64,000 nt of DNA from positions 124,001 to 188,000 of the forward strand of contig NZ_WBVO01000002.1 in the NCBI RefSeq assembly GCF_008933115.1, given 5' to 3'. The notes below the pieces were generated by a model, which did not search any database, was not told the origin of the DNA, and saw nothing but the letters and a program-made list of their open reading frames with translations. This DNA comes from Phaeocystidibacter luteus (GTDB lineage: Bacteria > Bacteroidota > Bacteroidia > Flavobacteriales > Schleiferiaceae). Made by a program: the position numbers and the translations under genes. Shown in pieces: positions 1 to 64,000 of the stretch (position 1 is the first letter of the stretch; each line of letters opens with the position of its first letter).

Positions 1-55
1 AAGAAAAGAAAGATACCGCCTTTGTTGTTGAAAGGTTAAAGAACCCCCGTCAACA

Positions 56-2005
56 TTATTTTAGGATTTTGGTCTTTTTGAGTTGAACGTTCAGAATCAA
101 TCCAGAAACCAAAACGATTGCTCCATAAATCCCCGCCCATTGCCATTCCATAAAGATGATTTTCCCCATCATGAAGAGTAGAGAATAGGTCATGCTCACC
201 GCTGCTATCCAACAAACGGCAAGGCGAGCAAGATGTCCAGCGTTCTGGAGGTCAGAAGATTGCGTTTCTGCAAAGCGACCCCAGTTTCCGGCGGGTTTAA
301 TTCTGTTGTAGAACTTCTGCAAAGTTTCATCGGATTCGGCTGGGGTGAGAAAAGTGACCACAAGCCAGACGATGGTGGTAAATGAAACGGTCACGAAGAA
401 GGAATCTGGGAATTCCAGTCCTAAACCAAATTTTGAAATGGCATAGCCAATGAAAGGTGCAATTGTGGCGCTGAGTTCACTCCATGCGTTAATTCTCCAC
501 CAGAACCACCGCAGAATTAGTACAAGTCCGAGGCCCGCGCCACATTCCATGATGAAAGACCAAACACTGGAGATGCTTTCGATGAAGAAACTAATGGTAA
601 GCCCAACAACGGCGAGGAGAACTACGGTTACTCTCGAAATATTGACAAGTGTTCGCCCGGATTGCTCATTGGTCGAATCGAGAATTTGATCCTCTTTTTT
701 TCTGTTTTTGATGGGAAGATAGAAGTCGTTCACAAGGTAGGATGCACCCCAATTGAGCTGGGTAGAAATCGTACTCATGTAAGCGGCAAAGAAACCGACG
801 AGGAGTACGCCCATCCAACCGGCGGGCACATGGTTTTTAAGTGCGAAAATGTATCCGAATCGCGAATCGCTTTCGTAGCGAATCGACTCGTCCAGGCTAG
901 GGTTTGTGCTTCGGGCTACTTCGAGTTGTCCGGCGAGTTGAAGTACATCGGGACGAAGCTCCTCAGGGGCTTCGTTGGCATTGTCGATCCATTCAGCTAC
1001 CGGGCCATGTTCTGCCAGTGTGTTCCATTGCGCTGCGGAAGATTCATCTAGTTTATTGGGAACATTGAATAGCACAAGTGCTGAAAGGCCTACGAGAATC
1101 CAGGGCCAAGGGCGGATGCAATAATGTGCAATTTGGAAGAAGAGGGTGGAATAAACTGCGCTTTTCTCGTCCTTGGTACTCATCATTCGCTGTGCGATGT
1201 ACCCGCCACCACCTGGTTCGGCACCCGGATACCAGCTTGCCCACCACATCATTCCAAAGAAAGCGAAGAAGGCTGTTGCGGTGATGGAATACACTTGTCC
1301 TTCGCCTTCGCCAACGGAAGGGAAGAATGAAAATGCGGAATCGGGCAGTTGAGCTTTAAGGTTTTCTATGCCGCCAATTTGAGGACTATCAAGCACAAAG
1401 TAGGCGAGGGCAATGCTGCCTACCATGGCAATGACAAACTGAATATTATCTGTGATTACCACACCGAGAAGTCCAGAAAAGGCCGAGTAAAGCGTTACCG
1501 CCAGCATGGTAAGTCCAGTGTATAGGAATGCGGTTTGTTCATCCATTCCGAAGAACCCGGCGAGTATGGTAACCATGGCCAGATTGACCCATCCGATGAT
1601 GAGTACGTTCATGAATAAACCGAGGTAAATCGACTTGAAGGGGCGAAGGAATCGGGCGGCGGGACTAGAGTATCGCAGTTGTATCAGCTCAACTTCTGTA
1701 AGCACGCCTGAGCGTCTCCAAAGGTTAGCGAAGAAGAAGGTAGTGAGCATTCCTCCGGCCAAAAGGTTCCACCAGATCCAGTTTCCGCTGATGCCGTTAT
1801 CGTGAATGAGTTCGGTTACTGCGAGTGGAGTATCGGCTGCAAAAGTGGTCGCCACCATAGAAATTCCGGCCATCCACCATGGAAGGTTTCGTCCGCCTAG
1901 GAAGTACGAATTCAAGTCTTTACCGCTTTTCTTCGAGGCCCAGAGTCCAGCACCAATCATGAGCGCTGCAAGCAGACCAAAAAGAATCCAGTCGAGTTGT
2001 TGCAT
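56..2005 (-). CDS. Sodium:solute symporter (SSS family)
   Basis: Predicted inner-membrane Na+-coupled symporter of the SSS family (relatives carry sugars, proline or other small solutes). The 649-aa product has about 13 hydrophobic segments and a typical N-terminus: MQQLDWILFG, a first membrane helix, then SYFLGGRNLPWW and an AADTPLAV stretch in the second helix region. A GGGGYIAQRMMS motif lies near the middle. The reading frame is open to a GTG at 2089, but those extra 28 codons lie in a copy of the 123-bp tandem repeat and look spurious, so the ATG at 2005 is preferred. The substrate cannot be told from sequence. No neighbour suggests a pathway: downstream is the window edge and upstream are repeats. 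The family call is secure; the substrate is unknown. Confidence 0.9.
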   Translation of the reverse strand: MQQLDWILFGLLAALMIGAGLWASKKSGKDLNSYFLGGRNLPWWMAGISMVATTFAADTPLAVTELIHDNGISGNWIWWNLLAGGMLTTFFFANLWRRSGVLTEVELIQLRYSSPAARFLRPFKSIYLGLFMNVLIIGWVNLAMVTILAGFFGMDEQTAFLYTGLTMLAVTLYSAFSGLLGVVITDNIQFVIAMVGSIALAYFVLDSPQIGGIENLKAQLPDSAFSFFPSVGEGEGQVYSITATAFFAFFGMMWWASWYPGAEPGGGGYIAQRMMSTKDEKSAVYSTLFFQIAHYCIRPWPWILVGLSALVLFNVPNKLDESSAAQWNTLAEHGPVAEWIDNANEAPEELRPDVLQLAGQLEVARSTNPSLDESIRYESDSRFGYIFALKNHVPAGWMGVLLVGFFAAYMSTISTQLNWGASYLVNDFYLPIKNRKKEDQILDSTNEQSGRTLVNISRVTVVLLAVVGLTISFFIESISSVWSFIMECGAGLGLVLILRWFWWRINAWSELSATIAPFIGYAISKFGLGLEFPDSFFVTVSFTTIVWLVVTFLTPAESDETLQKFYNRIKPAGNWGRFAETQSSDLQNAGHLARLAVCWIAAVSMTYSLLFMMGKIIFMEWQWAGIYGAIVLVSGLILNVQLKKTKILK

Positions 2006-2040
2006 GGGAGATTGTTGTTGAGGAGGGGAAGATAGGGAAT

Positions 2041-2340
2041 TGAGGCTTCGCCAAGAAGCTTCGCTTAAGGCACTTCGTGCAAGGCTCACTGGTCGTGAGC
2101 AAGGGGGGCGAAGGTGTTGAACACGCGAAGAGAGTTGATGAAGTAATCGTGAGTTGAGGGGTTAAGGGCTTCGCCAAGAAGCTTCGCTTAAGGCACTACG
2201 TGCAAGGCTCACTGGCCGTGAGCAAGGGGGGCGAAGGTGTTGAACACGCGAAGAGAGTTGATGAAGTAATCGTGAGTTGAGGGGTTAAGGGCTTCGCCAA
2301 GAAGCTTCGCTTAAGGCACTACGTGCAAGGCTCACTGGTT
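2041..2340. repeat. 123-bp tandem repeat (family D), about 2.4 copies
   Basis: The motif CTTCGCCAAGAAGCTTCGC begins at 2046, 2169 and 2292, an exact 123-bp period. Each unit also carries GGCTCACTGG..GTGAGC, which can fold as a hairpin (GCTCAC/GTGAGC). The first copy overlaps the false 5' extension of the symporter ORF. No coding sense is evident. Confidence 0.9.
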
Positions 2341-2481
2341 TTGAGCAAGAGTCCCGCGGTAGACAAAGAATGCTTGCAGGTGAGCTAGGAGTCTTGCCGA
2401 GGAACGAGGCCTTTCGTCCGCCGCATGGCGGATGACTTGCTGAGGAACGAAGCCTTGTGATGAGCGGCGTAGCGCGAATCA
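2341..2481. repeat. Non-coding spacer with family E hairpin
   Basis: Degenerate spacer following the 123-bp array. Positions 2414-2435 read TCGTCCGCC-GCAT-GGCGGATGA, an imperfect palindrome that recurs in related form at 44541, 62903 and 63073. 'GAGGAACGA(A/G)GCC' occurs twice around it. No gene is visible. Confidence 0.6.
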
Positions 2482-2496
2482 CCTTAGTCTTAAGAC

Positions 2497-2529
2497 AAAA
2501 AAGCCTCCCCAGTTTCCCGAGAAGGCCTT
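2497..2529 (-). terminator. Rho-independent terminator of the thioredoxin-like gene
   Basis: Read on the minus strand this is AAGGCCTTCTC, a GGGAAAC loop region, then GGGGAGGCTT followed by a T tract. It forms an 11-bp stem with three G-U pairs. It lies about 40 bp past the stop of the minus-strand gene at 2568-3179. Confidence 0.8.
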
Positions 2530-2567
2530 CCGCTCTATGAGGAGCTGAGACTTGGAGTGAGTCTTAC

Positions 2568-3179
2568 TTACCTTTTGATACTGCAGCCGATTTGGCGAGT
2601 GTCAGCAGGGTCAATTTCATCAGCTGCTCCAGCAGCTAGTTTATTCATCGCTTCGCGCAGCCATTCTTGCGTGGCTTCCTTTTCGCGATTTTCGAATTTA
2701 TCATTGATGGAACCCTCGAAGACGAGTGACATGTCGCTATCGAACAAGTACACGTGAGGGGTGGTTTGCGCGCCGAAGGCGTTGGCAAGTTCCGCGTTCA
2801 CATCTACCACATACGGACATGTATACCCAGCTTCTTCGTAGTGGGCCTTCATGCGCTCCATGCTATCGTCGCCTTCGCGCTTAGCTTTGTTGCTATTGAC
2901 TAGCACCATGCCGATGTTCTTGTCATCCGCTAGTTCGGCCAACTTTGGATACTCTTCTTCCCAGGCAATAACGTAAGGGCAAGTGTTACACGAGAAGATT
3001 ACGAGAAGTCCGTTTTCCTCTTTCAGTGATTCGAGAGATGAGCTTGTCCCATCAACATTTTCCATCATTCTATCGGCCATTGGAGCGACGTCGCCAATCT
3101 CAAGAGGGGTGGAGAAGTCGAAGGCTGTGAGGCCTACGCCAATGCCAATCACGGTCAACAAATAAGTAATCGATTTCAT
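2568..3179 (-). CDS. Thioredoxin-fold / AhpC-TSA-like redoxin, exported
   Basis: 203-aa thioredoxin-fold protein. An N-terminal hydrophobic stretch (residues 1-20) suggests export or membrane anchoring. The redox motif is C64-N-T-C67-PYV, the cis-proline loop is TTPHV (P141), and the C-terminus ends IGCSIKR, a hallmark of a small redoxin family common in Bacteroidota and related to AhpC/TSA and TlpA proteins. A CPYVVD segment (C121) supplies a further cysteine. Expected role is thiol-disulfide exchange or peroxide reduction in the periplasm; the partner is unknown. It is monocistronic, flanked by repeats and ended by its own terminator. Confidence 0.85.
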   Translation of the reverse strand: MKSITYLLTVIGIGVGLTAFDFSTPLEIGDVAPMADRMMENVDGTSSSLESLKEENGLLVIFSCNTCPYVIAWEEEYPKLAELADDKNIGMVLVNSNKAKREGDDSMERMKAHYEEAGYTCPYVVDVNAELANAFGAQTTPHVYLFDSDMSLVFEGSINDKFENREKEATQEWLREAMNKLAAGAADEIDPADTRQIGCSIKR

Positions 3180-3261
3180 GTTTTCTAAGTCTGTGTGATT
3201 AACAAGACTAAGATAACTAATTGGTGTTCAATAATGTTGTACGGTGTTGCTGTCAGAAATT

Positions 3262-3610
3262 TTGGACTAATGTTCCGACCGAAGGGAGGAATCCCGAGAG
3301 GCGAAGCCGATTCGGGAGAGGGTCAGACTGTTAGAGGGTCAGAGGGTTGGAGGGTTGGAGGGTTGGACTGATGTTCCGACCGAAGGGAGGAATCCCGAGA
3401 GGCGCAGCCGATTCGGGAGAGGGTCAGACTGTTAGAGGGTCAGAGGGTTGGAGGGTTGGACTAATGTTCCGACCGAAGGGAGGAATCCCGGGAGGCGCAG
3501 CCGATTCGGGAGAGGGTCAGACTGTTAGAGGGTCAGAGGGTTGGAGGGTTGGACTGATGTTCCGACCGAAGGGAGGAATCCCGAGAGGCGCAGCCGATTC
3601 GGGAGATGGT
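3262..3610. repeat. Tandem array of family A repeats, four copies
   Basis: Four copies of a unit starting TGTTCCGACCGAAGGGAGG at 3271, 3372, 3465 and 3558 (spacings 101, 93, 93). Each core contains TCCCGA...TCGGGA with an inner GGC/GCC pairing, so it can fold as a hairpin. Cores are joined by 8-bp units such as GAGGGTCA, GACTGTTA and GAGGGTTG. The extra 8 bp in the first spacing equals one added GAGGGTTG unit. The array reads through as a 101-codon ORF but looks non-coding. Confidence 0.9.
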
Positions 3611-3671
3611 CAGACAGCAGAGCTACAGATCGATAGAAGGCTTAAGGCTTGAAAGCTGCTTCTTCTAGGGG

Positions 3672-3786
3672 GCAGTTAGCCCCTCCCCGGTCTCAAGTTA
3701 CGAGATGAGTTTTCAAAAGCTTGAATCTCAACAGGCAATTTTGTGAGTTGAAAACTAGCCGATTGTAAACGTTTACCACACGACTT
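3672..3786. repeat. Family C dispersed element, copy 1
   Basis: Starts with AGCCCCTCCCCGGTCTCAAG and ends AACTAGCCGATTGTAAACG-TTTACCACACGACTT, including the perfect 12-bp palindrome GTAAACGTTTAC. Homologous copies lie at 51016-51170 (same orientation) and 55940-56063 (inverted). The inner sequence diverges while both ends are conserved, as expected of a small mobile or MITE-like element. Confidence 0.7.
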
Positions 3787-4065
3787 AATCGCGCAAATAG
3801 TCCGATCTTGTCAGTTGGGTGGTGGGGGATAATGAACCCATGGTATAGCGGTGAATATTGAAAGAATACTTGAGGGTTTGAGGTTCCCATTGCAAGGAGG
3901 AATCCCGAGGGGAGGAGCTGATTCGAGAGATGGTTGCACTACTGGCCAGCAGAGCATAGCTTAATATTGTTCCCAAGCTTTTGATGTGATTGCATGTAGG
4001 TTTAGAAAAGAACCAATAAAACTGTTCTTCTATCGTTTCTCTTTCACGACCTAACCCTCTCTCTT
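3787..4065. other. Intergenic spacer with degenerate family A copy
   Basis: Positions about 3890-3935 hold a decayed family A core (AAGGAGGAATCCCGAGG ... GATTCGAGAGATGG). The rest is A/T-rich sequence upstream of the plus-strand secreted protein. No convincing TAnnTTTG box or ORF was found. Confidence 0.5.
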
Positions 4066-5157
4066 ATGAATCGAGTGTTACTCTCTTTAATATGGCTTCC
4101 ACTTTCCTTGATGGGCCAACCAGATTCCGTCCTTGTTGAAGAATTCAATCCAGTCGATTCATCTTGGGAAGATTTAAGTCTTTGGCGATATTCCTATCAG
4201 GATTCCCTATTGATTGAACTAAAAGGGTATGGCCGACGAACAGGTCAAACTGGCCGTAGAGTCCTTTGGACCCGCACTATCTATACCTACAACGGAGCTT
4301 CCGATACTCTTGAAATAATTAAGCTACGAAGACGTGGAGGAGAATCAGAATTGAAAATGGTAGAGCGGCGCGAGTTCAATAGAGAAGATGAAAGTGTAGT
4401 TCGGTATCAGGACTTTTATTATGAAAATGGTTCGGGCAGCTCAGGGGCCTTTTATTGGAGACACTATTCTGGAGAAGAGCTCACCTATGTGTATCGACTA
4501 AGCTATATCGCATTCTATAATAGATGGGACGGAATGCTAAAACAATTCGACTATGATGCAGAAGGACGCTTAATCAGTATTGGGTTTTGTCATTCTGATG
4601 ATAGTATTACGTGTTTGAACGGTAATCACCGATATATAACAATTAGCTACACGGATACAGTGATAGATCAACTCACCACCTACCGAACCACAATTAGTGG
4701 GTACGAGAAAGATCGATTGGTCAGATATCTGGATTCTAACGGAAATGTTCTGAGAGAAGTGGCAACTACATTTCACGAATATGCAGGGTGGCTACCTAAA
4801 TGGGATTATATCTTTGAATACGATGATGAAGGAAGAGTAAAACACAAGTACTCCTATTTTCAAGGGTCATCAAATCCAAGTCGAAGAGAAACATATTACT
4901 ATACAGATCCACCACCTCCTCTTCTCAATAGGGGTATAGTTTTCCCAAACCCTACACGCGATTACTTCACTTTGGAACTCTTGGAAACAGCACGAGGGCA
5001 AGTTCAAGTTATCGATGCACTTGGTCGAGTTGTTTTTTCATCCAACATTTCCTCCGATCGGCTAGAGATCAATGCCACTTCTTGGGATGAAGGTTGCTAC
5101 ATTCTTCGCTTGCTTTCGGATGAACGTACGAAAGTTTGGAGGGTGATTAAGGATTGA
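4066..5157 (+). CDS. T9SS-sorted secreted protein with YD-type repeats
   Basis: 363-aa secreted protein. Residues 1-17 are a signal peptide ending ..SLMGQ. The middle holds repeated Tyr/Asp-rich strands, with two clear YD/RHS-like repeats: FDYDAEGRLISI (161-172) and FEYDDEGRVKHKY (about 250-262). A proline spacer (DPPPPLL) leads to a T9SS C-terminal sorting domain from about residue 290: VFPNPTRDYFTLEL, a VIDALGRVV strand and a GCYILRL strand. The protein should cross the outer membrane by the type IX system and be surface-attached or released. No enzymatic motif is visible; the YD repeats suggest a carbohydrate-binding or wrapping scaffold (inference). It stands alone between repeat blocks. 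Confidence 0.85.
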   Translation: MNRVLLSLIWLPLSLMGQPDSVLVEEFNPVDSSWEDLSLWRYSYQDSLLIELKGYGRRTGQTGRRVLWTRTIYTYNGASDTLEIIKLRRRGGESELKMVERREFNREDESVVRYQDFYYENGSGSSGAFYWRHYSGEELTYVYRLSYIAFYNRWDGMLKQFDYDAEGRLISIGFCHSDDSITCLNGNHRYITISYTDTVIDQLTTYRTTISGYEKDRLVRYLDSNGNVLREVATTFHEYAGWLPKWDYIFEYDDEGRVKHKYSYFQGSSNPSRRETYYYTDPPPPLLNRGIVFPNPTRDYFTLELLETARGQVQVIDALGRVVFSSNISSDRLEINATSWDEGCYILRLLSDERTKVWRVIKD

Positions 5158-5400
5158 TGGAGGGTCAGACTGTTAGAGGGTCAGAGGGTTGGAGGGTTGG
5201 ACTGATGTTCCGACCGAAGGGAGGAATCCCGAGAGGCGCAGCCGATTCGGGAGAGGGTTAGAGGGTTGGATGGTCAGACTTATGGACTGATGTGCTGACT
5301 GAAAGGAAGTATCCCGAGAGGCGCAGCCGATTCGGGAGAGGGTTAGACTGTTAGAGGGTTAGAGGGTTGGAGGGTTAGACGGCAGCTCTAAAGTTGAACG
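5158..5400. repeat. Family A repeats (two copies) with octamer linkers
   Basis: Immediately after the stop codon the sequence runs in 8-bp units (GAGGGTCA, GACTGTTA, GAGGGTTG). A family A core follows at about 5203-5255 and a diverged one at about 5290-5340 (TGTGCTGACTGAAAGGAAG). Both keep the TCCCGA...TCGGGA hairpin. Confidence 0.85.
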
Positions 5401-5572
5401 TTCTCCAAAGCCTCGAAGGTGCATCCAAATAGCACGGGACTTTAGTCCGTGCGGGCTTACGGGACGATTAGGCTGTTAGAGGGTTAGAGGGTTGGACATC
5501 AGAGCCAAAGTTGTTCGCTCTCTACAGCCTCGAAAGCACATTCAAATAGCACCGGACTTTAGTCCGTGCGAC
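5401..5572. repeat. Family B repeats, two copies
   Basis: Two direct copies about 117 bp apart, each with CCTCGAA(G/A), a ..CA(T)TCAAATAGC-like stretch and a strong hairpin: GCACGGGACT-TTAGTCCGTGC at 5432-5452 and its relative at 5549-5569. The second hairpin ends just before the stop codon of the minus-strand gene at 5573. Three inverted copies lie at 13.7-14.06 kb. Confidence 0.8.
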
Positions 5573-6010
5573 CTAGCTGGAGGCTTTTATTCGTCGCAAG
5601 ACCAAGAACCCTTTCCCGTGTGAGCAGGATCCTTTTGCCTTGAAAAGGCAATCCAAAGTTTCCACCATATCCTCCACTTCTTCAAGCTCAACATCCACCA
5701 GCGTAATCCGCCCGTATTGAACACGTACTTCTTGTACCGTGTCGTTCTCATATCCCAAATTCGAGAAAATGAGTTGATACTCTCCAGGCTCTACCTCTTC
5801 AAATCTGTAATACCCGTCAATGTCAGTTAATCTGCCCTGAATGAACTCTCCATCTTGCATCAGTCGAACCTCAGCGTTCGGTATTCCCTCAAGATTGTCG
5901 GTGTATGTTTCGGTCTTGACATATCCTCCAATACCCCCGACCTGAGCTGTCGATGTAATGGAAGTCAGCATGAAGAAGATTCCAAAAAGATATGTGGAGA
6001 ACCGTGTCAT
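5573..6010 (-). CDS. Secreted protein with carboxypeptidase-regulatory-like (Cna-B type) domain
   Basis: 145 aa with a signal peptide (1-22, ending ..STAQ). One beta-sandwich domain of the carboxypeptidase regulatory / Cna-B type follows, about residues 24-112: NAEVRLMQDGEFIQG, DIDGYYRFEEVEPGEYQL and a final VDVELEE strand. The Cys- and Lys-rich tail (CLFKAKGSCSHGKG) is unlike the domain, and the stop codon lies right beside a family B repeat, so the tail may have been shaped by repeat insertion. The start overlaps the stop of the upstream gene at 6007-6555 by 4 bp, indicating translational coupling. Such domains usually act as binding or structural modules in the envelope; the specific role is unknown. 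Confidence 0.75.
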   Translation of the reverse strand: MTRFSTYLFGIFFMLTSITSTAQVGGIGGYVKTETYTDNLEGIPNAEVRLMQDGEFIQGRLTDIDGYYRFEEVEPGEYQLIFSNLGYENDTVQEVRVQYGRITLVDVELEEVEDMVETLDCLFKAKGSCSHGKGFLVLRRIKASS

Positions 6011-6555
6011 TGTAAATCAAACGTCATGGTATCGCGCTCCGTTGGTCTCGACGCACGCAAACTGTCCATTTTGAACTTTAAATCTTGGATATACATCTCG
6101 TCATCTGCAGGCATGTCCCAATCTCCATCCATAATTTGGTTGGAAAAGAACAATGATCCGAATACCAATGTGAGTGGATAAGCCAACAGATGAAACCTTT
6201 TTACCTTACCCTTCGTTGGTTTTTCCCTTTCTGAGAAGTCGATTGAAGTGGTTGGTTGCGATATTGAGACTTCAAACCTATAGAGGAGTGCGGTTTCAAC
6301 CTCATCTCGAATGAGCTCCACCTTTTTGGATGATAGATCAAACTGTTCAGGTTCGAGCCAGTAAAGCTCACCTTCTAGTTCCACTAAGTTTAATTCGACG
6401 AGAACCTCGAGGATGGCGAAATTATCATTCAAACTAAACCCACCTTCAATTAGATTTCGACGATAGACACCTCTGTTGCCTGCCTCCTCTAACCGAGTTA
6501 AGATTTGCAAAGCATGCTCTGTAAGCTGCTCAATATATTCTTGGGAGTGGGGCAT
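6007..6555 (-). CDS. Predicted single-span membrane protein with winged-helix-like N-terminus
   Basis: 182 aa, family not recognised. Residues 6-75 look like a small winged-helix fold (helices EYIEQLTEHALQILTRLEEA and FAILEVLVELNLVEL, then a hairpin ELYWLEPEQF). A charged linker follows, then one membrane span (about 121-138, HLLAYPLTLVFGSLFFSNQ) and an acidic extracytoplasmic tail. The topology would place the predicted DNA- or protein-binding domain in the cytoplasm and the tail in the periplasm. It is 4-bp coupled to the downstream secreted Cna-B-like protein and lies 2 bp after the SRPBCC gene's stop. A signalling role is inference only. Confidence 0.55.
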   Translation of the reverse strand: MPHSQEYIEQLTEHALQILTRLEEAGNRGVYRRNLIEGGFSLNDNFAILEVLVELNLVELEGELYWLEPEQFDLSSKKVELIRDEVETALLYRFEVSISQPTTSIDFSEREKPTKGKVKRFHLLAYPLTLVFGSLFFSNQIMDGDWDMPADDEMYIQDLKFKMDSLRASRPTERDTMTFDLQ

Positions 6556-6557
6556 GG

Positions 6558-7016
6558 TTAGGAGTGGGAAAGCTCGGCCGCTGCTTTTAAAGCAGCATTT
6601 CTTTTCGACAATAAAGATTTCATGTAAGCACGTAAAAATAGGGCATCTGCTGCTTTTCCGATGAATCCGTAAGGAGAAGAATACTCGAAGATATCAGTCA
6701 TGATTGTCCCACTGTCAATTTGCACGAACCGATGCTCATGTCGAAACGACTTAAAATCACCCTCCACCATTTCATCTACAAAAAACTGCGGGAACTTTAG
6801 CTCTGTGATTTTGGAGGTTAGCTCGCGATACCTTCCTAAATGTTTGGCTCTCCAAGTTACGGTGTCGTCCAGTTCCATTAATCCTGAGGTCACTCCAGCA
6901 ATTACCGTTTCGTCGGTGTGAGACATCGAATCACGGTGTGCGTCAACACTTCTTGCTAAGTCGAAGACTACCTCGACCGGTGCGTTGATTTTGGTATGAA
7001 GGGTGATGGTGGGCAT
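6558..7016 (-). CDS. SRPBCC family protein (START/Bet v1-like)
   Basis: 152 aa. It begins ITLHTKINAPVEVVFDLARS, the classic first strand and helix of SRPBCC (polyketide cyclase-like, cell division inhibitor-like) proteins, and continues with the strand pattern DTVTWRAKHLGRYRELTSKI and a C-terminal long helix (AYMKSLLSKRNAALKAAAE). The fold encloses a hydrophobic ligand cavity; no catalytic residues can be assigned. It lies 9 bp from the beta-barrel gene upstream and 2 bp from the membrane-protein gene downstream, so it is probably the second gene of a four-gene minus-strand transcript. Confidence 0.8.
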   Translation of the reverse strand: MPTITLHTKINAPVEVVFDLARSVDAHRDSMSHTDETVIAGVTSGLMELDDTVTWRAKHLGRYRELTSKITELKFPQFFVDEMVEGDFKSFRHEHRFVQIDSGTIMTDIFEYSSPYGFIGKAADALFLRAYMKSLLSKRNAALKAAAELSHS

Positions 7017-7025
7017 AAATCAATG

Positions 7026-7886
7026 CTAATCTATCAAATACAAGTAGCCCAACCTGTACCATGAGATGTGCCGCTGAAAGGTGGGGACGTCTTGATAACG
7101 GCTGTTTTGCCAGTATCCATCAACATCTAAGTACAGGTGATGGTTGCCCGTAAGCGCGTACTGAAACTTGAATTTAACGCGATAGTTATGCTCATCAATG
7201 TCATCCAGGTACTCCTCAGTAGCATCATTTTGGTCATCACTGAACCAGAAACCATTTTCATACTCTAAACCAAACTGAATGAAACTGCGGTCACTCGTTT
7301 CATAACTGCTAAGCACCATTGTGCGCAAACCGTATTTATTCATGCTGGGATACAAAGGGGCAGGCACGTAAGTGTAGTTTTCACGACTATTTCTCTGATA
7401 GAATCCGATGCTGGGATAAATCATCCAAGAGTTTTCTAGTCTGAGGGCGGCCGTGTATCGAGCGCGAAGTTCCCAACTTTTTCGACTAAAGCTAGAGAAG
7501 GTCCTATCGTCCGTTAGCGGAGTTGTAATCCCAACCTCCAATAGAGAGGATTTGAAGAAGTTTTGGGTATTGTGAGTTTGAAATCCAATATCTAGTGCGG
7601 CATTATCAAAAACACCAACCGCACCGTAAACTTGATTTGATACCGGTAGTGTAAATCGGAATCTCAATTTATCGAACGCCAGTAGATCCCCTTGCAGCCT
7701 GAATTCCCAGCCATCAATTTCATAACCCGGAAAATTGGATGCTCCATCGAAGTTGAGTCCAGCGGTTATGTTGAGATTGGCATATAATTCAGTAGGATCC
7801 GCGAGCCTAGAAGTTGGTAGTTCTAATTCCTGTGCTAAAAGTGGAGCGCTGATAACCAGCATCCACAAAAGATTGAGGCGAGACAT
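7026..7886 (-). CDS. Outer-membrane beta-barrel protein, unknown family
   Basis: 286 aa with a signal peptide (MSRLNLLWMLVISAPLLAQ, cleavage near 19). The rest alternates polar and aromatic/hydrophobic residues typical of an outer-membrane barrel (e.g. LYANLNITAGLNFDG, YRVKFKFQYAL, HLYLDVDGYW) and ends in a strand closing WYRLGYLYLID. It resembles generic Bacteroidota proteins annotated as DUF6268-like or transporter, but I cannot assign the family firmly. It heads the minus-strand group ending at 5573. Confidence 0.65.
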   Translation of the reverse strand: MSRLNLLWMLVISAPLLAQELELPTSRLADPTELYANLNITAGLNFDGASNFPGYEIDGWEFRLQGDLLAFDKLRFRFTLPVSNQVYGAVGVFDNAALDIGFQTHNTQNFFKSSLLEVGITTPLTDDRTFSSFSRKSWELRARYTAALRLENSWMIYPSIGFYQRNSRENYTYVPAPLYPSMNKYGLRTMVLSSYETSDRSFIQFGLEYENGFWFSDDQNDATEEYLDDIDEHNYRVKFKFQYALTGNHHLYLDVDGYWQNSRYQDVPTFQRHISWYRLGYLYLID

Positions 7887-7990
7887 AGTTGAGAGATTTA
7901 AGGTTGTTGAAAGCGAAACGCATACAAGGTAGGTGATATTGGTCAGTTAATTCAATTTACTAGAGTACCTACCATAACCCCCACGTTCCA

Positions 7991-7998
7991 TACCTTTG
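7991..7998 (+). promoter_or_regulatory. Putative -7 box (TACCTTTG) upstream of purD
   Basis: TACCTTTG matches the Bacteroidota sigma-A -7 consensus TAnnTTTG and sits 25 bp before the purD ATG at 8023. No clear -33 TTG is seen. Confidence 0.5.
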
Positions 7999-8022
7999 CC
8001 CCTCCACAAAACACATGGTATC

Positions 8023-9291
8023 ATGAATATTCTCGTCCTCGGTTCCGGCGGCCGTGAACACGCAATTTCTTGGAAGATTTCTCAAAGCGATAGATGCGAC
8101 AAACTCTATATCGCACCAGGTAATCCAGGCACTGCCAGCCTCGGAGAAAACGTAGCTCTTGGAGTGAACGATTTCGAAGGCATCGCCAATCTTGTGCGCG
8201 AGAAGAATATCGATATCGTTGTGGTTGGACCCGAAGATCCACTCGTAAACGGCATTCACGATTACCTTGTGGATGATGCCAAACTCGATGTGAAAGTGAT
8301 TGGTCCACGCAAAGGCGGCGCCCAACTCGAAGGAAGCAAGGATTTCTCGAAGCAGTTCATGCAACGACATAATATTCCTACTGCGGCTTATGCCACATTC
8401 ACAAAAGATCAAATCGAAGAAGGGGAGAAGTTCCTAGAATCGATGAACGCACCGTACGTGCTCAAAGCCGATGGCCTTGCAGCTGGAAAAGGGGTGCTCA
8501 TCCTTGATAATCTAGATGAAGCCAAGGCCGAACTCCGCGCCATGCTTGCCGATGCCAAGTTTGGCGACGCGAGTAGCCGCGTGGTCATCGAAGAGTTTTT
8601 ATCTGGAATCGAGTTTAGCGTATTCGCTTTAACAGACGGCAAGAATTACGTGATTCTCCCCGAAGCAAAAGATTACAAGCGAATTGGTGAAGGCGATACA
8701 GGTCTGAATACCGGAGGAATGGGAGCCATCTCTCCAGTTCCTTTTGTGGATGATGCCATGATGAAGAAGGTGGTTGACCAAATCGTGGAGCCGACCATCA
8801 ACGGATTGAATAGCGAGAGCCTGCCATATGTCGGCTTCGTGTTCTTTGGCCTTATCAATGTAAATGGTAACCCTTTTGTTATTGAGTACAACGCTCGTAT
8901 GGGCGATCCGGAAACCGAGGTAGTGATGCCTAGGTTGAAGTCTGATTTCGTGGATCTATTAGAAGCAGCAGGCAATGGAACGCTTGATCAGCAGACGATA
9001 GAATTTGACGAGAGAGCCGCAACTACGGTAATGGTGGTTTCGGGTGGCTACCCTGGCTCGTATCCAAAGGGCAAGTCAATTTCTGGATTGGAGAACGTAG
9101 AGAACTGTACCGTGTTCCACGCTGGGACGAAGATGGAAGGAGACCAACTCGTAACTTCAGGTGGACGTGTCATGGCGTTTACGGCCTACGGTACCGACAA
9201 AAAAGAAGCGCTTGAGCGATCTTACGAAGGCATCAAGCGCGTATGCTTTGAAGGAATTACTTTCAGAAGTGATATCGGCTTCGACCTCTAA
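8023..9291 (+). CDS. purD: Phosphoribosylamine--glycine ligase
   Basis: GAR synthetase, second step of de novo purine synthesis: 5-phosphoribosylamine + glycine + ATP to glycinamide ribonucleotide. 422 aa, the usual length. N-terminal MNILVLGSGGREHAISWK is diagnostic. The ATP-grasp core shows YVLKADGLAAGKGV and GTGGMGAISPVPF-like (LNTGGMGAISPVPF) loops, and FVIEYNARMGDPETEV supplies the metal-binding acidic and Asn residues. The open frame extends to a TTG at 7996, but the ATG at 8023 gives the family start and leaves a TAnnTTTG box upstream. As in other flavobacteria, it is next to the DUF6341 and DUF6427 genes. Cytoplasmic. Confidence 0.97.
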   Translation: MNILVLGSGGREHAISWKISQSDRCDKLYIAPGNPGTASLGENVALGVNDFEGIANLVREKNIDIVVVGPEDPLVNGIHDYLVDDAKLDVKVIGPRKGGAQLEGSKDFSKQFMQRHNIPTAAYATFTKDQIEEGEKFLESMNAPYVLKADGLAAGKGVLILDNLDEAKAELRAMLADAKFGDASSRVVIEEFLSGIEFSVFALTDGKNYVILPEAKDYKRIGEGDTGLNTGGMGAISPVPFVDDAMMKKVVDQIVEPTINGLNSESLPYVGFVFFGLINVNGNPFVIEYNARMGDPETEVVMPRLKSDFVDLLEAAGNGTLDQQTIEFDERAATTVMVVSGGYPGSYPKGKSISGLENVENCTVFHAGTKMEGDQLVTSGGRVMAFTAYGTDKKEALERSYEGIKRVCFEGITFRSDIGFDL

Positions 9292-9320
9292 ACGAGGTTG
9301 AAGCTAGATGAATGAGAGGT

Positions 9321-9491
9321 TTACCTCTCGCCAGCTTTGCGCTGCATGTTCATCTGACGGAACCAGTAAATAGTGAACGCGGTCATGACAAGCATGAAGA
9401 GATAGTTCACGGAGTTGCCCAAGAAAGGAAGAATTTGGAACGTCCATTCAAAGAAATCTCCTAGTGCTTCGAAAAAAGATCTTAGTGGCAT
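9321..9491 (-). CDS. Small membrane protein, DUF6341-like
   Basis: A 56-aa ORF from ATG (9489-9491, minus) to TAA (9321-9323). It starts MPLRSFFEALGDFFEW, has one hydrophobic span (about residues 27-43, SVNYLFMLVMTAFTIYWF) and a basic tail (RQMNMQRKAGER). Size, topology and its position between purD and a DUF6427 gene match the flavobacterial DUF6341 family; this is recognition by context more than by sequence. A GAGAGGTAAACCTCTC inverted repeat overlaps the stop codon. Function unknown. Confidence 0.7.
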   Translation of the reverse strand: MPLRSFFEALGDFFEWTFQILPFLGNSVNYLFMLVMTAFTIYWFRQMNMQRKAGER

Positions 9492-9516
9492 GACTGCTTA
9501 TTTGTAGATTCGGGAA

Positions 9517-9524
9517 CAAATTTA
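9517..9524 (-). promoter_or_regulatory. Putative -7 box (TAAATTTG) for the small membrane protein
   Basis: On the minus strand TAAATTTG lies about 25 bp before the ATG at 9491, with a TTG 21 bp upstream of it. The -33 element would sit inside the first codons of the divergent DUF6427 gene. Confidence 0.4.
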
Positions 9525-9537
9525 AGCCAAAGATTTA

Positions 9538-10482
9538 ATGTGGAGCAAGCGTCTTGAAGATATTCGTCCAGGAACTGTAATGGCCTATGCGCTATTGCTT
9601 CTCGGACTTGGATATCTCCGTATCGGTATGGCTCCATCAAGTTCGATTGATTGGTCTTTTTTAGGCGTAGAGTACGAGCTGTCATCATGGCTCAAATGGC
9701 TTTCTCCAGTGATATGGACAATCTCAGGTTTGTTGGCAAATCTCATTCTTGTCGAGCGTTTTCAAGTTCTGAAGCGCTATTCTTACGTCGGGTTTCTTTG
9801 GGGCTTGTTCCTAATCATCCTTGGTGGTTTCCAAATTGGAGTCTATTCCATTCTTTCTCTTTTCTGGTTCGCGTCTATTCTGAGGATTCAGAAATCAAGC
9901 AGCGTTATACCAGATGCACTGGATGTCGGATTGATCATCGGCGCTTTATCTCTTTTCAATCTTCAATTTCTAGCGCTCATTCCCATTAGTTGGATCCTTG
10001 CACTAACCTTCGCTCGCCTCCGATGGAGAGTCATATTCGCCTCTATCTGGGGTGGGGTTACTATTCATATTCTCACCTGGGTCACATTCTATCTGCTAAG
10101 TAGAAATGAAGCATATCTGTCTTATTGGGAATGGAGTCCAGGTACATTTGAGATTGTAGATACAGCCCTATGGGTGCTGATTATCACAGCATTCGTCTGG
10201 TGGGTATTCTCGCTTGGGAATTACATCAAGGCCTTATCGACGGCGAATATTGTGAAACGACAAAGCATGTCGGCGCTCCTTTTCTTCACCATTATTCTCG
10301 CTTCACTAGCGCTTACGGGTATTTGGAGCGATACCGTTTACTTTGCGATGCTACCCATAGGAACGCTCGTGTTTATCACGAACGACTTACAGTATCGCAA
10401 AAAGTATTGGTGGCGCGATGTGGTTTTCTGGACCTTCATCGCAGCGTATGTGTTGATGTTGTTTCCGGCCGTACAGCCTTAG
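9538..10482 (+). CDS. DUF6427 family integral membrane protein
   Basis: 314 aa with about nine or ten hydrophobic helices (e.g. VMAYALLLLGLGYL, WTISGLLANLILVERF, FLALIPISWILALTFARLRW, LLFFTIILASLALTGIW). The pattern, length and position after purD/DUF6341 fit the flavobacterial DUF6427 family of polytopic membrane proteins of unknown function. It is transcribed divergently from the 56-aa gene with a 46-bp gap. The stop codon overlaps the stop of the convergent thioesterase gene by 4 bp. Confidence 0.75.
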   Translation: MWSKRLEDIRPGTVMAYALLLLGLGYLRIGMAPSSSIDWSFLGVEYELSSWLKWLSPVIWTISGLLANLILVERFQVLKRYSYVGFLWGLFLIILGGFQIGVYSILSLFWFASILRIQKSSSVIPDALDVGLIIGALSLFNLQFLALIPISWILALTFARLRWRVIFASIWGGVTIHILTWVTFYLLSRNEAYLSYWEWSPGTFEIVDTALWVLIITAFVWWVFSLGNYIKALSTANIVKRQSMSALLFFTIILASLALTGIWSDTVYFAMLPIGTLVFITNDLQYRKKYWWRDVVFWTFIAAYVLMLFPAVQP

Positions 10483-11000
10483 TTTTCCTCTGGGAAGAAG
10501 ATTTTCTTCAACTCGTGAGCATCTTCTGGCTTCATCTTTCCGCCTAAAATAAGTGCGAGTTGCTTTCTTCGAAGAGCGCCTTCGAAACGGATTTTTTCTG
10601 TTTCTGATTCAGGCTCAATTCCTGGAACCTCAATTGGATTACCGAGTTGGTCTACCGCAACGAAAGTGTAAATAGCCTCATTGGCCGTGATGCGAGAGCC
10701 AGAGCGCTGATCTTCGATATAGACATCCACAAAAACTTCCATTGAGCTCGTGAATGCTCTTGAAACAGACGCTTCCAATGTGACAATTGAGCCTTGAGGC
10801 ACAGCGTGGTTGAATGACACGTTGTTTACACTCGCAGTTACTACTTGACGACGGCAATGACGATGAGCGGCAATGGCGGCGCAGCGGTCCATCCACGATA
10901 GGAGCTGTCCACCGAACAAATTGTTCAAGTTGTTGGTATCGTTCGGGAGAACGATTTCGGTCATTACAGTAAGTGAGTCACTTGGAGTTTTGGTCCTCAT
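10479..11000 (-). CDS. Acyl-CoA thioesterase (hotdog fold, YciA/ACOT type)
   Basis: Hydrolyses acyl-CoA to free acid and CoA. 173 aa. The hotdog signature is clear: NTNNLNNLFGGQLLSWMD (Asn/Gly-rich catalytic entry), then the helix AAIAAHRHCRRQVVTASV and NNVSFNHAVPQGSIV. A C-terminal helical extension (ESETEKIRFEGALRRKQ) is common in the Bacteroidota subgroup. Cytoplasmic. A TACCTTTG box lies 20 bp upstream of the ATG. The gene converges on DUF6427 with overlapping stops. Confidence 0.9.
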   Translation of the reverse strand: MRTKTPSDSLTVMTEIVLPNDTNNLNNLFGGQLLSWMDRCAAIAAHRHCRRQVVTASVNNVSFNHAVPQGSIVTLEASVSRAFTSSMEVFVDVYIEDQRSGSRITANEAIYTFVAVDQLGNPIEVPGIEPESETEKIRFEGALRRKQLALILGGKMKPEDAHELKKIFFPEEN

Positions 11001-11019
11001 GGCGGGTGTTATTTGCCCG

Positions 11020-11027
11020 CAAAGGTA
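11020..11027 (-). promoter_or_regulatory. Putative -7 box (TACCTTTG) of the thioesterase gene
   Basis: Minus-strand TACCTTTG, consensus TAnnTTTG, about 20 bp before the ATG at 11000. No obvious -33 box. Confidence 0.5.
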
Positions 11028-11029
11028 GC

Positions 11030-12004
11030 CTATTTGCGATAAATCCAGGCTCCGCGTTGCACCTCTTTCTTGTAGGTTCTGAGGCCTTCAACCGCAGCTT
11101 GACGGCTAGGGAAGGATTGTACAGCCACTTTGCTGTACTTGCCATCGAAAGGCAAAATTACAGGTTCGAAGCCTTTCTGACGAAGCTCTCGGTAAAGGTC
11201 GTCGGCATTCGCCTTTTCGACAAACGAGCCTACAATCACGTAGTAGGTTCCGCGCTCCACAGGCGATGTTGCTACGGGTTCAACATTTACCTCGATAGCT
11301 GGGGTACTAGCTTCCGGAGTGGAAACAGGCTTTTCAATTTCACGGTCTGAAACTGCTTCGGTTTCCGCTGCTACTTCTGAAGCAGATTCTTCCGGAACTT
11401 CGGTGTCGGTGCTATCCGAGCCGAACCAATTGAAGCTTGCGAGGTCTGGAGTAATCTCCGACTTGATTCCGCCAATGGTCAATAAGCCGGTTACACCAAC
11501 GGCTACAGCAACTGCCCTCCACAATGGGAACGCTTTGCGGTCTTTTCTCTCGTGCAACGGAACAACACGGGATTCTTTTGGAATAGAAACAAGAGGCGAA
11601 GCCCTGAACACTCCTAGTCCGAAGAATTCCGAATCGTAGTTCAGGTCGATTTGTGGCTTAAACTGCAATTCACCTTGGCGATCGATGTAGAACAACCCGA
11701 GGTCATCCAATCGAATGCGCTCGCCTTTGTGCAACTTCGAGTGCCAATGGCTCACGATGTCGCTTATCTCCAACCTTACTACATCAACATGACGATTTTC
11801 GGCTTTAGAAACCGCGTTGAGGAGGAGGCCGTCATCGTTGCGAAGTGCAGGCTGAAAACTCAAACGTCGCCCGGGAGGGACGAACATCTGCGTAGCGCCA
11901 TTTAATTCAGCTGAAAATGACTTAGCCACAAAGGCACCAAAGCCCGGCACAACTACGAGGTCGTGCGAGAATAATAGGCGTGATATGTGACGTTCGAGTG
12001 TCAT
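11030..12004 (-). CDS. HU-CCDC81-type domain plus SPOR domain membrane protein
   Basis: 324 aa. N-terminal residues 1-130 match the tandem bacterial HU-CCDC81 domains (MTLERHISRLLFSHDLVVVP, GFGAFVAKSFSAEL, RIRLDDLGLFYID). A single span follows at about 160-180 (AVAVAVGVTGLLTIGGI), then an acidic, Thr/Ser-rich linker and a C-terminal SPOR domain (253-324, TYYVIVGSFVEKANAD ... WIYRK) that in known proteins binds denuded peptidoglycan glycan. This places an HU-like domain in the cytoplasm and SPOR in the periplasm, so it may link the nucleoid or another partner to the division wall (inference). The ATG at 12004 is chosen over a TTG at 12019 because it gives the family start. Confidence 0.85.
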   Translation of the reverse strand: MTLERHISRLLFSHDLVVVPGFGAFVAKSFSAELNGATQMFVPPGRRLSFQPALRNDDGLLLNAVSKAENRHVDVVRLEISDIVSHWHSKLHKGERIRLDDLGLFYIDRQGELQFKPQIDLNYDSEFFGLGVFRASPLVSIPKESRVVPLHERKDRKAFPLWRAVAVAVGVTGLLTIGGIKSEITPDLASFNWFGSDSTDTEVPEESASEVAAETEAVSDREIEKPVSTPEASTPAIEVNVEPVATSPVERGTYYVIVGSFVEKANADDLYRELRQKGFEPVILPFDGKYSKVAVQSFPSRQAAVEGLRTYKKEVQRGAWIYRK

Positions 12005-12016
12005 TATTATCTTCAG

Positions 12017-12024
12017 CAAATGTA
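12017..12024 (-). promoter_or_regulatory. Putative promoter: TTG-N20-TACATTTG
   Basis: On the minus strand TACATTTG is preceded by TTG 20 bp upstream (about 12045-12047), a good Bacteroidota -33/-7 pair, 13 bp before the ATG at 12004. The leader would be very short. Confidence 0.5.
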
Positions 12025-12066
12025 AGGATGATGGGCTTAGAGAGCAATGCCCTGTTCCATCCTACA

Positions 12067-12939
12067 ATGAAAGAAATTTTCATGGTGAGTTACAACTTTT
12101 TCAACAGTTTTTTTGAGGGTAAGTTCCGTCAGAATCAGACGATAACGCCAAGGCGTCTTTCGGGTGGAGATATTCACGAGGTCTTTTCCTTCGCAGTAGG
12201 CGATGAATCCTATGTGATTAAGGTCAATCAAAACATGCCTGAAGACGTCTTCTTGAAGGAGGCTGATGGATTAAAAGCCTTACGGGAAACCGGCGTAGTA
12301 AATGTGCCCCGAGTACTTGAAGTTGATGAGTGGGAAGGAACACAGTATTTGTTGTTGGAGTACATTTCAAAAGGGGCAGGGATGAAGGCGTCTTTTGGAT
12401 CAGAGCTAGCCAGAATGCATCGTGCATCAAACGAGCGCTTTGGGTGGCATTCCGACAATTACATCGGCTCTCTTGAACAGTTAAACCCTTTCACAGCCAC
12501 ATGGGCTGAATTTTTTGTTGAATCTAGATTGATTCCGTGTGTCCAAAAGCTTCGGGATAACGGGAGTCTGGGCTCTGGAGAAACACGTGTTTTCGCTTCA
12601 CTAGAATCTCGTATTGAATACCTATTTCCGTCGGAGCAGCCGGCACTCTTGCACGGCGATTTGTGGTCGGGCAATGCGTTGGTAGATGAGAGAGGTTCTA
12701 CATGGCTCATTGATCCAGCTGTCTACTTTGGTCATCGTGAGATGGATTTAGGCATGATGAGGTTGTTTGGAGGGTTCTCACAAGATGTTTTTGAAGCGTA
12801 TTCAGGAGAGTACCCTTTAGAAGGCGGCTTTGAAGAAAGGGTTAAACTTGCTCAGCTCTATCCCATTTTGGTACATGCTGTTCTCTTTGGGGGTCATTAT
12901 ATCGCAGAGGCTCGAGGGATAGCCAAACGATATGCTTAG
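12067..12939 (+). CDS. Fructosamine kinase family protein
   Basis: Protein-kinase-like (APH/ChoK fold) enzyme expected to phosphorylate ketosamines so that glycated amines decay (protein deglycation), or a related sugar-amine substrate. About 290 aa. RRLSGGDIHEVFSF forms the nucleotide loop; YVIKVN is the Lys strand. HGDLWSGN (about residue 196) is the catalytic loop and LIDPAVYFGHREMDLGMM (about 214) the metal-binding Asp region, as in the fructosamine kinase family. The open frame extends to 11980, overlapping the divergent gene; the ATGs at 12067 or 12082 give the family length. Stop overlaps the pdeM stop by 4 bp. Confidence 0.88.
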   Translation: MKEIFMVSYNFFNSFFEGKFRQNQTITPRRLSGGDIHEVFSFAVGDESYVIKVNQNMPEDVFLKEADGLKALRETGVVNVPRVLEVDEWEGTQYLLLEYISKGAGMKASFGSELARMHRASNERFGWHSDNYIGSLEQLNPFTATWAEFFVESRLIPCVQKLRDNGSLGSGETRVFASLESRIEYLFPSEQPALLHGDLWSGNALVDERGSTWLIDPAVYFGHREMDLGMMRLFGGFSQDVFEAYSGEYPLEGGFEERVKLAQLYPILVHAVLFGGHYIAEARGIAKRYA

Positions 12940-13574
12940 GGTTGAAGCTCTAGGATTTCGGTCCCAGCAATGGGGTAGTAGGTCGTTCCTTCCGGACCAA
13001 TGTAGGTGCGCTTTCCCGTGAGTCTTCCAAAGGCTGGAAAAATAAAGCGGTTTGGTTCGTGAACAAAGCACGGGAGGCTGATGGATTGTCTCGCCTTGCC
13101 TTTTAGGCGTACCCCGGGATGAAGGTGCCCACATAATTGCAAGCCCTTGGGTTCATCGGATGGATGATGACGCCATTCCCATCCATCTTCCACGTAGCCT
13201 TCTTCTAGCACGCGGACACCAGCGCGATCATAGAAAGCACGGTCCATGATGTCGTGGTTACCTTCCACCAGAATAAAATCGACTTCCTTGAAATAGGTTC
13301 TCAAGTCACAGAATGCTTCCCATTCGAGATTGTATTCGGAGTGAAACAAATCGCCTAGAAAAATGAGTCGTTCAGGTTGATGATGTCGAATTTGAAAGGC
13401 AATTCTATCCAAATCTTTTTGCCCGGTTTTACCCGAAATGTACATCCCGGCTTTCCGGAAATGTGTTGCCTTTCCGAGGTGAACATCACTCAAGAATAGT
13501 GACTTCTTTCGAGGCCACCACAGGGTGCGTTCAGCGCTGAGTTCTACATTTTCTCCACCAAGTTGGATTTGCAT
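12936..13574 (-). CDS. pdeM: Ligase-associated metallophosphoesterase PdeM
   Basis: 212-aa calcineurin-like phosphoesterase. All metal motifs are present in order: LSDVHLGKATHFRKAG, LGDLFHSEYN, EGNHDIMDR and CGHLHPGVRL. The pattern and length match 'ligase-associated DNA damage response endonuclease PdeM', usually encoded beside an ATP-dependent ligase and Lhr-like helicase; here those partners are not next to it. The start at 13574 (MQIQLGGENV) is preferred over 13607, since the extra 11 residues are not part of the family. Cytoplasmic, two-metal phosphodiesterase. Confidence 0.88.
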   Translation of the reverse strand: MQIQLGGENVELSAERTLWWPRKKSLFLSDVHLGKATHFRKAGMYISGKTGQKDLDRIAFQIRHHQPERLIFLGDLFHSEYNLEWEAFCDLRTYFKEVDFILVEGNHDIMDRAFYDRAGVRVLEEGYVEDGWEWRHHPSDEPKGLQLCGHLHPGVRLKGKARQSISLPCFVHEPNRFIFPAFGRLTGKRTYIGPEGTTYYPIAGTEILELQP

Positions 13575-13607
13575 GAGGCGAAGGTAGAGGTTGTTTCGCC
13601 GAAACAA

Positions 13608-14076
13608 AAGGATTCCCTTTTAACCGTCCGACCGAACGGAAAGGTATTTTTCGTCTGGAGCAGCTAAGCCGGCTGTCGAACTGAGGCGCCGCTGTTTATC
13701 CAGATCGCTCGGACTAAAGTTACGTGCTAGTTGAAGGCACTTTCGAGGCTGTAGAGAGCGTACAACTTTGGCTATGATGTCCAACCCTCTAACCCTCTAA
13801 CAGTCTAATCGTCCAGTAAGCCCGCACGGACTAAAGTCACGTGCTATTTGAATGTGCTTTCGAGGCAGTGGAGAGCGAACAACTTTGGCTATGATGTCCA
13901 ACCCTCTAACCCTCTAACCCTCTAACAGCCTAATCGTCCCGTAAGCCCGCACGGACTAAAGTCACGTGCTATTTGGATGTGCTTTCGAGGCAGTAGAGAG
14001 CGAACAACTTTGGCTATGATGTCCAACCCTCCAACCCTCCAACCCTCTAACAGTCTATTTCCCTATCTTCACCCTC
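13608..14076. repeat. Family B repeat array (three inverted copies) with octamer linkers
   Basis: Hairpin cores (GCACGGACTAAAGTCACGTGC type) start at 13707, 13824 and 13949 (spacings 117 and 125), inverted relative to 5.4-5.57 kb. Each is followed by ..TGCTTTCGAGGC(A/T)GT(A/G)GAGAGCG and ACAACTTTGGCTATGATG. Linkers are 8-bp units (TCCAACCC, TCTAACCC, TCTAACAG). The last octamers run to within about 20 bp of the ATG at 14077. Confidence 0.85.
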
Positions 14077-14772
14077 ATGTCCTCCTACATCTACAAATCC
14101 CTCATCTACATCCGCGAGCGTCGCTTTGCATTTTTGCTCTTCGGATTGATTCAACATTTGTACATCGGAATGACCGGCCTTGATACTGGGCTGTATGAGA
14201 CCGTGGTTTGGCCAATCAATATGGTGGTTCTAGGCATTGCAAGTCTTGGTGTGTTTAATCGAACAAAACGCTGGGCCAAGATTTTAGGTATCGCACTTCT
14301 ATTAGTTGTTTTCGCAACACCACTTATTCTTCCAGCATTCAAGTATTCGCCAGAAGTCATTCAGTTCATCAGTATTGCATATTTGATGTTCTTCCTCTAT
14401 ATCGCTTGGGGAATTAAGGATTGCTTGTTTCGACCAAGGTCTATGACCAATGAAATCATCTTTGCTTCGGCATCGGGTTATTTCCTCCTCATTGAAATAG
14501 CGGCATTTTTGATGATGTTCTTCTACGCCGGAAACCCGGATTCGTTCACGGGTGTCGACGGTACAAGTATCGCTACCGTGTATATGGACTTTGTCTATTT
14601 TGAAACGATAACACAAAGCACGGTGGGCTTCGGAGATATCACCCCTGTTCACTATGCTCCCAAGCTAGCCTCGGCGTTTATCGCTGCGGTTGGACAACTC
14701 TACATCGTAATGTTGGTTGGTGTGATTATTTCTCGCTACGCTGGCCATCGAATGGACGATTCCAACTCATGA
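14077..14772 (+). CDS. Potassium channel family membrane protein
   Basis: 231 aa with six predicted spans (about 17-33, 44-60, 66-86, 94-112, 128-150, 195-219) and a pore helix with selectivity filter TVGFGD at 182-187 (QSTVGFGDITPVHY), so it is a six-TM K+ channel-like protein with a short cytoplasmic tail (GHRMDDSNS) and no RCK/TrkA or cyclic-nucleotide domain. The voltage-sensor segment has few regular arginines, so voltage gating is doubtful. The last four bases overlap the start of the methyltransferase gene (ATGA), so the two are translationally coupled. An octamer array ends just upstream of the start codon. Confidence 0.85.
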   Translation: MSSYIYKSLIYIRERRFAFLLFGLIQHLYIGMTGLDTGLYETVVWPINMVVLGIASLGVFNRTKRWAKILGIALLLVVFATPLILPAFKYSPEVIQFISIAYLMFFLYIAWGIKDCLFRPRSMTNEIIFASASGYFLLIEIAAFLMMFFYAGNPDSFTGVDGTSIATVYMDFVYFETITQSTVGFGDITPVHYAPKLASAFIAAVGQLYIVMLVGVIISRYAGHRMDDSNS

Positions 14773-15302
14773 GCTCAATACGGGTTATCGAATACCAATC
14801 TCCGGTTGGAGAATTGATTCTGGGAGATTACAACGAACAACTGTGCTTGTGTGATTGGAAGTATCGAACACAAAGAGGCCAAGTTGATACTAGGATTCAG
14901 AAGATTCTAAACGCTCGTTTTGAAACCGAAGAAACTCCTTTTCTCAAGGAGGTTATTTCCCAGTTTGATGCATATTTCGATGGTTCTTTAAAGGAGTTTG
15001 ACATTCCATTGATTTTTGCAGGGACTTCCTTTCAAGAGAGAGTATGGAATGAATTGATGAAAATCCCTTTTGGTGAAACGGTCTCCTATCTTCAATTATC
15101 TGAGCGATTGGGTGATGCAAACGCCATACGAGCGGTAGCCTCTGCCAATGGCGCGAACGCCATCTCTATCGTAGTTCCTTGTCACCGCATTATTGGATCA
15201 GATGGTAGCTTAGTTGGCTACGCAGGAGGAACGCGTGCCAAGAAGAAGTTACTTGAGCTTGAAGGTGCGATTACGGATTCGCAGATGGTGTTGGAATTCT
15301 AG
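14769..15302 (+). CDS. ogt: Methylated-DNA--protein-cysteine methyltransferase
   Basis: Direct-reversal repair enzyme that moves the methyl group from O6-methylguanine to its own cysteine. 177 aa. The active site is VVPCHRII with C138; the DNA-binding helix carries RAVASANGANAI (R121 as arginine finger), and the closing motif is LVGYAGG. An N-terminal RNase-H-like domain (1-80) is present, as in full-length Ogt. No Ada N-terminal domain. Coupled to the channel gene by a 4-bp overlap; the stop overlaps the stop of the convergent lipoprotein gene. Confidence 0.95.
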   Translation: MSSIRVIEYQSPVGELILGDYNEQLCLCDWKYRTQRGQVDTRIQKILNARFETEETPFLKEVISQFDAYFDGSLKEFDIPLIFAGTSFQERVWNELMKIPFGETVSYLQLSERLGDANAIRAVASANGANAISIVVPCHRIIGSDGSLVGYAGGTRAKKKLLELEGAITDSQMVLEF

Positions 15303-15979
15303 CCGTTGCTTGAATCTTGTATTCGAAGAGCGACGAACTTAAGGTCACAGTAGGAATATTGTATGACAATCAAATCCGAACTTATAGGATCTTCGAAAAT
15401 TTCAAAAGTGAATTTGTTGCCCAATAGTCGGAAGGTTCCATGGTCATTGACAAATCTCACCTCATGGTGACCCTTGTGAACACAACAACAACTCTGACTT
15501 TTAATGCTGAGCATTCCGTTGAACATTGATTCACTCCATTCGTAAATGGTGTCCGAATCAAATGTATTCAAAGTAGTGTCCATGCTGCCCAGCTCCATGG
15601 ACCCGAATTTTAATGTTTCCAGCTGACGACCACCCCCAGTATCTTTTTCACACTCAATCACTCCATTCGAAGTGAGTTCTAATTGCAAGTCTCCCTTGAT
15701 ATAATAAAGCTTGTCATTCTTGATCATGACCTCTGAAACTCTATTTAGCAGACTTACGTTTTGGAGTGTGAATAGGTCATTGCTCTCGCGAATTTCTTCC
15801 TCGTCAGAGTCCCAAACATACAGCAGCGTAGCGTTAAGGCTTCCCGTTGTTCCTATGAATGAATCCAGCTCGTACTGATTGGATGTTGTCCATGTGTTGT
15901 GCTCAACATCTGTAGAGTTCGACGTTTCCGTACAAGAACACAGTATGAGTGCAGAGAGCAAAAGAGCAGATAATCTCAT
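15299..15979 (-). CDS. Lipoprotein of unknown family
   Basis: 226 aa with a lipoprotein signal (MRLSALLLSALILC-S-C; lipobox around C14). The body is beta-rich with no recognised domain. A cluster of cysteines (SQSCCCVHKGHHEVRF, about 160-175) combined with histidines could bind metal or redox partners; this is only a visible feature. It starts 3 bp after the stop of the Omp85-like gene, so the two are probably one transcript and both act at the envelope. Confidence 0.6.
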   Translation of the reverse strand: MRLSALLLSALILCSCTETSNSTDVEHNTWTTSNQYELDSFIGTTGSLNATLLYVWDSDEEEIRESNDLFTLQNVSLLNRVSEVMIKNDKLYYIKGDLQLELTSNGVIECEKDTGGGRQLETLKFGSMELGSMDTTLNTFDSDTIYEWSESMFNGMLSIKSQSCCCVHKGHHEVRFVNDHGTFRLLGNKFTFEIFEDPISSDLIVIQYSYCDLKFVALRIQDSSNG

Positions 15980-15982
15980 AGT

Positions 15983-17104
15983 TCAATTCCAAGCTGATCC
16001 AAATGTCAAATAATAGCCGAAGTTTTCATTAGACCCGGCGAGGTCGACACCCATTCTGAGTCCAAACTGACGTGCCAAAAGATAGCGAAATCCAACCCCA
16101 TAGTTGTAGATCAGGTCGGCGTCGGCAAATGATTCCCTTTTCGAAAGGGCCGTCGCCATTCCTCCAAAGACAACACCACTCCACCTGAGATTGAAATCGT
16201 ATCGCTGTTCAGTTTCAAAAACTCCAATCTGCGTTCCCTGGTATCTTGCCGCAGGCACGCCACGCATATTCACGCTGGGTAAAAGAAAGAATGGAGCATC
16301 CCCTAATTGACCGATGTAATGCGCTCTGAACCCCGACACCAAGTTGTTCCCTAGTTTGAAGAATTGGTATCCTGTGAATTCGATGTTTTGATAATAGAAG
16401 TCACTGCCTGTCCACTCAGCACTCACGCGATACTGCAACCTGACCAAATTCCCTTTGTTTGGTGTGAAGAAGTTATCTCTGCCATCGTACTCGATTAACA
16501 ATCCAGGATTGCTCTGCACAGTTTCGAAGGCGGCGGTTTGGATTTCTTCTGAAAGGTTTGACAGGTCGAATAGCGGATCGACTTTGGTATAGAGCAAGGT
16601 ATACTGAAAGCCTGCGTAAATATTAGAGTTTCCGAGTCTCTTGGTAATTGAAGCAAAGACTGGAACAGTTTGAAAGTTGAATGAGAATTTTTTCTCCCCT
16701 ACGATTGGAAGTTCGCGGTAGAGGTCCAAATTGATGGATGCATACAGCGCGCCAACACGATATTTCAACCCATAATCGGCAAGGGCTTCCGTTCGAAAGA
16801 GCCCAGTGAACCATGATTTGTTAGCGGTGTATCCAACGATTCCAGCCGTGATAGTTGGCTGAACGTAGGACTCAGAGGTCGCGGCGGAATTTGGTTTGAT
16901 AAAAACAGGTGCAATGCCCAATCCAAAACTTCCCAAAGCAGGCTCGGTAATGATTTGAGGCAGCGGTAAAAACCCGTGTACGCTCTTTAGGAATTCACTT
17001 GCATCCAGCTTTCCATCTAGCGTATCACGCATTGATTCCTGACCACTCATTTTGAGACCGAGAATCATAAACAATAGCACGAATGAGAGACTCTTGAAAA
17101 GCAT
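15983..17104 (-). CDS. BamA/TamA-family (Omp85-like) outer-membrane protein
   Basis: 373 aa with a signal peptide (1-21, ..LKMSGQ). The barrel carries the hallmark sequences of the surface antigen/Omp85 C-terminal domain: YDGRDNFFTPNKGNLVRLQY, then LLPSVNMRGVPAARYQG (RG of the conserved loop), EQRYDFNLRW and a last strand GYYLTFGSAWN. It is too short for POTRA domains, so it is a barrel-only family member common in Bacteroidota and not the essential BamA. Likely role is an outer-membrane pore or export barrel, possibly with the downstream lipoprotein. Confidence 0.8.
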   Translation of the reverse strand: MLFKSLSFVLLFMILGLKMSGQESMRDTLDGKLDASEFLKSVHGFLPLPQIITEPALGSFGLGIAPVFIKPNSAATSESYVQPTITAGIVGYTANKSWFTGLFRTEALADYGLKYRVGALYASINLDLYRELPIVGEKKFSFNFQTVPVFASITKRLGNSNIYAGFQYTLLYTKVDPLFDLSNLSEEIQTAAFETVQSNPGLLIEYDGRDNFFTPNKGNLVRLQYRVSAEWTGSDFYYQNIEFTGYQFFKLGNNLVSGFRAHYIGQLGDAPFFLLPSVNMRGVPAARYQGTQIGVFETEQRYDFNLRWSGVVFGGMATALSKRESFADADLIYNYGVGFRYLLARQFGLRMGVDLAGSNENFGYYLTFGSAWN

Positions 17105-17305
17105 CTTCTAAAACTACAACTTTCAGTTTATGCTGTACGGAGAAGTTCCCCTGGAACTGAGGTGTCGAAACAGCTCAAATAACATGGGCCATCACACCAC
17201 CTTTATTCTGCTGGTATAGTCCTAACCTGTGTTTAGTCTTTTCGCTTCTTGAGGGGTTCGGATTGTGAAACCATGCGAAGTGAATCACGAAAAGTTCAAC
17301 CCACA

Positions 17306-17340
17306 ACAAAAAAAGGCACGCAGTTTCCCGCATGCCTCTT
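17306..17340 (-). terminator. Rho-independent terminator of rimP-nusA-infB
   Basis: Minus strand: AGGCATGCGG, GAAA loop, CTGCGTGCCT, then seven T. A 10-bp stem about 100 bp past the infB stop, beyond the family A repeat. Confidence 0.9.
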
Positions 17341-17358
17341 ATCTATAAGTCTATCAGT

Positions 17359-17407
17359 CTCCCGAATCGGCTGCGCCTCTCGGGATTCCTCCCTTCGGTC
17401 GGAACAT
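17359..17407 (-). repeat. Family A repeat core, inverted copy
   Basis: CCCGAATCGGCTGCGCCTCT-CGGGATTCCTCCC-TTCGGTCGGAACAT is the exact reverse complement of the family A core at 3372 and elsewhere. It lies inside the probable 3' UTR of infB. Confidence 0.9.
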
Positions 17408-17438
17408 TAGTCTAACGGTCCATAAGTCCAAAGGTCTA

Positions 17439-20414
17439 TCAATCCAAAGTCCTCTGTACCTCAACCTCTTCGTACGCCTCAATGATGTCACCCACCTTGA
17501 TGTCGTTGAAGTTCTTGATGTTAAGACCACATTCGTACCCTTTCGATACTTCTTTCACATCATCCTTGAATCGCTTCAATGAACCTAGTTCACCGGTGTA
17601 AACTACTACACCGTCACGGATAATGCGAACCATCGAATTACGCTTGATTGTACCGTCGAGTACCATACATCCCGCAATTGTACCAACCTTGGAAATCTTG
17701 AAGGTTTCACGTACTTCTACGTTACCAGTAACTTCTTCTTTGATTTCAGCAGAAAGCATACCCTCCATAGCCGATTTAATCTCATCGATCGCGTCGTAAA
17801 TGATAGAGTAGAGGCGGATGTCGATATCTTCCTTCTCAGCAAGCTTACGTGCGGTTGGACTAGGGCGAACCTGGAATCCAACGATAATCGCATCGGATGC
17901 TGAAGCGAGTAGTACATCGCTCTCTGAAATCTGACCAACGGCCTTGTGAATGATGTTCACCTGAATTTCTTCAGTCGTCAATCGCTGAAGTGAATCAGAC
18001 AATGCCTCAATCGAGCCGTCTACGTCACCTTTCAAGATAATATTGAGCTCCTTAAAGTCACCCACCGCCAAACGACGACCGATTTCTTCAAGGGTAAGGT
18101 TCTTTTGTGAACGTGCGCTTTGCTCACGAGCAAGCTGCTGACGTTTCTGAGCGATTTGCTTCGCTTCACGCTCGTCATCCATCACAACGAATGTGTCACC
18201 TGCTTGAGGAGCGCCATCGAGACCTAGCATAGCCGCCGGAGTACTTGGGCCTGCCTCATCAATGCGATGTCCACGTTCGTCAAGCAACGCACGCACTTTA
18301 CCGCTGTATTGTCCAGCAAGTACGTAATCGCCAATTTTGAGTGTACCGTTTTGAACGAGGATAGTGGTTACGTAACCGCGACCTTTATCCAACATGGCTT
18401 CAACGATTGTACCCTGTGCGTTACGCTCTGGGTTTGCTTTCAGGTCGAGCATTTCAGCTTCGAGGAGAACTTTCTCCAAGATTTCCTGAACGCCTGTTCC
18501 CTTCTTAGCAGAAACATCCTGACTTTGAATCTTACCACCCCAATCTTCAACAAGGAGGTTCATTCCAGCCAACTGCTCTTTAATCTTCTCAGGGTTCGAC
18601 GCCTCGCGGTCGACCTTGTTGATGGCAAATACGATAGGAACACCGGCTGCTTGCGCGTGGCTGATGGCTTCCTTCGTCTGAGGCATCACAGCATCGTCGG
18701 CCGCTACCACGATAATGGCAACGTCAGTAACCTGAGCACCACGAGCACGCATGGCGGTAAACGCTTCGTGACCAGGTGTATCGAGGAAAGTAATGGTTTG
18801 TCCGCTTTCCAAAGTCACGTGGTAAGCACCAATGTGCTGGGTGATACCACCTGCCTCACCGGCGATTACGTTCGTACGACGAATGTAGTCGAGTAGGGAG
18901 GTCTTACCGTGGTCAACGTGACCCATTACGGTTACGATAGGTGAGCGTGGCTTGAGGTCTTCAGGATTATCCTCTTCCATGGTTACTGCCTCGGTAACTT
19001 CTTGATCCACGAATTCTACTTCGTAGCCAAATTCTTCGGCAACAATTTGGAGGGTTTCACCATCGAGACGTTGGTTCATCGTAACCATCATACCTAGTGA
19101 CATACAGGTAGAGATGATTTCGTTGACGTTCACGCTCATCATGTTAGAAAGCTCGGTTGCAGTTACGAATTCAGTAACCTTAAGCACCTTGCTTTGCTCT
19201 TCGCGTTCCATTTCTGCCAAGGCTTCTTGCTCACGACGTTCTGCACGACGTTCGCGACGCATCTTGGAAGATTTAGACTTTTTATTTCCAGTGAGCTTCT
19301 CAAGGGTTTCCTTGATCTGCTGCTGAATTTGTTCTTCAGTAAGCTCTACTTTAGGCTGCTTCTTGCGAGCGGTGTTGTTTCCACCACCACGACGGTTTTG
19401 GTTTCCGCCTTGTCCGCCACCTTGACCCGGACCACCAGGTCCGCCAGTGCGGATGCGCTTGCGCTTGCCTTTATTGCCACCTACAGGTTCTGTAGAAGAA
19501 GCAACTTTCTTCTTCTTCGGCTTATCGAATTTGCTGAGGTCAACCTTTTCACCGGTGAACTTCGGTCCGTCGAGCTTAACGTATTTCGTTTCGTGCTTCT
19601 CGTCCTTCTTTTCAGCGGCTGCTTCCTCTGTCTTCGGAGCTTCCTCTTTTTTAGCTGCAGGCTTGGCCTCTTGCTTCTTAGCTGCTGGTTTCGCCTCCTC
19701 TTTCTTCGGGGCTTCCTCTTTCTTAGGCTCCTCCTTCTTCGGTTCGGCCTTCTTCTCTTCAGCTGCAGGCTTTGCAGGCTCTTCAGCTTTCTTAGGAGCT
19801 TCTACCTTCGGCTCTTCTTTAGGAGCTTCCTCCTTTTTGGCTGCAGGTTTTGCTTCTTCTTTTGCAGGAGCCTCCTCTTTCTTAGCGGCAGGCTTCTTCT
19901 TTGTTTCGAGGTCGATCTTTCCAACTGACTTTAAGCCACCGAGCTTGGCTTTGGCGCGAATTACGCCATCGTCTGTTGCTTCTTCCTTCACCTCTGGTTC
20001 AGGAGCTTTCTCTTTAACTGGTGCAGGTTCTTCAGCTTTTTCTGCTGGCTTTTCAGCAGGGGCTTCTTCTGCAACAGGGGCAGTGTCACCTGACTCTTCT
20101 TTGGCTTCCTCAGCTGGTGCTTCTTCAGCTACAGCTTCTTCTTTGGCCTCTTCTTCTGCTTGGCGCTTAGCCTCCTTCTCAGCGCGGAGAACTTCCTTCT
20201 CTTCGCGCTTCTGCTGGCTTACTTGCTCAGAAGCCTCTTTTTTGGACTTGTCAGCCTGGAACTCGTCGACCAAAATGCCGTATTGTTCCTGACTAAGCTT
20301 GGCGTTTGGATTGCGATCAATCTCATGCCCGTGCTCAGCCAAGTACTCCACAGCTCGATCAAGCGAGATGTTTAGCTCGGTTAAGGCTTTACGTATCCGA
20401 ATAGGTGCACTCAT
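17439..20414 (-). CDS. infB: Translation initiation factor IF-2
   Basis: GTPase that brings fMet-tRNA to the 30S subunit. 991 aa. N-terminal IF2_N-like domain (1-55, [20 protein letters not shown]), then about 240 residues of Lys/Ala/Glu/Pro low-complexity sequence (60-300), a basic Gly/Arg-rich stretch ([20 protein letters not shown]), a second IF2_N (about 410-460), the G domain with [11 protein letters not shown] (about 497), [12 protein letters not shown] and SAKKGTG, then domains II, III and IV ending [19 protein letters not shown]. The long charged N-terminus is usual for Bacteroidota IF-2. Last gene of the rimP-nusA-infB operon, 54 bp after nusA; a terminator follows. Confidence 0.98.
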
Positions 20415-20468
20415 ATAAATACTTGTCTCTCTAATTCTAATTTGAGTTTGTCTTCCGCTTACGTCAGT

Positions 20469-21707
20469 TTAGTCTTCAAACTCCTGACGCAGTACGGCCA
20501 TAACCTCTTCAACCGTCTCCTGCTCGAGGTCAGTACGATTAACTAGGTCTTCAACCGACAATCTCAACACGCTCTTGGCTGTGTCACAACCAATCGCTTT
20601 AAATTCTTCGATAACCCAACCTTCAATTACGTCACCGAATTCAGTCAATTCAACATCTTCTTCTTCCTCGTCATCGCGGTACACATCGATTTCGTACCCG
20701 GTAAGTCTACCCGCCAGGCGAATGTTGTGTCCGCCTCTACCAATCGCCAATGATACTTGGTCTGGCTTGAGGAATACGTCAACTCTTTTGTCCTCTTCGT
20801 TGATTGTGAGGCTAGTGATCTTTGCTGGTGAAAGCGCACGCTGAATGAACAACTGCGTGTTCGCTGTGAAGTTGATCACATCGATATTCTCATTGCGAAG
20901 TTCGCGAACGATACCGTGGATACGTGAACCCTTCATACCAACACATGCTCCAACTGGATCAATGCGGTCATCATAAGATTCAACAGCAACCTTAGCTTTT
21001 TCACCTGGCACGCGCTCTACAGCCTTCACCACGATAAGTCCGTCGAATACTTCAGGAATCTCCTGCTCGAACAACTTCTCGAGGAATCGTCCGTCGGTGC
21101 GCGACAAAATCACCACCGGCTTCGTGCCTTTGAAATCAACACGACTTACTACCGCGCGAACCGTATCGCCCTTGCGGAAGAAGTCTTTATCTGGAATCAT
21201 TTCGCTCTTTGGCAAAATGAGTTCGTTCTGTTCGTCGTCGTAGATGATGATCTCGCGGTGACGTACGTGGTGTACTTCTCCGGCGATGATTTCACCTTCC
21301 ATGTCTTTATAGCGCTTGAAGAGCTCGCCACTGTCGTGCTCCTGAATGCGCGAAACCAAATTCTGGCGGAAAGCGAGAACGAAACGGCGACCGAGGTCGA
21401 TGAGCTTCACTTCCTCAGACACTTCTTCACCAACTTCGAAGTCAGGCTCAATCTTGAGCGCTTCGTGAAGCTGGATTTCCATGTTTTCATCTTCTACCTC
21501 ACCATCAGCAACGATGATACGGTTACGCCAAATCTCCAAGTCACCCTTGTCTGGGTTTACGATGATATCAAAGTTCTCATCCGTACCAAATTTCTTCTTC
21601 AATTGGTTACGGAACGATTCCTCGATGAATGCCATCAGGGTTACTCGATCTATATTCTTCTCATCCTTAAACTCCGAGAAGGATTCGATGATCGCGTGAT
21701 TTTCCAT
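20469..21707 (-). CDS. nusA: Transcription termination/antitermination protein NusA
   Basis: RNA-polymerase-binding pausing, termination and antitermination factor. 412 aa from the ATG at 21707 (MENHAIIESFSEFKDEKNID); the open frame to 21761 overlaps rimP and is not the family start. Order: N-terminal RNAP-binding domain, S1 domain (EGEIIAGEVHHVRHREIII ... LPKSEMIPDKDFFRKGD), KH1 (VGACVGMKGSRIHGIVREL), KH2 (VSLAIGRGGHNIRLAGRLTG), then an acidic linker (DDEEEEDVEL) and one helix-hairpin-helix-like C-terminal region. Middle gene of the operon, 13 bp after rimP. Confidence 0.98.
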   Translation of the reverse strand: MENHAIIESFSEFKDEKNIDRVTLMAFIEESFRNQLKKKFGTDENFDIIVNPDKGDLEIWRNRIIVADGEVEDENMEIQLHEALKIEPDFEVGEEVSEEVKLIDLGRRFVLAFRQNLVSRIQEHDSGELFKRYKDMEGEIIAGEVHHVRHREIIIYDDEQNELILPKSEMIPDKDFFRKGDTVRAVVSRVDFKGTKPVVILSRTDGRFLEKLFEQEIPEVFDGLIVVKAVERVPGEKAKVAVESYDDRIDPVGACVGMKGSRIHGIVRELRNENIDVINFTANTQLFIQRALSPAKITSLTINEEDKRVDVFLKPDQVSLAIGRGGHNIRLAGRLTGYEIDVYRDDEEEEDVELTEFGDVIEGWVIEEFKAIGCDTAKSVLRLSVEDLVNRTDLEQETVEEVMAVLRQEFED

Positions 21708-21720
21708 TGCTACAACCCGG

Positions 21721-22182
21721 TTAAAACTTAAATTCCAATTTCGTCTCGGCGATCTGATCAAACGTAAGATCTTCTCGCACTGTAATGGTTTTCTTTCCCT
21801 TACCTGTTTCTTTCGGAACGCGTTTCTGCGTTTCTAAGGTGATGCCGGTTTCAGTTACTTCAACCATCATCCCCTTGTGCTTTGTCCCATCTTCGAGTCT
21901 TACCTCTACAGACCTGCCTTTATTCTTCAGATACTGACGATGGAGTTTGAATGGACTGAACGCCCCAGGAGAGGATACCTCTAAAGAAAAGTCTTCAACT
22001 TCTCGATCGAGCGCTCCTTCAATATGACGACTAATCATTTTCAAGTCCCCTAAGTCTATACCGTCGTCTTTGTCAGCATAAACCATAATATTCCCACCAG
22101 AGCTCACGTGGAGTTCTACCAGGAATGCACCGCGTTCTTCTAAGGCGGTCTCAACTAAAGGACGAATCTTTTCTTCCGTCAT
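21721..22182 (-). CDS. rimP: Ribosome maturation factor RimP
   Basis: 30S subunit assembly factor. 153 aa, usual length. The N-terminal domain contains VELHVSSGGNIMVYADKDDG and the DFSLEVSSPGAFSPF signature (family: LEVSSPGLxRPL); the C-terminal SH3-like domain contains GRSVEVRLEDGTKHKGMMVE. First gene of rimP-nusA-infB. A TATATTTG box and a hairpin with a short T tract lie in the leader, so operon expression may be attenuated. Confidence 0.97.
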   Translation of the reverse strand: MTEEKIRPLVETALEERGAFLVELHVSSGGNIMVYADKDDGIDLGDLKMISRHIEGALDREVEDFSLEVSSPGAFSPFKLHRQYLKNKGRSVEVRLEDGTKHKGMMVEVTETGITLETQKRVPKETGKGKKTITVREDLTFDQIAETKLEFKF

Positions 22183-22194
22183 AGGGCAATAAAA

Positions 22195-22214
22195 GAGGGG
22201 ACCCTAGTCCCCTC
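22195..22214 (-). promoter_or_regulatory. Terminator-like hairpin in the rimP leader
   Basis: GAGGGGAC-CCTA-GTCCCCTC forms a perfect 8-bp stem; on the minus strand it is followed by TTTT, 12 bp before the rimP ATG. It lies downstream of the TATATTTG box and so inside the operon leader. It may terminate the upstream sirtuin transcript, attenuate rimP-nusA-infB, or both. Confidence 0.6.
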
Positions 22215-22234
22215 CACTGTCTTCCATTTCGCGG

Positions 22235-22242
22235 CAAATATA
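22235..22242 (-). promoter_or_regulatory. Putative -7 box (TATATTTG) for rimP-nusA-infB
   Basis: Minus-strand TATATTTG, full match to TAnnTTTG, about 53 bp before the rimP ATG. The -33 region is unclear. Confidence 0.5.
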
Positions 22243-22256
22243 CAAATTAATTGCCA

Positions 22257-22958
22257 TCAGACCACCCCTTTATCTATCCATTTATCAATGAGTTCGGGTA
22301 ATGCCACCGCTGCAGATTCACGAATGTGTTCCGCGTGCCGAATCGGAGAATCTTCCATCTCACCAGGATCCACCACCGTGATGTTTACACCAGGCTGAAT
22401 TTCATGCACCAATCCAGCCGCTGGATACACAACCAATGACGTGCCTACAACCAACAAATGATCTGCCGTGTAACAGATTTGTGCCGCCTCAGGAATCGTC
22501 GGGACAGCCTCTCCAAACCAGACTACATGCGGCCTTAGAGGCGACCCGTCCGGTGCCTTGTCTGTCGGTTTGATGGGGTTATACCCCCAGTCTAGTATCA
22601 AGTTTGAATCTCGCACGCTTCGAACTTTGCGCAGTTCCCCATGCAAGTGTAAAATGTTGCTCGAGCCGGCGCGCTCGTGTAAGTCATCCACATTTTGAGT
22701 GATGATGGTGACCTTAAATTGCTCCTCTAATCGGGCCAAGGAATAGTGCGCTTCATTGGGTTCAACTGTGCCAAGTTGCTCTCTTCGCATGTTGTAGAAA
22801 CGTTGAACCATGTCCGGATTTTTCGCAAACGCTTCGGGCGTCGCAACGTCATACACACTATGGTTTTCCCACAGTCCGCCATTATCCCGAAAGGTCTTTA
22901 ATCCGCTCTCAGCGGAAATGCCCGAGCCTGTAAGTACTACGATGTGTTGTTTCCCCAT
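22257..22958 (-). CDS. cobB: SIR2-family NAD-dependent deacylase, zinc-less type
   Basis: Removes acyl groups from lysine using NAD+. 233 aa. Rossmann motif LTGSGISAESG (about 9-19), TQNVDDLHERAG (87-98), catalytic His in HLHGEL (H106), VVGTSLVVYPAAGL near the end. The FYNMRR segment (Y55, R58/R59) matches the Tyr/Arg pair of class III (SIRT5/CobB-like) sirtuins that favour succinyl or malonyl lysine. The four zinc cysteines that normally follow HGEL are absent: the region reads RKVRSVRDSNLIL. This zinc-less form is known among bacterial class III-like sirtuins. It is 14 bp from the unknown gene upstream, probably co-transcribed. Confidence 0.9.
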   Translation of the reverse strand: MGKQHIVVLTGSGISAESGLKTFRDNGGLWENHSVYDVATPEAFAKNPDMVQRFYNMRREQLGTVEPNEAHYSLARLEEQFKVTIITQNVDDLHERAGSSNILHLHGELRKVRSVRDSNLILDWGYNPIKPTDKAPDGSPLRPHVVWFGEAVPTIPEAAQICYTADHLLVVGTSLVVYPAAGLVHEIQPGVNITVVDPGEMEDSPIRHAEHIRESAAVALPELIDKWIDKGVV

Positions 22959-22972
22959 ACCCCGAAGATAGG

Positions 22973-23398
22973 CTACGGGCGAACGAGATTCAACTTGTTG
23001 AGAATAAGTGGAACTTCTGTTTCAAGCTGACGCAATTGAGCTTCCGATAGTCGTCCCGGGTTCACCCACTCATCCAACTTGAACAATGAAGCTTTTAGAT
23101 AGAGCTCCATACAGATGAGCACCAGCTTCGCATGTTTGGCAACCTTGTTTTTGTCAAACCTGACGGTCAACACATACTCACAAATCGCCAAGGCATCAAA
23201 TAGCGATTCCAACGCCGATGCGTGTTTGTCCTCCGAACTCAAATGATATGCCTTGCCGGCCGAAAAGATGGCATCGCAAAGTTGGGTCTCAGTCAATGAG
23301 GTGTCGTTCAGCGCCTCATCGACTACCTTGAAGAGTGGTCGTACTCCATCCTGCTCATATAGCCAGTCGGAAGTGTATGTGAAATCAGGATGAATCAT
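22973..23398 (-). CDS. Small helical protein of unknown function
   Basis: 141 aa, not recognised. It looks all-helical and cytoplasmic (no signal or TM): helices around LFKVVDEALNDTSLTETQL, HASALESLFDALAICEYV, KHAKLVLICMELYLKASL and SEAQLRQLETEVPLILNKL. The AxxxLFDALxxxEYV pattern resembles TPR-like pairs but is too short to call. It lies directly upstream of the sirtuin gene on the same strand (14-bp gap), so a link to acylation control is possible but unsupported. Confidence 0.6.
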   Translation of the reverse strand: MIHPDFTYTSDWLYEQDGVRPLFKVVDEALNDTSLTETQLCDAIFSAGKAYHLSSEDKHASALESLFDALAICEYVLTVRFDKNKVAKHAKLVLICMELYLKASLFKLDEWVNPGRLSEAQLRQLETEVPLILNKLNLVRP

Positions 23399-23430
23399 AA
23401 GCCGTCATTAAACGTTTACAAACGGCTTAG
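23398..23430. promoter_or_regulatory. Inverted repeat AAGCCGT..ACGGCTT around AAACGTTTAC
   Basis: A palindrome with 7-bp arms (AAGCCGT / ACGGCTT) surrounds CATTAAACGTTTACAA. It sits in the divergent spacer between the 141-aa gene and the secreted protein at 23526. It could be an operator, or a remnant of the family C repeat, which also carries AAACGTTTAC. Confidence 0.4.
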
Positions 23431-23525
23431 GGAAATAGGTTGCCATATCTTCGCAGAAGTCGTTCAGTCATATAGCGACGTTTCATTCCAACATCCGCAT
23501 CTACCACCTTCAAAATCAGAAGTAA

Positions 23526-25679
23526 ATGAGCAAAATGCTACTTCTTATGGGGGCGGTGTGTCTTCTTTCCACCACCCATGCACAGATTTGCGATTTCGAT
23601 GGTCCGAATTGGGCGTATCAATTGAGCGGAAACGGAACAGCAACGATTTCTTCCAGCTCACCTTATTCTCCCACAGGTGCAACATTCGGAATCGAGAATT
23701 CGAACGGGCTAGCTGCCTCGGGTGGCTCCGTCTTACTCACACTCGATACAATTTCGACTATTCCTTCACATGGTTCCCTTTTCACATTTAAACTCGGAGC
23801 CAACGCACTCTCGGGATCGGGTAGGGGCATGGATGCTAGTTCGGATTATGTCGTTGTTCGTGTCGGCACCTCCGTTTCAACACTAACCGAAGTGCTTCGA
23901 ATAAAAGGGTATAGCAACGCACAATGGGATATCAATTCTGTTCATCAAAACCTCATCGTTGATGCCCAGTCCACAACTGTTGCAAGCCCATACGAGGGTG
24001 GTGAAATTAAGTACGGTGCACCCGGGACAGTCACCTTGTTTAATCTGCCATCAGATTCTGCCGTAGTCTTCCAGGTTGAGATGCATTCTGATCGCACTAA
24101 TGAAGTTTGGAGCGTAGACGATTTAGCTTTGATTACACCCAAATACTGGGATGGCGTCACGTGGAGCAATGGTGGTAGTCTCGCCCAATCTGATTATGTC
24201 TTGCTTAATGATACGCTCGGATTTCCGTCCGGAGCGCATGCATGTGCCGGTGTAATTGCCTCCAGTTCTGGAACTACGCTTTTTCAGAATAAAGCACTCA
24301 CAACGGGAACTTGGATTCAGCTTGCAGGGAATCTCGCCGTCGATTCTGGCTTGACCCTAACAGACTCTTTGGGAAGCGGACAGCTTTTTATAAAGAATGG
24401 GATGGTCCTTGGTTCCTTGTCAATGGAACGTCGTGCACTAAGTTCGGGTGGATGGCGACACCTGTCTGTCCCGGTCCGAACAACCTATGGCGATTTATCG
24501 GAAGACCTCACTCAAGTGAATTACGGCCCGTCGGCGAGTCCTTCAATTTTTGCTTGGGATGCCGGCAATTCTTCGTGGTATTCCTTTTATGATGGGACTT
24601 CGATCACGAAGCATCAGCCGGTCGTTCTTTTTGGTGGACAAGGTTGGATTGATTCCACAAACCGAATGAAAGTCTCCGGCGAAATTGCCCCAATAGTCGA
24701 TACGATTTGGCTTGATTATTCAACGCCGACAGCTCAATCTCCCTTTGCTGTTTCAGTAGGAAACGAGGGGTGGAATTTCATCGGAAATCCATATCCGTTC
24801 CCTTTAGATCTCGAGTTGCTACTGAGCGATGCTGATTTACCGACTTTGCTCGCGCCAACTGCCTATCTGTGGTCAACTGAGGAGCAGCAATACAGGTCTT
24901 ACAACGTCGCCTCAGGAGCTATTGGGTCGGCCACGCCAGTTGTTGCACCGTGGCAAGGATTCTGGATGCAGTTTGATTCAAACCCAGGAGGATTGCAACC
25001 CCTGTACATCAAGCAATCCCATAGAGCCCTGCCCGAAGGAGATCAATTGCGCAAATCTTCTGTTTCCACCCATGACTTTGTTGTTCGAAGTGATTCAGGA
25101 GAAGTTAGACTCGTAGTTGCCGACATGCCGGGAGGTGATGTGCGATGGGATTATCAGAGAGATCACAAGCAAAAGAATTCAGGTGTGCTTTCCGCGAATT
25201 TGGTTGGTTTCTCTGGTCGAGATGAGTTCCCACTATCCTTGAAAGTACTAGACAAAGGTCACAAGGGAGGAATCCCGTTGGAAGTGAAGGTTGACAAATA
25301 CACAGTGGTTGAAATTGCACTGGAATCAGATCAACAGTGGTGGTTAGAAGATATATCCACAGGTAAATGGGTGAACCTTTTGAAGTCGAGTCACAAGGTG
25401 TTGGCTTCCCCAAATGGAAAAAGTCGGTTCAGACTTTGGCGTCGCAAGGCGTTGACAAGGGAAGTAAGTGTAGAACACGAGCGTTGTGAAGTTCCCGTGC
25501 ACGAGAAGGGAATAATTACCAATTCTAGCGGTTTGACTTGGGAACTCTATACCGCGTCTGGAGCGCACTTATTGAGCATCGCTCCAGGCGAAACTGTAGC
25601 GTATTATAATCTCTCTGGATTGTATTTCTGGAAATGCGGTGAATGTGTTGAGAAGGTATACTACTCAGGCAATCCATAG
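23526..25679 (+). CDS. Large secreted protein, unknown family, possible T9SS cargo
   Basis: 717 aa with a signal peptide (MSKMLLLMGAVCLLSTTHAQ). The N-terminal region (20-200) is a beta-sandwich of the jelly-roll/MAM type with Ser/Gly-rich strands. The middle has repeated GWNFIGNPYPFPLDLELLL and GGQGWIDSTNRM segments, the 'GWNLIGNPYP' signature often seen in T9SS cargo proteins just before the sorting domain. The C-terminus (SSGLTWELYTASGAHLLS ... NLSGLYFWKCGECVEKVYY) looks like a diverged sorting domain with two cysteines. Enzymatic motifs are not seen. Stop region overlaps the convergent VIT1-type gene by 15 bp. Confidence 0.65.
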   Translation: MSKMLLLMGAVCLLSTTHAQICDFDGPNWAYQLSGNGTATISSSSPYSPTGATFGIENSNGLAASGGSVLLTLDTISTIPSHGSLFTFKLGANALSGSGRGMDASSDYVVVRVGTSVSTLTEVLRIKGYSNAQWDINSVHQNLIVDAQSTTVASPYEGGEIKYGAPGTVTLFNLPSDSAVVFQVEMHSDRTNEVWSVDDLALITPKYWDGVTWSNGGSLAQSDYVLLNDTLGFPSGAHACAGVIASSSGTTLFQNKALTTGTWIQLAGNLAVDSGLTLTDSLGSGQLFIKNGMVLGSLSMERRALSSGGWRHLSVPVRTTYGDLSEDLTQVNYGPSASPSIFAWDAGNSSWYSFYDGTSITKHQPVVLFGGQGWIDSTNRMKVSGEIAPIVDTIWLDYSTPTAQSPFAVSVGNEGWNFIGNPYPFPLDLELLLSDADLPTLLAPTAYLWSTEEQQYRSYNVASGAIGSATPVVAPWQGFWMQFDSNPGGLQPLYIKQSHRALPEGDQLRKSSVSTHDFVVRSDSGEVRLVVADMPGGDVRWDYQRDHKQKNSGVLSANLVGFSGRDEFPLSLKVLDKGHKGGIPLEVKVDKYTVVEIALESDQQWWLEDISTGKWVNLLKSSHKVLASPNGKSRFRLWRRKALTREVSVEHERCEVPVHEKGIITNSSGLTWELYTASGAHLLSIAPGETVAYYNLSGLYFWKCGECVEKVYYSGNP

Positions 25680-26360
25680 GGCAATTCCGTACGCTGCCGC
25701 AGATGCTATAACCCCAACCAATGTGGTCTTGAGTGCTCCTTTGAGTGGCTTTTGACCTGTCAGCTTGCTTTTCACATAACCAAAGGTGAAAAGGGCGAAT
25801 ACCGTGAAAATTGAAGAATAGATCAGTCCGTCTTCAGGAGTATCGGTAATGAAGTAGCCGGCCAATGGAACGAATCCGCCTGCGATGTAGGCCCCCGCGA
25901 TATTGCCGGCGCTTCGCTTCGCCTGATGAAGGTGGGGCTCCTCAAGCTCGAGTTCGAACCGCATCATAAAGTCGACCCATTTGTCCTTGTCTTTTGCGAG
26001 GTCTTCGGCCACACTTTGGCTCAGTTCCTTGCTGATGCCGTACTCTTCCATGATTTCGCGAATCTCCTCCTTCTCCTTTTCTGGAAGGTGATCTACCTCC
26101 CAATATTCGCGTTTGCGTTCGGAGTGATAGTGTTCGTATTCGGTTGTTCCAGCGAGGTATCCACCCAGACCCATGGCAATGGAGCCCGCTACAATTTCGG
26201 CCATTCCAGCGGTTATGATAATGGTGTTGGAATCAATTGCGCCGCTAAGACCAGCGGTAAGCGCAAATGGAACGGTGAGCCCATCGGCCATGCCTATGAC
26301 AATATCGCGAACGGCTTGTGAACCCTGAAAGTGTTCTTCTTTGTGATCGTGGTGTGACAT
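25665..26360 (-). CDS. VIT1/CCC1-family iron/manganese transporter
   Basis: 231 aa. VIT1/CCC1 proteins move Fe2+ or Mn2+ out of the cytoplasm. The family start is clear: QAVRDIVIGMADGLTVPFAL then TAGLSG and GMAEIVAGSIAMGLGGYLAG (first two helices with the metal-binding Met/Glu). The cytoplasmic Glu-rich metal-binding domain (about 75-150, EHYHSERKREYW, EKEKEEIREIMEEYG, FMMRFELELEEP) follows, then three more helices. N-terminal HHDHKEEHFQ is His-rich. Converges with the secreted-protein gene. Confidence 0.92.
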   Translation of the reverse strand: MSHHDHKEEHFQGSQAVRDIVIGMADGLTVPFALTAGLSGAIDSNTIIITAGMAEIVAGSIAMGLGGYLAGTTEYEHYHSERKREYWEVDHLPEKEKEEIREIMEEYGISKELSQSVAEDLAKDKDKWVDFMMRFELELEEPHLHQAKRSAGNIAGAYIAGGFVPLAGYFITDTPEDGLIYSSIFTVFALFTFGYVKSKLTGQKPLKGALKTTLVGVIASAAAYGIALWIA

Positions 26361-26398
26361 GCTTCAATATCGGAAACATTCTCACATCTTCGAATCGA

Positions 26399-27514
26399 TT
26401 ACTCGATGACTTCGATTTCTACAGGAGCAGGTTTGTCGAAGTAAGGAACGGTTACAGTTGGCAGCCAGCCTCCATCTATTTCACACCCATTATTGTCGGA
26501 CAAAGAGATAAAGGTGAAGGTGTCCGCCTCTGCCGGTAGCGACAATGTATAAGGCGAGCTATTTATTGTCACGGTCTGGGTTGAGCTGCCCGTGTATTGG
26601 TATTGAAGCTCCCAAGGGCCGGTTCCTGTGAGCGTGAGTTCGATGTCATATGGTTCATCTAAACAAACCGAATCAATGGTATGGCTCACACTCGGAAGAG
26701 CGTGCACATGAATGTCGTAAATGGTTTGATGCCCCGTATTCGATTCGGTACCAACTAGTTGAAAGTCGCCTGTAATTGTATCGAAATCCAATTCTACAGT
26801 AGAGTCGTTCGTGGAAATATTATCATCGATGGTTCCAGCAGATGCGCTAGTGAACGACCAAGTGTAACTCTCTGTGGAGCGGTTGTATAAGGCCGTATAA
26901 AGCACGTTTTGATCTCCCGCACAAACTGTGTCGGTGAAGTCGAATTGAGCCGGACAATACCCGTCGGATTCACTAGATGCGTCAGCAGCATATTCACCGT
27001 CAAGTGAGAATTCATCGAGATAGCCATTTGTACTCGTACTGGTGTAAGTCCATACAAAGATTACTCTTGCATACCCACTGAAAGAGGTGCTAACAGATTC
27101 GGAATTACTGTTTGTTGGATTGCCATTTGCGTTTGACCCTCCTGATCTATAGGTATGAGAGAATACTGATGTCCGAACTCCGGTCGGGTCTTCCAAGAAT
27201 ACTTCTAACTCGCTGAATGTACCATTTGCAGCGAGTAGTTTGTGTTGAAAAGTGAGTGTATTGCTGCCGTCAAACTTGATATAAGGGGAAGCCAAAGATG
27301 CCGAACCAGTACCGTCGAGGTCTGCATCTGCAAGAGGCCTATCATTGCCACCGTTCAGAGCCTTACTCGTAGGCGGTTTAGAAATGCCCACGCCGTCGAA
27401 TTCCCAACAGCCTGCTTCTATAGAAGACTGTGAGTTCGCGTCGAAATCTTCGGAAACCTGAGCAAAGGCAGAGGTACCGAAAAGGAACAGAAGTACGAAA
27501 CCAAAGTTGCGCAT
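26399..27514 (-). CDS. Secreted protein with jelly-roll and Ig-like domains
   Basis: 371 aa from the ATG at 27514 (MRNFGFVLLFLFGTSAFAQ, signal peptide). Upstream codons to 27568 do not look coding. An N-terminal jelly-roll domain (20-190) contains EAGCWEFDGVGI, ASLASPYIKFDG and a VIFVWTYTSTSTNGYLDEF strand, a pattern typical of choice-of-anchor or concanavalin-like modules in T9SS cargo. Ig/PKD-like domains follow (CAGDQNVLYTA and DSVCLDEPYDIEL repeats with paired cysteines). There is no T9SS sorting domain at the end (..PAPVEIEVIE), so it is either truncated or secreted otherwise. Confidence 0.65.
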   Translation of the reverse strand: MRNFGFVLLFLFGTSAFAQVSEDFDANSQSSIEAGCWEFDGVGISKPPTSKALNGGNDRPLADADLDGTGSASLASPYIKFDGSNTLTFQHKLLAANGTFSELEVFLEDPTGVRTSVFSHTYRSGGSNANGNPTNSNSESVSTSFSGYARVIFVWTYTSTSTNGYLDEFSLDGEYAADASSESDGYCPAQFDFTDTVCAGDQNVLYTALYNRSTESYTWSFTSASAGTIDDNISTNDSTVELDFDTITGDFQLVGTESNTGHQTIYDIHVHALPSVSHTIDSVCLDEPYDIELTLTGTGPWELQYQYTGSSTQTVTINSSPYTLSLPAEADTFTFISLSDNNGCEIDGGWLPTVTVPYFDKPAPVEIEVIE

Positions 27515-27670
27515 TCTAATAGTTTTCCGCCATCTCTGGGGGTGAGGTGGACATAGGTTAGACATCAAAAGTCGGCATTAATCCTGTGATTGTGAAGCCG
27601 AGTGGTGTCATATGTTTCTGACATCACTTTCCTATGTACGGTGAAAATGTAGGTTTGGATTTGCTCTATT

Positions 27671-28078
27671 CTATCGAGCAGGAATGAAGACAGAGTTCAC
27701 CTTGTTGAAAAGGTGAGCGTTCAAAACGCGGTCTAGACATTCGAAACGGAAAGGCTTCACTAGGCAATCCACAAAACCTAAATCTTGCCAAGCAAGTTGG
27801 TTCGGATTGTAGGCGCTATCAGAAAGTGCCACGTTCGATATACCGCGATCTTTAAGAGTCTTCAGGAAATCTGTAGCGAAGGTTTGATCCGACAATTCGG
27901 CAAGTCTCATGTCGAACAGCACCAAAGCAAAATCGTGGCGTTGTAATTCATACACACCAGCGTCAAAGCTCGATACAGAAATAGGAGTAAGGCCGCGCTT
28001 GTTCATCATCTTTTCAATGATAAAGCGGTACAGATCGTTGGCCTCAACAATGAGAACTTTTGTGGATGCTTGCTTCAT
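27671..28078 (-). CDS. Orphan response-regulator receiver domain
   Basis: 135-aa stand-alone CheY-like receiver. Phospho-acceptor D56 (LVLFDMRL), switch Ser S86 (VALSDSA) and Lys K108 (LVKPF) are in place, but the N-terminal acidic pair is E12-A13 instead of two acids, so Mg2+ binding may be weakened. No output domain and no adjacent kinase gene. It lies downstream of the M28 peptidase on the same strand, separated by a terminator. Confidence 0.8.
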   Translation of the reverse strand: MKQASTKVLIVEANDLYRFIIEKMMNKRGLTPISVSSFDAGVYELQRHDFALVLFDMRLAELSDQTFATDFLKTLKDRGISNVALSDSAYNPNQLAWQDLGFVDCLVKPFRFECLDRVLNAHLFNKVNSVFIPAR

Positions 28079-28104
28079 GTACTCAGTGCGCCTTGAAAAA
28101 AAGT

Positions 28105-28133
28105 GTCAAAAAAGGGCGGAGGGACCGCCCTTT
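28105..28133 (-). terminator. Rho-independent terminator between M28 peptidase and receiver gene
   Basis: Minus strand: AAAGGGCGG, TCCCT loop, CCGCCCTTTTTTG. A perfect 8-9-bp stem plus six T. It lies about 200 bp past the peptidase stop and 27 bp before the receiver gene ATG. Confidence 0.85.
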
Positions 28134-28336
28134 CTCAACTGTGAGTCATTTTACAACGATAATCTCTCTCGCTCTCTCTTACGTTGTGCTCCGAAGAGCT
28201 AAATGAACTCACAACAGATTAACTCTGCAACCTCTCAATTTGCTGATACAAACATCCGACGATTCAACCACTCTTTACGAGGGTATTCGACGAATGGCAG
28301 ATTTTCTCGATGAATGACCGTTTTAGCCGTTTTGGC

Positions 28337-30067
28337 TTAATAGGCGAATACCATTTTCTTGGTGTCAATCACTTCTCCCTCTACGAGTAAAGTGTAATAA
28401 AAGATGCCTTCAACCCCAAATCCATGTTGATAGAGCACTTCGTTAATTCCATCCTCAATGGCCTTGGGAATCTCGGCCAATACCTTACCGTTTGCATCCG
28501 AGATTCGAATAATTGCCGATCGGCCGTTGTAATTCAATGGTGCGTTAAACCCGATTATAGTCGCATCGTCAAACGGATTCGGTCGGTTTTGTAGCAATTC
28601 GGGCATGCTGGGGCCAGTGTTACTTTCCTCTTCGATGCCTACAGACATCAGCGAGAGCTCTTCATCCGGGAGGCTTTCCAATCCATTGGCGTCAACCGCC
28701 GCCAAGGAGACAAAAAGAGATCCGCCGACTCCAGGGTCAACCGTTGCATTAGTCCCTGAGAATGTAACCGTAGTATCGTAGTCTGGGGAGGTAGACCGTA
28801 CAATTAGTCGGTACGTTCCGTAATTATTCGGATCTGTCACTTGTATCTGTATACCATTGGGCTGGGAAGTAGCTGTGAAGGAAGGTTGCTCCGGTCCCAG
28901 GGCAAGCACAGCAGCTGCATTTCCATTGATGATGGCATTTCGTCGGAGATAGTTGAAATCCACGTAAAAACTGTCAAGCTCCATGTCACCATCCGTGTCT
29001 ACACCCAGAACATCGGCCGTTGTATGTTGCCTGTCGTGATATGCACTATCCGAAACACCCGCATCTCCATGTTCGTTGGCAGATGTGAATCGCATAGCGG
29101 GGAATCTCCGCACTCGGAAGGGAATGTGATCTCCACCTCGCCCTGTGCGATCTTCTGCACTCATTATGCTGAGGTTCATCGGAACGGCGGCATTCGGGTA
29201 GACCTCATCCATGTATTCCATTTTAATGAAGCGAGAAAGCATTTTACTTGTGCTGTTGAAACCGCCGAAGGAATATAACCTTACCTGCGTGGAGTCGATG
29301 TGATCTGGGAAAGGGCATCCCGGAGGCGATGCGGTTTGTCCGCAAATGATTCCACCGATGACATCATTGTTTAAAACGGCCTCAATCTGAAGTTGATTCT
29401 GAAGCGCAAATCCGGCAAAGGCTGTCGCTCCTATCAAGCCTTGCTCTTCGCCTGTGGTAGGCATAAATACTATGGTTTGAGGAAAAGTGTACTCGCTCAT
29501 CACTCTTGCCAATTCCATTACCAAGGCTGTTCCAGAGCCATTGTCCTCCATCCCGGGAGCATCGCAATTCACATCACATGAACCTTCACATCTAGAGTCA
29601 AAATGACCTTCTATTAGAATGAACGCACTGTTGGATGTGTCGGAACCCGGAAGTATGGCAACCACATTTTTATGCTGTCCCATTCCACAAACGTTTTGGT
29701 CAAACTGGAAGTAGCCAGTGAGTAGGCGATTTTCTCTCGCGGCACTGTATTCTTCAAACTTGCTCAATATCCATCTTCTCGCCGCTCCAATCCCGGTAGT
29801 AGTTGACACAGTATCCGCACCTGTGTTTCTATTGCCGAAAGCTTCCAATTCCACCAAAAGTGCCTTCAGACTGTCAGCTTCAACATTCGATTGAATGCCG
29901 TTCAAAATGGTTGAAGGTGCAGTAATTGGGTTAGTAGAAGCGTAGGCGGAAGGGTCATAATTCCCTTGAAGAACGTTTAACCCGTTGGGCACTTTGAGCT
30001 GCATATTGGATTGTCCGTAGACAAAAATCGACGAACCAAAAAGTAGCGTGAGTAGGAGTTGTTTCAT
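28337..30067 (-). CDS. M28-family metallopeptidase with T9SS sorting domain
   Basis: 576 aa from the ATG at 30067 (MKQLLLTLLFGSSIFVYGQ, signal peptide); the upstream open frame to 30142 is not needed. The zinc-peptidase domain shows EGHFDSRCEG (His/Asp ligands), GMEDNGSGTALVMELARVM (bridging Asp), PTTGEEQGLIGA (catalytic and ligand Glu pair), NNDVIGG and a late His in YHDRQHTTAD. An Fn3-like module follows (about 380-460), then a T9SS C-terminal domain (LLQNRPNPFDDATIIGF ... GIFYYTLLVEG). Predicted secreted aminopeptidase acting on peptides outside the cell. Confidence 0.92.
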   Translation of the reverse strand: MKQLLLTLLFGSSIFVYGQSNMQLKVPNGLNVLQGNYDPSAYASTNPITAPSTILNGIQSNVEADSLKALLVELEAFGNRNTGADTVSTTTGIGAARRWILSKFEEYSAARENRLLTGYFQFDQNVCGMGQHKNVVAILPGSDTSNSAFILIEGHFDSRCEGSCDVNCDAPGMEDNGSGTALVMELARVMSEYTFPQTIVFMPTTGEEQGLIGATAFAGFALQNQLQIEAVLNNDVIGGIICGQTASPPGCPFPDHIDSTQVRLYSFGGFNSTSKMLSRFIKMEYMDEVYPNAAVPMNLSIMSAEDRTGRGGDHIPFRVRRFPAMRFTSANEHGDAGVSDSAYHDRQHTTADVLGVDTDGDMELDSFYVDFNYLRRNAIINGNAAAVLALGPEQPSFTATSQPNGIQIQVTDPNNYGTYRLIVRSTSPDYDTTVTFSGTNATVDPGVGGSLFVSLAAVDANGLESLPDEELSLMSVGIEEESNTGPSMPELLQNRPNPFDDATIIGFNAPLNYNGRSAIIRISDANGKVLAEIPKAIEDGINEVLYQHGFGVEGIFYYTLLVEGEVIDTKKMVFAY

Positions 30068-30187
30068 AACCGAGAATTTCTGAGGTAACCCCAATTTACG
30101 AGATTGGTTTAAAATGAAACCTTTTTCGTCTAAGCCTCTCAATCTTCAGACTTTTCCTACATTTCTATCATCATTGAGCCACCTGAA

Positions 30188-32101
30188 ATGCACCTAAGAC
30201 ATCTGAACAGACTAGCGCTTCTTCTGCTTTTTTCTACAAGTGTAACCGCACAGAATCTCGATTCTACCGCGGTTTGGGAAACCCTTCAAAGTTCCCTTGG
30301 TGTGGTGTACGCGCATCCTGATAGTGCGATGGAAATGGTGGAGCAGGCAATGGCTTCCGCCTATGCGCTAGACGAGCCCGTGCTCATCGCTCGCTCTTTC
30401 AATTTTAAGGGGATCGTACATGACGTGAAGGGGCAACGCGAAGCGGCACTTGCAGCCTACGCCATTGCTAAATCGAAGGCAGATTCGCTCGGAGAAGAAC
30501 GCTTGTATGCCAGTGCTGTGAATAACATTGGCCTCATTCAATGGCAGCAAGGCGATTATGTCAATGCCGTTCTCAATTTTCAAGAAAGCCTTGAGCTGTT
30601 TGAGGAGTTAGGGGTAGACGTTGGCGTTGCGAATACTCTCAATAATATTGGACTTATCTACACCGAACAAAAGCGTCTCGAAGAAGGGTTGGAGTATTTC
30701 AGAAGGGCGCAAAAAGAATTCAAGGACTTAGATGACACCTATGGCCGGAGTGCAGCCTACATGAATATTTCCAGAATATATGAGGAAACAAACGTGCTAG
30801 ATTCGGCATGGAAGTACATCGACCTGACTCTTACTTTGAAGCGAGAACTGAATGATCCGAGGGGAATATCGATGTGCTATGCCAACATTGGAATAATCGC
30901 CGATAAAAGTGGGATGCTGGATTCTTCGATCCACAGCTACGAGATGGCTTTAGATATCGACCGTGAATATGGCTTTCAGAGCTATATGGCTCAACATTTA
31001 TCTGCACTTGGTAATAGGTATGAACGCGCCGGAAGAAAAAGTGAGGCAGAGGCCTTATTTCTCGAAGCGCTTGAGCTAGCTCAAAAGGAAGAAGAGCTTA
31101 AAACACTTTGGGGTATTCACTCCAGGCTATCTGAGTTGTATGCCGATATGGAGCAATTCCAGAAGGCGTATTACCATGCTCAGCTGTACGCCTCGCTCTA
31201 TCAACAGTGGCGCGATGAAGAAAGCGAAGAGGAGATTATTGCGCTTCAAGAGAAATTTGATGTAGCGAGAAAGGATCTCGACCTAGCCGAAGAGCGAGAA
31301 GGGCGTGCCCTCGATCAAATACGGCTTCAATCCAGAACTCAATGGATCATTTATTTGTCCATTGCCGCTGGGTTGCTCGTGGTATTAATCGTTGTTATCG
31401 TCAGGCGATTGGAGAAACGCAGACAACGACTTGCCGAGGAACATGCGTTGCAAGAACAACTCCAAGAAACCCAGCACGAATCCGAATTACATCAGCAAAG
31501 GGAGGGAATCTCTAGAGATTTACACGATTCGATTGGGTCGCAATTAACCTTCCTCTCAAGCACTTTGAAGAACCTAACTTGGGCCTTGAGGAATCAGAAT
31601 AAACCGTCCTCCAATACATTAGATCGGTTAGAAGAGGTTTCAGGAATTGCACAGAAAACTGTTTCGGATTTGAGAGATACAGTATGGGCCATGAATCGTT
31701 CTGATCTTACGGTTGCAGAGATACTGCTCAGACTAGAAAATGGAATTGTACAGTTCCGAGAGGCGTTCGATGGAATTGAGGTTCAGTTTTCTACCCAAGG
31801 AGATGATTTTGAAAAGATTGAGGCCGCCAAAGCAATGGCCATCTATCGAATTTTACAGGAAGCACTAACGAATATTCGAAAGCACTCTGATGCCTCCAAT
31901 GTGAAGGTGAGCGCTACAAAATCTGGCGTTGCTTGGGTATGGAAGATATCGGATGATGGCCGAGGTTTTGATCTGAGTTCGAAATCAGCAAGTAACGGTA
32001 TTGAGAACATGAGACTTCGTGCTGAAGGTGCTAAATTGCTCTTCCAAATTGATTCTAAATCCGGTTCCGGAACCACTATAGAAATTCGAGAGAGTGACTA
32101 A
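30188..32101 (+). CDS. TPR-containing sensor histidine kinase (NarX/HisKA_3 type)
   Basis: 637 aa. A signal peptide (MHLRHLNRLALLLLFSTSVTAQ) is followed by six to seven tetratricopeptide repeats (about 30-330: SAVNNIGLIQWQQGDYVNAV, VANTLNNIGLIYTEQKRLEE and others), placing the TPRs in the periplasm. One membrane span (about 388-407, WIIYLSIAAGLLVVLIVVIV), a coiled coil, then HisKA_3 with phospho-acceptor His in ISRDLHDSIGSQL (about 446) and an HATPase domain (DDGRGFDL, NGIENMRLRAEG). Partner is the LuxR-type regulator whose GTG start overlaps its stop by 8 bp. The family is widespread in Bacteroidota; the signal is unknown. Confidence 0.93.
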   Translation: MHLRHLNRLALLLLFSTSVTAQNLDSTAVWETLQSSLGVVYAHPDSAMEMVEQAMASAYALDEPVLIARSFNFKGIVHDVKGQREAALAAYAIAKSKADSLGEERLYASAVNNIGLIQWQQGDYVNAVLNFQESLELFEELGVDVGVANTLNNIGLIYTEQKRLEEGLEYFRRAQKEFKDLDDTYGRSAAYMNISRIYEETNVLDSAWKYIDLTLTLKRELNDPRGISMCYANIGIIADKSGMLDSSIHSYEMALDIDREYGFQSYMAQHLSALGNRYERAGRKSEAEALFLEALELAQKEEELKTLWGIHSRLSELYADMEQFQKAYYHAQLYASLYQQWRDEESEEEIIALQEKFDVARKDLDLAEEREGRALDQIRLQSRTQWIIYLSIAAGLLVVLIVVIVRRLEKRRQRLAEEHALQEQLQETQHESELHQQREGISRDLHDSIGSQLTFLSSTLKNLTWALRNQNKPSSNTLDRLEEVSGIAQKTVSDLRDTVWAMNRSDLTVAEILLRLENGIVQFREAFDGIEVQFSTQGDDFEKIEAAKAMAIYRILQEALTNIRKHSDASNVKVSATKSGVAWVWKISDDGRGFDLSSKSASNGIENMRLRAEGAKLLFQIDSKSGSGTTIEIRESD

Positions 32102-32750
32102 GAAACCTGCGCTTCGAGTGGTGATTGTGGAAGACAATCCGAATATGGCCGCGGCTATGACCGAGAAGATTTCCTTCTTCGACGAACTCGAGCTCGTTGG
32201 GCACGCCCCGGATGGAGTGGAAGGCGTGGCAATGATCAAGCAGGAGAATCCAGACTTGGTGCTGATGGACATCCAAATGCCTCATATGGATGGGATAGAT
32301 GCTACGCTTCAAGTCAAGTCATTTGCGCCTCACGTGAAAGTGATAATTACCACGGTCATGGACGACAACGAGCATATTTTCCATGCAATCAAGGCCGGGG
32401 CCGATGGGTACTTGCTCAAAGACGCTGATCCAGGCATGTTGCGTGACGCCGTTCTCGAAGTAATGGAGGGAGGCGCTCCTATGAGCCCGAATGTCGCCCG
32501 CAAAGCGCTCACTCTTCTTCGCACGGGAGCAGAGCCCGAAAGGCATTCTTCCGATCGAGATTTGTTGTCCTCCAGAGAAACGGAAATCCTAAAGGAACTT
32601 AGCAAAGGATCCGTCTACACGGAAGTCGCAGAATCCCTATTTATTGCTCCTTCCACTGTCCGAAAGCACGTGGAAAATATCTACAAGAAGCTTCAAGTAC
32701 ACAGCAAGATTGAAGCAATCGACCTTGCCCGAAGAAAGGGCCTCTTCTAG
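32094..32750 (+). CDS. LuxR/NarL-family response regulator
   Basis: 218 aa. Receiver domain with acidic pair E13/D14 (VVIVEDNPNMA), phospho-acceptor D59 (LVLMDIQMPHMDG), T-loop VIITTVMDD and LLKDA lysine, followed by a LuxR HTH (about 155-215: LSSRETEILKELSKGSVY, FIAPSTVRKHVENIYKKLQV). Starts with GTG overlapping the end of the kinase gene by 8 bp, so kinase and regulator are made together. Controls unknown targets. Confidence 0.95.
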   Translation: MTKKPALRVVIVEDNPNMAAAMTEKISFFDELELVGHAPDGVEGVAMIKQENPDLVLMDIQMPHMDGIDATLQVKSFAPHVKVIITTVMDDNEHIFHAIKAGADGYLLKDADPGMLRDAVLEVMEGGAPMSPNVARKALTLLRTGAEPERHSSDRDLLSSRETEILKELSKGSVYTEVAESLFIAPSTVRKHVENIYKKLQVHSKIEAIDLARRKGLF

Positions 32751-32820
32751 AAATACGTCATCTGCCGTATAGTTCGGTGCATGTGTGTTTTAAACCTTGC
32801 CGGTAAGAAAACTACATGCT

Positions 32821-34110
32821 ATGAAAACGAAGTATATCCTCCTATTTCTTCTAGCGCTTGCCGCGGCTGCCGTGTCGGCACAGTGGACTTCCACAGGCAT
32901 AAGCGCTACGCTCAACAACCCAACAATTGAAGCCATTGAAGGGGTAGAGTATCACAATGGAAAACTGTATGCGAACACGTTTTTACGTGGCCATCTCGTA
33001 TCAAATGACCTCGGCACCACTTGGGATTCGCTACACGAATCAGGTTTGAATCACTACGTAACCGACATGATTTCATATGGCGGCGAGCTGCACGCCTTTT
33101 GCCACATAAATGGCTTGGTGGCTGGAATGTACTATCGGTCTTCCGACGATGGTTTGAACTGGACGCTCGATACCGCCGGAATGCCGGGGAGTGCTATAAC
33201 TGCGGGCTATCCCGCTAATTTTATCGATATCGCATTTGTTGGCGATTATATGTTGGCACAAATGGGAACTCCTCTCAAGCCATACTATCGGAAGCACATC
33301 GATTCTACCGATTGGCATTCACTATCCATTTTCGACAATCAAGGCTGCCCGAGATGGTATGTGAAGAATGATACCGCATGGACGTACAATATTTTCAACG
33401 TGTATTATTCGATTGATTACGGTAAAACCTGGACAACAACTCCGCATAATATTCCAAGTTTTGCCCCAGGCTTTATGCACAAAGAAGGAAACACCATCTA
33501 TCTAGCTGGTGGCGGTGGATTTGGGAATCCAGACAAGCTCATGCGCAGCACAGATAACGGAGCAACATGGACCCAGCTCACAGCACTGAGCGACAGCTTG
33601 GGAATGAGTTGGCTTAATCAACCCTCAAGTGTGAATGCTATGTATGTGGATGGACAAGAGATGTACATCTCGGCAACCAATAATGCAACGAATGATCCGC
33701 CTAACATTTGGTACAGTGCAGATGCGGGTGCAAGCTGGTCTACCGACACACTTGGGTTGGCACTTGATCCATACGGTACTACCACGATAGTGGAGTTCTT
33801 CGAAGCGGGTGGGTACTTGTTCGCGTGGAGCAATTTCTTCGATGTGTACCGAAAGGGTCAAAGTGTTTCGGTAATTGAGAGCGATGTGAGCGACATCCAA
33901 GTGTATCCCAACCCTGCGTCAGACCGTATCATCATTCAATCTGAAACTGAAATTTTGAGCGCATCACTTATTGATATGAATGGTAGAAGCTATCATCTAC
34001 ATCTCGAGGGAACGGGAGTGATTGACATAGCCCAGTATCCGACCGGATTGTATTGCTTGCAATTGCAAACCGAAAGCGGAACCCAAACCACTAAACTGGT
34101 TGTTCAGTAG
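32821..34110 (+). CDS. T9SS-sorted protein with BNR/Asp-box repeats
   Basis: 429 aa from the ATG at 32821 (MKTKYILLFLLALAAAAVSA, signal peptide). It contains several Asp-box (BNR) repeats of the form SxDxGxxW: SSDDGLNWTLD, SIDYGKTWTT, STDNGATWTQL, SADAGASWSTD, indicating a sortilin/sialidase-like beta-propeller. The C-terminal T9SS domain starts IQVYPNPASDRIIIQ and includes LIDMNGRSYHL and GLYCLQLQTESG. No sialidase catalytic residues can be assigned, so it is better seen as a binding protein. Ends with a strong terminator. Confidence 0.88.
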   Translation: MKTKYILLFLLALAAAAVSAQWTSTGISATLNNPTIEAIEGVEYHNGKLYANTFLRGHLVSNDLGTTWDSLHESGLNHYVTDMISYGGELHAFCHINGLVAGMYYRSSDDGLNWTLDTAGMPGSAITAGYPANFIDIAFVGDYMLAQMGTPLKPYYRKHIDSTDWHSLSIFDNQGCPRWYVKNDTAWTYNIFNVYYSIDYGKTWTTTPHNIPSFAPGFMHKEGNTIYLAGGGGFGNPDKLMRSTDNGATWTQLTALSDSLGMSWLNQPSSVNAMYVDGQEMYISATNNATNDPPNIWYSADAGASWSTDTLGLALDPYGTTTIVEFFEAGGYLFAWSNFFDVYRKGQSVSVIESDVSDIQVYPNPASDRIIIQSETEILSASLIDMNGRSYHLHLEGTGVIDIAQYPTGLYCLQLQTESGTQTTKLVVQ

Positions 34111-34136
34111 CCGCATCTGAGAGTGAGGTTTCTGAT

Positions 34137-34164
34137 GAGCTCTTCCTCGGAGGAGCTCTTTTTG
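34137..34164 (+). terminator. Rho-independent terminator of the BNR protein gene
   Basis: GAGCTCTTCC-TC-GGAGGAGCTC gives up to a 10-bp stem (one G-U pair) followed by TTTTTG, 27 bp past the stop codon. Confidence 0.9.
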
Positions 34165-34284
34165 TTTGAAGTTTAGAAGGTTGCGGTAAATCGTTGAAAG
34201 TTGTCACTCACTCATCTTGCATAGGATAGGTTGAAATAAGTTCAGACATTCAATGAAGTCAACGACCATTTTTTCAACGAAATT
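34165..34284 (+). other. Unannotated stretch between two plus-strand terminators
   Basis: About 120 bp with no ORF beyond 32 codons, lying after the BNR-gene terminator and before a second strong terminator. It could encode a small RNA or a leader, but no convincing promoter was seen. Confidence 0.3.
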
Positions 34285-34316
34285 TCCCCATCGTCCTCCA
34301 ACGGTGGGGATTTTTT
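34285..34316 (+). terminator. Strong rho-independent terminator without an obvious gene
   Basis: TCCCCATCGT-CCTCCA-ACGGTGGGGA, a 10-bp stem with one G-U pair, followed by TTTTTTCTTT. It is 60 bp before the next plus-strand ATG and 120 bp after another terminator, so the transcript it ends is unidentified. Confidence 0.8.
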
Positions 34317-34348
34317 CTTTCTGGAGATTCCCATCATTTTGTTTTTGG

Positions 34349-34356
34349 TAAATTTG
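34349..34356 (+). promoter_or_regulatory. Putative -7 box (TAAATTTG)
   Basis: TAAATTTG, full TAnnTTTG match, 21 bp before the ATG at 34377. It starts after the orphan terminator, so the downstream gene probably has its own promoter. Confidence 0.5.
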
Positions 34357-34376
34357 AGTGACCGACCTAACTAACG

Positions 34377-35747
34377 ATGACCACTCAATTTGCCCCACGA
34401 GCGTCGATGCTTCGCATTGTCCTCGTATCTATCTGCCTATTCTCTTTATCCAAGGCTGCATCAGCGCAGTCTCCCTATTTCCGAACATCATACGAGTTGA
34501 CTTCTTTCAACGACGGTTGGGGAGGAGGCTTTTCCGAAATTCATGATGACGGAAGATCGATGGGAATGCGGTTCGTCGCACAATCGGAAATGGCCAACGC
34601 CATGTGGCTGTTTGACGCGAGCTTTTCGGGAATCACACGACAACGATATGCCAAGCAAAGTAGGGTGGATGAGCTGAGTTTGAGTGTAGGGGTTCCGCTC
34701 TATTCTATAGATGAAAGACTTCAAGTGCACGGGTTGATTGGACTCTATTCCTTTGGAAATAGAGGCTTGAGTGCCATTCAAAACAGTGTTCATGATGCCG
34801 TTGGAACGAGACCGGTAGAGCTCGAATATGAGGATGCCAACTTGAACTCCCCGCTATTTGGGCTGCAGGTTAGAGGCACCATACCGCTCGGCGATTACTC
34901 GTCAAACATCTCATCCGGTCTACAAGGCTCTGTCAACTATCACTACGTGCCGGGTTATATTCAGTCCTTTAGAGCCGAGGCTTCCTATTACATCCAAAGT
35001 AAATGGGCGGATCGAGTGCTGATTTCTACAGGCTACAATTATCAATCAGAAAGTGAGTATCTCACCCAGGTTTACACTTCGAGGCTGGAACGCGGTTTCT
35101 TTTATGGGGTTTCTACTCAAATCGGTGGTGTACTCTACAAGTTTGAGGTCTATCCGAATATGAGTTTCTCAACCGGGAGTTTGGGCTTTGCACTTGAACC
35201 AAACCAGTTGTCTGGAGAATTCTCAAAACAGAGTTTCACATTTGAGTTAGGAATGGTAAGTCATCAAAATGGACTTTATCAAAGGTTTTTGATTCCTGCC
35301 TTCGGCTCAAAATATTTCTCATTCGATATTCATCATCAGTTTTGGTCTATGACGTGGAAAAGGCTTGATGGATTTCCTCAAGCGCATGGTCACGATCGGC
35401 AGTTTAGTGGAGGATTTCAGGTCACCCCGTTTGCCATCAAAAACAAATTTCAAATTCTACCTTATGTGAGTTTGAGAACGGGTTGGAGGACCGAGCACCG
35501 ATATTCCGGAATGGAAGCCCAAACTCCAGAGATGTATTCTGCCTTAGTGGGCATCGCTGAAGGCGGTGTACGATTAAAGTTGCCCGCCAAGATTCTGAGT
35601 AGGAACTGCAGCTATGGCCTAACGGGCTTTTATACCACAAGGATGGAGTTTCACGAGTTTTCCGACATAGGCTCACTTACTCGTCATACTGTAGAAGGGT
35701 ATGGCGCGGCATATGGAGTTGCCTTGTTTGTGGCTACCGACTTGTAG
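34377..35747 (+). CDS. Outer-membrane beta-barrel protein of unknown family
   Basis: 456 aa. The N-terminus (MTTQFAPRASMLRIVLVSIC ... KAASAQ) is an extended signal peptide; a start at the internal ATG at 34407 would give a standard one. The mature part alternates polar and hydrophobic residues with many Tyr/Phe-ended strands (SYYIQSKWADRVLISTGYNY, SFTFELGMVSHQNGLYQRF, AYGVALFVATDL). No enzymatic motif. Likely outer-membrane or surface protein; function unknown. It is 33 bp before the MBOAT gene on the same strand. Confidence 0.6.
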   Translation: MTTQFAPRASMLRIVLVSICLFSLSKAASAQSPYFRTSYELTSFNDGWGGGFSEIHDDGRSMGMRFVAQSEMANAMWLFDASFSGITRQRYAKQSRVDELSLSVGVPLYSIDERLQVHGLIGLYSFGNRGLSAIQNSVHDAVGTRPVELEYEDANLNSPLFGLQVRGTIPLGDYSSNISSGLQGSVNYHYVPGYIQSFRAEASYYIQSKWADRVLISTGYNYQSESEYLTQVYTSRLERGFFYGVSTQIGGVLYKFEVYPNMSFSTGSLGFALEPNQLSGEFSKQSFTFELGMVSHQNGLYQRFLIPAFGSKYFSFDIHHQFWSMTWKRLDGFPQAHGHDRQFSGGFQVTPFAIKNKFQILPYVSLRTGWRTEHRYSGMEAQTPEMYSALVGIAEGGVRLKLPAKILSRNCSYGLTGFYTTRMEFHEFSDIGSLTRHTVEGYGAAYGVALFVATDL

Positions 35748-35780
35748 TTTGCGCAAGGCGTAATAATTCTATCTTTCAGG

Positions 35781-37232
35781 ATGCTTTTCAATTCCCTTGA
35801 GTTTGCCATCTTTTTGCCTGTGGTCTTCGGACTCTATTGGTGGGTTTTTGGGAAGAATATGAGAGCTCAGAATGTCCTCTTGTTGATTGCCAGCTACATT
35901 TTCTACGGATGGTGGGATTATCGGTTTTTAGCGTTAATCGCACTTAGCACAGTTGTAGACTTTCTTGCGGGTCAGGGGATGAAGTCAACGCACTCAAATT
36001 CCAGACGTAAACAATGGCTCTGGGTTAGCTTGATAGTTAACCTCGGATTACTCGGCTTCTTCAAGTATTTCAATTTTTTCATCGAGAGTTTCGTCGATGC
36101 CTTCGCCCTAATCGGATTAGATGTCCAATCCACAACGTTGGATATCATCCTGCCGGTTGGAATTAGCTTCTATACGTTTCAGACTTTGAGCTACACCATT
36201 GATGTGTACAGGAGAAAGATTGAACCCACGAGTGACTTCATCTCCTTTGCCACCTATGTGGCCTTCTTTCCACAATTGGTGGCAGGCCCGATTGAACGAG
36301 CAGCTCATTTACTCCCGCAATTTGGAAAGGCGCGTAGGTTTGATTACTCGAAATCAGTAGACGGTTTACGACAGATACTTTGGGGGTTGGTGAAAAAAGT
36401 TGTGATCGCTGACACATGTGGTGAGTATGTCGATATCATCTTTGCGAACTCTGCCAATTTGGAGGGTAGTTCGCTTGCGATAGGTGCCATTCTATTTGCT
36501 TTTCAGATTTATGGCGACTTCTCAGGCTACTCCGACATTGCTGTTGGGACGGCGAGGCTACTCGGTTTCGATTTGATGCAAAACTTTGCTAACCCATATT
36601 TCAGTAGAGATATTGCTGAGTTCTGGAGGCGTTGGCATATATCACTTTCAACCTGGTTTCGAGATTACGTGTACATCCCACTGGGAGGATCCAGGGTGGG
36701 GAGGAGTAAGAGAATACGGAACGTGTTCATCATCTTTTTGGTGAGTGGATTTTGGCATGGAGCTAATTGGACATTCATCGCTTGGGGTGCACTTCATGCA
36801 ATCCTTTTCATACCTCTGCTATTGTCGAACAAGAACCGCAGCCACCTGAATGTAGTGGCAGAAGGGTCGGTTTTTCCCTCTCTGACGGAACTCTTATCGA
36901 TGATGGGAACCTTTGTGCTTACAACCTTGGCATGGATATTCTTCAGGGCGGATACCATCGGCGAGGCCTTCGCCTACTTCACGAGTCTGTTTGATGTGAG
37001 TCTGATTGACGTGCCACACTATTCGGGTTATAGAGATCTTGTTTGGTTAGTACCTCTGGTCTTGACCTTCGTATGGGTTGAATGGATCGGAAGAAGGCGG
37101 AAGTATGCGATTGAGGAATTGTCCAACCGGCTTAAGAATCCCGCATTGAGGTATGCGGTTTACTTCGCGCTCATGGCATTCATTTTCGCCTTCGCGGGTA
37201 AAGATCAACAGTTTATTTATTTTCAATTCTGA
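35781..37232 (+). CDS. MBOAT-family O-acyltransferase (AlgI/DltB-like)
   Basis: Polytopic membrane enzyme of 483 aa that transfers acyl groups from the cytoplasm to an extracellular glycan or other acceptor. Motifs: FNSLEFAIFLPVVFGLYW at the start, PVGISFYTFQTLSYTIDVYR, GPIERAAHLLPQF, FWRRWHISLSTWFRDYVYIP-LGGSR, and catalytic His in SGFWHGANWTFIAWG (about residue 325). This matches the AlgI branch. Its last base is shared with the ATG of the next gene (TGATG), so the SGNH-like protein is its translationally coupled partner, as AlgJ/AlgX or DltD partner AlgI/DltB. Confidence 0.95.
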   Translation: MLFNSLEFAIFLPVVFGLYWWVFGKNMRAQNVLLLIASYIFYGWWDYRFLALIALSTVVDFLAGQGMKSTHSNSRRKQWLWVSLIVNLGLLGFFKYFNFFIESFVDAFALIGLDVQSTTLDIILPVGISFYTFQTLSYTIDVYRRKIEPTSDFISFATYVAFFPQLVAGPIERAAHLLPQFGKARRFDYSKSVDGLRQILWGLVKKVVIADTCGEYVDIIFANSANLEGSSLAIGAILFAFQIYGDFSGYSDIAVGTARLLGFDLMQNFANPYFSRDIAEFWRRWHISLSTWFRDYVYIPLGGSRVGRSKRIRNVFIIFLVSGFWHGANWTFIAWGALHAILFIPLLLSNKNRSHLNVVAEGSVFPSLTELLSMMGTFVLTTLAWIFFRADTIGEAFAYFTSLFDVSLIDVPHYSGYRDLVWLVPLVLTFVWVEWIGRRRKYAIEELSNRLKNPALRYAVYFALMAFIFAFAGKDQQFIYFQF

Positions 37233-38287
37233 TGATAAAACTGGTTTGGAAATCGGCCTTGTTCGTGTTGCCATTTGTGATTTTACACTTGGTAAATGAG
37301 CGCTATTATGCTGATACCAGCAACGAGTTAGAGCGGATTGGGTTGATTTATAGTTCGGCAAGACATGCGCCTGATACAGCGGGAGTTCCAAAGATGTACG
37401 GCGAGCTCTCTAATGTTTTCAATCGAGGCGAAAGGGAATTCGATTACTTCATTATCGGCGATTCATTTACACGTCAGAAGAGGAGTGGATTTCAGCAGAA
37501 GATGGGCGAGCTTATGGAGGGTCGAGTTACAACGTTGACTTATCAGCACTCTGAGATGCGAAGTCCATTTCAGGAGTTAGATAATCTGCTTAATGGCGAC
37601 TTTTTCGACTCAGTAAAGGTGGATTATATCATTCTAGAATGTGTTGAGCGCATGTTGATTCAGCGCGCCGTTCGCTTCGCTCCAGACTCCATGACGCGCA
37701 CTTATTCAGATGTTCATGCCGAATTTACTCGAGCACGCACGGCCGTTCGGCGCGACCCTGTGCAATTCTTCTCTGGCAATACGGTAAAAGTTCCGCTTAC
37801 CAATTTGATGTATTTATTCTCGGACAAGCCGTTGTGGTCGCAGACCTACGTAACTCAGATTGATAGGCCACTTTTTATGCATGAGCCTACAACATTGATG
37901 TTCTACGAAGGAGAGTTGGATGAGCGTGTTTGGTGGGAGAATATTGAGTCGCCAGAAGACTCCATTGTGAAGTGTTTGAAGGTGTTGATGGACAAGGCTG
38001 ATCGACGGGGGATTGCGCTCTACTTCCTGCCAGCTCCAGATAAATTTACGGTCTATCGGCCCTACATGTTAGATGATTCGTATCCGGCGACTACTCCGTT
38101 GTTGTCTAACCTTGAAGCTATGAATCATCCGAGATATCTCCCAACCTTAAGCTTCATACAATCGCAAATCGATCAGGTGCCATTTTACAAGTTTGACAAC
38201 ACGCATTGGTCAGAGGCCGGGTCGGAGAGTGTTGCGGAGATGGTGTTTTTGAGAGCTGCGGATTTGGAGGGGGTTAGGAAGGATTAG
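37232..38287 (+). CDS. SGNH-hydrolase-like partner of the MBOAT protein
   Basis: 351 aa. N-terminal signal anchor (LVWKSALFVLPFVILHLV). FDYFIIGDSFTRQ (Ser about 78) is the GDS block, and FDNTHWSEAGSESVAEM near the C-terminus supplies the Asp-x-x-His pair of SGNH/AlgX-N-like acyltransferases. YIILECVERMLIQRAV and ALYFLPAPDKFTVY are typical of the same family. Expected to sit on the periplasmic face and complete acyl transfer with the MBOAT protein. The acceptor (exopolysaccharide, teichoic-like polymer or lipid) is unknown; no glycan cluster is adjacent. Confidence 0.82.
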   Translation: MIKLVWKSALFVLPFVILHLVNERYYADTSNELERIGLIYSSARHAPDTAGVPKMYGELSNVFNRGEREFDYFIIGDSFTRQKRSGFQQKMGELMEGRVTTLTYQHSEMRSPFQELDNLLNGDFFDSVKVDYIILECVERMLIQRAVRFAPDSMTRTYSDVHAEFTRARTAVRRDPVQFFSGNTVKVPLTNLMYLFSDKPLWSQTYVTQIDRPLFMHEPTTLMFYEGELDERVWWENIESPEDSIVKCLKVLMDKADRRGIALYFLPAPDKFTVYRPYMLDDSYPATTPLLSNLEAMNHPRYLPTLSFIQSQIDQVPFYKFDNTHWSEAGSESVAEMVFLRAADLEGVRKD

Positions 38288-38847
38288 ATCAGCGAGTGTA
38301 GGTAGTTTGCGGATTGTGTTAGTCCACGATTTCTGAGGATGTCAAGGACCTCATATTCGTCTAAGTCAGGATTTGTTCTGTGGAGAACCATTTCCTTGAA
38401 GGCTTGTAACGCAAGCTCATGATTGAGGTCGATTAAGTCTGTTATGAAGTCATCTGGTGATTTTACACTAAGACCAAATTGAGCGAGGTACTCATTTGGA
38501 AAGTCCTTCAAGTTATTCGTGACAATCACATTGGCATTGGTCTTAATGGCTGCGGCAACAACATGTCTATCGTTTTGGTCCGGTAAACTGATTGTATCGA
38601 TTAGCTCGTGATAATGTTCTACAAGTGCATCTGGAAATGCTGCGTTTGCGCGGTGAATGGCATTCAGGATTTGCTCATCGCTAAGGCCTTTTTCATGCAT
38701 CACTTTTTCCCACTCTTTGGTAACATGAATTCCCCATTTAGGTGTGTACATGTCGTAATGTGCAAACCAGAATAGGACGTCACGCACATCAATTGGGAAT
38801 AGCACATTTGCGTCTAGAATACATGTAAATCGAACACTATGAATCAT
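38284..38847 (-). CDS. PIN-domain protein, probable toxin ribonuclease
   Basis: 187 aa. The PIN nuclease fold is recognisable: CILDANVLFPID (D12), TKEWEKVMHEKG (E45), LPDQNDRHVVAAA (D90/D93) and VTNNLKDFPNEYL (D115), which together give the acidic metal site of VapC-like RNases. A C-terminal extension of about 60 helical residues (ALQAFKEMVLHRTNPDLDEY ... NRGLTQSANYLHSLI) goes beyond minimal VapC. Its start overlaps the HTH gene's stop by 11 bp, the layout of a type II toxin-antitoxin pair. The stop overlaps the stop of the convergent SGNH gene by 4 bp. Toxicity is inferred, not shown. Confidence 0.82.
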   Translation of the reverse strand: MIHSVRFTCILDANVLFPIDVRDVLFWFAHYDMYTPKWGIHVTKEWEKVMHEKGLSDEQILNAIHRANAAFPDALVEHYHELIDTISLPDQNDRHVVAAAIKTNANVIVTNNLKDFPNEYLAQFGLSVKSPDDFITDLIDLNHELALQAFKEMVLHRTNPDLDEYEVLDILRNRGLTQSANYLHSLI

Positions 38848-39292
38848 AAAGACCAGCCTCTTCGTCAGCCTTCATGATTTCTATCAACTTGGCCTTTTGT
38901 TCTTTCTTGATCTTCTCTTTAAACTTCATGACATCATCAAATTTCACCCTGCGATGTCTACCTACGAGCGTGAAAGGGATCTCGCCATTTTCAAGCAATT
39001 TCACAAGATGGGGTCTTGAGCACCCGAGGTGTTCCGCCGCTGCCTGTGTTGTTAGCTCCGCTGCAAGAGGCACTATGGAAATCGGTTTCCCTTTGCTCAT
39101 AGAATCGAGGATTTCAGCGAGTAGTTGAAGTGCGTACAACGGAATCTTCATTTTCTCTTGAGTTTCCTCAATTTCAACTTCGGGAGACTTTGTTTTCATC
39201 TCTTTAAGTGATTGGGCTAAGGTCTGATACGACGCCTGTGCAAGTTTTTGCTCAGCCTTCGTGGGTTTGTGATAACTTGTTGTAGTGGTCAT
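38837..39292 (-). CDS. Excisionase-family HTH protein, probable antitoxin
   Basis: 151 aa. The second half is an excisionase/MerR-like winged helix (TQAAAEHLGCSRPHLVKLL, NGEIPFTLVGRHRRVKFDDV), followed by a Lys/Glu-rich tail and acidic end (DEEAGLYDS) suited to binding the toxin. The N-terminal half (ELAQASYQTL-like helices) is a possible dimerisation region. It is the first gene of the pair with the PIN protein and overlaps it. The promoter carries repeated AAACGAAA(T/C) units overlapping a TATCTTTG box, fitting autorepression. Confidence 0.82.
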   Translation of the reverse strand: MTTTTSYHKPTKAEQKLAQASYQTLAQSLKEMKTKSPEVEIEETQEKMKIPLYALQLLAEILDSMSKGKPISIVPLAAELTTQAAAEHLGCSRPHLVKLLENGEIPFTLVGRHRRVKFDDVMKFKEKIKKEQKAKLIEIMKADEEAGLYDS

Positions 39293-39308
39293 TTCTCTGG
39301 CTTTGAAT

Positions 39309-39340
39309 CAAAGATAATAAACGAAATAAACGAAACGAAT
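39309..39340 (-). promoter_or_regulatory. Promoter/operator of the HTH-PIN pair
   Basis: TATCTTTG on the minus strand (39309-39316) matches TAnnTTTG and is 17 bp before the ATG at 39292. Directly upstream are direct repeats AAACGAAAT/AAACGAAAC (39320-39337) that would overlap the -33 region, a plausible site for autoregulation by the HTH antitoxin. Confidence 0.5.
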
Positions 39341-39484
39341 ATTTCAGGTTTCGATTTGTCAGGTTAAAGGAATGAGGTGATAGGAGTTGAGATGAGGGCG
39401 AGCAAATTCGATCCAAGAATAGCAAGAGAAAGTGAGGCGTTGTACCTTTTTTCTTTCGTTACTCGTTTTTGGTAGTTTTATGAA

Positions 39485-39901
39485 ATGCAATCTCTCTGTA
39501 GCAAAAGGACAATTAGTAATTCCATTCTCTATGTCTCGATAGTAGAAGGCACAATTTGTTTGGCGGATTATTTTGTCGAGATAACACGTGTAGATTTGGG
39601 CTTAGGGGAAAAACACTCTCTCTTAATTGAACTTGTCCTTGATTTGATTGAAAGAGAGTGTCTAAACCTCTTTGAGTATGAGATTAGTTCAAGCATTGAG
39701 CCAATCAGAAAAGTTACTGGACAAGAAATTATGGATGTCCTGAGCTTGATGGAAAATTGGAGCTATCAGCAGTCGCCTAGCTACAACCTGATAGGTACGG
39801 ACAAAGGTTCGTGCTTTTTAGATTCTTTGTCGGAAGCCGAGCGTGACCTTCTCGATGGTTTTCTTCAATCCAATGGTGGAGTTCTATGGAATCTAGAATA
39901 A
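39485..39901 (+). CDS. Small protein of unknown function (orphan pair, first gene)
   Basis: 138 aa, not recognised. Cytoplasmic by appearance: alternating helices and strands (EKHSLLIELVLDLIERECLN, VTGQEIMDVLSLMENW, SEAERDLLDGFLQSNG). The region is more A/T-rich than its neighbours. The 3' end overlaps the next ORF by 16 bp. The N-terminal codons are uncertain, and no promoter matches the consensus exactly (TAGTTTTA about 15 bp upstream). It resembles small immunity or accessory proteins only in size and context. Confidence 0.5.
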   Translation: MQSLCSKRTISNSILYVSIVEGTICLADYFVEITRVDLGLGEKHSLLIELVLDLIERECLNLFEYEISSSIEPIRKVTGQEIMDVLSLMENWSYQQSPSYNLIGTDKGSCFLDSLSEAERDLLDGFLQSNGGVLWNLE

Positions 39902-40200
39902 ACTTGATATTCGAAGGTGTTCCTTTTAAATGGGATGCAATGACCATTCGACTTTCTTCCTCTGAATATTTAATTGTCACATGGTGGACTCAGGTTCAGA
40001 ATTTTGAGGATGTCAGCAAGACAAAGGCAATGGAGGATCTAGAATCGCTAAAGCACAATTTCAACCTTTTGAGAGAACGTTATCCAGTGCTCAATTATGA
40101 AGACGGTGCTATTGAGCTTGTTGTTGCATTTGATGACTCCGGGAAGTTGGGTATACCTCTATGTGTGGAGAGGTCAGGGCACCTGGAATGGTATATCTGA
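39886..40200 (+). CDS. Small protein of unknown function (orphan pair, second gene)
   Basis: 104 aa, not recognised, starting 16 bp inside the end of the preceding ORF (translational coupling). A compact alpha/beta pattern: INLIFEGVPFKWDAMTIRLS, YLIVTWWTQVQNFEDV, a helix KAMEDLESLKHNFNLLRERY and a closing IELVVAFDDSGKLGIPLCV. No signal or TM. The two-gene A/T-rich unit beside a toxin-antitoxin pair and a tRNA gene suggests accessory DNA, possibly horizontally acquired. Confidence 0.5.
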   Translation: MESRINLIFEGVPFKWDAMTIRLSSSEYLIVTWWTQVQNFEDVSKTKAMEDLESLKHNFNLLRERYPVLNYEDGAIELVVAFDDSGKLGIPLCVERSGHLEWYI

Positions 40201-40277
40201 TTGTTTTGAGCCTTCAAAAGTGTCAGATTGATTCAAAATTTTGACACCAATAAGACACGATAAAAAGTGCGCTGAAA

Positions 40278-40314
40278 TGAAAAACCCTGACTATCAGTGA
40301 GATAATCAGGGTTT
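40278..40314 (-). terminator. Rho-independent terminator downstream of the tRNA remnant
   Basis: Minus strand: AACCCTGATTATC, TCAC loop, TGATAGTCAGGGTTTTTC. A long stem with a T tract, placed after the decayed tRNA 3' end just as the terminator at 40484 follows tRNA-Gln. Confidence 0.75.
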
Positions 40315-40328
40315 CTGCTTTCTCTTGT

Positions 40329-40354
40329 TGCCTGACTAGGATTAACCCGATCCT
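40329..40354 (-). pseudogene. tRNA 3'-end remnant (T arm and acceptor)
   Basis: Minus strand reads AGGAT-CGGGTTA-ATCCT-A-GTCAGGCA, a T-stem with a non-canonical loop followed by an acceptor-like strand. With its flank it matches the tRNA-Gln 3' region (CTTGTTGCC[T/C]GACTAGGA on the plus strand). No 5' half is recognisable, so it is a duplicated, broken tRNA. Confidence 0.5.
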
Positions 40355-40483
40355 CCTGGCGTCGGATGGGTAGGGCCTTATCTGGGGCATTGTACCCAAC
40401 AAAGAGCATCCTTCGCTCCGCTCAGGCTATGTTTTTGCTTATCACCCTCTTCGCTCAAGCGAGCTTGGCCCGATGGTACTAAA

Positions 40484-40513
40484 CAAAAACAGCCACACTT
40501 TCGTGCGGCTGCT
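40484..40513 (-). terminator. Rho-independent terminator of tRNA-Gln
   Basis: Minus strand: CAGCCGCAC-GAAA-GTGTGGCTG followed by TTTTTG. A 9-bp stem with one G-U pair, about 10 bp past the tRNA 3' end. Confidence 0.9.
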
Positions 40514-40522
40514 CTTTCTTGT

Positions 40523-40593
40523 TGCCCGACTAGGACTCGAACCTAGAACGACTGAACCAAAATCAGCTGTGTTGCCAATTACACCATCGGGCA
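40523..40593 (-). tRNA. tRNA-Gln (anticodon TTG)
   Basis: 71 nt on the minus strand. Acceptor TGCCCGA pairs with TCGGGCA; D arm GTGTAATTGGCAACAC; anticodon arm GCTGA-TTTTGGT-TCAGT with anticodon TTG at loop positions 3-5; T arm TAGG-TTCGAGT-CCTA. No CCA is encoded. It decodes CAA and CAG. A terminator follows. Confidence 0.95.
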
Positions 40594-40659
40594 TCCTCGA
40601 TTGGGACGGCAAATATAAAACAAACAGTCAATTCCAAAAAGGTTTTTTGAATTGGAATT

Positions 40660-41652
40660 TTATTCCCTCGTTTTGGCGATGTACGACCTGCACGCTGCCC
40701 ATAGGAATACAGGGCTGGCGATTAGTGCTAGCAAACCGTATTTCCATGTCCAAATAAGCGCTACTAACACACACATGAAGATAACCCAGAGTGGAGTGCC
40801 CAAGCCTATAAAACCTAGCTCTAGCGTAGATTTGAAATCGAGTCTAGAGTGGTTTTTCACTTTGCTTTTCGCTAGTAGTAGGATTGGCGCGAGGTAGAGA
40901 TAAGCAAGGGGTAATAGTGCTAAACTCAATGCCTTCCACGTCCATCTGGAGCCACTGTACTTTCCGCCAACCTTTCTGCTCCAAGCCTCAATTTCACCAT
41001 CATTGCGGACCATCTTCGACAATCGTTCTTCCGCAGCGTCTTTCATCAACCTCAATTGCTGACCTTCTTTTAAGTCTGACGTGTAGTTTATGTCAAGCGG
41101 TTCACCAAAGGTTACGCTTACATCCGGACCCCAATCTTGCCAGTCGTTGTACTCCATTACCGCGGGTATGACGCAAATGGGGATGCCATCCTCTTTTAGG
41201 CTGTTGGCAAGGCGTGCCCAACTTTTCTTAAGCGGACGAATGCTGCGTTCCGGCGCTGAACTCCCTTCACCCATAATGACGCAAGCGCCGCCATCACGCA
41301 AATGATTGTGCAACTCTTTCATGGTTGCAGGTAAGTTCTCCTTGATAGCCGTCTTGCCATGATCGGCCCTATACATTGGAAGTATGCGCAGGAACCGCAG
41401 AAGTTTATTAGCCGTAGGGTGATTGAAGAAGTCCGCCCGTGCTACAAAAACAGGTTTACGTGAGGAAGCAAAAAGAATAGAGAGGGCGTCCGGAAGGTTG
41501 TTCTGGTGATTGGTGACGAACAAGGTTGCTCCTTCCTTTGGTACGTTCTCTAATCCATGAACCTCGTAATGCCTACAGTAACACTTACGGTACATCCACT
41601 TGACGTAGCCGTATAGTATTTGATATCCGAAACTCGGCTTATTCATGGGCAT
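40660..41652 (-). CDS. PlsC-type lysophospholipid / 1-acylglycerol-phosphate acyltransferase
   Basis: 330 aa membrane-associated acyltransferase. The first motif is FVTNHQNNLPDALSILF (His and Asp separated by five residues, as in the Bacteroidota NHPNALxDP subgroup), then FVARADFF, ILPMYRADHGK, CVIMGEGSSAPERSIRPLKK and IPAVMEYND. Two hydrophobic helices at the C-terminus (ALSLALLPLAYLYLAPILLL, PLWVIFMCVLVALIWTWKY) anchor it. It probably acylates lysophosphatidate or another lysolipid. Its start overlaps the end of the bile-acid-type transporter gene by 14 bp; MNKPSF at 41646 is an alternative start. Confidence 0.88.
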   Translation of the reverse strand: MPMNKPSFGYQILYGYVKWMYRKCYCRHYEVHGLENVPKEGATLFVTNHQNNLPDALSILFASSRKPVFVARADFFNHPTANKLLRFLRILPMYRADHGKTAIKENLPATMKELHNHLRDGGACVIMGEGSSAPERSIRPLKKSWARLANSLKEDGIPICVIPAVMEYNDWQDWGPDVSVTFGEPLDINYTSDLKEGQQLRLMKDAAEERLSKMVRNDGEIEAWSRKVGGKYSGSRWTWKALSLALLPLAYLYLAPILLLAKSKVKNHSRLDFKSTLELGFIGLGTPLWVIFMCVLVALIWTWKYGLLALIASPVFLWAACRSYIAKTRE

Positions 41653-42616
41653 CGGTTTGAGTGCGCATTCGCCAATAGCTCGAAATGCTGAGTCCGCTTA
41701 CCATATGCCAAATGCCCCACCAAGCGGTTATTGCCGCCATACCGCCAATGGGGAGTTCCAAAGGGAAAATGGTAGGATTTAACAAGAGTACAAGTCCAAG
41801 TCCGGAATTCTGAATGCCCATTTCAATGGCGATTGATCTCCTCTCTCTTCGCTTCAGTTTAAATGCTCTGCTCCAGGTGTATCCACCTAAATAAACCGCC
41901 GCATTGTGAATTAAAACAATGGCGAAAATGAGGTGGATATATGCGAGAAACGATTCAAGATTCTTGCTAAAAGCAACGATGATAATGGCTAGAAATGCGA
42001 GTATACTCGCCCATCGCATGGGTGTGTGCAATCGAGAAACTAGATGTGGAGCGATTCTTCGTAAACCCATGCCGAGTAGCAAGGGTAAACCCAAGAGGAG
42101 GAATACTGCTGTTCCAACTTCTATCGGATTTATACTCAATTCACGTAGGAGTGGGTTTTCTGCGTCTGTCGCAATCCACGAGGTGTAAATCGTACCCCAG
42201 AAGAGAAAGGTAAGTGGAGTGAGTATTATTGATCCCACTGTGCTAAATGCCGTAAGGCTCACGCTTAGTGCGGTGTTTCCTTTGGCATGATGGACCATGA
42301 AATTCGAAATGTTACCGCCTGGGCAACTTGCGACGAGAATCATCCCCATAGCCATACCGGTGGAAATGTAACTTCCCATGAGGGCAATGAGTAGTATAGT
42401 TAGGAAGGGAAGTATCAACCATTGTCCAGAAAGGCCTACCAACACAGCCTTTGGTTTTTTAATGACCATTTTGAAGTCGGATGGGTCTATGCCGATAGCC
42501 ACCCCAAACATCACGAACCCCAGAATTAGATTTAGGAGAAGTAAATTTCCTGAATCGAGGTTGAGCTGGAGTTGATCCAACGACTCCAGAGATGGGGTAC
42601 CGGTAGTTTGGGGCAC
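41639..42616 (-). CDS. Bile acid:sodium symporter family (SBF/ASBT) transporter
   Basis: 325 aa with nine or ten predicted membrane helices. SBF features: LILGFVMFGVAIGIDPSDF, PKAVLVGLSGQWLILPFL, VASCPGGNISNFMVHHAKGN (conserved crossover region), LSVSLTAFSTVGSIILTPLT, IEMGIQNSGLGLVLL. Such proteins take up organic anions with Na+; the bacterial substrate is unknown and need not be a bile acid. Co-transcribed with the acyltransferase gene (overlap). Confidence 0.93.
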   Translation of the reverse strand: MPQTTGTPSLESLDQLQLNLDSGNLLLLNLILGFVMFGVAIGIDPSDFKMVIKKPKAVLVGLSGQWLILPFLTILLIALMGSYISTGMAMGMILVASCPGGNISNFMVHHAKGNTALSVSLTAFSTVGSIILTPLTFLFWGTIYTSWIATDAENPLLRELSINPIEVGTAVFLLLGLPLLLGMGLRRIAPHLVSRLHTPMRWASILAFLAIIIVAFSKNLESFLAYIHLIFAIVLIHNAAVYLGGYTWSRAFKLKRRERRSIAIEMGIQNSGLGLVLLLNPTIFPLELPIGGMAAITAWWGIWHMVSGLSISSYWRMRTQTDAHE

Positions 42617-42680
42617 AGTCAGCTTGCTTGGTAGATTCTCTCCAAGAAAACAACTTTATTCCTCAACCGCAAATGTGTGC

Positions 42681-44222
42681 TTACAATGGAATGTTGCCGT
42701 GCTTCTTCTTCGGAAGCTTTACCGCCTTGTTCTCTAGCATCTTAAATGCCTTGATCAGCTTTGTGCGGGTTTGTTCTGGAAGGATCACTTCGTCTACATA
42801 TCCTCTCGCAGCCGCCCGATATGGATTCGCAAAATTGTCGGCATATTCAGCTTCCTTTTCAGCGAGCTTTGCTTCAGGGTCATCAGCTGCGGCAATCTCT
42901 TTTCTAAAGATGATTTCAGCTGCACCTTTTGCACCCATCACTGCAATCTCAGCAGATGGCCAAGCATAGTTCATGTCGGCACCAATATGCTTCGAATTCA
43001 TCACGTCGTATGCGCCACCGTAGGCCTTACGTGTAATAACCGTGATGCGCGGAACAGTGGCTTCGCTGAATGCGTAGAGCAATTTAGCGCCATTGGTAAT
43101 AATGGCGTTCCACTCTTGGTCGGTGCCAGGAAGGAATCCAGGAACGTCTTCGAATACGAGAAGTGGGATGTTGAAGCTGTCGCAGAAACGCACGAATCGC
43201 GCGCCCTTCTGAGAGGCTTTAATATCGAGTACTCCAGCCAAGAATGCCGGCTGGTTGGCAACGATTCCGATAGACTTTCCCCCGAGGCGTGCGAATCCTA
43301 CAACGATGTTTTCGCCGTAGTCTTTGTGCACTTCGTGGAAAGAGCCGCCGTCAACAACTTCACCAATTACCTCGCGCATATCGTAAGGTTGGTTGCTATT
43401 GTCCGGAACGAGGTCGTTCAACTTCGGACGTGTTTCGTCTTGTGCTTCGTAAGGAAGCGCTGGTGCGTCTTCCTCACAGTTTTGAGGCATGTATGAAAGA
43501 AGGTTCTTGATTCCTTCGATGCATGCTACTTCGTTGGCATAGGTGAAGTGCGTAACACCAGACTTCGAAGCGTGGGCACTTGCGCCGCCGAGTTCTTCAC
43601 TCGTAACTTCTTCGTGGGTTACGGTTTTTACAACGTTTGGACCAGTAACGAACATGTAGCTCGTATTCTCCACCATCATAATGAAGTCGGTCAATGCTGG
43701 CGAGTAAACTGCACCGCCCGCGCAAGGTCCCATAATCGCGGAGATTTGAGGGATCACGCCAGAGGCCTGTGTGTTTCGATAGAATATATCTGCATAGCCA
43801 CCGAGGGAAACAACTCCCTCCTGGATGCGAGCGCCGCCGGAATCATTCAATCCAATTACGGGAGCACCGTTTTCCATGGCGAGGTCCATGATGCGACAGA
43901 TTTTTTCGGCGTGTGCCTCGGCAAGAGATCCACCGAGAACGGTGAAGTCTTGTGCGAAGACATAAATCAATCTTCCGTTAACGGTTCCATAGCCGGTTAC
44001 CACACCGTCGCCGTAGAACTTCATTTTATCTAAACCGAAGAGGTTTGAGCGGTGAAGCACGAGTGCTCCAATTTCCTCAAACGAACCTTTGTCGAGCAAA
44101 AGCTCGATGCGCTCTCTTGCGGTTAGTTTGCCTTTATCGTGTTGTGCTTGGATTCGTTTTTCGCCGCCGCCAACCTGCGACTCCTCTTGAATTTTCTTGA
44201 GGGTATCGAATTTTTCACTCAT
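42681..44222 (-). CDS. Acyl-CoA carboxylase, carboxyltransferase beta subunit
   Basis: 513 aa from the ATG at 44222 ([15 protein letters not shown]). The ORF opens at 44351 and 44228 is possible, but the first 40 codons are encoded by the 8-bp repeat array and are not protein sequence. Both crotonase-like halves are present: [56 protein letters not shown] in the first; [58 protein letters not shown] in the second. It matches propionyl-/methylmalonyl-CoA-type carboxyltransferases that pass carboxyl groups from biotin to acyl-CoA. The biotin carboxylase and biotin-carrier genes are not adjacent. Confidence 0.95.
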
Positions 44223-44228
44223 GGTCAT

Positions 44229-44620
44229 AGGATTGAGGGACGAAGATATAAAATAGGGGCTTGCCGACCTATGGACTTTTAGACTGTTGGACCTATAGAC
44301 TGATGGACTTATAGACTGATGGACCTGTAGACTGATGGAACTTTTGGACAAATGTTCCGACCGAAGGGAGGAATCCCGAGAGGCGCAGCCGATTCGGGAG
44401 AGGGTTGGAGGGTTAGAGAGTTAGAGGGTTAGAGGGTTGGACTGGGTAGCTGAGATTGAGCCGAGCTGTTATGCAGTTATTTCAAACTTGGTTCTGCCCA
44501 CCGAGGAATGAGGCCGTGCTGTAGTAAAAAGCGAGGCCTTTCATTCGCCAGCAAGCGAATGACCCTTTTGCTCGACGTTAGGAGAGCAATCCTTTTCTGG
44601 CCAGCAACGCTGCCAGAACC
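44229..44620. repeat. Repeat-rich spacer: octamer array, family A core, family E hairpin
   Basis: 44275-44350 runs in strict 8-bp units on the plus strand (GGACTTTT, AGACTGTT, GGACCTAT, AGACTGAT, GGACTTAT, AGACTGAT, GGACCTGT, AGACTGAT, GGAACTTT). A perfect family A core follows at 44353-44402, more GGGTTAGA-type units, and a family E hairpin at 44541-44562 (TCATTCGCC-AGCAA-GCGAATGA). No gene visible. Confidence 0.85.
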
Positions 44621-46417
44621 CTAATCATTCAATTTTAACACCGCCAAGAACGCCTGTTGAGGCACTTCTACGTTGCCCAGCTGGCGCATGCGCTTTTTAC
44701 CTGCTTTCTGCTTTTCTAGTAGCTTACGTTTACGTGAGATGTCACCACCGTAACATTTCGCTGTAACGTCTTTTCTTAGGGCCGAAAGGGTTTCACGGGA
44801 GATAATCTTTGCACCAATAGCCGCCTGAATAGCGATCAAGAATTGCTGACGCGGAATTAATTCTTTGAGCTTCACGCACATCTTTCTGCCGATGTCTTCT
44901 GCCTTGCTCTTGTGAATCAACGCACTCAATGCATCTACAGGTTCGGCGTTGAGAAGGATATCGACCTTCACTAGGTTCGAGGCACGGTATCCTACTGGAT
45001 GATAGTCGAATGACGCATAACCCTTCGAGATGGTCTTAAGTCGGTCGTAAAAGTCGAACACGATCTCGGCCAAAGGCATGTCGAAGGTGAGTTCAACTCG
45101 TTCCGAAGTGAGGTAAGTTTGACCAACTATTTCGCCGCGCTTCTCGATACAAAGAGTCATAACTGCACCAACAAACTCACTTTTGGTGATAACCTGAGCT
45201 TTGATGTAAGGCTCCTCGATTCGCTCGAGAATAGCCGGGTCAGGATAGTCTGAAGGGTTGTTTACGATGAGTCGCTCATCAGGATCCTTCTTCGTGTATG
45301 CGTAGTAAGACACGTTTGGTACCGTTGTGATAACGGTCATGTTGAATTCACGTTCCAAACGTTCTTGAATGATCTCCATGTGAAGCATGCCCAAGAATCC
45401 ACAGCGGAAACCGAAACCTAGAGCGGCTGATGTTTCCGCCTCAAAGGTGAGAGATGCATCGTTAAGTTGAAGCTTTTCAAGTGAAGTGCGAAGTTCCTCG
45501 AATTCGTCGGTATCAACAGGATAAATACCAGCGTAAACCATTGGCTTTACCTCTTCGAAACCGGCAATAGCAGTGGTTGCAGGGCTTTCTTTAGAGGTGA
45601 TAGTATCACCTACTTTCACTTCTTTAGCCTCTTTGATACCCGAAATGATGTAGCCTACATCGCCCGCTGAAATTTGCTTCTGAGGATCTTTCACAAGCTT
45701 GAGTGTCCCGATCTCATCGGCATCGTACTCTTTGCCGGTGTTCATGAATTTCACGCGCTGGCCTTTCTTAATCACACCATTCTTCACGCGGAAGATGGCT
45801 TCGATACCGCGGTATGAATTGAACACGCTGTCGAAGATCAAAGCTTGAAGTGGCGCTTCGGGATCTCCCTCAGGAGCGGGGATGCGTTCTACGATAGCAT
45901 CGAGAATTTCCGCAACGCCTTCACCGGTTTTTGCACTGGCTAATAGGATATCTTCTCTGGTACAGCCAATCAAATCAATAATCTGATCTCCAATTTCTTC
46001 AGGGTTCGAAGATGGGAGGTCAATTTTATTGAGGATCGGGATGATTTCAAGGTCATGCTCTAATGCCAAATAGAGGTTAGAGATGGTCTGTGCCTGAATA
46101 CCCTGAGTAGCATCAACAATCAAAAGTGCGCCTTCGCAAGCGGCGATTGAACGAGATACTTCGTAGCTGAAGTCAACGTGACCTGGAGTATCGATTAGGT
46201 TGAACTTGTACGCTTCGCCATTGTAGTTGTGGTTCATTTGAATGGCGTGGCTCTTAATGGTGATGCCGCGCTCTCGCTCCAAATCCATATTGTCGAGTAG
46301 CTGATCTTGCTTCTCGCGCTCGGTTACAGTAGCGGTAATATCCAACATGCGGTCGGCCAAGGTGCTCTTACCGTGGTCGATGTGTGCAATGATGCAAAAG
46401 TTGCGAATGTTCTTCAT
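44621..46417 (-). CDS. lepA: Elongation factor 4 (LepA)
   Basis: Ribosomal back-translocase-type GTPase. 598 aa, canonical length. G1 [16 protein letters not shown]2/G3 [12 protein letters not shown] and [16 protein letters not shown]4 NKID, then EF-4-specific C-terminal sequences: [39 protein letters not shown], and [23 protein letters not shown], ending [12 protein letters not shown]. Single gene with a TACTTTTG box 29 bp upstream of the start. Divergent to the lipoprotein gene. Confidence 0.98.
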
Positions 46418-46445
46418 CGTATTCCTTCAGCGTATACTAAGTGCG

Positions 46446-46453
46446 CAAAAGTA
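46446..46453 (-). promoter_or_regulatory. Putative -7 box (TACTTTTG) of lepA
   Basis: Minus-strand TACTTTTG, full TAnnTTTG match, 29 bp before the lepA ATG. -33 not evident. Confidence 0.5.
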
Positions 46454-46534
46454 CGCTTTTTCAGTGCCTTAACGAATATTCTTTGAAAAGGGTTCGGCAT
46501 GATGATTGTCTCTTTCATTCTAAACCCAAACGTT

Positions 46535-47188
46535 ATGAAAAAAGTACTCTCTCTGCTTACGGCTGGATCTCTTCTCTTGGCATCTTGTGGCTCTTCGAAC
46601 AATGGATATGTCAGCACCCGCTGGGTCGTTCAGCCGAATAAATCAAACTATCTCTTGAGTCCAGCATTCAACGGCAAAGCCTTTGAATCGCATCCTGACT
46701 ATTACATGATGATGCAAGTTCATACCGTCACCAAAAAGTATGAGCAATTCAGTTTTCTTCTTGTAAACAAGTCACCTAAGTGGATGAAAGTTGATCCGCT
46801 TCAATTTACAATGCGCAGATCAGCTCTGCCTGGGGTGGATTCAAGCCTAGTGCGCTCTCCTCTTACAAGCTCTGCAGTCTTCGAAATGAACAAGAGATCT
46901 AAAGGTGGCGGAGGAGATGTCCTCTTGTTTCTTCTCAGTTTGGGAGCCCTGTATTTGATTATCGATGGAGCGGGTGATCCAAATACGCAGGCGGGGTTTG
47001 GAGAGGTGCCTGCCCCCGTGTCGAGAGGTTCTTTCGAACAACAATTGAATCCTATCATGCTCGGTCCAAGTGACACGCTGCGAGCTTCTATTTTCTTTAC
47101 TGCTGATGAGCTTTATCAATACAGAGAAATTGATTTCGCCCCAGGAGGAATGCCAGCATCTACTTTTCAATTTCAACGCGTTCAATGA
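46535..47188 (+). CDS. Lipoprotein of unknown family
   Basis: 217 aa from the ATG at 46535 (MKKVLSLLTAGSLLLASCGS), a clear lipoprotein signal with C18. The upstream open frame to 46499 is not needed. No domain recognised: a beta-rich region (VHTVTKKYEQFSFLLVNKSP, WMKVDPLQFTMRR), a hydrophobic segment after Lys/Gly (GGGGDVLLFLLSLGALYLII) that may be a membrane span or buried helix, and FEQQLNPIMLGPSDTLRASI. Divergent to lepA, and 14 bp before the Crp-like gene. Likely an envelope protein. Confidence 0.65.
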   Translation: MKKVLSLLTAGSLLLASCGSSNNGYVSTRWVVQPNKSNYLLSPAFNGKAFESHPDYYMMMQVHTVTKKYEQFSFLLVNKSPKWMKVDPLQFTMRRSALPGVDSSLVRSPLTSSAVFEMNKRSKGGGGDVLLFLLSLGALYLIIDGAGDPNTQAGFGEVPAPVSRGSFEQQLNPIMLGPSDTLRASIFFTADELYQYREIDFAPGGMPASTFQFQRVQ

Positions 47189-47201
47189 TGTATCTTCGAG
47201 T

Positions 47202-47723
47202 ATGCTTTTGGAAAAACTTGAAAGTGCGGGAATACTAAAAGAACCGGAGACCCTCAGTAGAGGTGAACGTATTATCAGTCCTGGTGAAATGGAACGACAT
47301 ATCTATTTCATTGAGGACGGGGCCATGCGGATTTTCTTCGTGCATGAAGACGAGGAGTACATTACTCGATTAGCGTACTCTGGAGATATTATCACTGCGC
47401 TCGATAGTTTCATCACAAAAAAGCCAACGGAGTTTTACATTGAAGCTATTCGAACTACTACGGTTCGCAAAGCTACGGTAGAGGATTATCTGGGGTTGAT
47501 GAAAACGGATGCCGAAATGCTCGAAATGTGGGACTTCATGCTTGGTCAACTTGTTACACAACAAATGGAACGAGAGCGTGATTTGTTGATTCCATCGCCC
47601 GCTGTTCGATATGAGAGAGTAGTAGCGAGAAGCCCAAAACTCTTTCAAGAGGTCCCGCTGAAGTATATTGCTTCTTACTTGAGAATGACACCTGAGACGT
47701 TATCAAGAATCCTAAAATCTTGA
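47202..47723 (+). CDS. Crp/Fnr-family transcriptional regulator
   Basis: 173 aa from the ATG at 47202 (MLLEKLESAGILKEPETLSR); the open frame to 47070 overlaps the lipoprotein gene and is not needed. A cNMP-binding-like beta-barrel (ERIISPGEMERHIYFIEDGA, RIFFVHEDEEYITRLAYSGD, EAIRTTTVRKA) is followed by a C-terminal HTH helix pair (VPLKYIASYLRMTPETLSRILKS). This two-domain type is common in Bacteroidota. Effector unknown. It is followed 57 bp later by the DinB-fold gene, which it may control. Confidence 0.85.
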   Translation: MLLEKLESAGILKEPETLSRGERIISPGEMERHIYFIEDGAMRIFFVHEDEEYITRLAYSGDIITALDSFITKKPTEFYIEAIRTTTVRKATVEDYLGLMKTDAEMLEMWDFMLGQLVTQQMERERDLLIPSPAVRYERVVARSPKLFQEVPLKYIASYLRMTPETLSRILKS

Positions 47724-47780
47724 TTTGAATCAAGTAATCAGAAGCTCGCCCAGCGCAACTTTGTATCAAAGATTTACATC

Positions 47781-48329
47781 ATGAAAGGAAATGCAGAGTT
47801 GCTCATAACCGATCTTATCAGTAGAACTGAGGCCATTATTTCTCAAGCTGAGGAATGGCGTCAACTGGGAATTGATAAGCTGAATAAAAAACCTTCACCT
47901 GAATCCTGGAGCGCCTTGGAATGCCTAGAGCATTTGAATAGGTATGGCGACTTCTACTTGCCTGAGATTGAAAATCAAATCTCGCATGCGGAGAAAGGAA
48001 AACCGAAATCCACCTTCGTAAGTTCGTGGCTCGGAGAGTATTTTGCCCAGTCAATGCTTCCAAAAGAAAAATTGAACAAGATGAATACGTTCAAGAATAT
48101 GAATCCTTCGCTGAGCGGAGTTCGAGCGGACGTTTTGGAAGACTTTATTCAACAGCAAAAGAGAATGATACGCTTGCTGGAAAGGTCACGCGATATCAAT
48201 ATTCAAAAAACTAAAACGGCCATTAGCATTAGTAAGTGGATTCGATTACGCCTTGGAGATACGTATAGGGTGGTGATCTATCACAATGAACGTCATATGG
48301 TGCAAGGGAGTAAGGCGTTGCGAGCTTAA
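47781..48329 (+). CDS. DinB-family protein (four-helix bundle)
   Basis: 182 aa. DinB/YfiT-like four-helix bundle: first helix LLITDLISRTEAIISQAEEW, the PSPESWSALECLEHLNRYGD segment (typical 'P..W S..E.l.HL' with metal His), and the last helix VIYHNERHMVQGSKAL with two His ligands. These proteins bind a divalent metal and often act as thiol- or metal-dependent transferases; the substrate is unknown. Ends before a bidirectional terminator. Confidence 0.85.
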   Translation: MKGNAELLITDLISRTEAIISQAEEWRQLGIDKLNKKPSPESWSALECLEHLNRYGDFYLPEIENQISHAEKGKPKSTFVSSWLGEYFAQSMLPKEKLNKMNTFKNMNPSLSGVRADVLEDFIQQQKRMIRLLERSRDINIQKTKTAISISKWIRLRLGDTYRVVIYHNERHMVQGSKALRA

Positions 48330-48423
48330 ATCTCTAAAGTGGTCTTTCTGCCAACTTGTGAGAGAGCTGTAAAAACACAATCAAACAGATTGAATAACCG
48401 TCAAGCCTCCTAGCTCATAAACC

Positions 48424-48453
48424 AAAAAGCCCCGACCAGCTGGCCGGGGCTTT
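48424..48453 (-). terminator. Bidirectional terminator between DinB and S46 peptidase genes
   Basis: AAAAAGCCCCG-ACCAGCTGGC-CGGGGCTTT. A 9-bp GC stem with A/T tracts on both sides; the stronger T5 tract is on the minus strand, serving the S46 peptidase gene ending at 48474. Confidence 0.9.
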
Positions 48454-48473
48454 CTAATTCGTTTACGTTTCAC

Positions 48474-50627
48474 TTAGAAGATTCCGAGGAATTTCTTGCG
48501 TGGATAAACAAGTGTCATTTCGTCTACAAGGTGACCTGCACCTGCGTACTTGTCAACGATGAAGAGTACGTAGCGGATGTCAACTGAGATGGTGCGTTGG
48601 AGATCTTTCTCGAAGAAAATATCGCCACTCATTGCCTCCCAGTTTCCGTCGAATGCACAGCCGATAAGCTCGCCATCGCCATTGATTACAGGTGAACCAG
48701 AGTTACCCCCTGTGATGTCGTTGTTGCTGATGAATCCAACAGGAAGTTCACCCGCTTTGTTAGCGTACTGGCCGTAGTCCTTGTTCTTGTAAAGTTCGTA
48801 CAAGCGATCTGGCACGATGAACTCGCGGTCTTCGTTGTCCATCTTCTGGATAACACCTTCCATGGTGGTGTAGAAATCGTAGTATACACCGTCGCGTGGT
48901 TCGTAAGGCAATACATTACCGTATGTTACGCGCATGGTTGAGTTCGCGTCGGGAGCGTACATCTTGTCGCTGTTCATTTCGCGAATACCGGCAGTCCATA
49001 GTCTGTACCCTTTTTGAAGGTCGGCTTCTGCAGCCTGAGAGGCTCTTGCTGCTGTCAGGTATACTGTAAGGAGGTCTGTACTTACGGTCATCATCGGATC
49101 GCTCGAAAGCAAACTATCCACTGGATTGTCTACCCAGTTCATGAGTTTGTTTTGGTCGGCGAACATTGAATTCTCAAATACGAAGTTGGCATATCTTCCA
49201 AAATCATCACCATATGCCGTATCAACCGTGGTAAAGAACTTTGGATGTTGATCTTCGTCGATGTTTTTGTTGTAAAGCGCAAATAGCGCTCCCATCAGCT
49301 TGTGGTCGGTAGGGATATGCGTTTCGGCAAAGTGCTCTTCAACCATTGCTTTGAGGTCGTCGCTGCTAGCACCTTGAGATACCGCTCGGTTGAATTGGTA
49401 GGCGAATAGAGCGCTGGAAACTCCGGTAAGTCCGGCTTCGAGGGCATAAACATCTACTTCTACAAAGTCTGCTTTTGCAGCATATCCATTCTTGAGGAGG
49501 TCAAGCGTTTCGCCGTACTTCTCTTTTCTTGCAGGATCAGCATTTACCCATTCAGCAAATTGAGCTTCTTGCTCCTTCTTCTTGTCGTAAACACGGTTGT
49601 TGATCAACTGCTCGGTCTGACCAAGGAAGTACTTCCAATAGTTGGCTGTTGACGCGTAAGAAGAAGCAAGCATAAGATCAACTGCTTCGTCGGCATCCAT
49701 CGCTTCGCGCATGATGGAAAGCTTGAGGTCACGCACCGTTACAATTGCAGGGTGGTGAAGCTCAACAGCCTCTTGTACACCGAAAGAAGAAAGGTAACGG
49801 TCGGTAGATCCTGGGTAGCCAAAGATCATGGCATAGTCACCTTCGTTGCGCTCCTTCATTGAGATAGGGAGGTGGTGACGTGGCTTAAGTGGAATGTTGT
49901 CTTGAGAGTACTCGGCAGGTTGACCGTCTGCAGACATGTACACGCGGAACATGCTGAAGTCACCTGTGTGGCGTGGCCACATCCAGTTATCGGTATCGCC
50001 ACCGAACTTACCAACGCTGCTTGGCGGAGCGCCAACGAGGCGAACGTCGCGGTAAATTTTATAGGTAAACATGTAGAATTCGTTACCGTGGTAGAAGCTT
50101 CTCACTTGAACGGCGTGGAATTTTTCGTCTTTGCCTTCCATCTGTGCTTCAACGATAGCCTTGATGTTCGCCTGAATTTTCTCAGCGCGCTCACCTTCTG
50201 ACATTGCGTCGTTTACACCTTCGAGAACTTGTGGAGTAACGTCGTCCATGCGCTCTAGGAATCGAACGAATAGACCTTCGTTTGGAAGCTCTTGAGACTT
50301 CTCCATCGCCCAGAAACCATCGCGTAGATAGTTGGCGTCAACTGAGGAGTGACTGCGGATGAAGTCATATCCACAGTGGTGGTTTGTAAGCAATAGACCT
50401 TGAGAAGAGATGATTTCTCCAGTACAGAAACCACCGCCCATTGACACAATTGCGTCTTTCAAGCTCGGTGCGTTGAGGCTGTACAATTCTTCTTGTGAAA
50501 GGTTGAGGCCGTGCTCCTTCATGTCTTCGTAGGTGCGGCCTAACATCATAGGCAACCACATTCCTTCACCGGCGAATGCGGTGAGGGTAATCATAGCGGT
50601 TGCAAGGGATAAAATGAATTTCTTCAT
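48474..50627 (-). CDS. S46-family dipeptidyl-peptidase (DPP7/DPP11 type)
   Basis: 717 aa periplasmic serine exopeptidase that removes dipeptides from peptide N-termini. Signal peptide (1-20, ..TLTAFAG), EGMWLPMMLG family start, catalytic His in LLLTNHHCGYDFI (H84), catalytic Asp in the GDTDNWMWPRHTGDF region, and catalytic Ser in DITGGNSGSPVING (about 643). The C-terminal VDIRYVLFIVDKYAGAGHLV region carries the P1 specificity residue; the Gly/Ala context there is more like DPP7 (hydrophobic P1) than DPP11 (acidic P1), but this is tentative. A TATATTTG box precedes it. Monocistronic. Confidence 0.95.
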   Translation of the reverse strand: MKKFILSLATAMITLTAFAGEGMWLPMMLGRTYEDMKEHGLNLSQEELYSLNAPSLKDAIVSMGGGFCTGEIISSQGLLLTNHHCGYDFIRSHSSVDANYLRDGFWAMEKSQELPNEGLFVRFLERMDDVTPQVLEGVNDAMSEGERAEKIQANIKAIVEAQMEGKDEKFHAVQVRSFYHGNEFYMFTYKIYRDVRLVGAPPSSVGKFGGDTDNWMWPRHTGDFSMFRVYMSADGQPAEYSQDNIPLKPRHHLPISMKERNEGDYAMIFGYPGSTDRYLSSFGVQEAVELHHPAIVTVRDLKLSIMREAMDADEAVDLMLASSYASTANYWKYFLGQTEQLINNRVYDKKKEQEAQFAEWVNADPARKEKYGETLDLLKNGYAAKADFVEVDVYALEAGLTGVSSALFAYQFNRAVSQGASSDDLKAMVEEHFAETHIPTDHKLMGALFALYNKNIDEDQHPKFFTTVDTAYGDDFGRYANFVFENSMFADQNKLMNWVDNPVDSLLSSDPMMTVSTDLLTVYLTAARASQAAEADLQKGYRLWTAGIREMNSDKMYAPDANSTMRVTYGNVLPYEPRDGVYYDFYTTMEGVIQKMDNEDREFIVPDRLYELYKNKDYGQYANKAGELPVGFISNNDITGGNSGSPVINGDGELIGCAFDGNWEAMSGDIFFEKDLQRTISVDIRYVLFIVDKYAGAGHLVDEMTLVYPRKKFLGIF

Positions 50628-50945
50628 AATTGGATTTTCCTTGATTTTACTCGTGCGGACGCAAATATAGCGAACAGGAGGGAGGAATGGGTGGTGGGAT
50701 GTTGCTAAATGGAGGGTTGGAGGGTTGGAGGGTTGGAGGGTTGGACTTTCGGACTTTCGGACTTATAGACTCATAGACTGATGTTCCGACTGGAAGTTCC
50801 GACTGGAAGTTCTGACTGGAAGTTCCGACTGGAAGTTCCGACTGGAAGGAGGAATCCCGAGAGGCGCAGCCGATTCGGGAGAGGGTTGGACTGATGTGCC
50901 GACTTAAAAGAGGCATCCGAGAGGCGCAGCCGATTCGGGAGAGGG
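50628..50945. repeat. Promoter region, octamer array, 13-bp tandem repeats and family A cores
   Basis: After the peptidase promoter the plus strand runs in 8-bp units (GAGGGTTG x4, GACTTTCG x2, GACTTATA, GACTCATA, GACTGATG; about 50712-50782). Five tandem copies of the 13-bp GTTCCGACTGGAA follow (50783-50847, one with C to T), then family A cores at about 50848-50883 and 50895-50942. Confidence 0.9.
50662..50669 (-). promoter_or_regulatory. Putative -7 box (TATATTTG) of the S46 peptidase gene
   Basis: Minus-strand TATATTTG, full TAnnTTTG match, 35 bp before the ATG at 50627. Confidence 0.5.
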
Positions 50946-51009
50946 ATGGACTGTTAGACTGAAAGGCAGATGAGCAGATGAACTGTTGGAGTGCCGGATG
51001 TAGGGCGAG

Positions 51010-51215
51010 TGTGAGGGGGCTTGGAGCCCCTCCCCAGTCTAAAGTTCTTGAATCGATTTGAGAAGATTGGAAGTCTCACGAGGACAATTCGTGGACATTA
51101 GGTGGACAATTAGTGGACAATCGTAGAAGTTGAGAACTAAGCGATTGTAAACGTTTAACGTCCGACTAGGAACCGAGGATTCTGTAGCTTGAGAACGGGG
51201 TGGGGCTGTAAGCCC
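51010..51215. repeat. Family C dispersed element, copy 2, with inverted ends
   Basis: The left end GGAGCCCCTCCCCAGTCTAA and right end TTGAGAACGGGGTGGGGCTG are roughly inverted repeats, with GATTGTAAACGTTTAACG in between (about 51142-51159). The inner part has direct repeats of GTGGACAATTAGTGGACA type (51090-51122). The left part matches 3672-3786. Confidence 0.7.
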
Positions 51216-51337
51216 CATGTGCCAAGTGCCAGCAAGTGCCAGCAAGGGCCAGACTCACTTGGTGTCAAAAAGGCAATTCTTTTTTACTTCAGGAGCGGGT
51301 GGGCTACCTAGATCAATGTTTTCCTCAATAAGTCAGG

Positions 51338-52141
51338 TCAATTCGAGTGCGCGACTTCCTGACGTGAAAGTGCCTTTTCGATCGCATTCCACAATTGAAG
51401 TCTAGCTTCTAAAGCTTCAACACAAGCATCTTCTGCCTCCATCCATTTTTCCTCATCATTGCTACAGAGTTCAGTGATCATTGTGAGCGCCATCGGACCA
51501 TGTTCGTCGCCATCGAGTTCGATGTGACGATTCATGTAATAGACAAATGAATCGAGTTGATCCGGAAACTTGGTGTCGAGTTCTGAGACAATCTCCGTGA
51601 ACATTTCGGGAATCAAATCCTCTCGACCATAGGTGAATGCCGCGGCCATTTCATGCGTCTTACCACGTTTGATAATCGCATAATTCGCCTTGAGGTATTC
51701 GATGATTGCCGGCTCGATTTCAGCAACATTAAAGCGAAGCGTGTCCTTCACCTTAAAGCCTCTTTGCAGAGTTTTGATGAAATGTAAGACCGGTCGGGTG
51801 TTCGCTCCACACTGTCGCATGGCATCGAGGTATAACTCGTAATGGCTTGCAGGATTCCCCTGAGAATCTTCATCACTTTCCTCCGCAAGCACGATATCGT
51901 TTATGAGTCTGCGAGCTAGGCGACTCTCCGTAGGAACCCAAGCTTCGGATACCGAGGTGAGTCGGATTTGAAGCGATTTCAACAAGCTCATAAAGTCCCA
52001 AACCGCAAATACGTGATATTCCATGAATGTGCGGAGGTCTTCCAGGCCATTCAATTTGGTGTACAAAGGGTGATTTAGGATTTGCTGACGAAGTGGTTCA
52101 ATGCGATGTTCAATCGCGATGAGGTGTGAGTCTTTTTTCAT
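51338..52141 (-). CDS. DUF3050 family protein (haem-oxygenase-like fold)
   Basis: 267 aa. DUF3050 proteins share the haem-oxygenase-like helical fold. Visible: HRIEPLRQQILNHPLYTKLN, LRTFMEYHVFAVWDFMSLLK with His in the metal-pocket position, LARRLINDIVLAEESDEDSQ, ASHYELYLDAM and RHIELDGDEHGPMALTMI. The Glu/His set (E, H, D, E, H) resembles HDO-type diiron enzymes, suggesting a metal-dependent oxidase (inference). It is the last gene of the sufS-sufE-sufT-DUF2480 minus-strand cluster. Confidence 0.82.
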   Translation of the reverse strand: MKKDSHLIAIEHRIEPLRQQILNHPLYTKLNGLEDLRTFMEYHVFAVWDFMSLLKSLQIRLTSVSEAWVPTESRLARRLINDIVLAEESDEDSQGNPASHYELYLDAMRQCGANTRPVLHFIKTLQRGFKVKDTLRFNVAEIEPAIIEYLKANYAIIKRGKTHEMAAAFTYGREDLIPEMFTEIVSELDTKFPDQLDSFVYYMNRHIELDGDEHGPMALTMITELCSNDEEKWMEAEDACVEALEARLQLWNAIEKALSRQEVAHSN

Positions 52142-52156
52142 CCTTCTAAAAGGAAT

Positions 52157-52669
52157 TCAGTCCTTGGGTTTCTTGTAAATCGGCACAGTGGAGCACGCTT
52201 CTCCATACATCAAACTTTGAACAACCGGTGTGAGTTTCTCAGTTAGCTTGATATACGCTTGAACAGGCACAGGTAGATTTGAGCATCCTTTCACAATGAC
52301 TTTCTTCCCATGGTATTCATCCACGTCAAGTTGATTGATAACCGTTTCGAAAATCAGTGCTTCCAACGCTTCCCTATCGCCGTAAACCGTGCGAATCGCT
52401 CTACCGTTTAAGGCTCGGGCAACTAGGATCCACGCCCATTGAGGAATGATGGCGTCTTCAGAACAAAAGACATGGACGTATGCGTCGTTATACTGAGACC
52501 AATCGTGATTTTTAATATGATCACGAAAGTCTTTTTCCCGGAGCATTACGCCTTCGTAAAGCCAAGGTGCAATGTCAAGAGCATGACGTTTGCTCTTGGG
52601 GTACAGCTCTTCAAGGTCGATATTCACCAACCCGCTATTGGCAATTTTATTTACGATTTCATCAGCCAT
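52157..52669 (-). CDS. DUF2480 family protein (SUF cluster associate)
   Basis: 170 aa. Starts MADEIVNKIANSGLVNIDLE and contains LYEGVMLREKDFRDHIKNHD, VHVFCSEDAIIPQWAWILVA and VIVKGCSNLPVPVQAYIKLT, the pattern of the Bacteroidota DUF2480 family regularly found beside sufE and sufT. One or two conserved cysteines (C in GCSNLP and in GEACSTVP) could matter for Fe-S work. The stop of sufT is 1 bp before its start. Role in Fe-S biogenesis inferred from context only. Confidence 0.88.
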   Translation of the reverse strand: MADEIVNKIANSGLVNIDLEELYPKSKRHALDIAPWLYEGVMLREKDFRDHIKNHDWSQYNDAYVHVFCSEDAIIPQWAWILVARALNGRAIRTVYGDREALEALIFETVINQLDVDEYHGKKVIVKGCSNLPVPVQAYIKLTEKLTPVVQSLMYGEACSTVPIYKKPKD

Positions 52670-52670
52670 C

Positions 52671-53009
52671 TTAGAACATACCGAGTTCGAGGCGAGCTTC
52701 TTCGCTCATCATATCTTTTGTCCAAGGCGGATCGAAGGTTATTTCCACTTCTGCAGTCGTAACAATGTCGATGGTTTTTACCTTTTCTTCAACTTCTACG
52801 GGAAGTGATTCCGCAACCGGACAGTTCGGAGAGGTGAGCGTCATGAGTACATGTACGTCGCCTTCTTCGCTTACGTTCACGTCGTAAACGAGTCCGAGCT
52901 CATATATGTCAACTGGGATTTCTGGGTCGTATATGGTGCGTAGCACATCAACCACATCTTCACCCAATTTCTGCATTTGTTCTTCTGATAAAGCCATAGC
53001 TGTGCTCAT
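52671..53009 (-). CDS. sufT: SufT / MIP18-family (DUF59) Fe-S assembly protein
   Basis: 112 aa DUF59 protein: VVDVLRTIYDPEIPVDIYEL, GLVYDVNVSEEGDVHVLMTL, then the T(L/S)PNCPVAESLP motif with the conserved Cys, and VEITFDPPWTKDMMSEEARL at the end. In related bacteria SufT helps deliver or mature Fe-S clusters alongside SUF. Located between sufE (2 bp) and the DUF2480 gene (1 bp) in a tight minus-strand operon. Confidence 0.93.
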   Translation of the reverse strand: MSTAMALSEEQMQKLGEDVVDVLRTIYDPEIPVDIYELGLVYDVNVSEEGDVHVLMTLTSPNCPVAESLPVEVEEKVKTIDIVTTAEVEITFDPPWTKDMMSEEARLELGMF

Positions 53010-53011
53010 GC

Positions 53012-53434
53012 TTATTTAGATTGATAGGCGAGGGCGTAGAACTTCATTTGTTTGATCATTGAAACTAGACCATTCGCTCTGGTCGGAGAGAGGTGATCTT
53101 TCAAACCGATTTCATCAACAAAAGATAAATCGGCATTGACAATGGCTTCTGGTGATTGACCACTGAGCACACGCACCATCAAGGCGATAATTCCCTTGGT
53201 AATGATCGCGTCGCTGTCGGCCGTGAAAGTCACGTTCTGACCATCATAATCGGCGTGCAGCCAAACGCGACTTTGACAACCCTTGATAAGGTTATCGTCC
53301 ACCTTGTGTTGCTCATCAATTAAAGGGAGTTCTTTGCCCAATGAAATGATGTGGTCATACTTATCCATCCAGTCTTCAAACATGTCGAATTCATCGACAA
53401 TATCTGTTGTCCTCTCTTGAATGCTCTCGCTCAT
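53012..53434 (-). CDS. sufE: Cysteine desulfuration protein SufE
   Basis: 140 aa sulfur-transfer partner of SufS. Family start VDEFDMFEDWMDKYDHIISL and LPLID, then the sulfur-accepting Cys C53 in NLIKGCQSRVWL, followed by GIIALMVRVLSGQSPEAI and SPTRANGLVSM. It accepts persulfide from SufS and passes it to SufBCD. It lies 4 bp downstream of sufS. Confidence 0.96.
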   Translation of the reverse strand: MSESIQERTTDIVDEFDMFEDWMDKYDHIISLGKELPLIDEQHKVDDNLIKGCQSRVWLHADYDGQNVTFTADSDAIITKGIIALMVRVLSGQSPEAIVNADLSFVDEIGLKDHLSPTRANGLVSMIKQMKFYALAYQSK

Positions 53435-53438
53435 ACGC

Positions 53439-54668
53439 TTACTTCAACATTGGAATTACTCGGTTTAAGCCGGCAACCAATGTGTCAATTTCTTCCTTTG
53501 TGTTGTACAATCCCATTGATGCGCGAATTGTTCCTGGAACATTCAAACGATTCATAAGGGGTTGTGTGCAATGGTGACCTGTTCTCACGGCGATGCCAAG
53601 CTGGTCAAGCAGGGTTCCTACATCATACGGATGAAGGCCCTCGATGTTAAAACTGAACAGGGCCGATTTCTGAGGTGCCGTACCGTGAATGGTCATCCCA
53701 TCAACTTCGCTCAAGGCTTTGGTGCCATATTCCAATAGCTCGGCCTCATAATGCGTGATGTTTTCCATTCCGATTGCGTTCAGCCAATCGAGCGAAGCAG
53801 CCCAAGCAATCACGCCCTCGATGTGCGGGGTTCCGGCTTCAAACTTATGAGGTAGATCTGCATATGTTGTCTTCTCGAAAGTGACAGTGGCAATCATTTC
53901 GCCTCCACCTTGATATGGGGGAAGTTTATTCAGCCATTCTTCTTTGCCATATAATGCACCGATGCCAGTAGGACCATACATCTTGTGTGCGCTGATCGCG
54001 TAGAAGTCAACGTCCAAATCACGGACATCTACTTTCAAGTGGGGCATACTTTGCGCACCATCAATCATTACTGCGGCACCAACTTCATGGGCCATTTTGG
54101 TCATTTTCTTGACAGGGTTGATGGTTCCCAGGGCGTTCGATATGTGGTTGAAAGCTACTAGGACTGTCTTTTCGGTGAGCAGGGTTTGATATGCTTCAAG
54201 GTCAAGAACACCTCGGTCATCCATAGGGATAACCTTGAGGGTGGCGCCTTTGCGTTCGCACATCATTTGCCAAGGAACAATATTGCTATGGTGTTCTAAT
54301 GTGGAAATGATGACTTCATCTCTAGGTTTCACCAGCTCACCAAAACTCCAAGCCACCGTATTGATGCTGTCGGTAGTTCCCTTCGTGAAAATAACTTCTC
54401 GTGCATGCTCGGCATTAATATGCGCACGGAGCTTTTCGCGAGTCACTTCAAAAGCATCAGTAGCTTGTTGACTTAAGTGATGTACGCCGCGGTGCACATT
54501 AGAATTGATGCGCTCGTAGTAATCCGTGATTGCATCGGTCATGGCTTTTGGCTTGTGAGTAGTCGCGCCATTATCCATGTAAACGAGTGGTTTGCCGTTT
54601 ACTTCTCGTGAAAGAACGGGAAACTGCTTGCGAATATCGTTGATATCAAATGATATGGTGTTCTCCAT
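53439..54668 (-). CDS. sufS: Cysteine desulfurase SufS
   Basis: PLP enzyme that takes sulfur from L-cysteine for Fe-S assembly. 409 aa from the ATG at 54668 (MENTISFDINDIRKQFPVLS); codons upstream to 54698 are not needed. Motifs: VYMDNGATTHKPKAM, EVIFTKGTTDSINTVAWSFG, PLP lysine K229 in DFYAISAHKMYGPTGIG and active-site Cys C367 in AVRTGHHCTQPLM, the short-loop type II form that needs SufE. Heads the operon sufS-sufE-sufT-DUF2480-DUF3050. Confidence 0.97.
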   Translation of the reverse strand: MENTISFDINDIRKQFPVLSREVNGKPLVYMDNGATTHKPKAMTDAITDYYERINSNVHRGVHHLSQQATDAFEVTREKLRAHINAEHAREVIFTKGTTDSINTVAWSFGELVKPRDEVIISTLEHHSNIVPWQMMCERKGATLKVIPMDDRGVLDLEAYQTLLTEKTVLVAFNHISNALGTINPVKKMTKMAHEVGAAVMIDGAQSMPHLKVDVRDLDVDFYAISAHKMYGPTGIGALYGKEEWLNKLPPYQGGGEMIATVTFEKTTYADLPHKFEAGTPHIEGVIAWAASLDWLNAIGMENITHYEAELLEYGTKALSEVDGMTIHGTAPQKSALFSFNIEGLHPYDVGTLLDQLGIAVRTGHHCTQPLMNRLNVPGTIRASMGLYNTKEEIDTLVAGLNRVIPMLK

Positions 54669-54770
54669 TGTGGTGCAAAGGTCGTAAATGAAACGCACAA
54701 AATAGAACAGTTCTAAATTGGTAATGTTCAGATTGAGGAATACCTGTGCAACGTGAAGGAAAACAGCTCC

Positions 54771-55790
54771 TTACATGAGGATTTGGTTCTCCGCTTCAGT
54801 AGGTGCAGGGATGTCGGATTCATCGAGCATTTCCCGAAGGTCGATTTCAATGGTCCGACTCAAATTGGTGATAGGAATATCGTTTGCCCCGCCTTGGAAG
54901 GGGTTCTCGCTAACCTCTCCAATTTTATCCATTGTGTAGAATACCCAAGATACGAGCATGCTGAATGGGATGTTCATCCAAATGAGGATGTTGCCTAGTT
55001 TCTCGAATTCTGCAATCATTCCTAAAGGGAGTAGTAAGAGGAAGAGCCAGACGAAGTAACGATTGAGTGTGGCAAATTGACGAGGATACGGGAAGTTTTT
55101 AATTCGTTCACATTTGCCTTGCTCGGTATAGAACTCCTCAATCATGCCTTGCAGCTTTACGTGTCGGAAATCATCAATTAGGTCTTTCGATCTCAGATGC
55201 TTAAGGTCTGCCGATTGGAGACTTAGGATATGTGTTGCCCTGTTCTTTTTTGCGAGTACATATTTGAGGTCTGAATCGCTCAGAAGGTCTATCATTTCCG
55301 ATTCGAGGGAGACGTCATGCTCGCGGACCGAGAATCTTCTGCGGTACTCTTCATTTCGCCTTTGATTCATGTTTTCCCATGGTTTCGTTTGGCGCAATTG
55401 ATGTCGCAATGCGGCTAGCCAGGCTATATGGCGGTAAATGAGTCGCTTGTGAATAGAGTGGATTTCTTCCTTTGTGAGATCGCTATTGCCAAAATCATTC
55501 GTGACGAAATCTCTTGCTGTCACGCCCCAGGTTCGACTTGCGTTTACGATTGCACCCCAGATTTTTCGTGCCTCCCAAAGTCGGTCGTAGGTCGCGTTGT
55601 TCTTAAAGCCTATCAGAAAAGCGACCGCAGTGCCAATGAGAGTCACAGGAATCCAAGGAATTGAAATCCATTTGAAATCAAGCACTTCATAGGCGACGGT
55701 TGCGATGGACGCTATGAGGGCAAATTTGTAGAGGTCTCGACGCGTCCAAATTAGGGCTTCGAGCAGTTTGAAATGACTTCCTGCGTGCAT
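54771..55790 (-). CDS. Bestrophin-family anion channel
   Basis: 339 aa membrane protein. The family N-terminus (LLEALIWTRRDLYKFALIAS), helix 1-2 motif TLIGTAVAFLIGFKNNATYD-RLWEARKIWGAIVNASR and later IPFSMLVSWVFYTMDKIGEV-SENPFQGGANDIPI are diagnostic of bacterial bestrophins (RFP-TM, Pfam Bestrophin). These form pentameric anion channels. Lies between the two SUF blocks on the minus strand, apparently monocistronic. Confidence 0.94.
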   Translation of the reverse strand: MHAGSHFKLLEALIWTRRDLYKFALIASIATVAYEVLDFKWISIPWIPVTLIGTAVAFLIGFKNNATYDRLWEARKIWGAIVNASRTWGVTARDFVTNDFGNSDLTKEEIHSIHKRLIYRHIAWLAALRHQLRQTKPWENMNQRRNEEYRRRFSVREHDVSLESEMIDLLSDSDLKYVLAKKNRATHILSLQSADLKHLRSKDLIDDFRHVKLQGMIEEFYTEQGKCERIKNFPYPRQFATLNRYFVWLFLLLLPLGMIAEFEKLGNILIWMNIPFSMLVSWVFYTMDKIGEVSENPFQGGANDIPITNLSRTIEIDLREMLDESDIPAPTEAENQILM

Positions 55791-56398
55791 GGTGTGGTCG
55801 GTTTGGAAAGGAAGTTAACACTTTGATGGGAATGGAGTTTTGTGAATGGGCTTGCGAAGCGGGGCATTTTGGGGTGCTATACAATGGGTTTGATGCCCCC
55901 ACCGCCCAACCATCAATTTCCGACTATTAGACCATACGAGTCGTATGATAAACGTTTACAATCGGCTAGTTTTTCACAGTTCGTTTTGTGTCTGAGAATC
56001 GTCGACTCCCCCTTTGGAATCGTAACTTGAGACCGGGGAGGGGATGCAAGCCCCAGCCCTAAACCAACGCCTATGCTTGAACCTGTTGTTCCGACTTGAG
56101 ACTGAGTTTTTGAAACGTATCTTGCGGTCCCGTGGTCTGCCGTCACGGCTCCAAATATCGGAATGCCTCCTATATGTCGACCTTATCTAGGAAGAAAAAT
56201 GAGATGTTAACTTTAACCAGTAATTAAGTCTAAAACCTGTCAACCAAAATCAGGAAGGGACATTACTTCGTCCATAAGTCCATAAGTCCATAAGTCCATA
56301 AGTCCATAAGTCCATAAGTCCATGCGTCTATAAGTCCGAAAGTCCAACCCTCCAACCCTCCAACCCTCCAACCCTCAAATCCTTTAACCCTCCACCCA
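55791..56398. repeat. Long spacer: family C element (inverted) and 16-unit octamer array
   Basis: 55791-55935 is unremarkable non-coding DNA with GGGCTTGCGAAGCGGGGC-like palindromic sequence. A family C copy in inverse orientation spans 55940-56063 (AAACGTTTACAATCGGCTAG ... CTTGAGACCGGGGAGGGG). From 56271 to 56398 there are exactly sixteen 8-bp units: TCCATAAG x6, TCCATGCG, TCTATAAG, TCCGAAAG, TCCAACCC x4, TCAAATCC, TTTAACCC, TCCACCCA. The next base is the A of the deaminase ATG at 56399. Confidence 0.9.
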
Positions 56399-56884
56399 AT
56401 GACCCACCACCTTCCACACATCAAAAAGTGCATTGAACTTTCGCAAAAGAGTCTAGATAATGGCGATGCGCCCTTCGGGTCTATCGTGGTGAAAGACGGT
56501 GAGGTGATAGCGGAATCGACAAACTTTGCGGCAAGAAGGGTGAGTGACCATGCCGAGATTGTTGCCTTGCATTTGGCACATGAGAAGCTTGGTACATCTA
56601 ATTTGGAAGGAGCTATTCTGTATTCCAACTGCGAACCGTGCCCAATGTGTTCCTTCATGGCTCGCGAATACAAAGTAGCCGAGGTGGTTTACGCGTTGCC
56701 TTCGCCATTTATGGGCGGACATTCAAAGTGGAATATAATGGAGGATGATGAGCTTGAGCGATTCCCTCCGTTCTTTGGTAAGCCGCCAAAAGTGACGGCC
56801 GGACTGATGGAAGCCGAAGCAAAGGCAGTATTCGATCAAACGCCGTTGTGGATGTTTGGGTCGGGGGCTAGAGAAAAAAAATAG
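56399..56884 (+). CDS. Nucleoside/nucleobase deaminase (cytidine-deaminase fold)
   Basis: 161 aa zinc deaminase resembling guanine deaminase (GuaD-like) and tRNA adenosine deaminases. Zinc motifs: SDHAEIVAL (H51, catalytic E53) and SNCEPCPMCSFMA (C81, C84). GDAPFGSIVVKDGEVIAEST is the family N-terminus and YALPSPFMGGHSKW follows. Expected to deaminate guanine or another purine. The coding region starts directly at the end of a 16-unit octamer array, and the terminal Lys codons (..REKK) form the A tract that is the T tract of the opposing terminator. Confidence 0.88.
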   Translation: MTHHLPHIKKCIELSQKSLDNGDAPFGSIVVKDGEVIAESTNFAARRVSDHAEIVALHLAHEKLGTSNLEGAILYSNCEPCPMCSFMAREYKVAEVVYALPSPFMGGHSKWNIMEDDELERFPPFFGKPPKVTAGLMEAEAKAVFDQTPLWMFGSGAREKK

Positions 56885-56913
56885 AGCCCCGTTCTGGAGC
56901 TCTACAAAACTGG
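56872..56913 (-). terminator. Rho-independent terminator of the SPFH lipoprotein gene
   Basis: Minus strand: AGAGCTCC-AGAAC-GGGGCTCT followed by ATTTTTTTTC. An 8-bp stem with one G-U pair, 17 bp past the stop at 56930. Its T tract overlaps the end of the deaminase ORF. Confidence 0.85.
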
Positions 56914-56929
56914 TGTCGCTTATTTTGGA

Positions 56930-57703
56930 TCAATCGCTGATTAAAACCGAAGATTCATCATCAGTGATAATGACTTTGGCATTGTTGGAGTTGCTCAGCT
57001 CAAGGAATGCCTCAATTCTCCTAAGCTCTAAAATTTGTGGAGTTAGACCTTCAGAAAGAATTTGTTGTGCATCTCGAGTACCCTCTGCTTCAATAATCTT
57101 CCTTTTGGCTTCTTGCCTTTCTTCCTGAAGCACAAATTCCATCCGCATGGCGTCTTGTTCAGCTTGAAGTTTACGCTCAATGGAAGACGCTAGCCCAGGT
57201 GGAAGTTGAATGTTCTTCATCAAAACGGCCTCGATAATCAAGCCTTGCTCATAAAGCGTGGCATTCATGCGCTCTTTAATTTGTTGCTCAATTTCTGAGC
57301 GCATTCCAGAGTGCATGTCCTTGGCAAAGTACTGCGCACACACATCAGCTGATGCCGATCTAAACACGTTAGCCACGATAGATTCGTACTCAAGTCCGAG
57401 CGTTCTGATCACCTGCGGTACATTTTCACTGTCAATTCTATAGAGAATGGAAATGGTTGAATTGATGCTCAATCCCTCTTTACTCGGAATGTTTAGGGAA
57501 AGTTCGAGGTTGTTGGTTTGAATAGATGTCTTGATTACTCGAGTAGTAAATGGGAAGTACCAAACGGGTTGTTCCACGTACACACGATTGTCGAGCTTAC
57601 CCAAAGTTTGCTTGACGGCAGCTTCGCCGGGGCGAACGACAGCACAGCTTTGAAGCATAATTCCCAAAAGCAAAATCACGGGAAGGAGGCGCAGATTTTT
57701 CAT
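56930..57703 (-). CDS. Prohibitin/SPFH-family lipoprotein
   Basis: 257 aa. The N-terminus is a lipoprotein signal (MKNLRLLPVILLLGIMLQSC) with C20, which would tether the SPFH domain outside the cytoplasmic face. The SPFH/band-7 domain follows (VVRPGEAAVKQTLGKLDNRV, EQPVWYFPFTTRVIKTSIQ, SKEGLSINSTISILYRID), then a long coiled coil (AEQDAMRMEFVLQEERQEAK-RKIIEAEGTRDAQQI) and ILELRRIEAFLELSNSNNAK. Band-7 proteins form membrane-associated rings that organise proteases or lipids. Divergent to the suf operon, with a CATTAC-GTAATG inverted repeat in the spacer. Confidence 0.9.
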   Translation of the reverse strand: MKNLRLLPVILLLGIMLQSCAVVRPGEAAVKQTLGKLDNRVYVEQPVWYFPFTTRVIKTSIQTNNLELSLNIPSKEGLSINSTISILYRIDSENVPQVIRTLGLEYESIVANVFRSASADVCAQYFAKDMHSGMRSEIEQQIKERMNATLYEQGLIIEAVLMKNIQLPPGLASSIERKLQAEQDAMRMEFVLQEERQEAKRKIIEAEGTRDAQQILSEGLTPQILELRRIEAFLELSNSNNAKVIITDDESSVLISD

Positions 57704-57733
57704 AAGGCTTTGTTTATGTGAATATCAATTATC

Positions 57734-57750
57734 CATTACACTTTGTAATG
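57734..57750. promoter_or_regulatory. Inverted repeat CATTAC-ACTTT-GTAATG in the divergent spacer
   Basis: A 6-bp perfect inverted repeat with 5-bp spacer between the SPFH lipoprotein gene and sufA. It may be an operator for either gene or a small hairpin; coordinates are good to within a base or two. Confidence 0.35.
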
Positions 57751-57874
57751 TAACACGATAGCACAAAAACTGTTCCTGAAGAGTTGTTGTTTAAGATTCT
57801 GACTAAACCACAACAGTATGTCAGACCCCAACAGCCTCCTCTCTCAAAAGTGGAGGAGTTCAGTAATCATTTCG

Positions 57875-57882
57875 TAGTTTTG
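57875..57882 (+). promoter_or_regulatory. Putative -7 box (TAGTTTTG) of the sufABCD operon
   Basis: TAGTTTTG, full TAnnTTTG match, 31 bp before the sufA ATG at 57913. No clear -33 element and no recognised IscR/Fur-type box. Confidence 0.45.
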
Positions 57883-57912
57883 CAAAGAATTAGACTGATT
57901 CCAAACAAGAGT

Positions 57913-58242
57913 ATGATAAACGTATCAGAACCTGCATTGAGCAAGCTTCAAAGCTTGGTAGCAGAAGAGGGTAAAAACCTCGATTCTGCGTTCATCCGCG
58001 TAGGCGTCGCCAGCGGCGGTTGCTCAGGTCTTTCATACAAGATGGAAATTGTAGAGGACGAGCAAGAAGGAGATAAACTCTTTGAAGATAAAGGTGTTAA
58101 GATTTTAGTGGACAAGAAAAGTCTCCTTTATCTCCTAGGGACTACGCTCGAATATAGTGGAGGCCTCAACGGTAAAGGATTCTCCTTCAATAACCCCAAC
58201 GCTTCGCGCACCTGCGGATGTGGCGAAAGCTTCGCCGTTTAA
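57913..58242 (+). CDS. sufA: HesB/IscA-type Fe-S assembly protein SufA
   Basis: A-type carrier, 109 aa from the ATG at 57913 (MINVSEPALSKLQSLVAEEG). The open frame upstream to 57784 does not belong to the family. The three cluster-binding cysteines are present: C37 (GVASGGCSGLSY), and C101, C103 in the ASRTCGCGESFAV C-terminus. First gene of sufA-sufB-sufC-sufD. Transfers Fe-S clusters from the SufBCD scaffold to target proteins. Confidence 0.95.
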   Translation: MINVSEPALSKLQSLVAEEGKNLDSAFIRVGVASGGCSGLSYKMEIVEDEQEGDKLFEDKGVKILVDKKSLLYLLGTTLEYSGGLNGKGFSFNNPNASRTCGCGESFAV

Positions 58243-58266
58243 GAATTTCGAAATCGCAAGATTTTC

Positions 58267-59709
58267 ATGAGCAATAGCGATCAGATATTAGATGACGTAA
58301 CCAAAAAGGAGTACGAGTACGGTTTCTATACCAATATTGAATCCGACCGTGCCCCCAAAGGTTTGAATGAAGACATCATCCGGTTCATCTCTGCAAAGAA
58401 GAACGAGCCGGAATGGATGACAGAATGGAGACTCGATGCCTACCACAAATGGCTCGAAATGACAGAACCTACTTGGCTCAAGCCAAAGTATGTACAACCC
58501 GATTTTCAGGAAATAACGTACTTCGCTGCTCCAAAAAAGAAAGAAGGTCCTGATAGCCTCGACGAAGTGGATCCCGAACTTCTCAAAACCTTTGAGAAAC
58601 TGGGTATTTCCCTCGACGAACAGAAACGTCTTACCGGCGTGGCTATGGACGTAGTTGTCGATTCAGTTTCGGTTGCTACCACCTTCAAGAAGACATTACG
58701 CGAACTCGGTATCATCTTCTGCTCCATGAGCGAAGCCATTCAGGAGCATCCCGAATTGGTGAAGAAGTATCTCGGCACCGTGGTTCCTAAAACAGACAAC
58801 TTCTACGCAGCACTCAACTCGGCGGTGTTTACCGACGGTTCATTCTGCTACATTCCCAAAGGTGTAAAATGCCCAATGGAATTGTCAACGTACTTCCGAA
58901 TCAACGAGGCAGGTACCGGTCAGTTTGAACGCACACTGGTTGTGGCCGACAAAGGATCTTATGTTTCATACCTGGAGGGTTGTACAGCGCCTCAGCGTGA
59001 CGAAAACCAGCTGCACGCCGCAGTGGTTGAGCTCGTAGCCCTCGATGATGCCGAGATCAAGTACAGCACAGTTCAAAACTGGTATCCTGGCGATGCTGAT
59101 GGAAAAGGCGGGGTGTACAACTTCGTTACCAAGCGCGGTATCTGCGAGAAGAATGCGAAAATTAGCTGGACACAGGTGGAGACTGGTTCCGCAGTTACCT
59201 GGAAGTATCCTAGCTGTATCCTGAAAGGCGACAATTCAATCGGTGAGTTCTACAGCGTGGCTGTGACGAACAATCATCAGCAGGCAGACACCGGAACCAA
59301 AATGATTCACCTTGGAAAGAATACCAAGAGTACTATCATTTCGAAGGGTATCTGTGCCGGAAGTTCAGACGGCAGCTATCGTGGATTGGTGAAAATTGGT
59401 CCGCGCGCACACAATGCCCGTAACTTCTCTCAATGTGATTCACTTCTCATGGGCGACGGATGTGGTAGCCACACCTTCCCATACATCGAGACACAGAATA
59501 AATCAGCCAAAATCGAGCACGAGGCTACCACCTCGAAAATCGGTGAAGATCAAATCTTCTATTGTAACCAGCGCGGAATCGGGACGGAAGAAGCCGTTGC
59601 ACTCATCGTAAACGGATACGCAAAAGAAGTCTTGAATCAACTTCCAATGGAGTTCGCCGTAGAGGCACAAAAACTCCTCGCCATTTCACTCGAAGGTTCA
59701 GTAGGCTAA
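58267..59709 (+). CDS. sufB: Fe-S cluster assembly protein SufB
   Basis: Scaffold subunit of the SufBC2D complex, 480 aa. Typical: [40 protein letters not shown]-like segment ([20 protein letters not shown]), [66 protein letters not shown] and the conserved C-terminal [20 protein letters not shown]. 24 bp after sufA. Forms beta-helix with SufD; the ATPase SufC drives it. Confidence 0.98.
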
Positions 59710-59758
59710 TCATCAACAAAGGAAAATCGGCCGGAAGGCCAAAAGCACTAGCACGGTA

Positions 59759-60514
59759 ATGCTCAATATCAAAAACTTACACGCTAACATCGAGGAAAAG
59801 CAGATTCTGAAGGGAATCAACCTCGAAGTTAAACCGGGAGAAGTTCACGCAATCATGGGTCCTAATGGATCAGGAAAAAGTACTCTTTCTAGCGTGATTG
59901 CAGGTAGAGAAGATTATGACGTTTCAGAAGGAAGCATCGATTTCCTAGGCGAAAACGTTCTCGACCTCAGCCCAGAGGAACGCGCTCAATTGGGGATTTT
60001 CCTCTCTTTCCAATACCCAATCGAAATCCCTGGTGTAAGCGTTTCAAACTTTCTCAAAACCTCCATCAACGAAATTCGCAAAGCACGCGGTCAAGAGCCT
60101 ATGAGTGCTGCGGACCTTCTCAAGAAAATGAGAGAGAAGTTGAAGGTGCTTGAAATGGATAAATCCTTCTTGAGTCGCTCCCTAAACGAAGGGTTCTCTG
60201 GTGGTGAGAAGAAGCGAAACGAGATCTTCCAAATGGCAATGCTCGAACCAAAACTGGCCATCCTCGATGAGACCGATTCTGGTTTGGATATTGATGCCCT
60301 GCGCATCGTTGCCAATGGTGTGAATAAGTTCAGAAGTGAAGACAACGCCGTTGTAGTTATCACACACTACCAGCGTCTACTCGATTACATCGTTCCTGAT
60401 GTTGTACACGTACTCATGAATGGAAAAATCGTGAAGTCGGGAGATAAGAGTCTCGCACTCGAACTAGAAGACAAAGGATACGACTGGATTAAGCAGGAAG
60501 TTGCTTCTATCTAA
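59759..60514 (+). CDS. sufC: Fe-S cluster assembly ATPase SufC
   Basis: ABC-type ATPase, 251 aa. Walker A GPNGSGKSTLSSV, Q loop FQYPIEIPGVSVSNFL, signature LNEGFSGGEKKRNEIFQMA, Walker B KLAILDETDSGLDIDAL and H-loop VVITHYQRLLDYI. The sequence is the close SufC type; it drives cluster assembly on SufB/SufD. 49 bp after sufB, 11 bp before sufD. Confidence 0.98.
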   Translation: MLNIKNLHANIEEKQILKGINLEVKPGEVHAIMGPNGSGKSTLSSVIAGREDYDVSEGSIDFLGENVLDLSPEERAQLGIFLSFQYPIEIPGVSVSNFLKTSINEIRKARGQEPMSAADLLKKMREKLKVLEMDKSFLSRSLNEGFSGGEKKRNEIFQMAMLEPKLAILDETDSGLDIDALRIVANGVNKFRSEDNAVVVITHYQRLLDYIVPDVVHVLMNGKIVKSGDKSLALELEDKGYDWIKQEVASI

Positions 60515-60525
60515 AAACCCTTACT

Positions 60526-61848
60526 GTGGAGGAATTGAAAGACAAGCTCGAATCGAGCTACATCGTTTTTGAAAATGAGCTGAACGGAGAATCAGATACT
60601 CCTGTGCACAAAATGCGCAGAGATGCTCTTGAGAACTTCGAACAACTCGGCTTCCCTACGAAGAGGAATGAGGAGTGGAAGTATACCAACCTCAAGCCCA
60701 TTCTTAAAGCCGATTACAAGCTCTTTCCTAAACAAGAAGACGATATCGAATTCAAGGATGTAAAGAAGTACTTCCTCAATGAAATCGATAGCTATAAAGT
60801 CGTATTCATCAACGGCGTGTACAGCAGCTGGCTCAGCGAGACTACACACCAGGGATACGACATCTGCACGTTCGGAAACGCACTGCGTAAGTACCCCGAT
60901 GCAATTGATGGCTATTTCAATAAAATCGCCAAGCAAGATGGGCAAGCGATGGTGTCGTTGAATACCGCATTTGCCAGCGAAGGTGCTTTCATTCGCGTGC
61001 CAAAGAACAAGGTGGTGGATAAGCCTATCCAAATCATCTTCTTCAATACGACGAATGACCGCGAAATCATGGTTCAACCTCGCAACTTGATCATTCTTGA
61101 ACAAGGTGCGAAGGCCGAAATCATTGAGCGCCATCAAAGTTTGAACGACGTACCGGTACTCACCAATGCGGTTACCGAAGTTTCAGTGGGGGCAAATGCA
61201 GAGCTTCATTATTACAAGCTTCAAAACGACCGTCACACGTCGTCTTTGGTAGATAATACGTGGATTGATCAGCATCGCGACAGTGTCGCCAAGTTTAGCA
61301 CGTTTAGCTTTGGCGGTAGAATCACTCGAAACAACCTACACTTCGGTTTGAAGGAGGAGAACTGTCTGACCTACATGAACGGTGTGACCATCATCGGTGA
61401 AAATCAGCATGTCGACCACCATACCTTAGCAGACCATCTCGTTCCACATTGCGAGAGCCACGAGCTCTACAAGGGGATTTACGACTCGAATGCAACCGGC
61501 GTGTTCAACGGTAAAATTGTGGTTCACAAAGACGCTCAAAAGACCAATGCTTTCCAGCAAAACGACAGTGTGTTATTGAGTGATAGAGCTACTGTAGATG
61601 CAAAACCTCAGCTTGAGATTTACGCAGATGATGTGGCCTGTTCCCATGGTTGTACGGTTGGTCAGCTCGACGAAGAAGCACTCTTCTACATGCGCAGCCG
61701 TGGTATTGCTGAGAAAGAAGCAAGAGCACTTTTGATGTACGCCTTTGCAAGCGATGCCCTCGGAGAAGTTGATATTCTCGAGCTACGCAAAAAGGTGAAC
61801 ATGCTCATCGCAAAGAAACTCGGAGTGAATCTGGATTTCGAACTCTAG
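60526..61848 (+). CDS. sufD: Fe-S cluster assembly protein SufD
   Basis: 440 aa scaffold partner of SufB. It starts at GTG (60526), 11 bp after sufC: MEELKDKLESSYIVFENELN. Family features: FPTKRNEEWKYTNLKPILKA, SLNTAFASEGAFIRVPKNKV, PVLTNAVTEVSVGANAELHY, and C-terminal DAQKTNAFQQNDSVLLSDRA, ADDVACSHGCTVGQLDEEAL-FYMRSRGI. The beta-helix core interacts with SufB and SufC. Last gene of the sufABCD operon. Confidence 0.98.
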   Translation: MEELKDKLESSYIVFENELNGESDTPVHKMRRDALENFEQLGFPTKRNEEWKYTNLKPILKADYKLFPKQEDDIEFKDVKKYFLNEIDSYKVVFINGVYSSWLSETTHQGYDICTFGNALRKYPDAIDGYFNKIAKQDGQAMVSLNTAFASEGAFIRVPKNKVVDKPIQIIFFNTTNDREIMVQPRNLIILEQGAKAEIIERHQSLNDVPVLTNAVTEVSVGANAELHYYKLQNDRHTSSLVDNTWIDQHRDSVAKFSTFSFGGRITRNNLHFGLKEENCLTYMNGVTIIGENQHVDHHTLADHLVPHCESHELYKGIYDSNATGVFNGKIVVHKDAQKTNAFQQNDSVLLSDRATVDAKPQLEIYADDVACSHGCTVGQLDEEALFYMRSRGIAEKEARALLMYAFASDALGEVDILELRKKVNMLIAKKLGVNLDFEL

Positions 61849-61882
61849 GTTCAGAATCATTCAGAAAAAGTAAATTACAGTC

Positions 61883-62386
61883 ATGAAATATTTCATGGCT
61901 GTTTTTTTATGCGCTCTGTTCACGGCTTGCGATCCAGCTGCACGAGTAGATCTTCCTCAACCTAAGTTGGGGGTTGATGAAGTTCTTGACCAATGGCATC
62001 AAGATGCTGCAAATGCCGACTTCGAAGCCTACTTCAGTCACTTTGAGAATGAAGAGTCGATCTTCATGGGTACGGACGAAACAGAACGTTGGACTATTGC
62101 AGAGTTTAGGCCATGGTCGAAGCCTTATTTCGACAGAGGAAAGGCTTGGTCTTTCGAGGCAACAGACCGTTGGGTTTATTACAATTCGGATAGCACAATT
62201 GCATGGTTCGATGAAGAACTTGCCACTCCGAACTTAGGTCCTTCACGAGGGTCAGGTGTTTTAAAACTCACCCCTGAAGGATGGAAAATCGCTCACTATA
62301 ATCTCTCGATTCCCATTCCAAATGCCATTGTAGGCGATGTGGTTCGTCAAATTGAGCGCGCAAACGATAGTCTTTCTGTAGAATGA
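61883..62386 (+). CDS. NTF2/SnoaL-like lipoprotein
   Basis: 167 aa. Lipoprotein signal (MKYFMAVFLCALFTAC, C16) followed by an NTF2-like fold of the SnoaL_3/DUF4440 type: DEVLDQWHQDAANADFEAYF, HFENEESIFMGTDETERWTI, AEFRPWSKPYFDRGKAWSFE and VLKLTPEGWKIAHYNLSIPI. The cavity could bind a small molecule; no enzyme residues can be assigned. 4-bp ATGA overlap with the next gene. Confidence 0.85.
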   Translation: MKYFMAVFLCALFTACDPAARVDLPQPKLGVDEVLDQWHQDAANADFEAYFSHFENEESIFMGTDETERWTIAEFRPWSKPYFDRGKAWSFEATDRWVYYNSDSTIAWFDEELATPNLGPSRGSGVLKLTPEGWKIAHYNLSIPIPNAIVGDVVRQIERANDSLSVE

Positions 62387-62877
62387 CGAGTGTCCGCGTA
62401 AGACCGAGGTTCCGACATCAACTCGCCGAAAGCGAGGAGACCATCCGTGAGAAGTTATTAATTGGATTAGAGTCGAAACCCAGCATTCATATTGTGAAGG
62501 CTCGTCAGTATCTGATCGTGGAATATAATGATGACGTGAGGCACTATTGGTCGCCTCAACTCCAACTTTCATTTGAGGAAAACGAAGAGGGGACTCTGGT
62601 TAGAGGATTGTACGGTCCGCATCCCAACGTTTGGGCGATCTTCTTTTATGGCTATGCTGCCATGGGAGTCTTGGGGATGTTCTTCCTCATCATCGGATTG
62701 TCGCAGTACCTAGTAGATCAAAGGAGTTGGGCATTTCTCGCCTTCGGCGGATGCGCGATAGTTGCAGTATTATTGTATGTCATAGCTCAGTTCGGACAGA
62801 AAGTTGGAGCGGAGCAAACCTTCGAATTGCACCATATGTACGTTGAGAGTTTGGGTCACCCGGAACAGGTGAGGTGA
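62383..62877 (+). CDS. Small membrane protein of unknown function
   Basis: 164 aa. The N-terminal half (1-80) is soluble, alpha/beta (EETIREKLLIGLESKPSIHI, VKARQYLIVEYNDDVRHYWS). Two membrane helices follow (about 86-108, WAIFFYGYAAMGVLGMFFLI; about 118-138, WAFLAFGGCAIVAVLLYVIA). Resembles the small proteins annotated as 'GTP-binding' or unknown in flavobacteria, but I cannot identify the family. Start overlaps the lipoprotein gene (ATGA), so the two are coupled. Confidence 0.65.
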   Translation: MTSVRVRPRFRHQLAESEETIREKLLIGLESKPSIHIVKARQYLIVEYNDDVRHYWSPQLQLSFEENEEGTLVRGLYGPHPNVWAIFFYGYAAMGVLGMFFLIIGLSQYLVDQRSWAFLAFGGCAIVAVLLYVIAQFGQKVGAEQTFELHHMYVESLGHPEQVR

Positions 62878-63193
62878 GGATCTTGGCGAAGCCAAGAAAG
62901 GATCGTCCGCCTATCGGCGAACGAAAGGATTTTCGTCGGCATTCGCCGCGAAAAAAGTTGGACGCCAAGAATTAGTGAAGGTATATTTAGATAGTAAAAG
63001 CCGTCAGTAAAGAGAGAAACAAGAGATTAATGCGTCAATTTGTAAAGCAGGCTAAGTTTCAACCTGGGTCTTTCATTGCCCGATAGGCGAATGACCCATT
63101 TTACCGCCTGAAGGATACAGGGTGAATCCATATATTCTAACTTTTCGCAAGTCCGAAAGTCTAATAGTCCAAAAGTCCATTAGTCTAAATAAA
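62878..63193. repeat. Spacer with two family E hairpins and an octamer array
   Basis: Family E palindromes at 62903-62923 (TCGTCCGCC-TAT-CGGCGAACGA) and 63073-63093 (TCATTGCCC-GAT-AGGCGAATGA), matching 2414-2435 and 44541-44562. From about 63149 the plus strand runs in 8-bp units (AGTCCGAA, AGTCTAAT, AGTCCAAA, AGTCCATT, AGTCTAAA) until a few bases before the ATG at 63194. The array also adds false codons to the front of the ORF. Confidence 0.85.
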
Positions 63194-63712
63194 ATGAGCC
63201 AAGAAGAATTCCTCATGATTTTCCACGGCGTCATCTTCGGGATGGCCATTGTGGATTTGGTGAGTCACACCAAGGATATTATCACGAAATCGTATTGGGA
63301 GTACATCGTATGGGCCATCATGCTCTTTGATATGGGAGCGCTCAATTGGTATTCTACATTTTACCGAATTGAGGTGTTGAAGAATGGCTACGGGTATTAC
63401 GTGCTGCTCATGCTTCCGGCAATTCTGTATTATGTAGTGGTACAAACCTTTACGCCTAGTGGGGGACGGGGATATAAGGAGTATTTCCTCGCGAATGTGA
63501 AGCCCTTTATTGGCTTGATGTTCATTTTCGGTGTAGTCAGTTTGGGCGTCGATCTCATTATTGGAATGAATATCGATTACCTATGGGAGCGAATTGCAAT
63601 TCTAGCCTTACTCATACCGGCCTATTTCATTCCCAAAGCTTGGGTTCGAATGATACCTGTAATTGTGCGGTTCGCCATTGTACTTGGGTGGGCGATTGAC
63701 CATACGTATTGA
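63194..63712 (+). CDS. Integral membrane protein of unknown family
   Basis: 172 aa from the ATG at 63194 (MSQEEFLMIFHGVIFGMAIV). Five predicted helices: 6-22, 36-54 (YIVWAIMLFDMGALNWYSTF), 65-85 (YYVLLMLPAILYYVVVQTF), 100-125 (FIGLMFIFGVVSLGVDLIIG), 135-165. No catalytic motif. Codons from 63122 to the ATG lie in the octamer array and are rejected. Function unknown. Confidence 0.7.
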   Translation: MSQEEFLMIFHGVIFGMAIVDLVSHTKDIITKSYWEYIVWAIMLFDMGALNWYSTFYRIEVLKNGYGYYVLLMLPAILYYVVVQTFTPSGGRGYKEYFLANVKPFIGLMFIFGVVSLGVDLIIGMNIDYLWERIAILALLIPAYFIPKAWVRMIPVIVRFAIVLGWAIDHTY

Positions 63713-63743
63713 GGTTGTATCTTCACGGGACAAAGCTCTCTCA

Positions 63744-64000
63744 ATGGATTCATTCAGACATAAATCAGGTAACGTAGAAGTTCACGATAGCTTCTTGTTT
63801 TTAGACTCAAAGGAGAAGCGTTACCGAAGGCAAGATTCTACGATCTTTCAGGGTTGGTCGACAAGTAGCATAGTGTTGTTTCTATTCTTGGTTGTTGCAC
63901 CTTCCGTATACTTTGGCTTTCGGTTAGATGCTTTTGAATCTTATCATCAGTTTACCGCTTTAGATTGGGCTCAGGTTGTTTATATAAATGTAGCTCTACT
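63744..64000 (+). CDS. Unknown protein, cut by the window end
   Basis: An open frame from ATG 63744 to the last base, at least 85 codons: MDSFRHKSGNVEVHDSFLFL, a charged segment (DSKEKRYRRQDSTIFQG), then a membrane helix (STSSIVLFLFLVVAPSVYFG) and the start of another. A soluble N-terminus followed by TM helices suggests a membrane enzyme or transporter; not identifiable from the fragment. It is 31 bp after the previous gene on the same strand. Confidence 0.5.
   Translation, partial: MDSFRHKSGNVEVHDSFLFLDSKEKRYRRQDSTIFQGWSTSSIVLFLFLVVAPSVYFGFRLDAFESYHQFTALDWAQVVYINVAL

Follow-up and report, generated by a model that had tools for sequence, protein, structure and literature searches.

GGGNATC-type heptamer repeats of Xanthomonas and Nostoc are reported by Rehm et al. 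(2015, PMC4692102) as short-unit arrays spread through intergenic DNA, with units of GGGAATC or GGGGA(C/T)T, four units preferred, a unit number that varies and the 3′ end of the C-rich strand lying near the neighbouring gene, whichever direction that gene takes. TAACTGA heptamer repeats, reported from Beggiatoaceae, Cyanobacteria and five Bacteroidetes (MacGregor 2015, PMC4679880), are also intergenic and in one genome lie mostly just upstream of start codons; they are presented as one exact word, single-base variants of which are rarely repeated in the main genome studied, and their indels between two Cyanothece strains are given as mostly 7-nt steps, a behaviour to which we liken that of the repeats described here. 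BIMEs and REPs, according to PMC2817692 and PMC3733652, join a small imperfect palindrome to short linkers in many intergenic copies.

Here we analyse an array of octamers in Phaeocystidibacter luteus that lies in a 64,000-nucleotide stretch of contig NZ_WBVO01000002.1 (positions 124,001 to 188,000, forward strand), which we call the window. In its working this array appears to come closest to the short heptamers known from cyanobacteria, Xanthomonas and Beggiatoaceae. In contrast to the heptamers of Rehm et al., however, the octamers have period 8, are very degenerate, in many cases lack G-runs and often stand in hairpin-bearing mosaics; unlike the TAACTGA repeats, their words vary widely around a TC core, and stop codons are faced as well as starts. 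Among the papers listed in a literature search by title and abstract opening, with few subscription papers included, there was no account of this family, whose units follow TCYRWNNS, and those matching the words themselves had unrelated titles. We think it likely that the array belongs, as one copy among others, to a lineage-specific mosaic repeat of intergenic DNA whose octamers are turned over in whole units.

The octamer array before the deaminase gene

The array occupies 128 bp (56271–56398, plus strand), its TC strand being the sense strand of the downstream cytidine/deoxycytidylate-deaminase-family gene (56399–56884, plus strand; PF00383, 6.7e-19), whose ATG is at 56399; a bestrophin-like gene (54771–55790, minus strand; PF25539) is the divergent neighbour. 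The first-pass annotation had read sixteen 8-bp units here in perfect register, ending at the ATG, and we read the same units in one register with zero slips: nine G-ending units at 56271–56342 (TCCATAAG six times, TCCATGCG, TCTATAAG and TCCGAAAG), four C-ending units at 56343–56374 (TCCAACCC four times) and three degenerate terminal units at 56375–56398 (TCAAATCC, TTTAACCC and TCCACCCA), all on the plus strand. The TC[C/T] front that it had ascribed to the units is present in 14 of the 16 but not in unit 14 (TCAAATCC) or unit 15 (TTTAACCC). The array has a period-8 score of 81; its 608-bp intergenic region, dinucleotide-shuffled 500 times, scores no higher than 11. Scored against a genome unit profile built from 561 units, 17 of which come from this array itself, every one of the sixteen units lies above the 99th percentile for background 8-mers (2.9 bits); units 14 and 16 score lowest (4.4 and 4.5 bits), so that the final 24 bp, though array-like, are assigned with less certainty than the 104 bp before them.

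Folded as DNA, the TC strand of the array has no predicted structure. The array departs from the G-quadruplex heptamers of the Rehm type, defined by a G-run in every unit and by four or more units, because its nine G-ending units carry no CCC on the TC strand and hence no GGG opposite. We took an antisense frame that crosses the array as mechanical. A coding role of the arrays was rejected: among 92 TC-type arrays in the 811-kb sample described below, none overlaps a predicted gene over more than half its length.

Flavobacterial promoters are described as having a TAnnTTTG box at −7 (PMC9723704). In two congeners, G001 and G002, a box of this type stands just before the deaminase ATG (TACTTTTG in G002, TACCTTTG in G001), followed by a short leader; here array sequence is found in its place, with the terminal units at 56375–56398 occupying the site of box and leader. 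A search of the deaminase intergenic region for a promoter box gave only TAACTTTA at 56208, upstream of the array and without a visible −33 partner. The array may thus have displaced a promoter-proximal leader that is still present in the two congeners; from this displacement it would follow that the array probably lies in the 5′ untranslated region.

The same intergenic region contains an interspersed ‘family C’ element (core GAGACCGGGGAGGGG, 56029–56043, plus strand) and lacks the hairpin module described below, so that the array’s tie to the hairpin islands is one of shared words. The family C element carries AAACGTTTAC, with its palindromic AAACGTTT core, at 55950–55959 (strand unassigned), in a longer motif that is also found in both congeners, with one copy upstream of the G001 deaminase gene, and in three near copies at L175 8883–10000; this motif is perhaps an operator.

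An octamer family and its repeat islands

A genome-wide search for tandem TC octamers, of the kind that the first-pass annotation had proposed, bore fruit: TCYRWNNS over 3.6 units gave 214 overlapping matches in the 3.21-Mb genome, a draft of 27 contigs, and the reversed pattern gave 0. Our sample of 811 kb comprised the window and 40 stretches that were mostly picked for arrays and not random (20 stretches and 15 of 20 further ones were picked for arrays or hairpins); the five unselected stretches (79 kb, small contigs) held no TC octamer array. A motif-free scan of the sample found 93 period-8 segments, 92 of them in TC register and none of these 92 mostly inside a predicted gene, genes being called by a custom hexamer script with approximate start positions. 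Later counts omit a segment without the TC register (L131 16423) and a perfect run of TCTGTGTC (L183), which leaves 91 arrays with 124 distinct units: 74 arrays in 47 intergenic regions of one orientation, 10 in four regions of mixed orientation and the remaining 7 at the ends of stretches or unassigned. Statistics on these arrays count each intergenic region as an independent case, even where regions share duplicated islands. Over the first 441 kb, strong segments number 57 at period 8 and 9 at period 7, with at most 3 at each of the other periods from 4 to 13; among the multiples, period 14 gives 8 segments and period 16 gives 40.

Like other short tandem repeats, the octamers thus stand head to tail beyond chance. 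Chance or an artefact of assembly, for which the draft state of the genome in 27 contigs could be adduced, is scarcely credible as an explanation when the score of 81 is set against at most 11 in shuffles, when there are as many as 91 arrays and 124 distinct units, and when related arrays are present in a congener’s assembly.

In the window, the family is found on both strands. On the minus strand, TC octamer arrays at 3317–3367, 3418–3460 and 3511–3553, the latter two in a 93-bp tandem composite, are accompanied by hairpin anchor modules at 3291–3316 (CCCGAATCGGCTNCGCCTCTCGGGAT), 3392–3417, 3485–3510 and 3578–3603; arrays at 5164–5201, 6 bp from a stop codon, and 5337–5382 by hairpins at 5226–5251 and 5311–5336; an array of G-ending units at 44266–44324 and one of C-ending units at 44400–44441 by a hairpin at 44373–44398; and an array at 50710–50782, with G-ending then C-ending units, and a weak, degenerate one at 50949–50998 by a hairpin at 50854–50879, which is followed on its strand by a 13-bp GTCGGAACTTCCA tandem. 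The array at 50710–50782 is absent in the orthologous region of the two congeners. On the plus strand, three arrays belong to a 125-bp tandem composite (13780–13813, 13897–13933 with another unit number, and 14022–14057), a hairpin anchor module lies at 17361–17386, and an array at 63146–63185 stands 8 bp from a start codon. Longer tandem repeats also occur in the window at 2044–2349 (123 bp) and 5358–5570 (117 bp).

The islands hold a 45-bp hairpin-plus-GTCGGAAC module, with octamers as variable linkers and end-pieces: a GTCGGAAC-type motif lies 11 bp past the hairpin in 67 of 69 cases, and the stretch from this motif to the next hairpin is mostly octamers. In the 47 array-bearing regions all 73 hairpins lie on the array’s strand, and five other repeat families are found mostly on the array’s 5′ side (C elements in 16 of 20 cases, heptamers in 10 of 12, K in 22 of 24, J in 12 of 12 and P in 48 of 55). 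Sequence that is repeated elsewhere in the sample makes up 67% of these 47 regions, 44% of the four mixed regions and 17% of 108 array-free regions of at least 150 bp each. The small repeats on the 5′ side include heptamer arrays that are degenerate around an AGGC core and reach 271 bp (L174 9794–10064, L125 9633–9728 and L166 12377–12487; 10 of 12 cases) and small AAAGGAT-flanked palindromes at or soon after stop codons (window 62878–63060, L171 9770–10342 and L132 7855–8457), 48 of 55 matches to which are on that side of an octamer array.

The islands share their outline with BIMEs and REPs, but the palindromes of BIMEs alternate in orientation at regular spacing, whereas here all 73 hairpins are oriented the same way with respect to their arrays. 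The tags that mark known REP kinds are rare next to the hairpins: in the 8 bp to each side of 84 hairpins in the sample, CGTC is found at 2, CTAC, which is GTAG on the other strand, at 2, and GTAG and GACG at 0. The GTAG kind has a RAYT gene flanked by repeats, unlike CGTC repeats, as reported in PMC3733652. A Y1 transposase beside arrays was sought here at the three 3.3-kb Y1_Tnp loci and not found: these loci contain no array longer than 24 bases, a chance-like length, and no full hairpin, their sole partial hairpin match being 12 bases long and about 1 kb from one of the genes (L140). BIME and REP membership therefore fail on orientation, on tag and, for the GTAG kind, on transposase context.

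A looser REP-like account, in which a tyrosine (Y1) transposase would move the hairpins as single strands and leave octamer linkers as by-products of cutting and joining, would accommodate the 80 hairpin matches in the genome (up to 2 mismatches) and the distribution of Y1-transposase genes, with three here, one in G002, which has few arrays, and none in G001, which has none. We nevertheless consider it very improbable: besides what the three loci and the tags show, two of the six genomes searched have Y1 matches without arrays (G006, with two matches, one of them partial, and G004, with one that has internal stop codons), and none of the 36 relatives searched, not even G002, has the hairpin.

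Orientation toward gene edges

The first-pass annotation had proposed a special link to start codons. In 45 of the 47 intergenic regions, it is the 3′ end of the TC strand that lies closer to a gene (median 53 bp, against 323 bp for the 5′ end), and in the four regions of mixed orientation all 10 arrays point to the nearer gene, one by only 8 bp. The gene end that is faced, however, is a start in 30 of the 47 regions and a stop in the other 17, and the distances differ little (medians of 39 and 57 bp); an array that ends at a start codon is not special, but part of a wider gene-edge pattern. What stands of the proposal is a weaker start-specific effect: the unique sequence from island to start has a median of 19 bp where the TC strand runs toward it (n = 30) and 100 bp where it runs away (n = 19; p = 8e-5), while the values at stops are 23 and 26.5 bp, with no orientation difference. 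Where the flanking genes are co-directional, the TC strand shares their direction in 18 of 25 regions (p = 0.04).

We attribute the orientation rule largely to the arrays being the last module of oriented repeat islands, because the islands are laid out in one orientation with the octamers toward their 3′ end. A general rule by which the pyrimidine-rich strand faces genes was rejected, being unclear at array-free stop edges and weak at start edges. Other repeats oriented by pyrimidine content show weaker polarity toward genes (9 of 15 for this genome’s own heptamers, 15 of 19 for the arrays of G002 and 5 of 11 for those of G001), so that the rule is strong only for TC octamers. It is common to these octamers and the unrelated heptamers of Xanthomonas and Nostoc, and is without an agreed explanation.

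At 19 of 28 start edges, from which two with an array over 170 bp away were left out, a loosely defined TAnnTTTG-type box separates the array from the ATG, though at one of the 19 it falls within the array itself; the 9 edges without such a box include that of the deaminase gene. At 6 of 13 stop edges, four with an array over 170 bp away being left out, the array runs into the A-run of a terminator-like hairpin, as judged by eye. We read the array as not placed at the start codon by a start-recognising process: islands would fill intergenic space as far as whatever must stay at the edge of a gene, and near starts the TC strand, being G-poor and unstructured, would be tolerated closer than the opposite strand. 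The stop of the deaminase array at the ATG would then mark where tolerable change ends.

Unit turnover and the TC core

The linkers from the GTCGGAAC-type motif to the next hairpin have lengths that are multiples of 8 in 32 of 43 cases; with identical sequences counted once the figure is 26 of 37, and the chance expectation is one in eight. Unit number also differs among the copies of a composite within the genome. Since linkers are mostly multiples of 8, most length changes come as whole units, and because array length changes by whole units the register is held. This agrees with the first-pass annotation in that something preserves the 8-bp periodicity, for which slippage is a fitting cause; its argument that drift would break the register is sound only in part, as non-unit indels do occur elsewhere in the family: 11 of the 43 linkers are not multiples of 8, and one, of 55 bp, holds a unit shortened to TCAAAGG. 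Under whole-unit turnover, units would be gained and lost by replication slippage or unequal recombination, which would keep the register while point changes accumulate inside units. Growth of arrays at one end was rejected, as the gradient of unit similarity that it would produce is missing (42 arrays, p = 0.77), and in mixed arrays G-ending units precede C-ending ones in 38 of 56, with 18 reversed, which is a tendency only. Arrays that are degenerate and yet hold their phase show how whole-unit steps can remodel bacterial intergenic DNA as far as promoters and possibly across them.

Changes within units are unevenly distributed. With the unit phase set by the TC motif, differences between adjacent units at positions 1 to 8 number 23, 14, 202, 117, 94, 137, 153 and 129 (470 pairs), so that 37 of 869 fall at TC; among substitutions between similar arrays, 4 of 168 fall at positions 1–2, in 54 array pairs that were chosen by similarity, where a shared vocabulary may pass for descent. 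Positions 1–2 change some 7 to 14 times less than positions 3–8, and TC is the least variable pair of neighbouring columns, alone or jointly, in 60 of the 67 arrays that have at least five units. The TC core is thus shown to be constrained, as the first-pass annotation had held for the front of the unit; uniform mutation with slippage does not predict a fixed TC beside variable positions 3–8. The constraint could reflect a binding site or the part of the unit that must pair for the next misalignment, and it offers a concrete handle on the question of neutral versus bound arrays. We considered a primase site as the source of the core and dropped the idea, since families within one genome have different cores.

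Constraint on the core, and a TC strand that as DNA has no predicted structure in the deaminase array, would suit arrays that serve as binding platforms, with a DNA- or RNA-binding protein reading TCY every eight bases and selection keeping both core and spacing. We regard this as unlikely overall, although it keeps some weight: arrays lie at stops too (17 of 47 regions), and both the six regions shared with congeners and the wider set of relatives speak against it. In the 59 relatives searched for TC octamers, G002 gave 15 matches and G001, of the same genus, gave 0; G030, G037 and G041 have exact simple repeats of one word each only, and varied TC words are seen in G002 alone, the reversed-pattern control not being empty in all relatives (1 match in G002, 5 in G053). 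At six regions shared with the two congeners (eight comparisons), TC octamer arrays are absent, in contrast to the 83% of repeats that Rehm et al. (PMC4692102) report at the same place in a relative; one orthologous region in G002 carries a period-8 run, 27 bp long, that is built on another word.

The lengths of these orthologous regions bear on how the mosaic repeat came to be there. Some are much longer here: region 50628–51337 has 710 bp against 215 in G002 and 101 in G001, with a promoter-proximal stretch that is alike in all three; the L175 region has 1118 bp against 54 in G001; and region 62878–63193 has 316 bp against 0 in G001. In others the content is unrelated at similar or greater length: region 44229–44620 has 392 bp against 659 and 351 in the congeners, the L125 region 358 against 350 bp, and the L171 region 573 against 516 bp. 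Because orthologous regions of similar or larger length exist, simple insertion is shown, by this comparison, not to be the sole history of the array regions.

The congeners carry degenerate in-register arrays of their own, with periods of 7, 8 and 9 and in many cases other cores. A dedicated copying process would put these together with the fixed TC: eight-base units would be added by a process that recognises the core or primes on it, keeping the core fixed and copying the remainder loosely, and the congeners would run sister processes with other cores and periods 7 and 9. We consider this decidedly unlikely; if true, arrays that are degenerate yet phase-locked would form a separate class. 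The near-equal orthologous regions L125 9503–9860 and G001 L160 18520–18869 hold unrelated degenerate repeats, and G001, which has no octamer matches, has degenerate 9-bp arrays (GTTTGAGGG-like) at L161 8465–8748 and L187 11816–11863.
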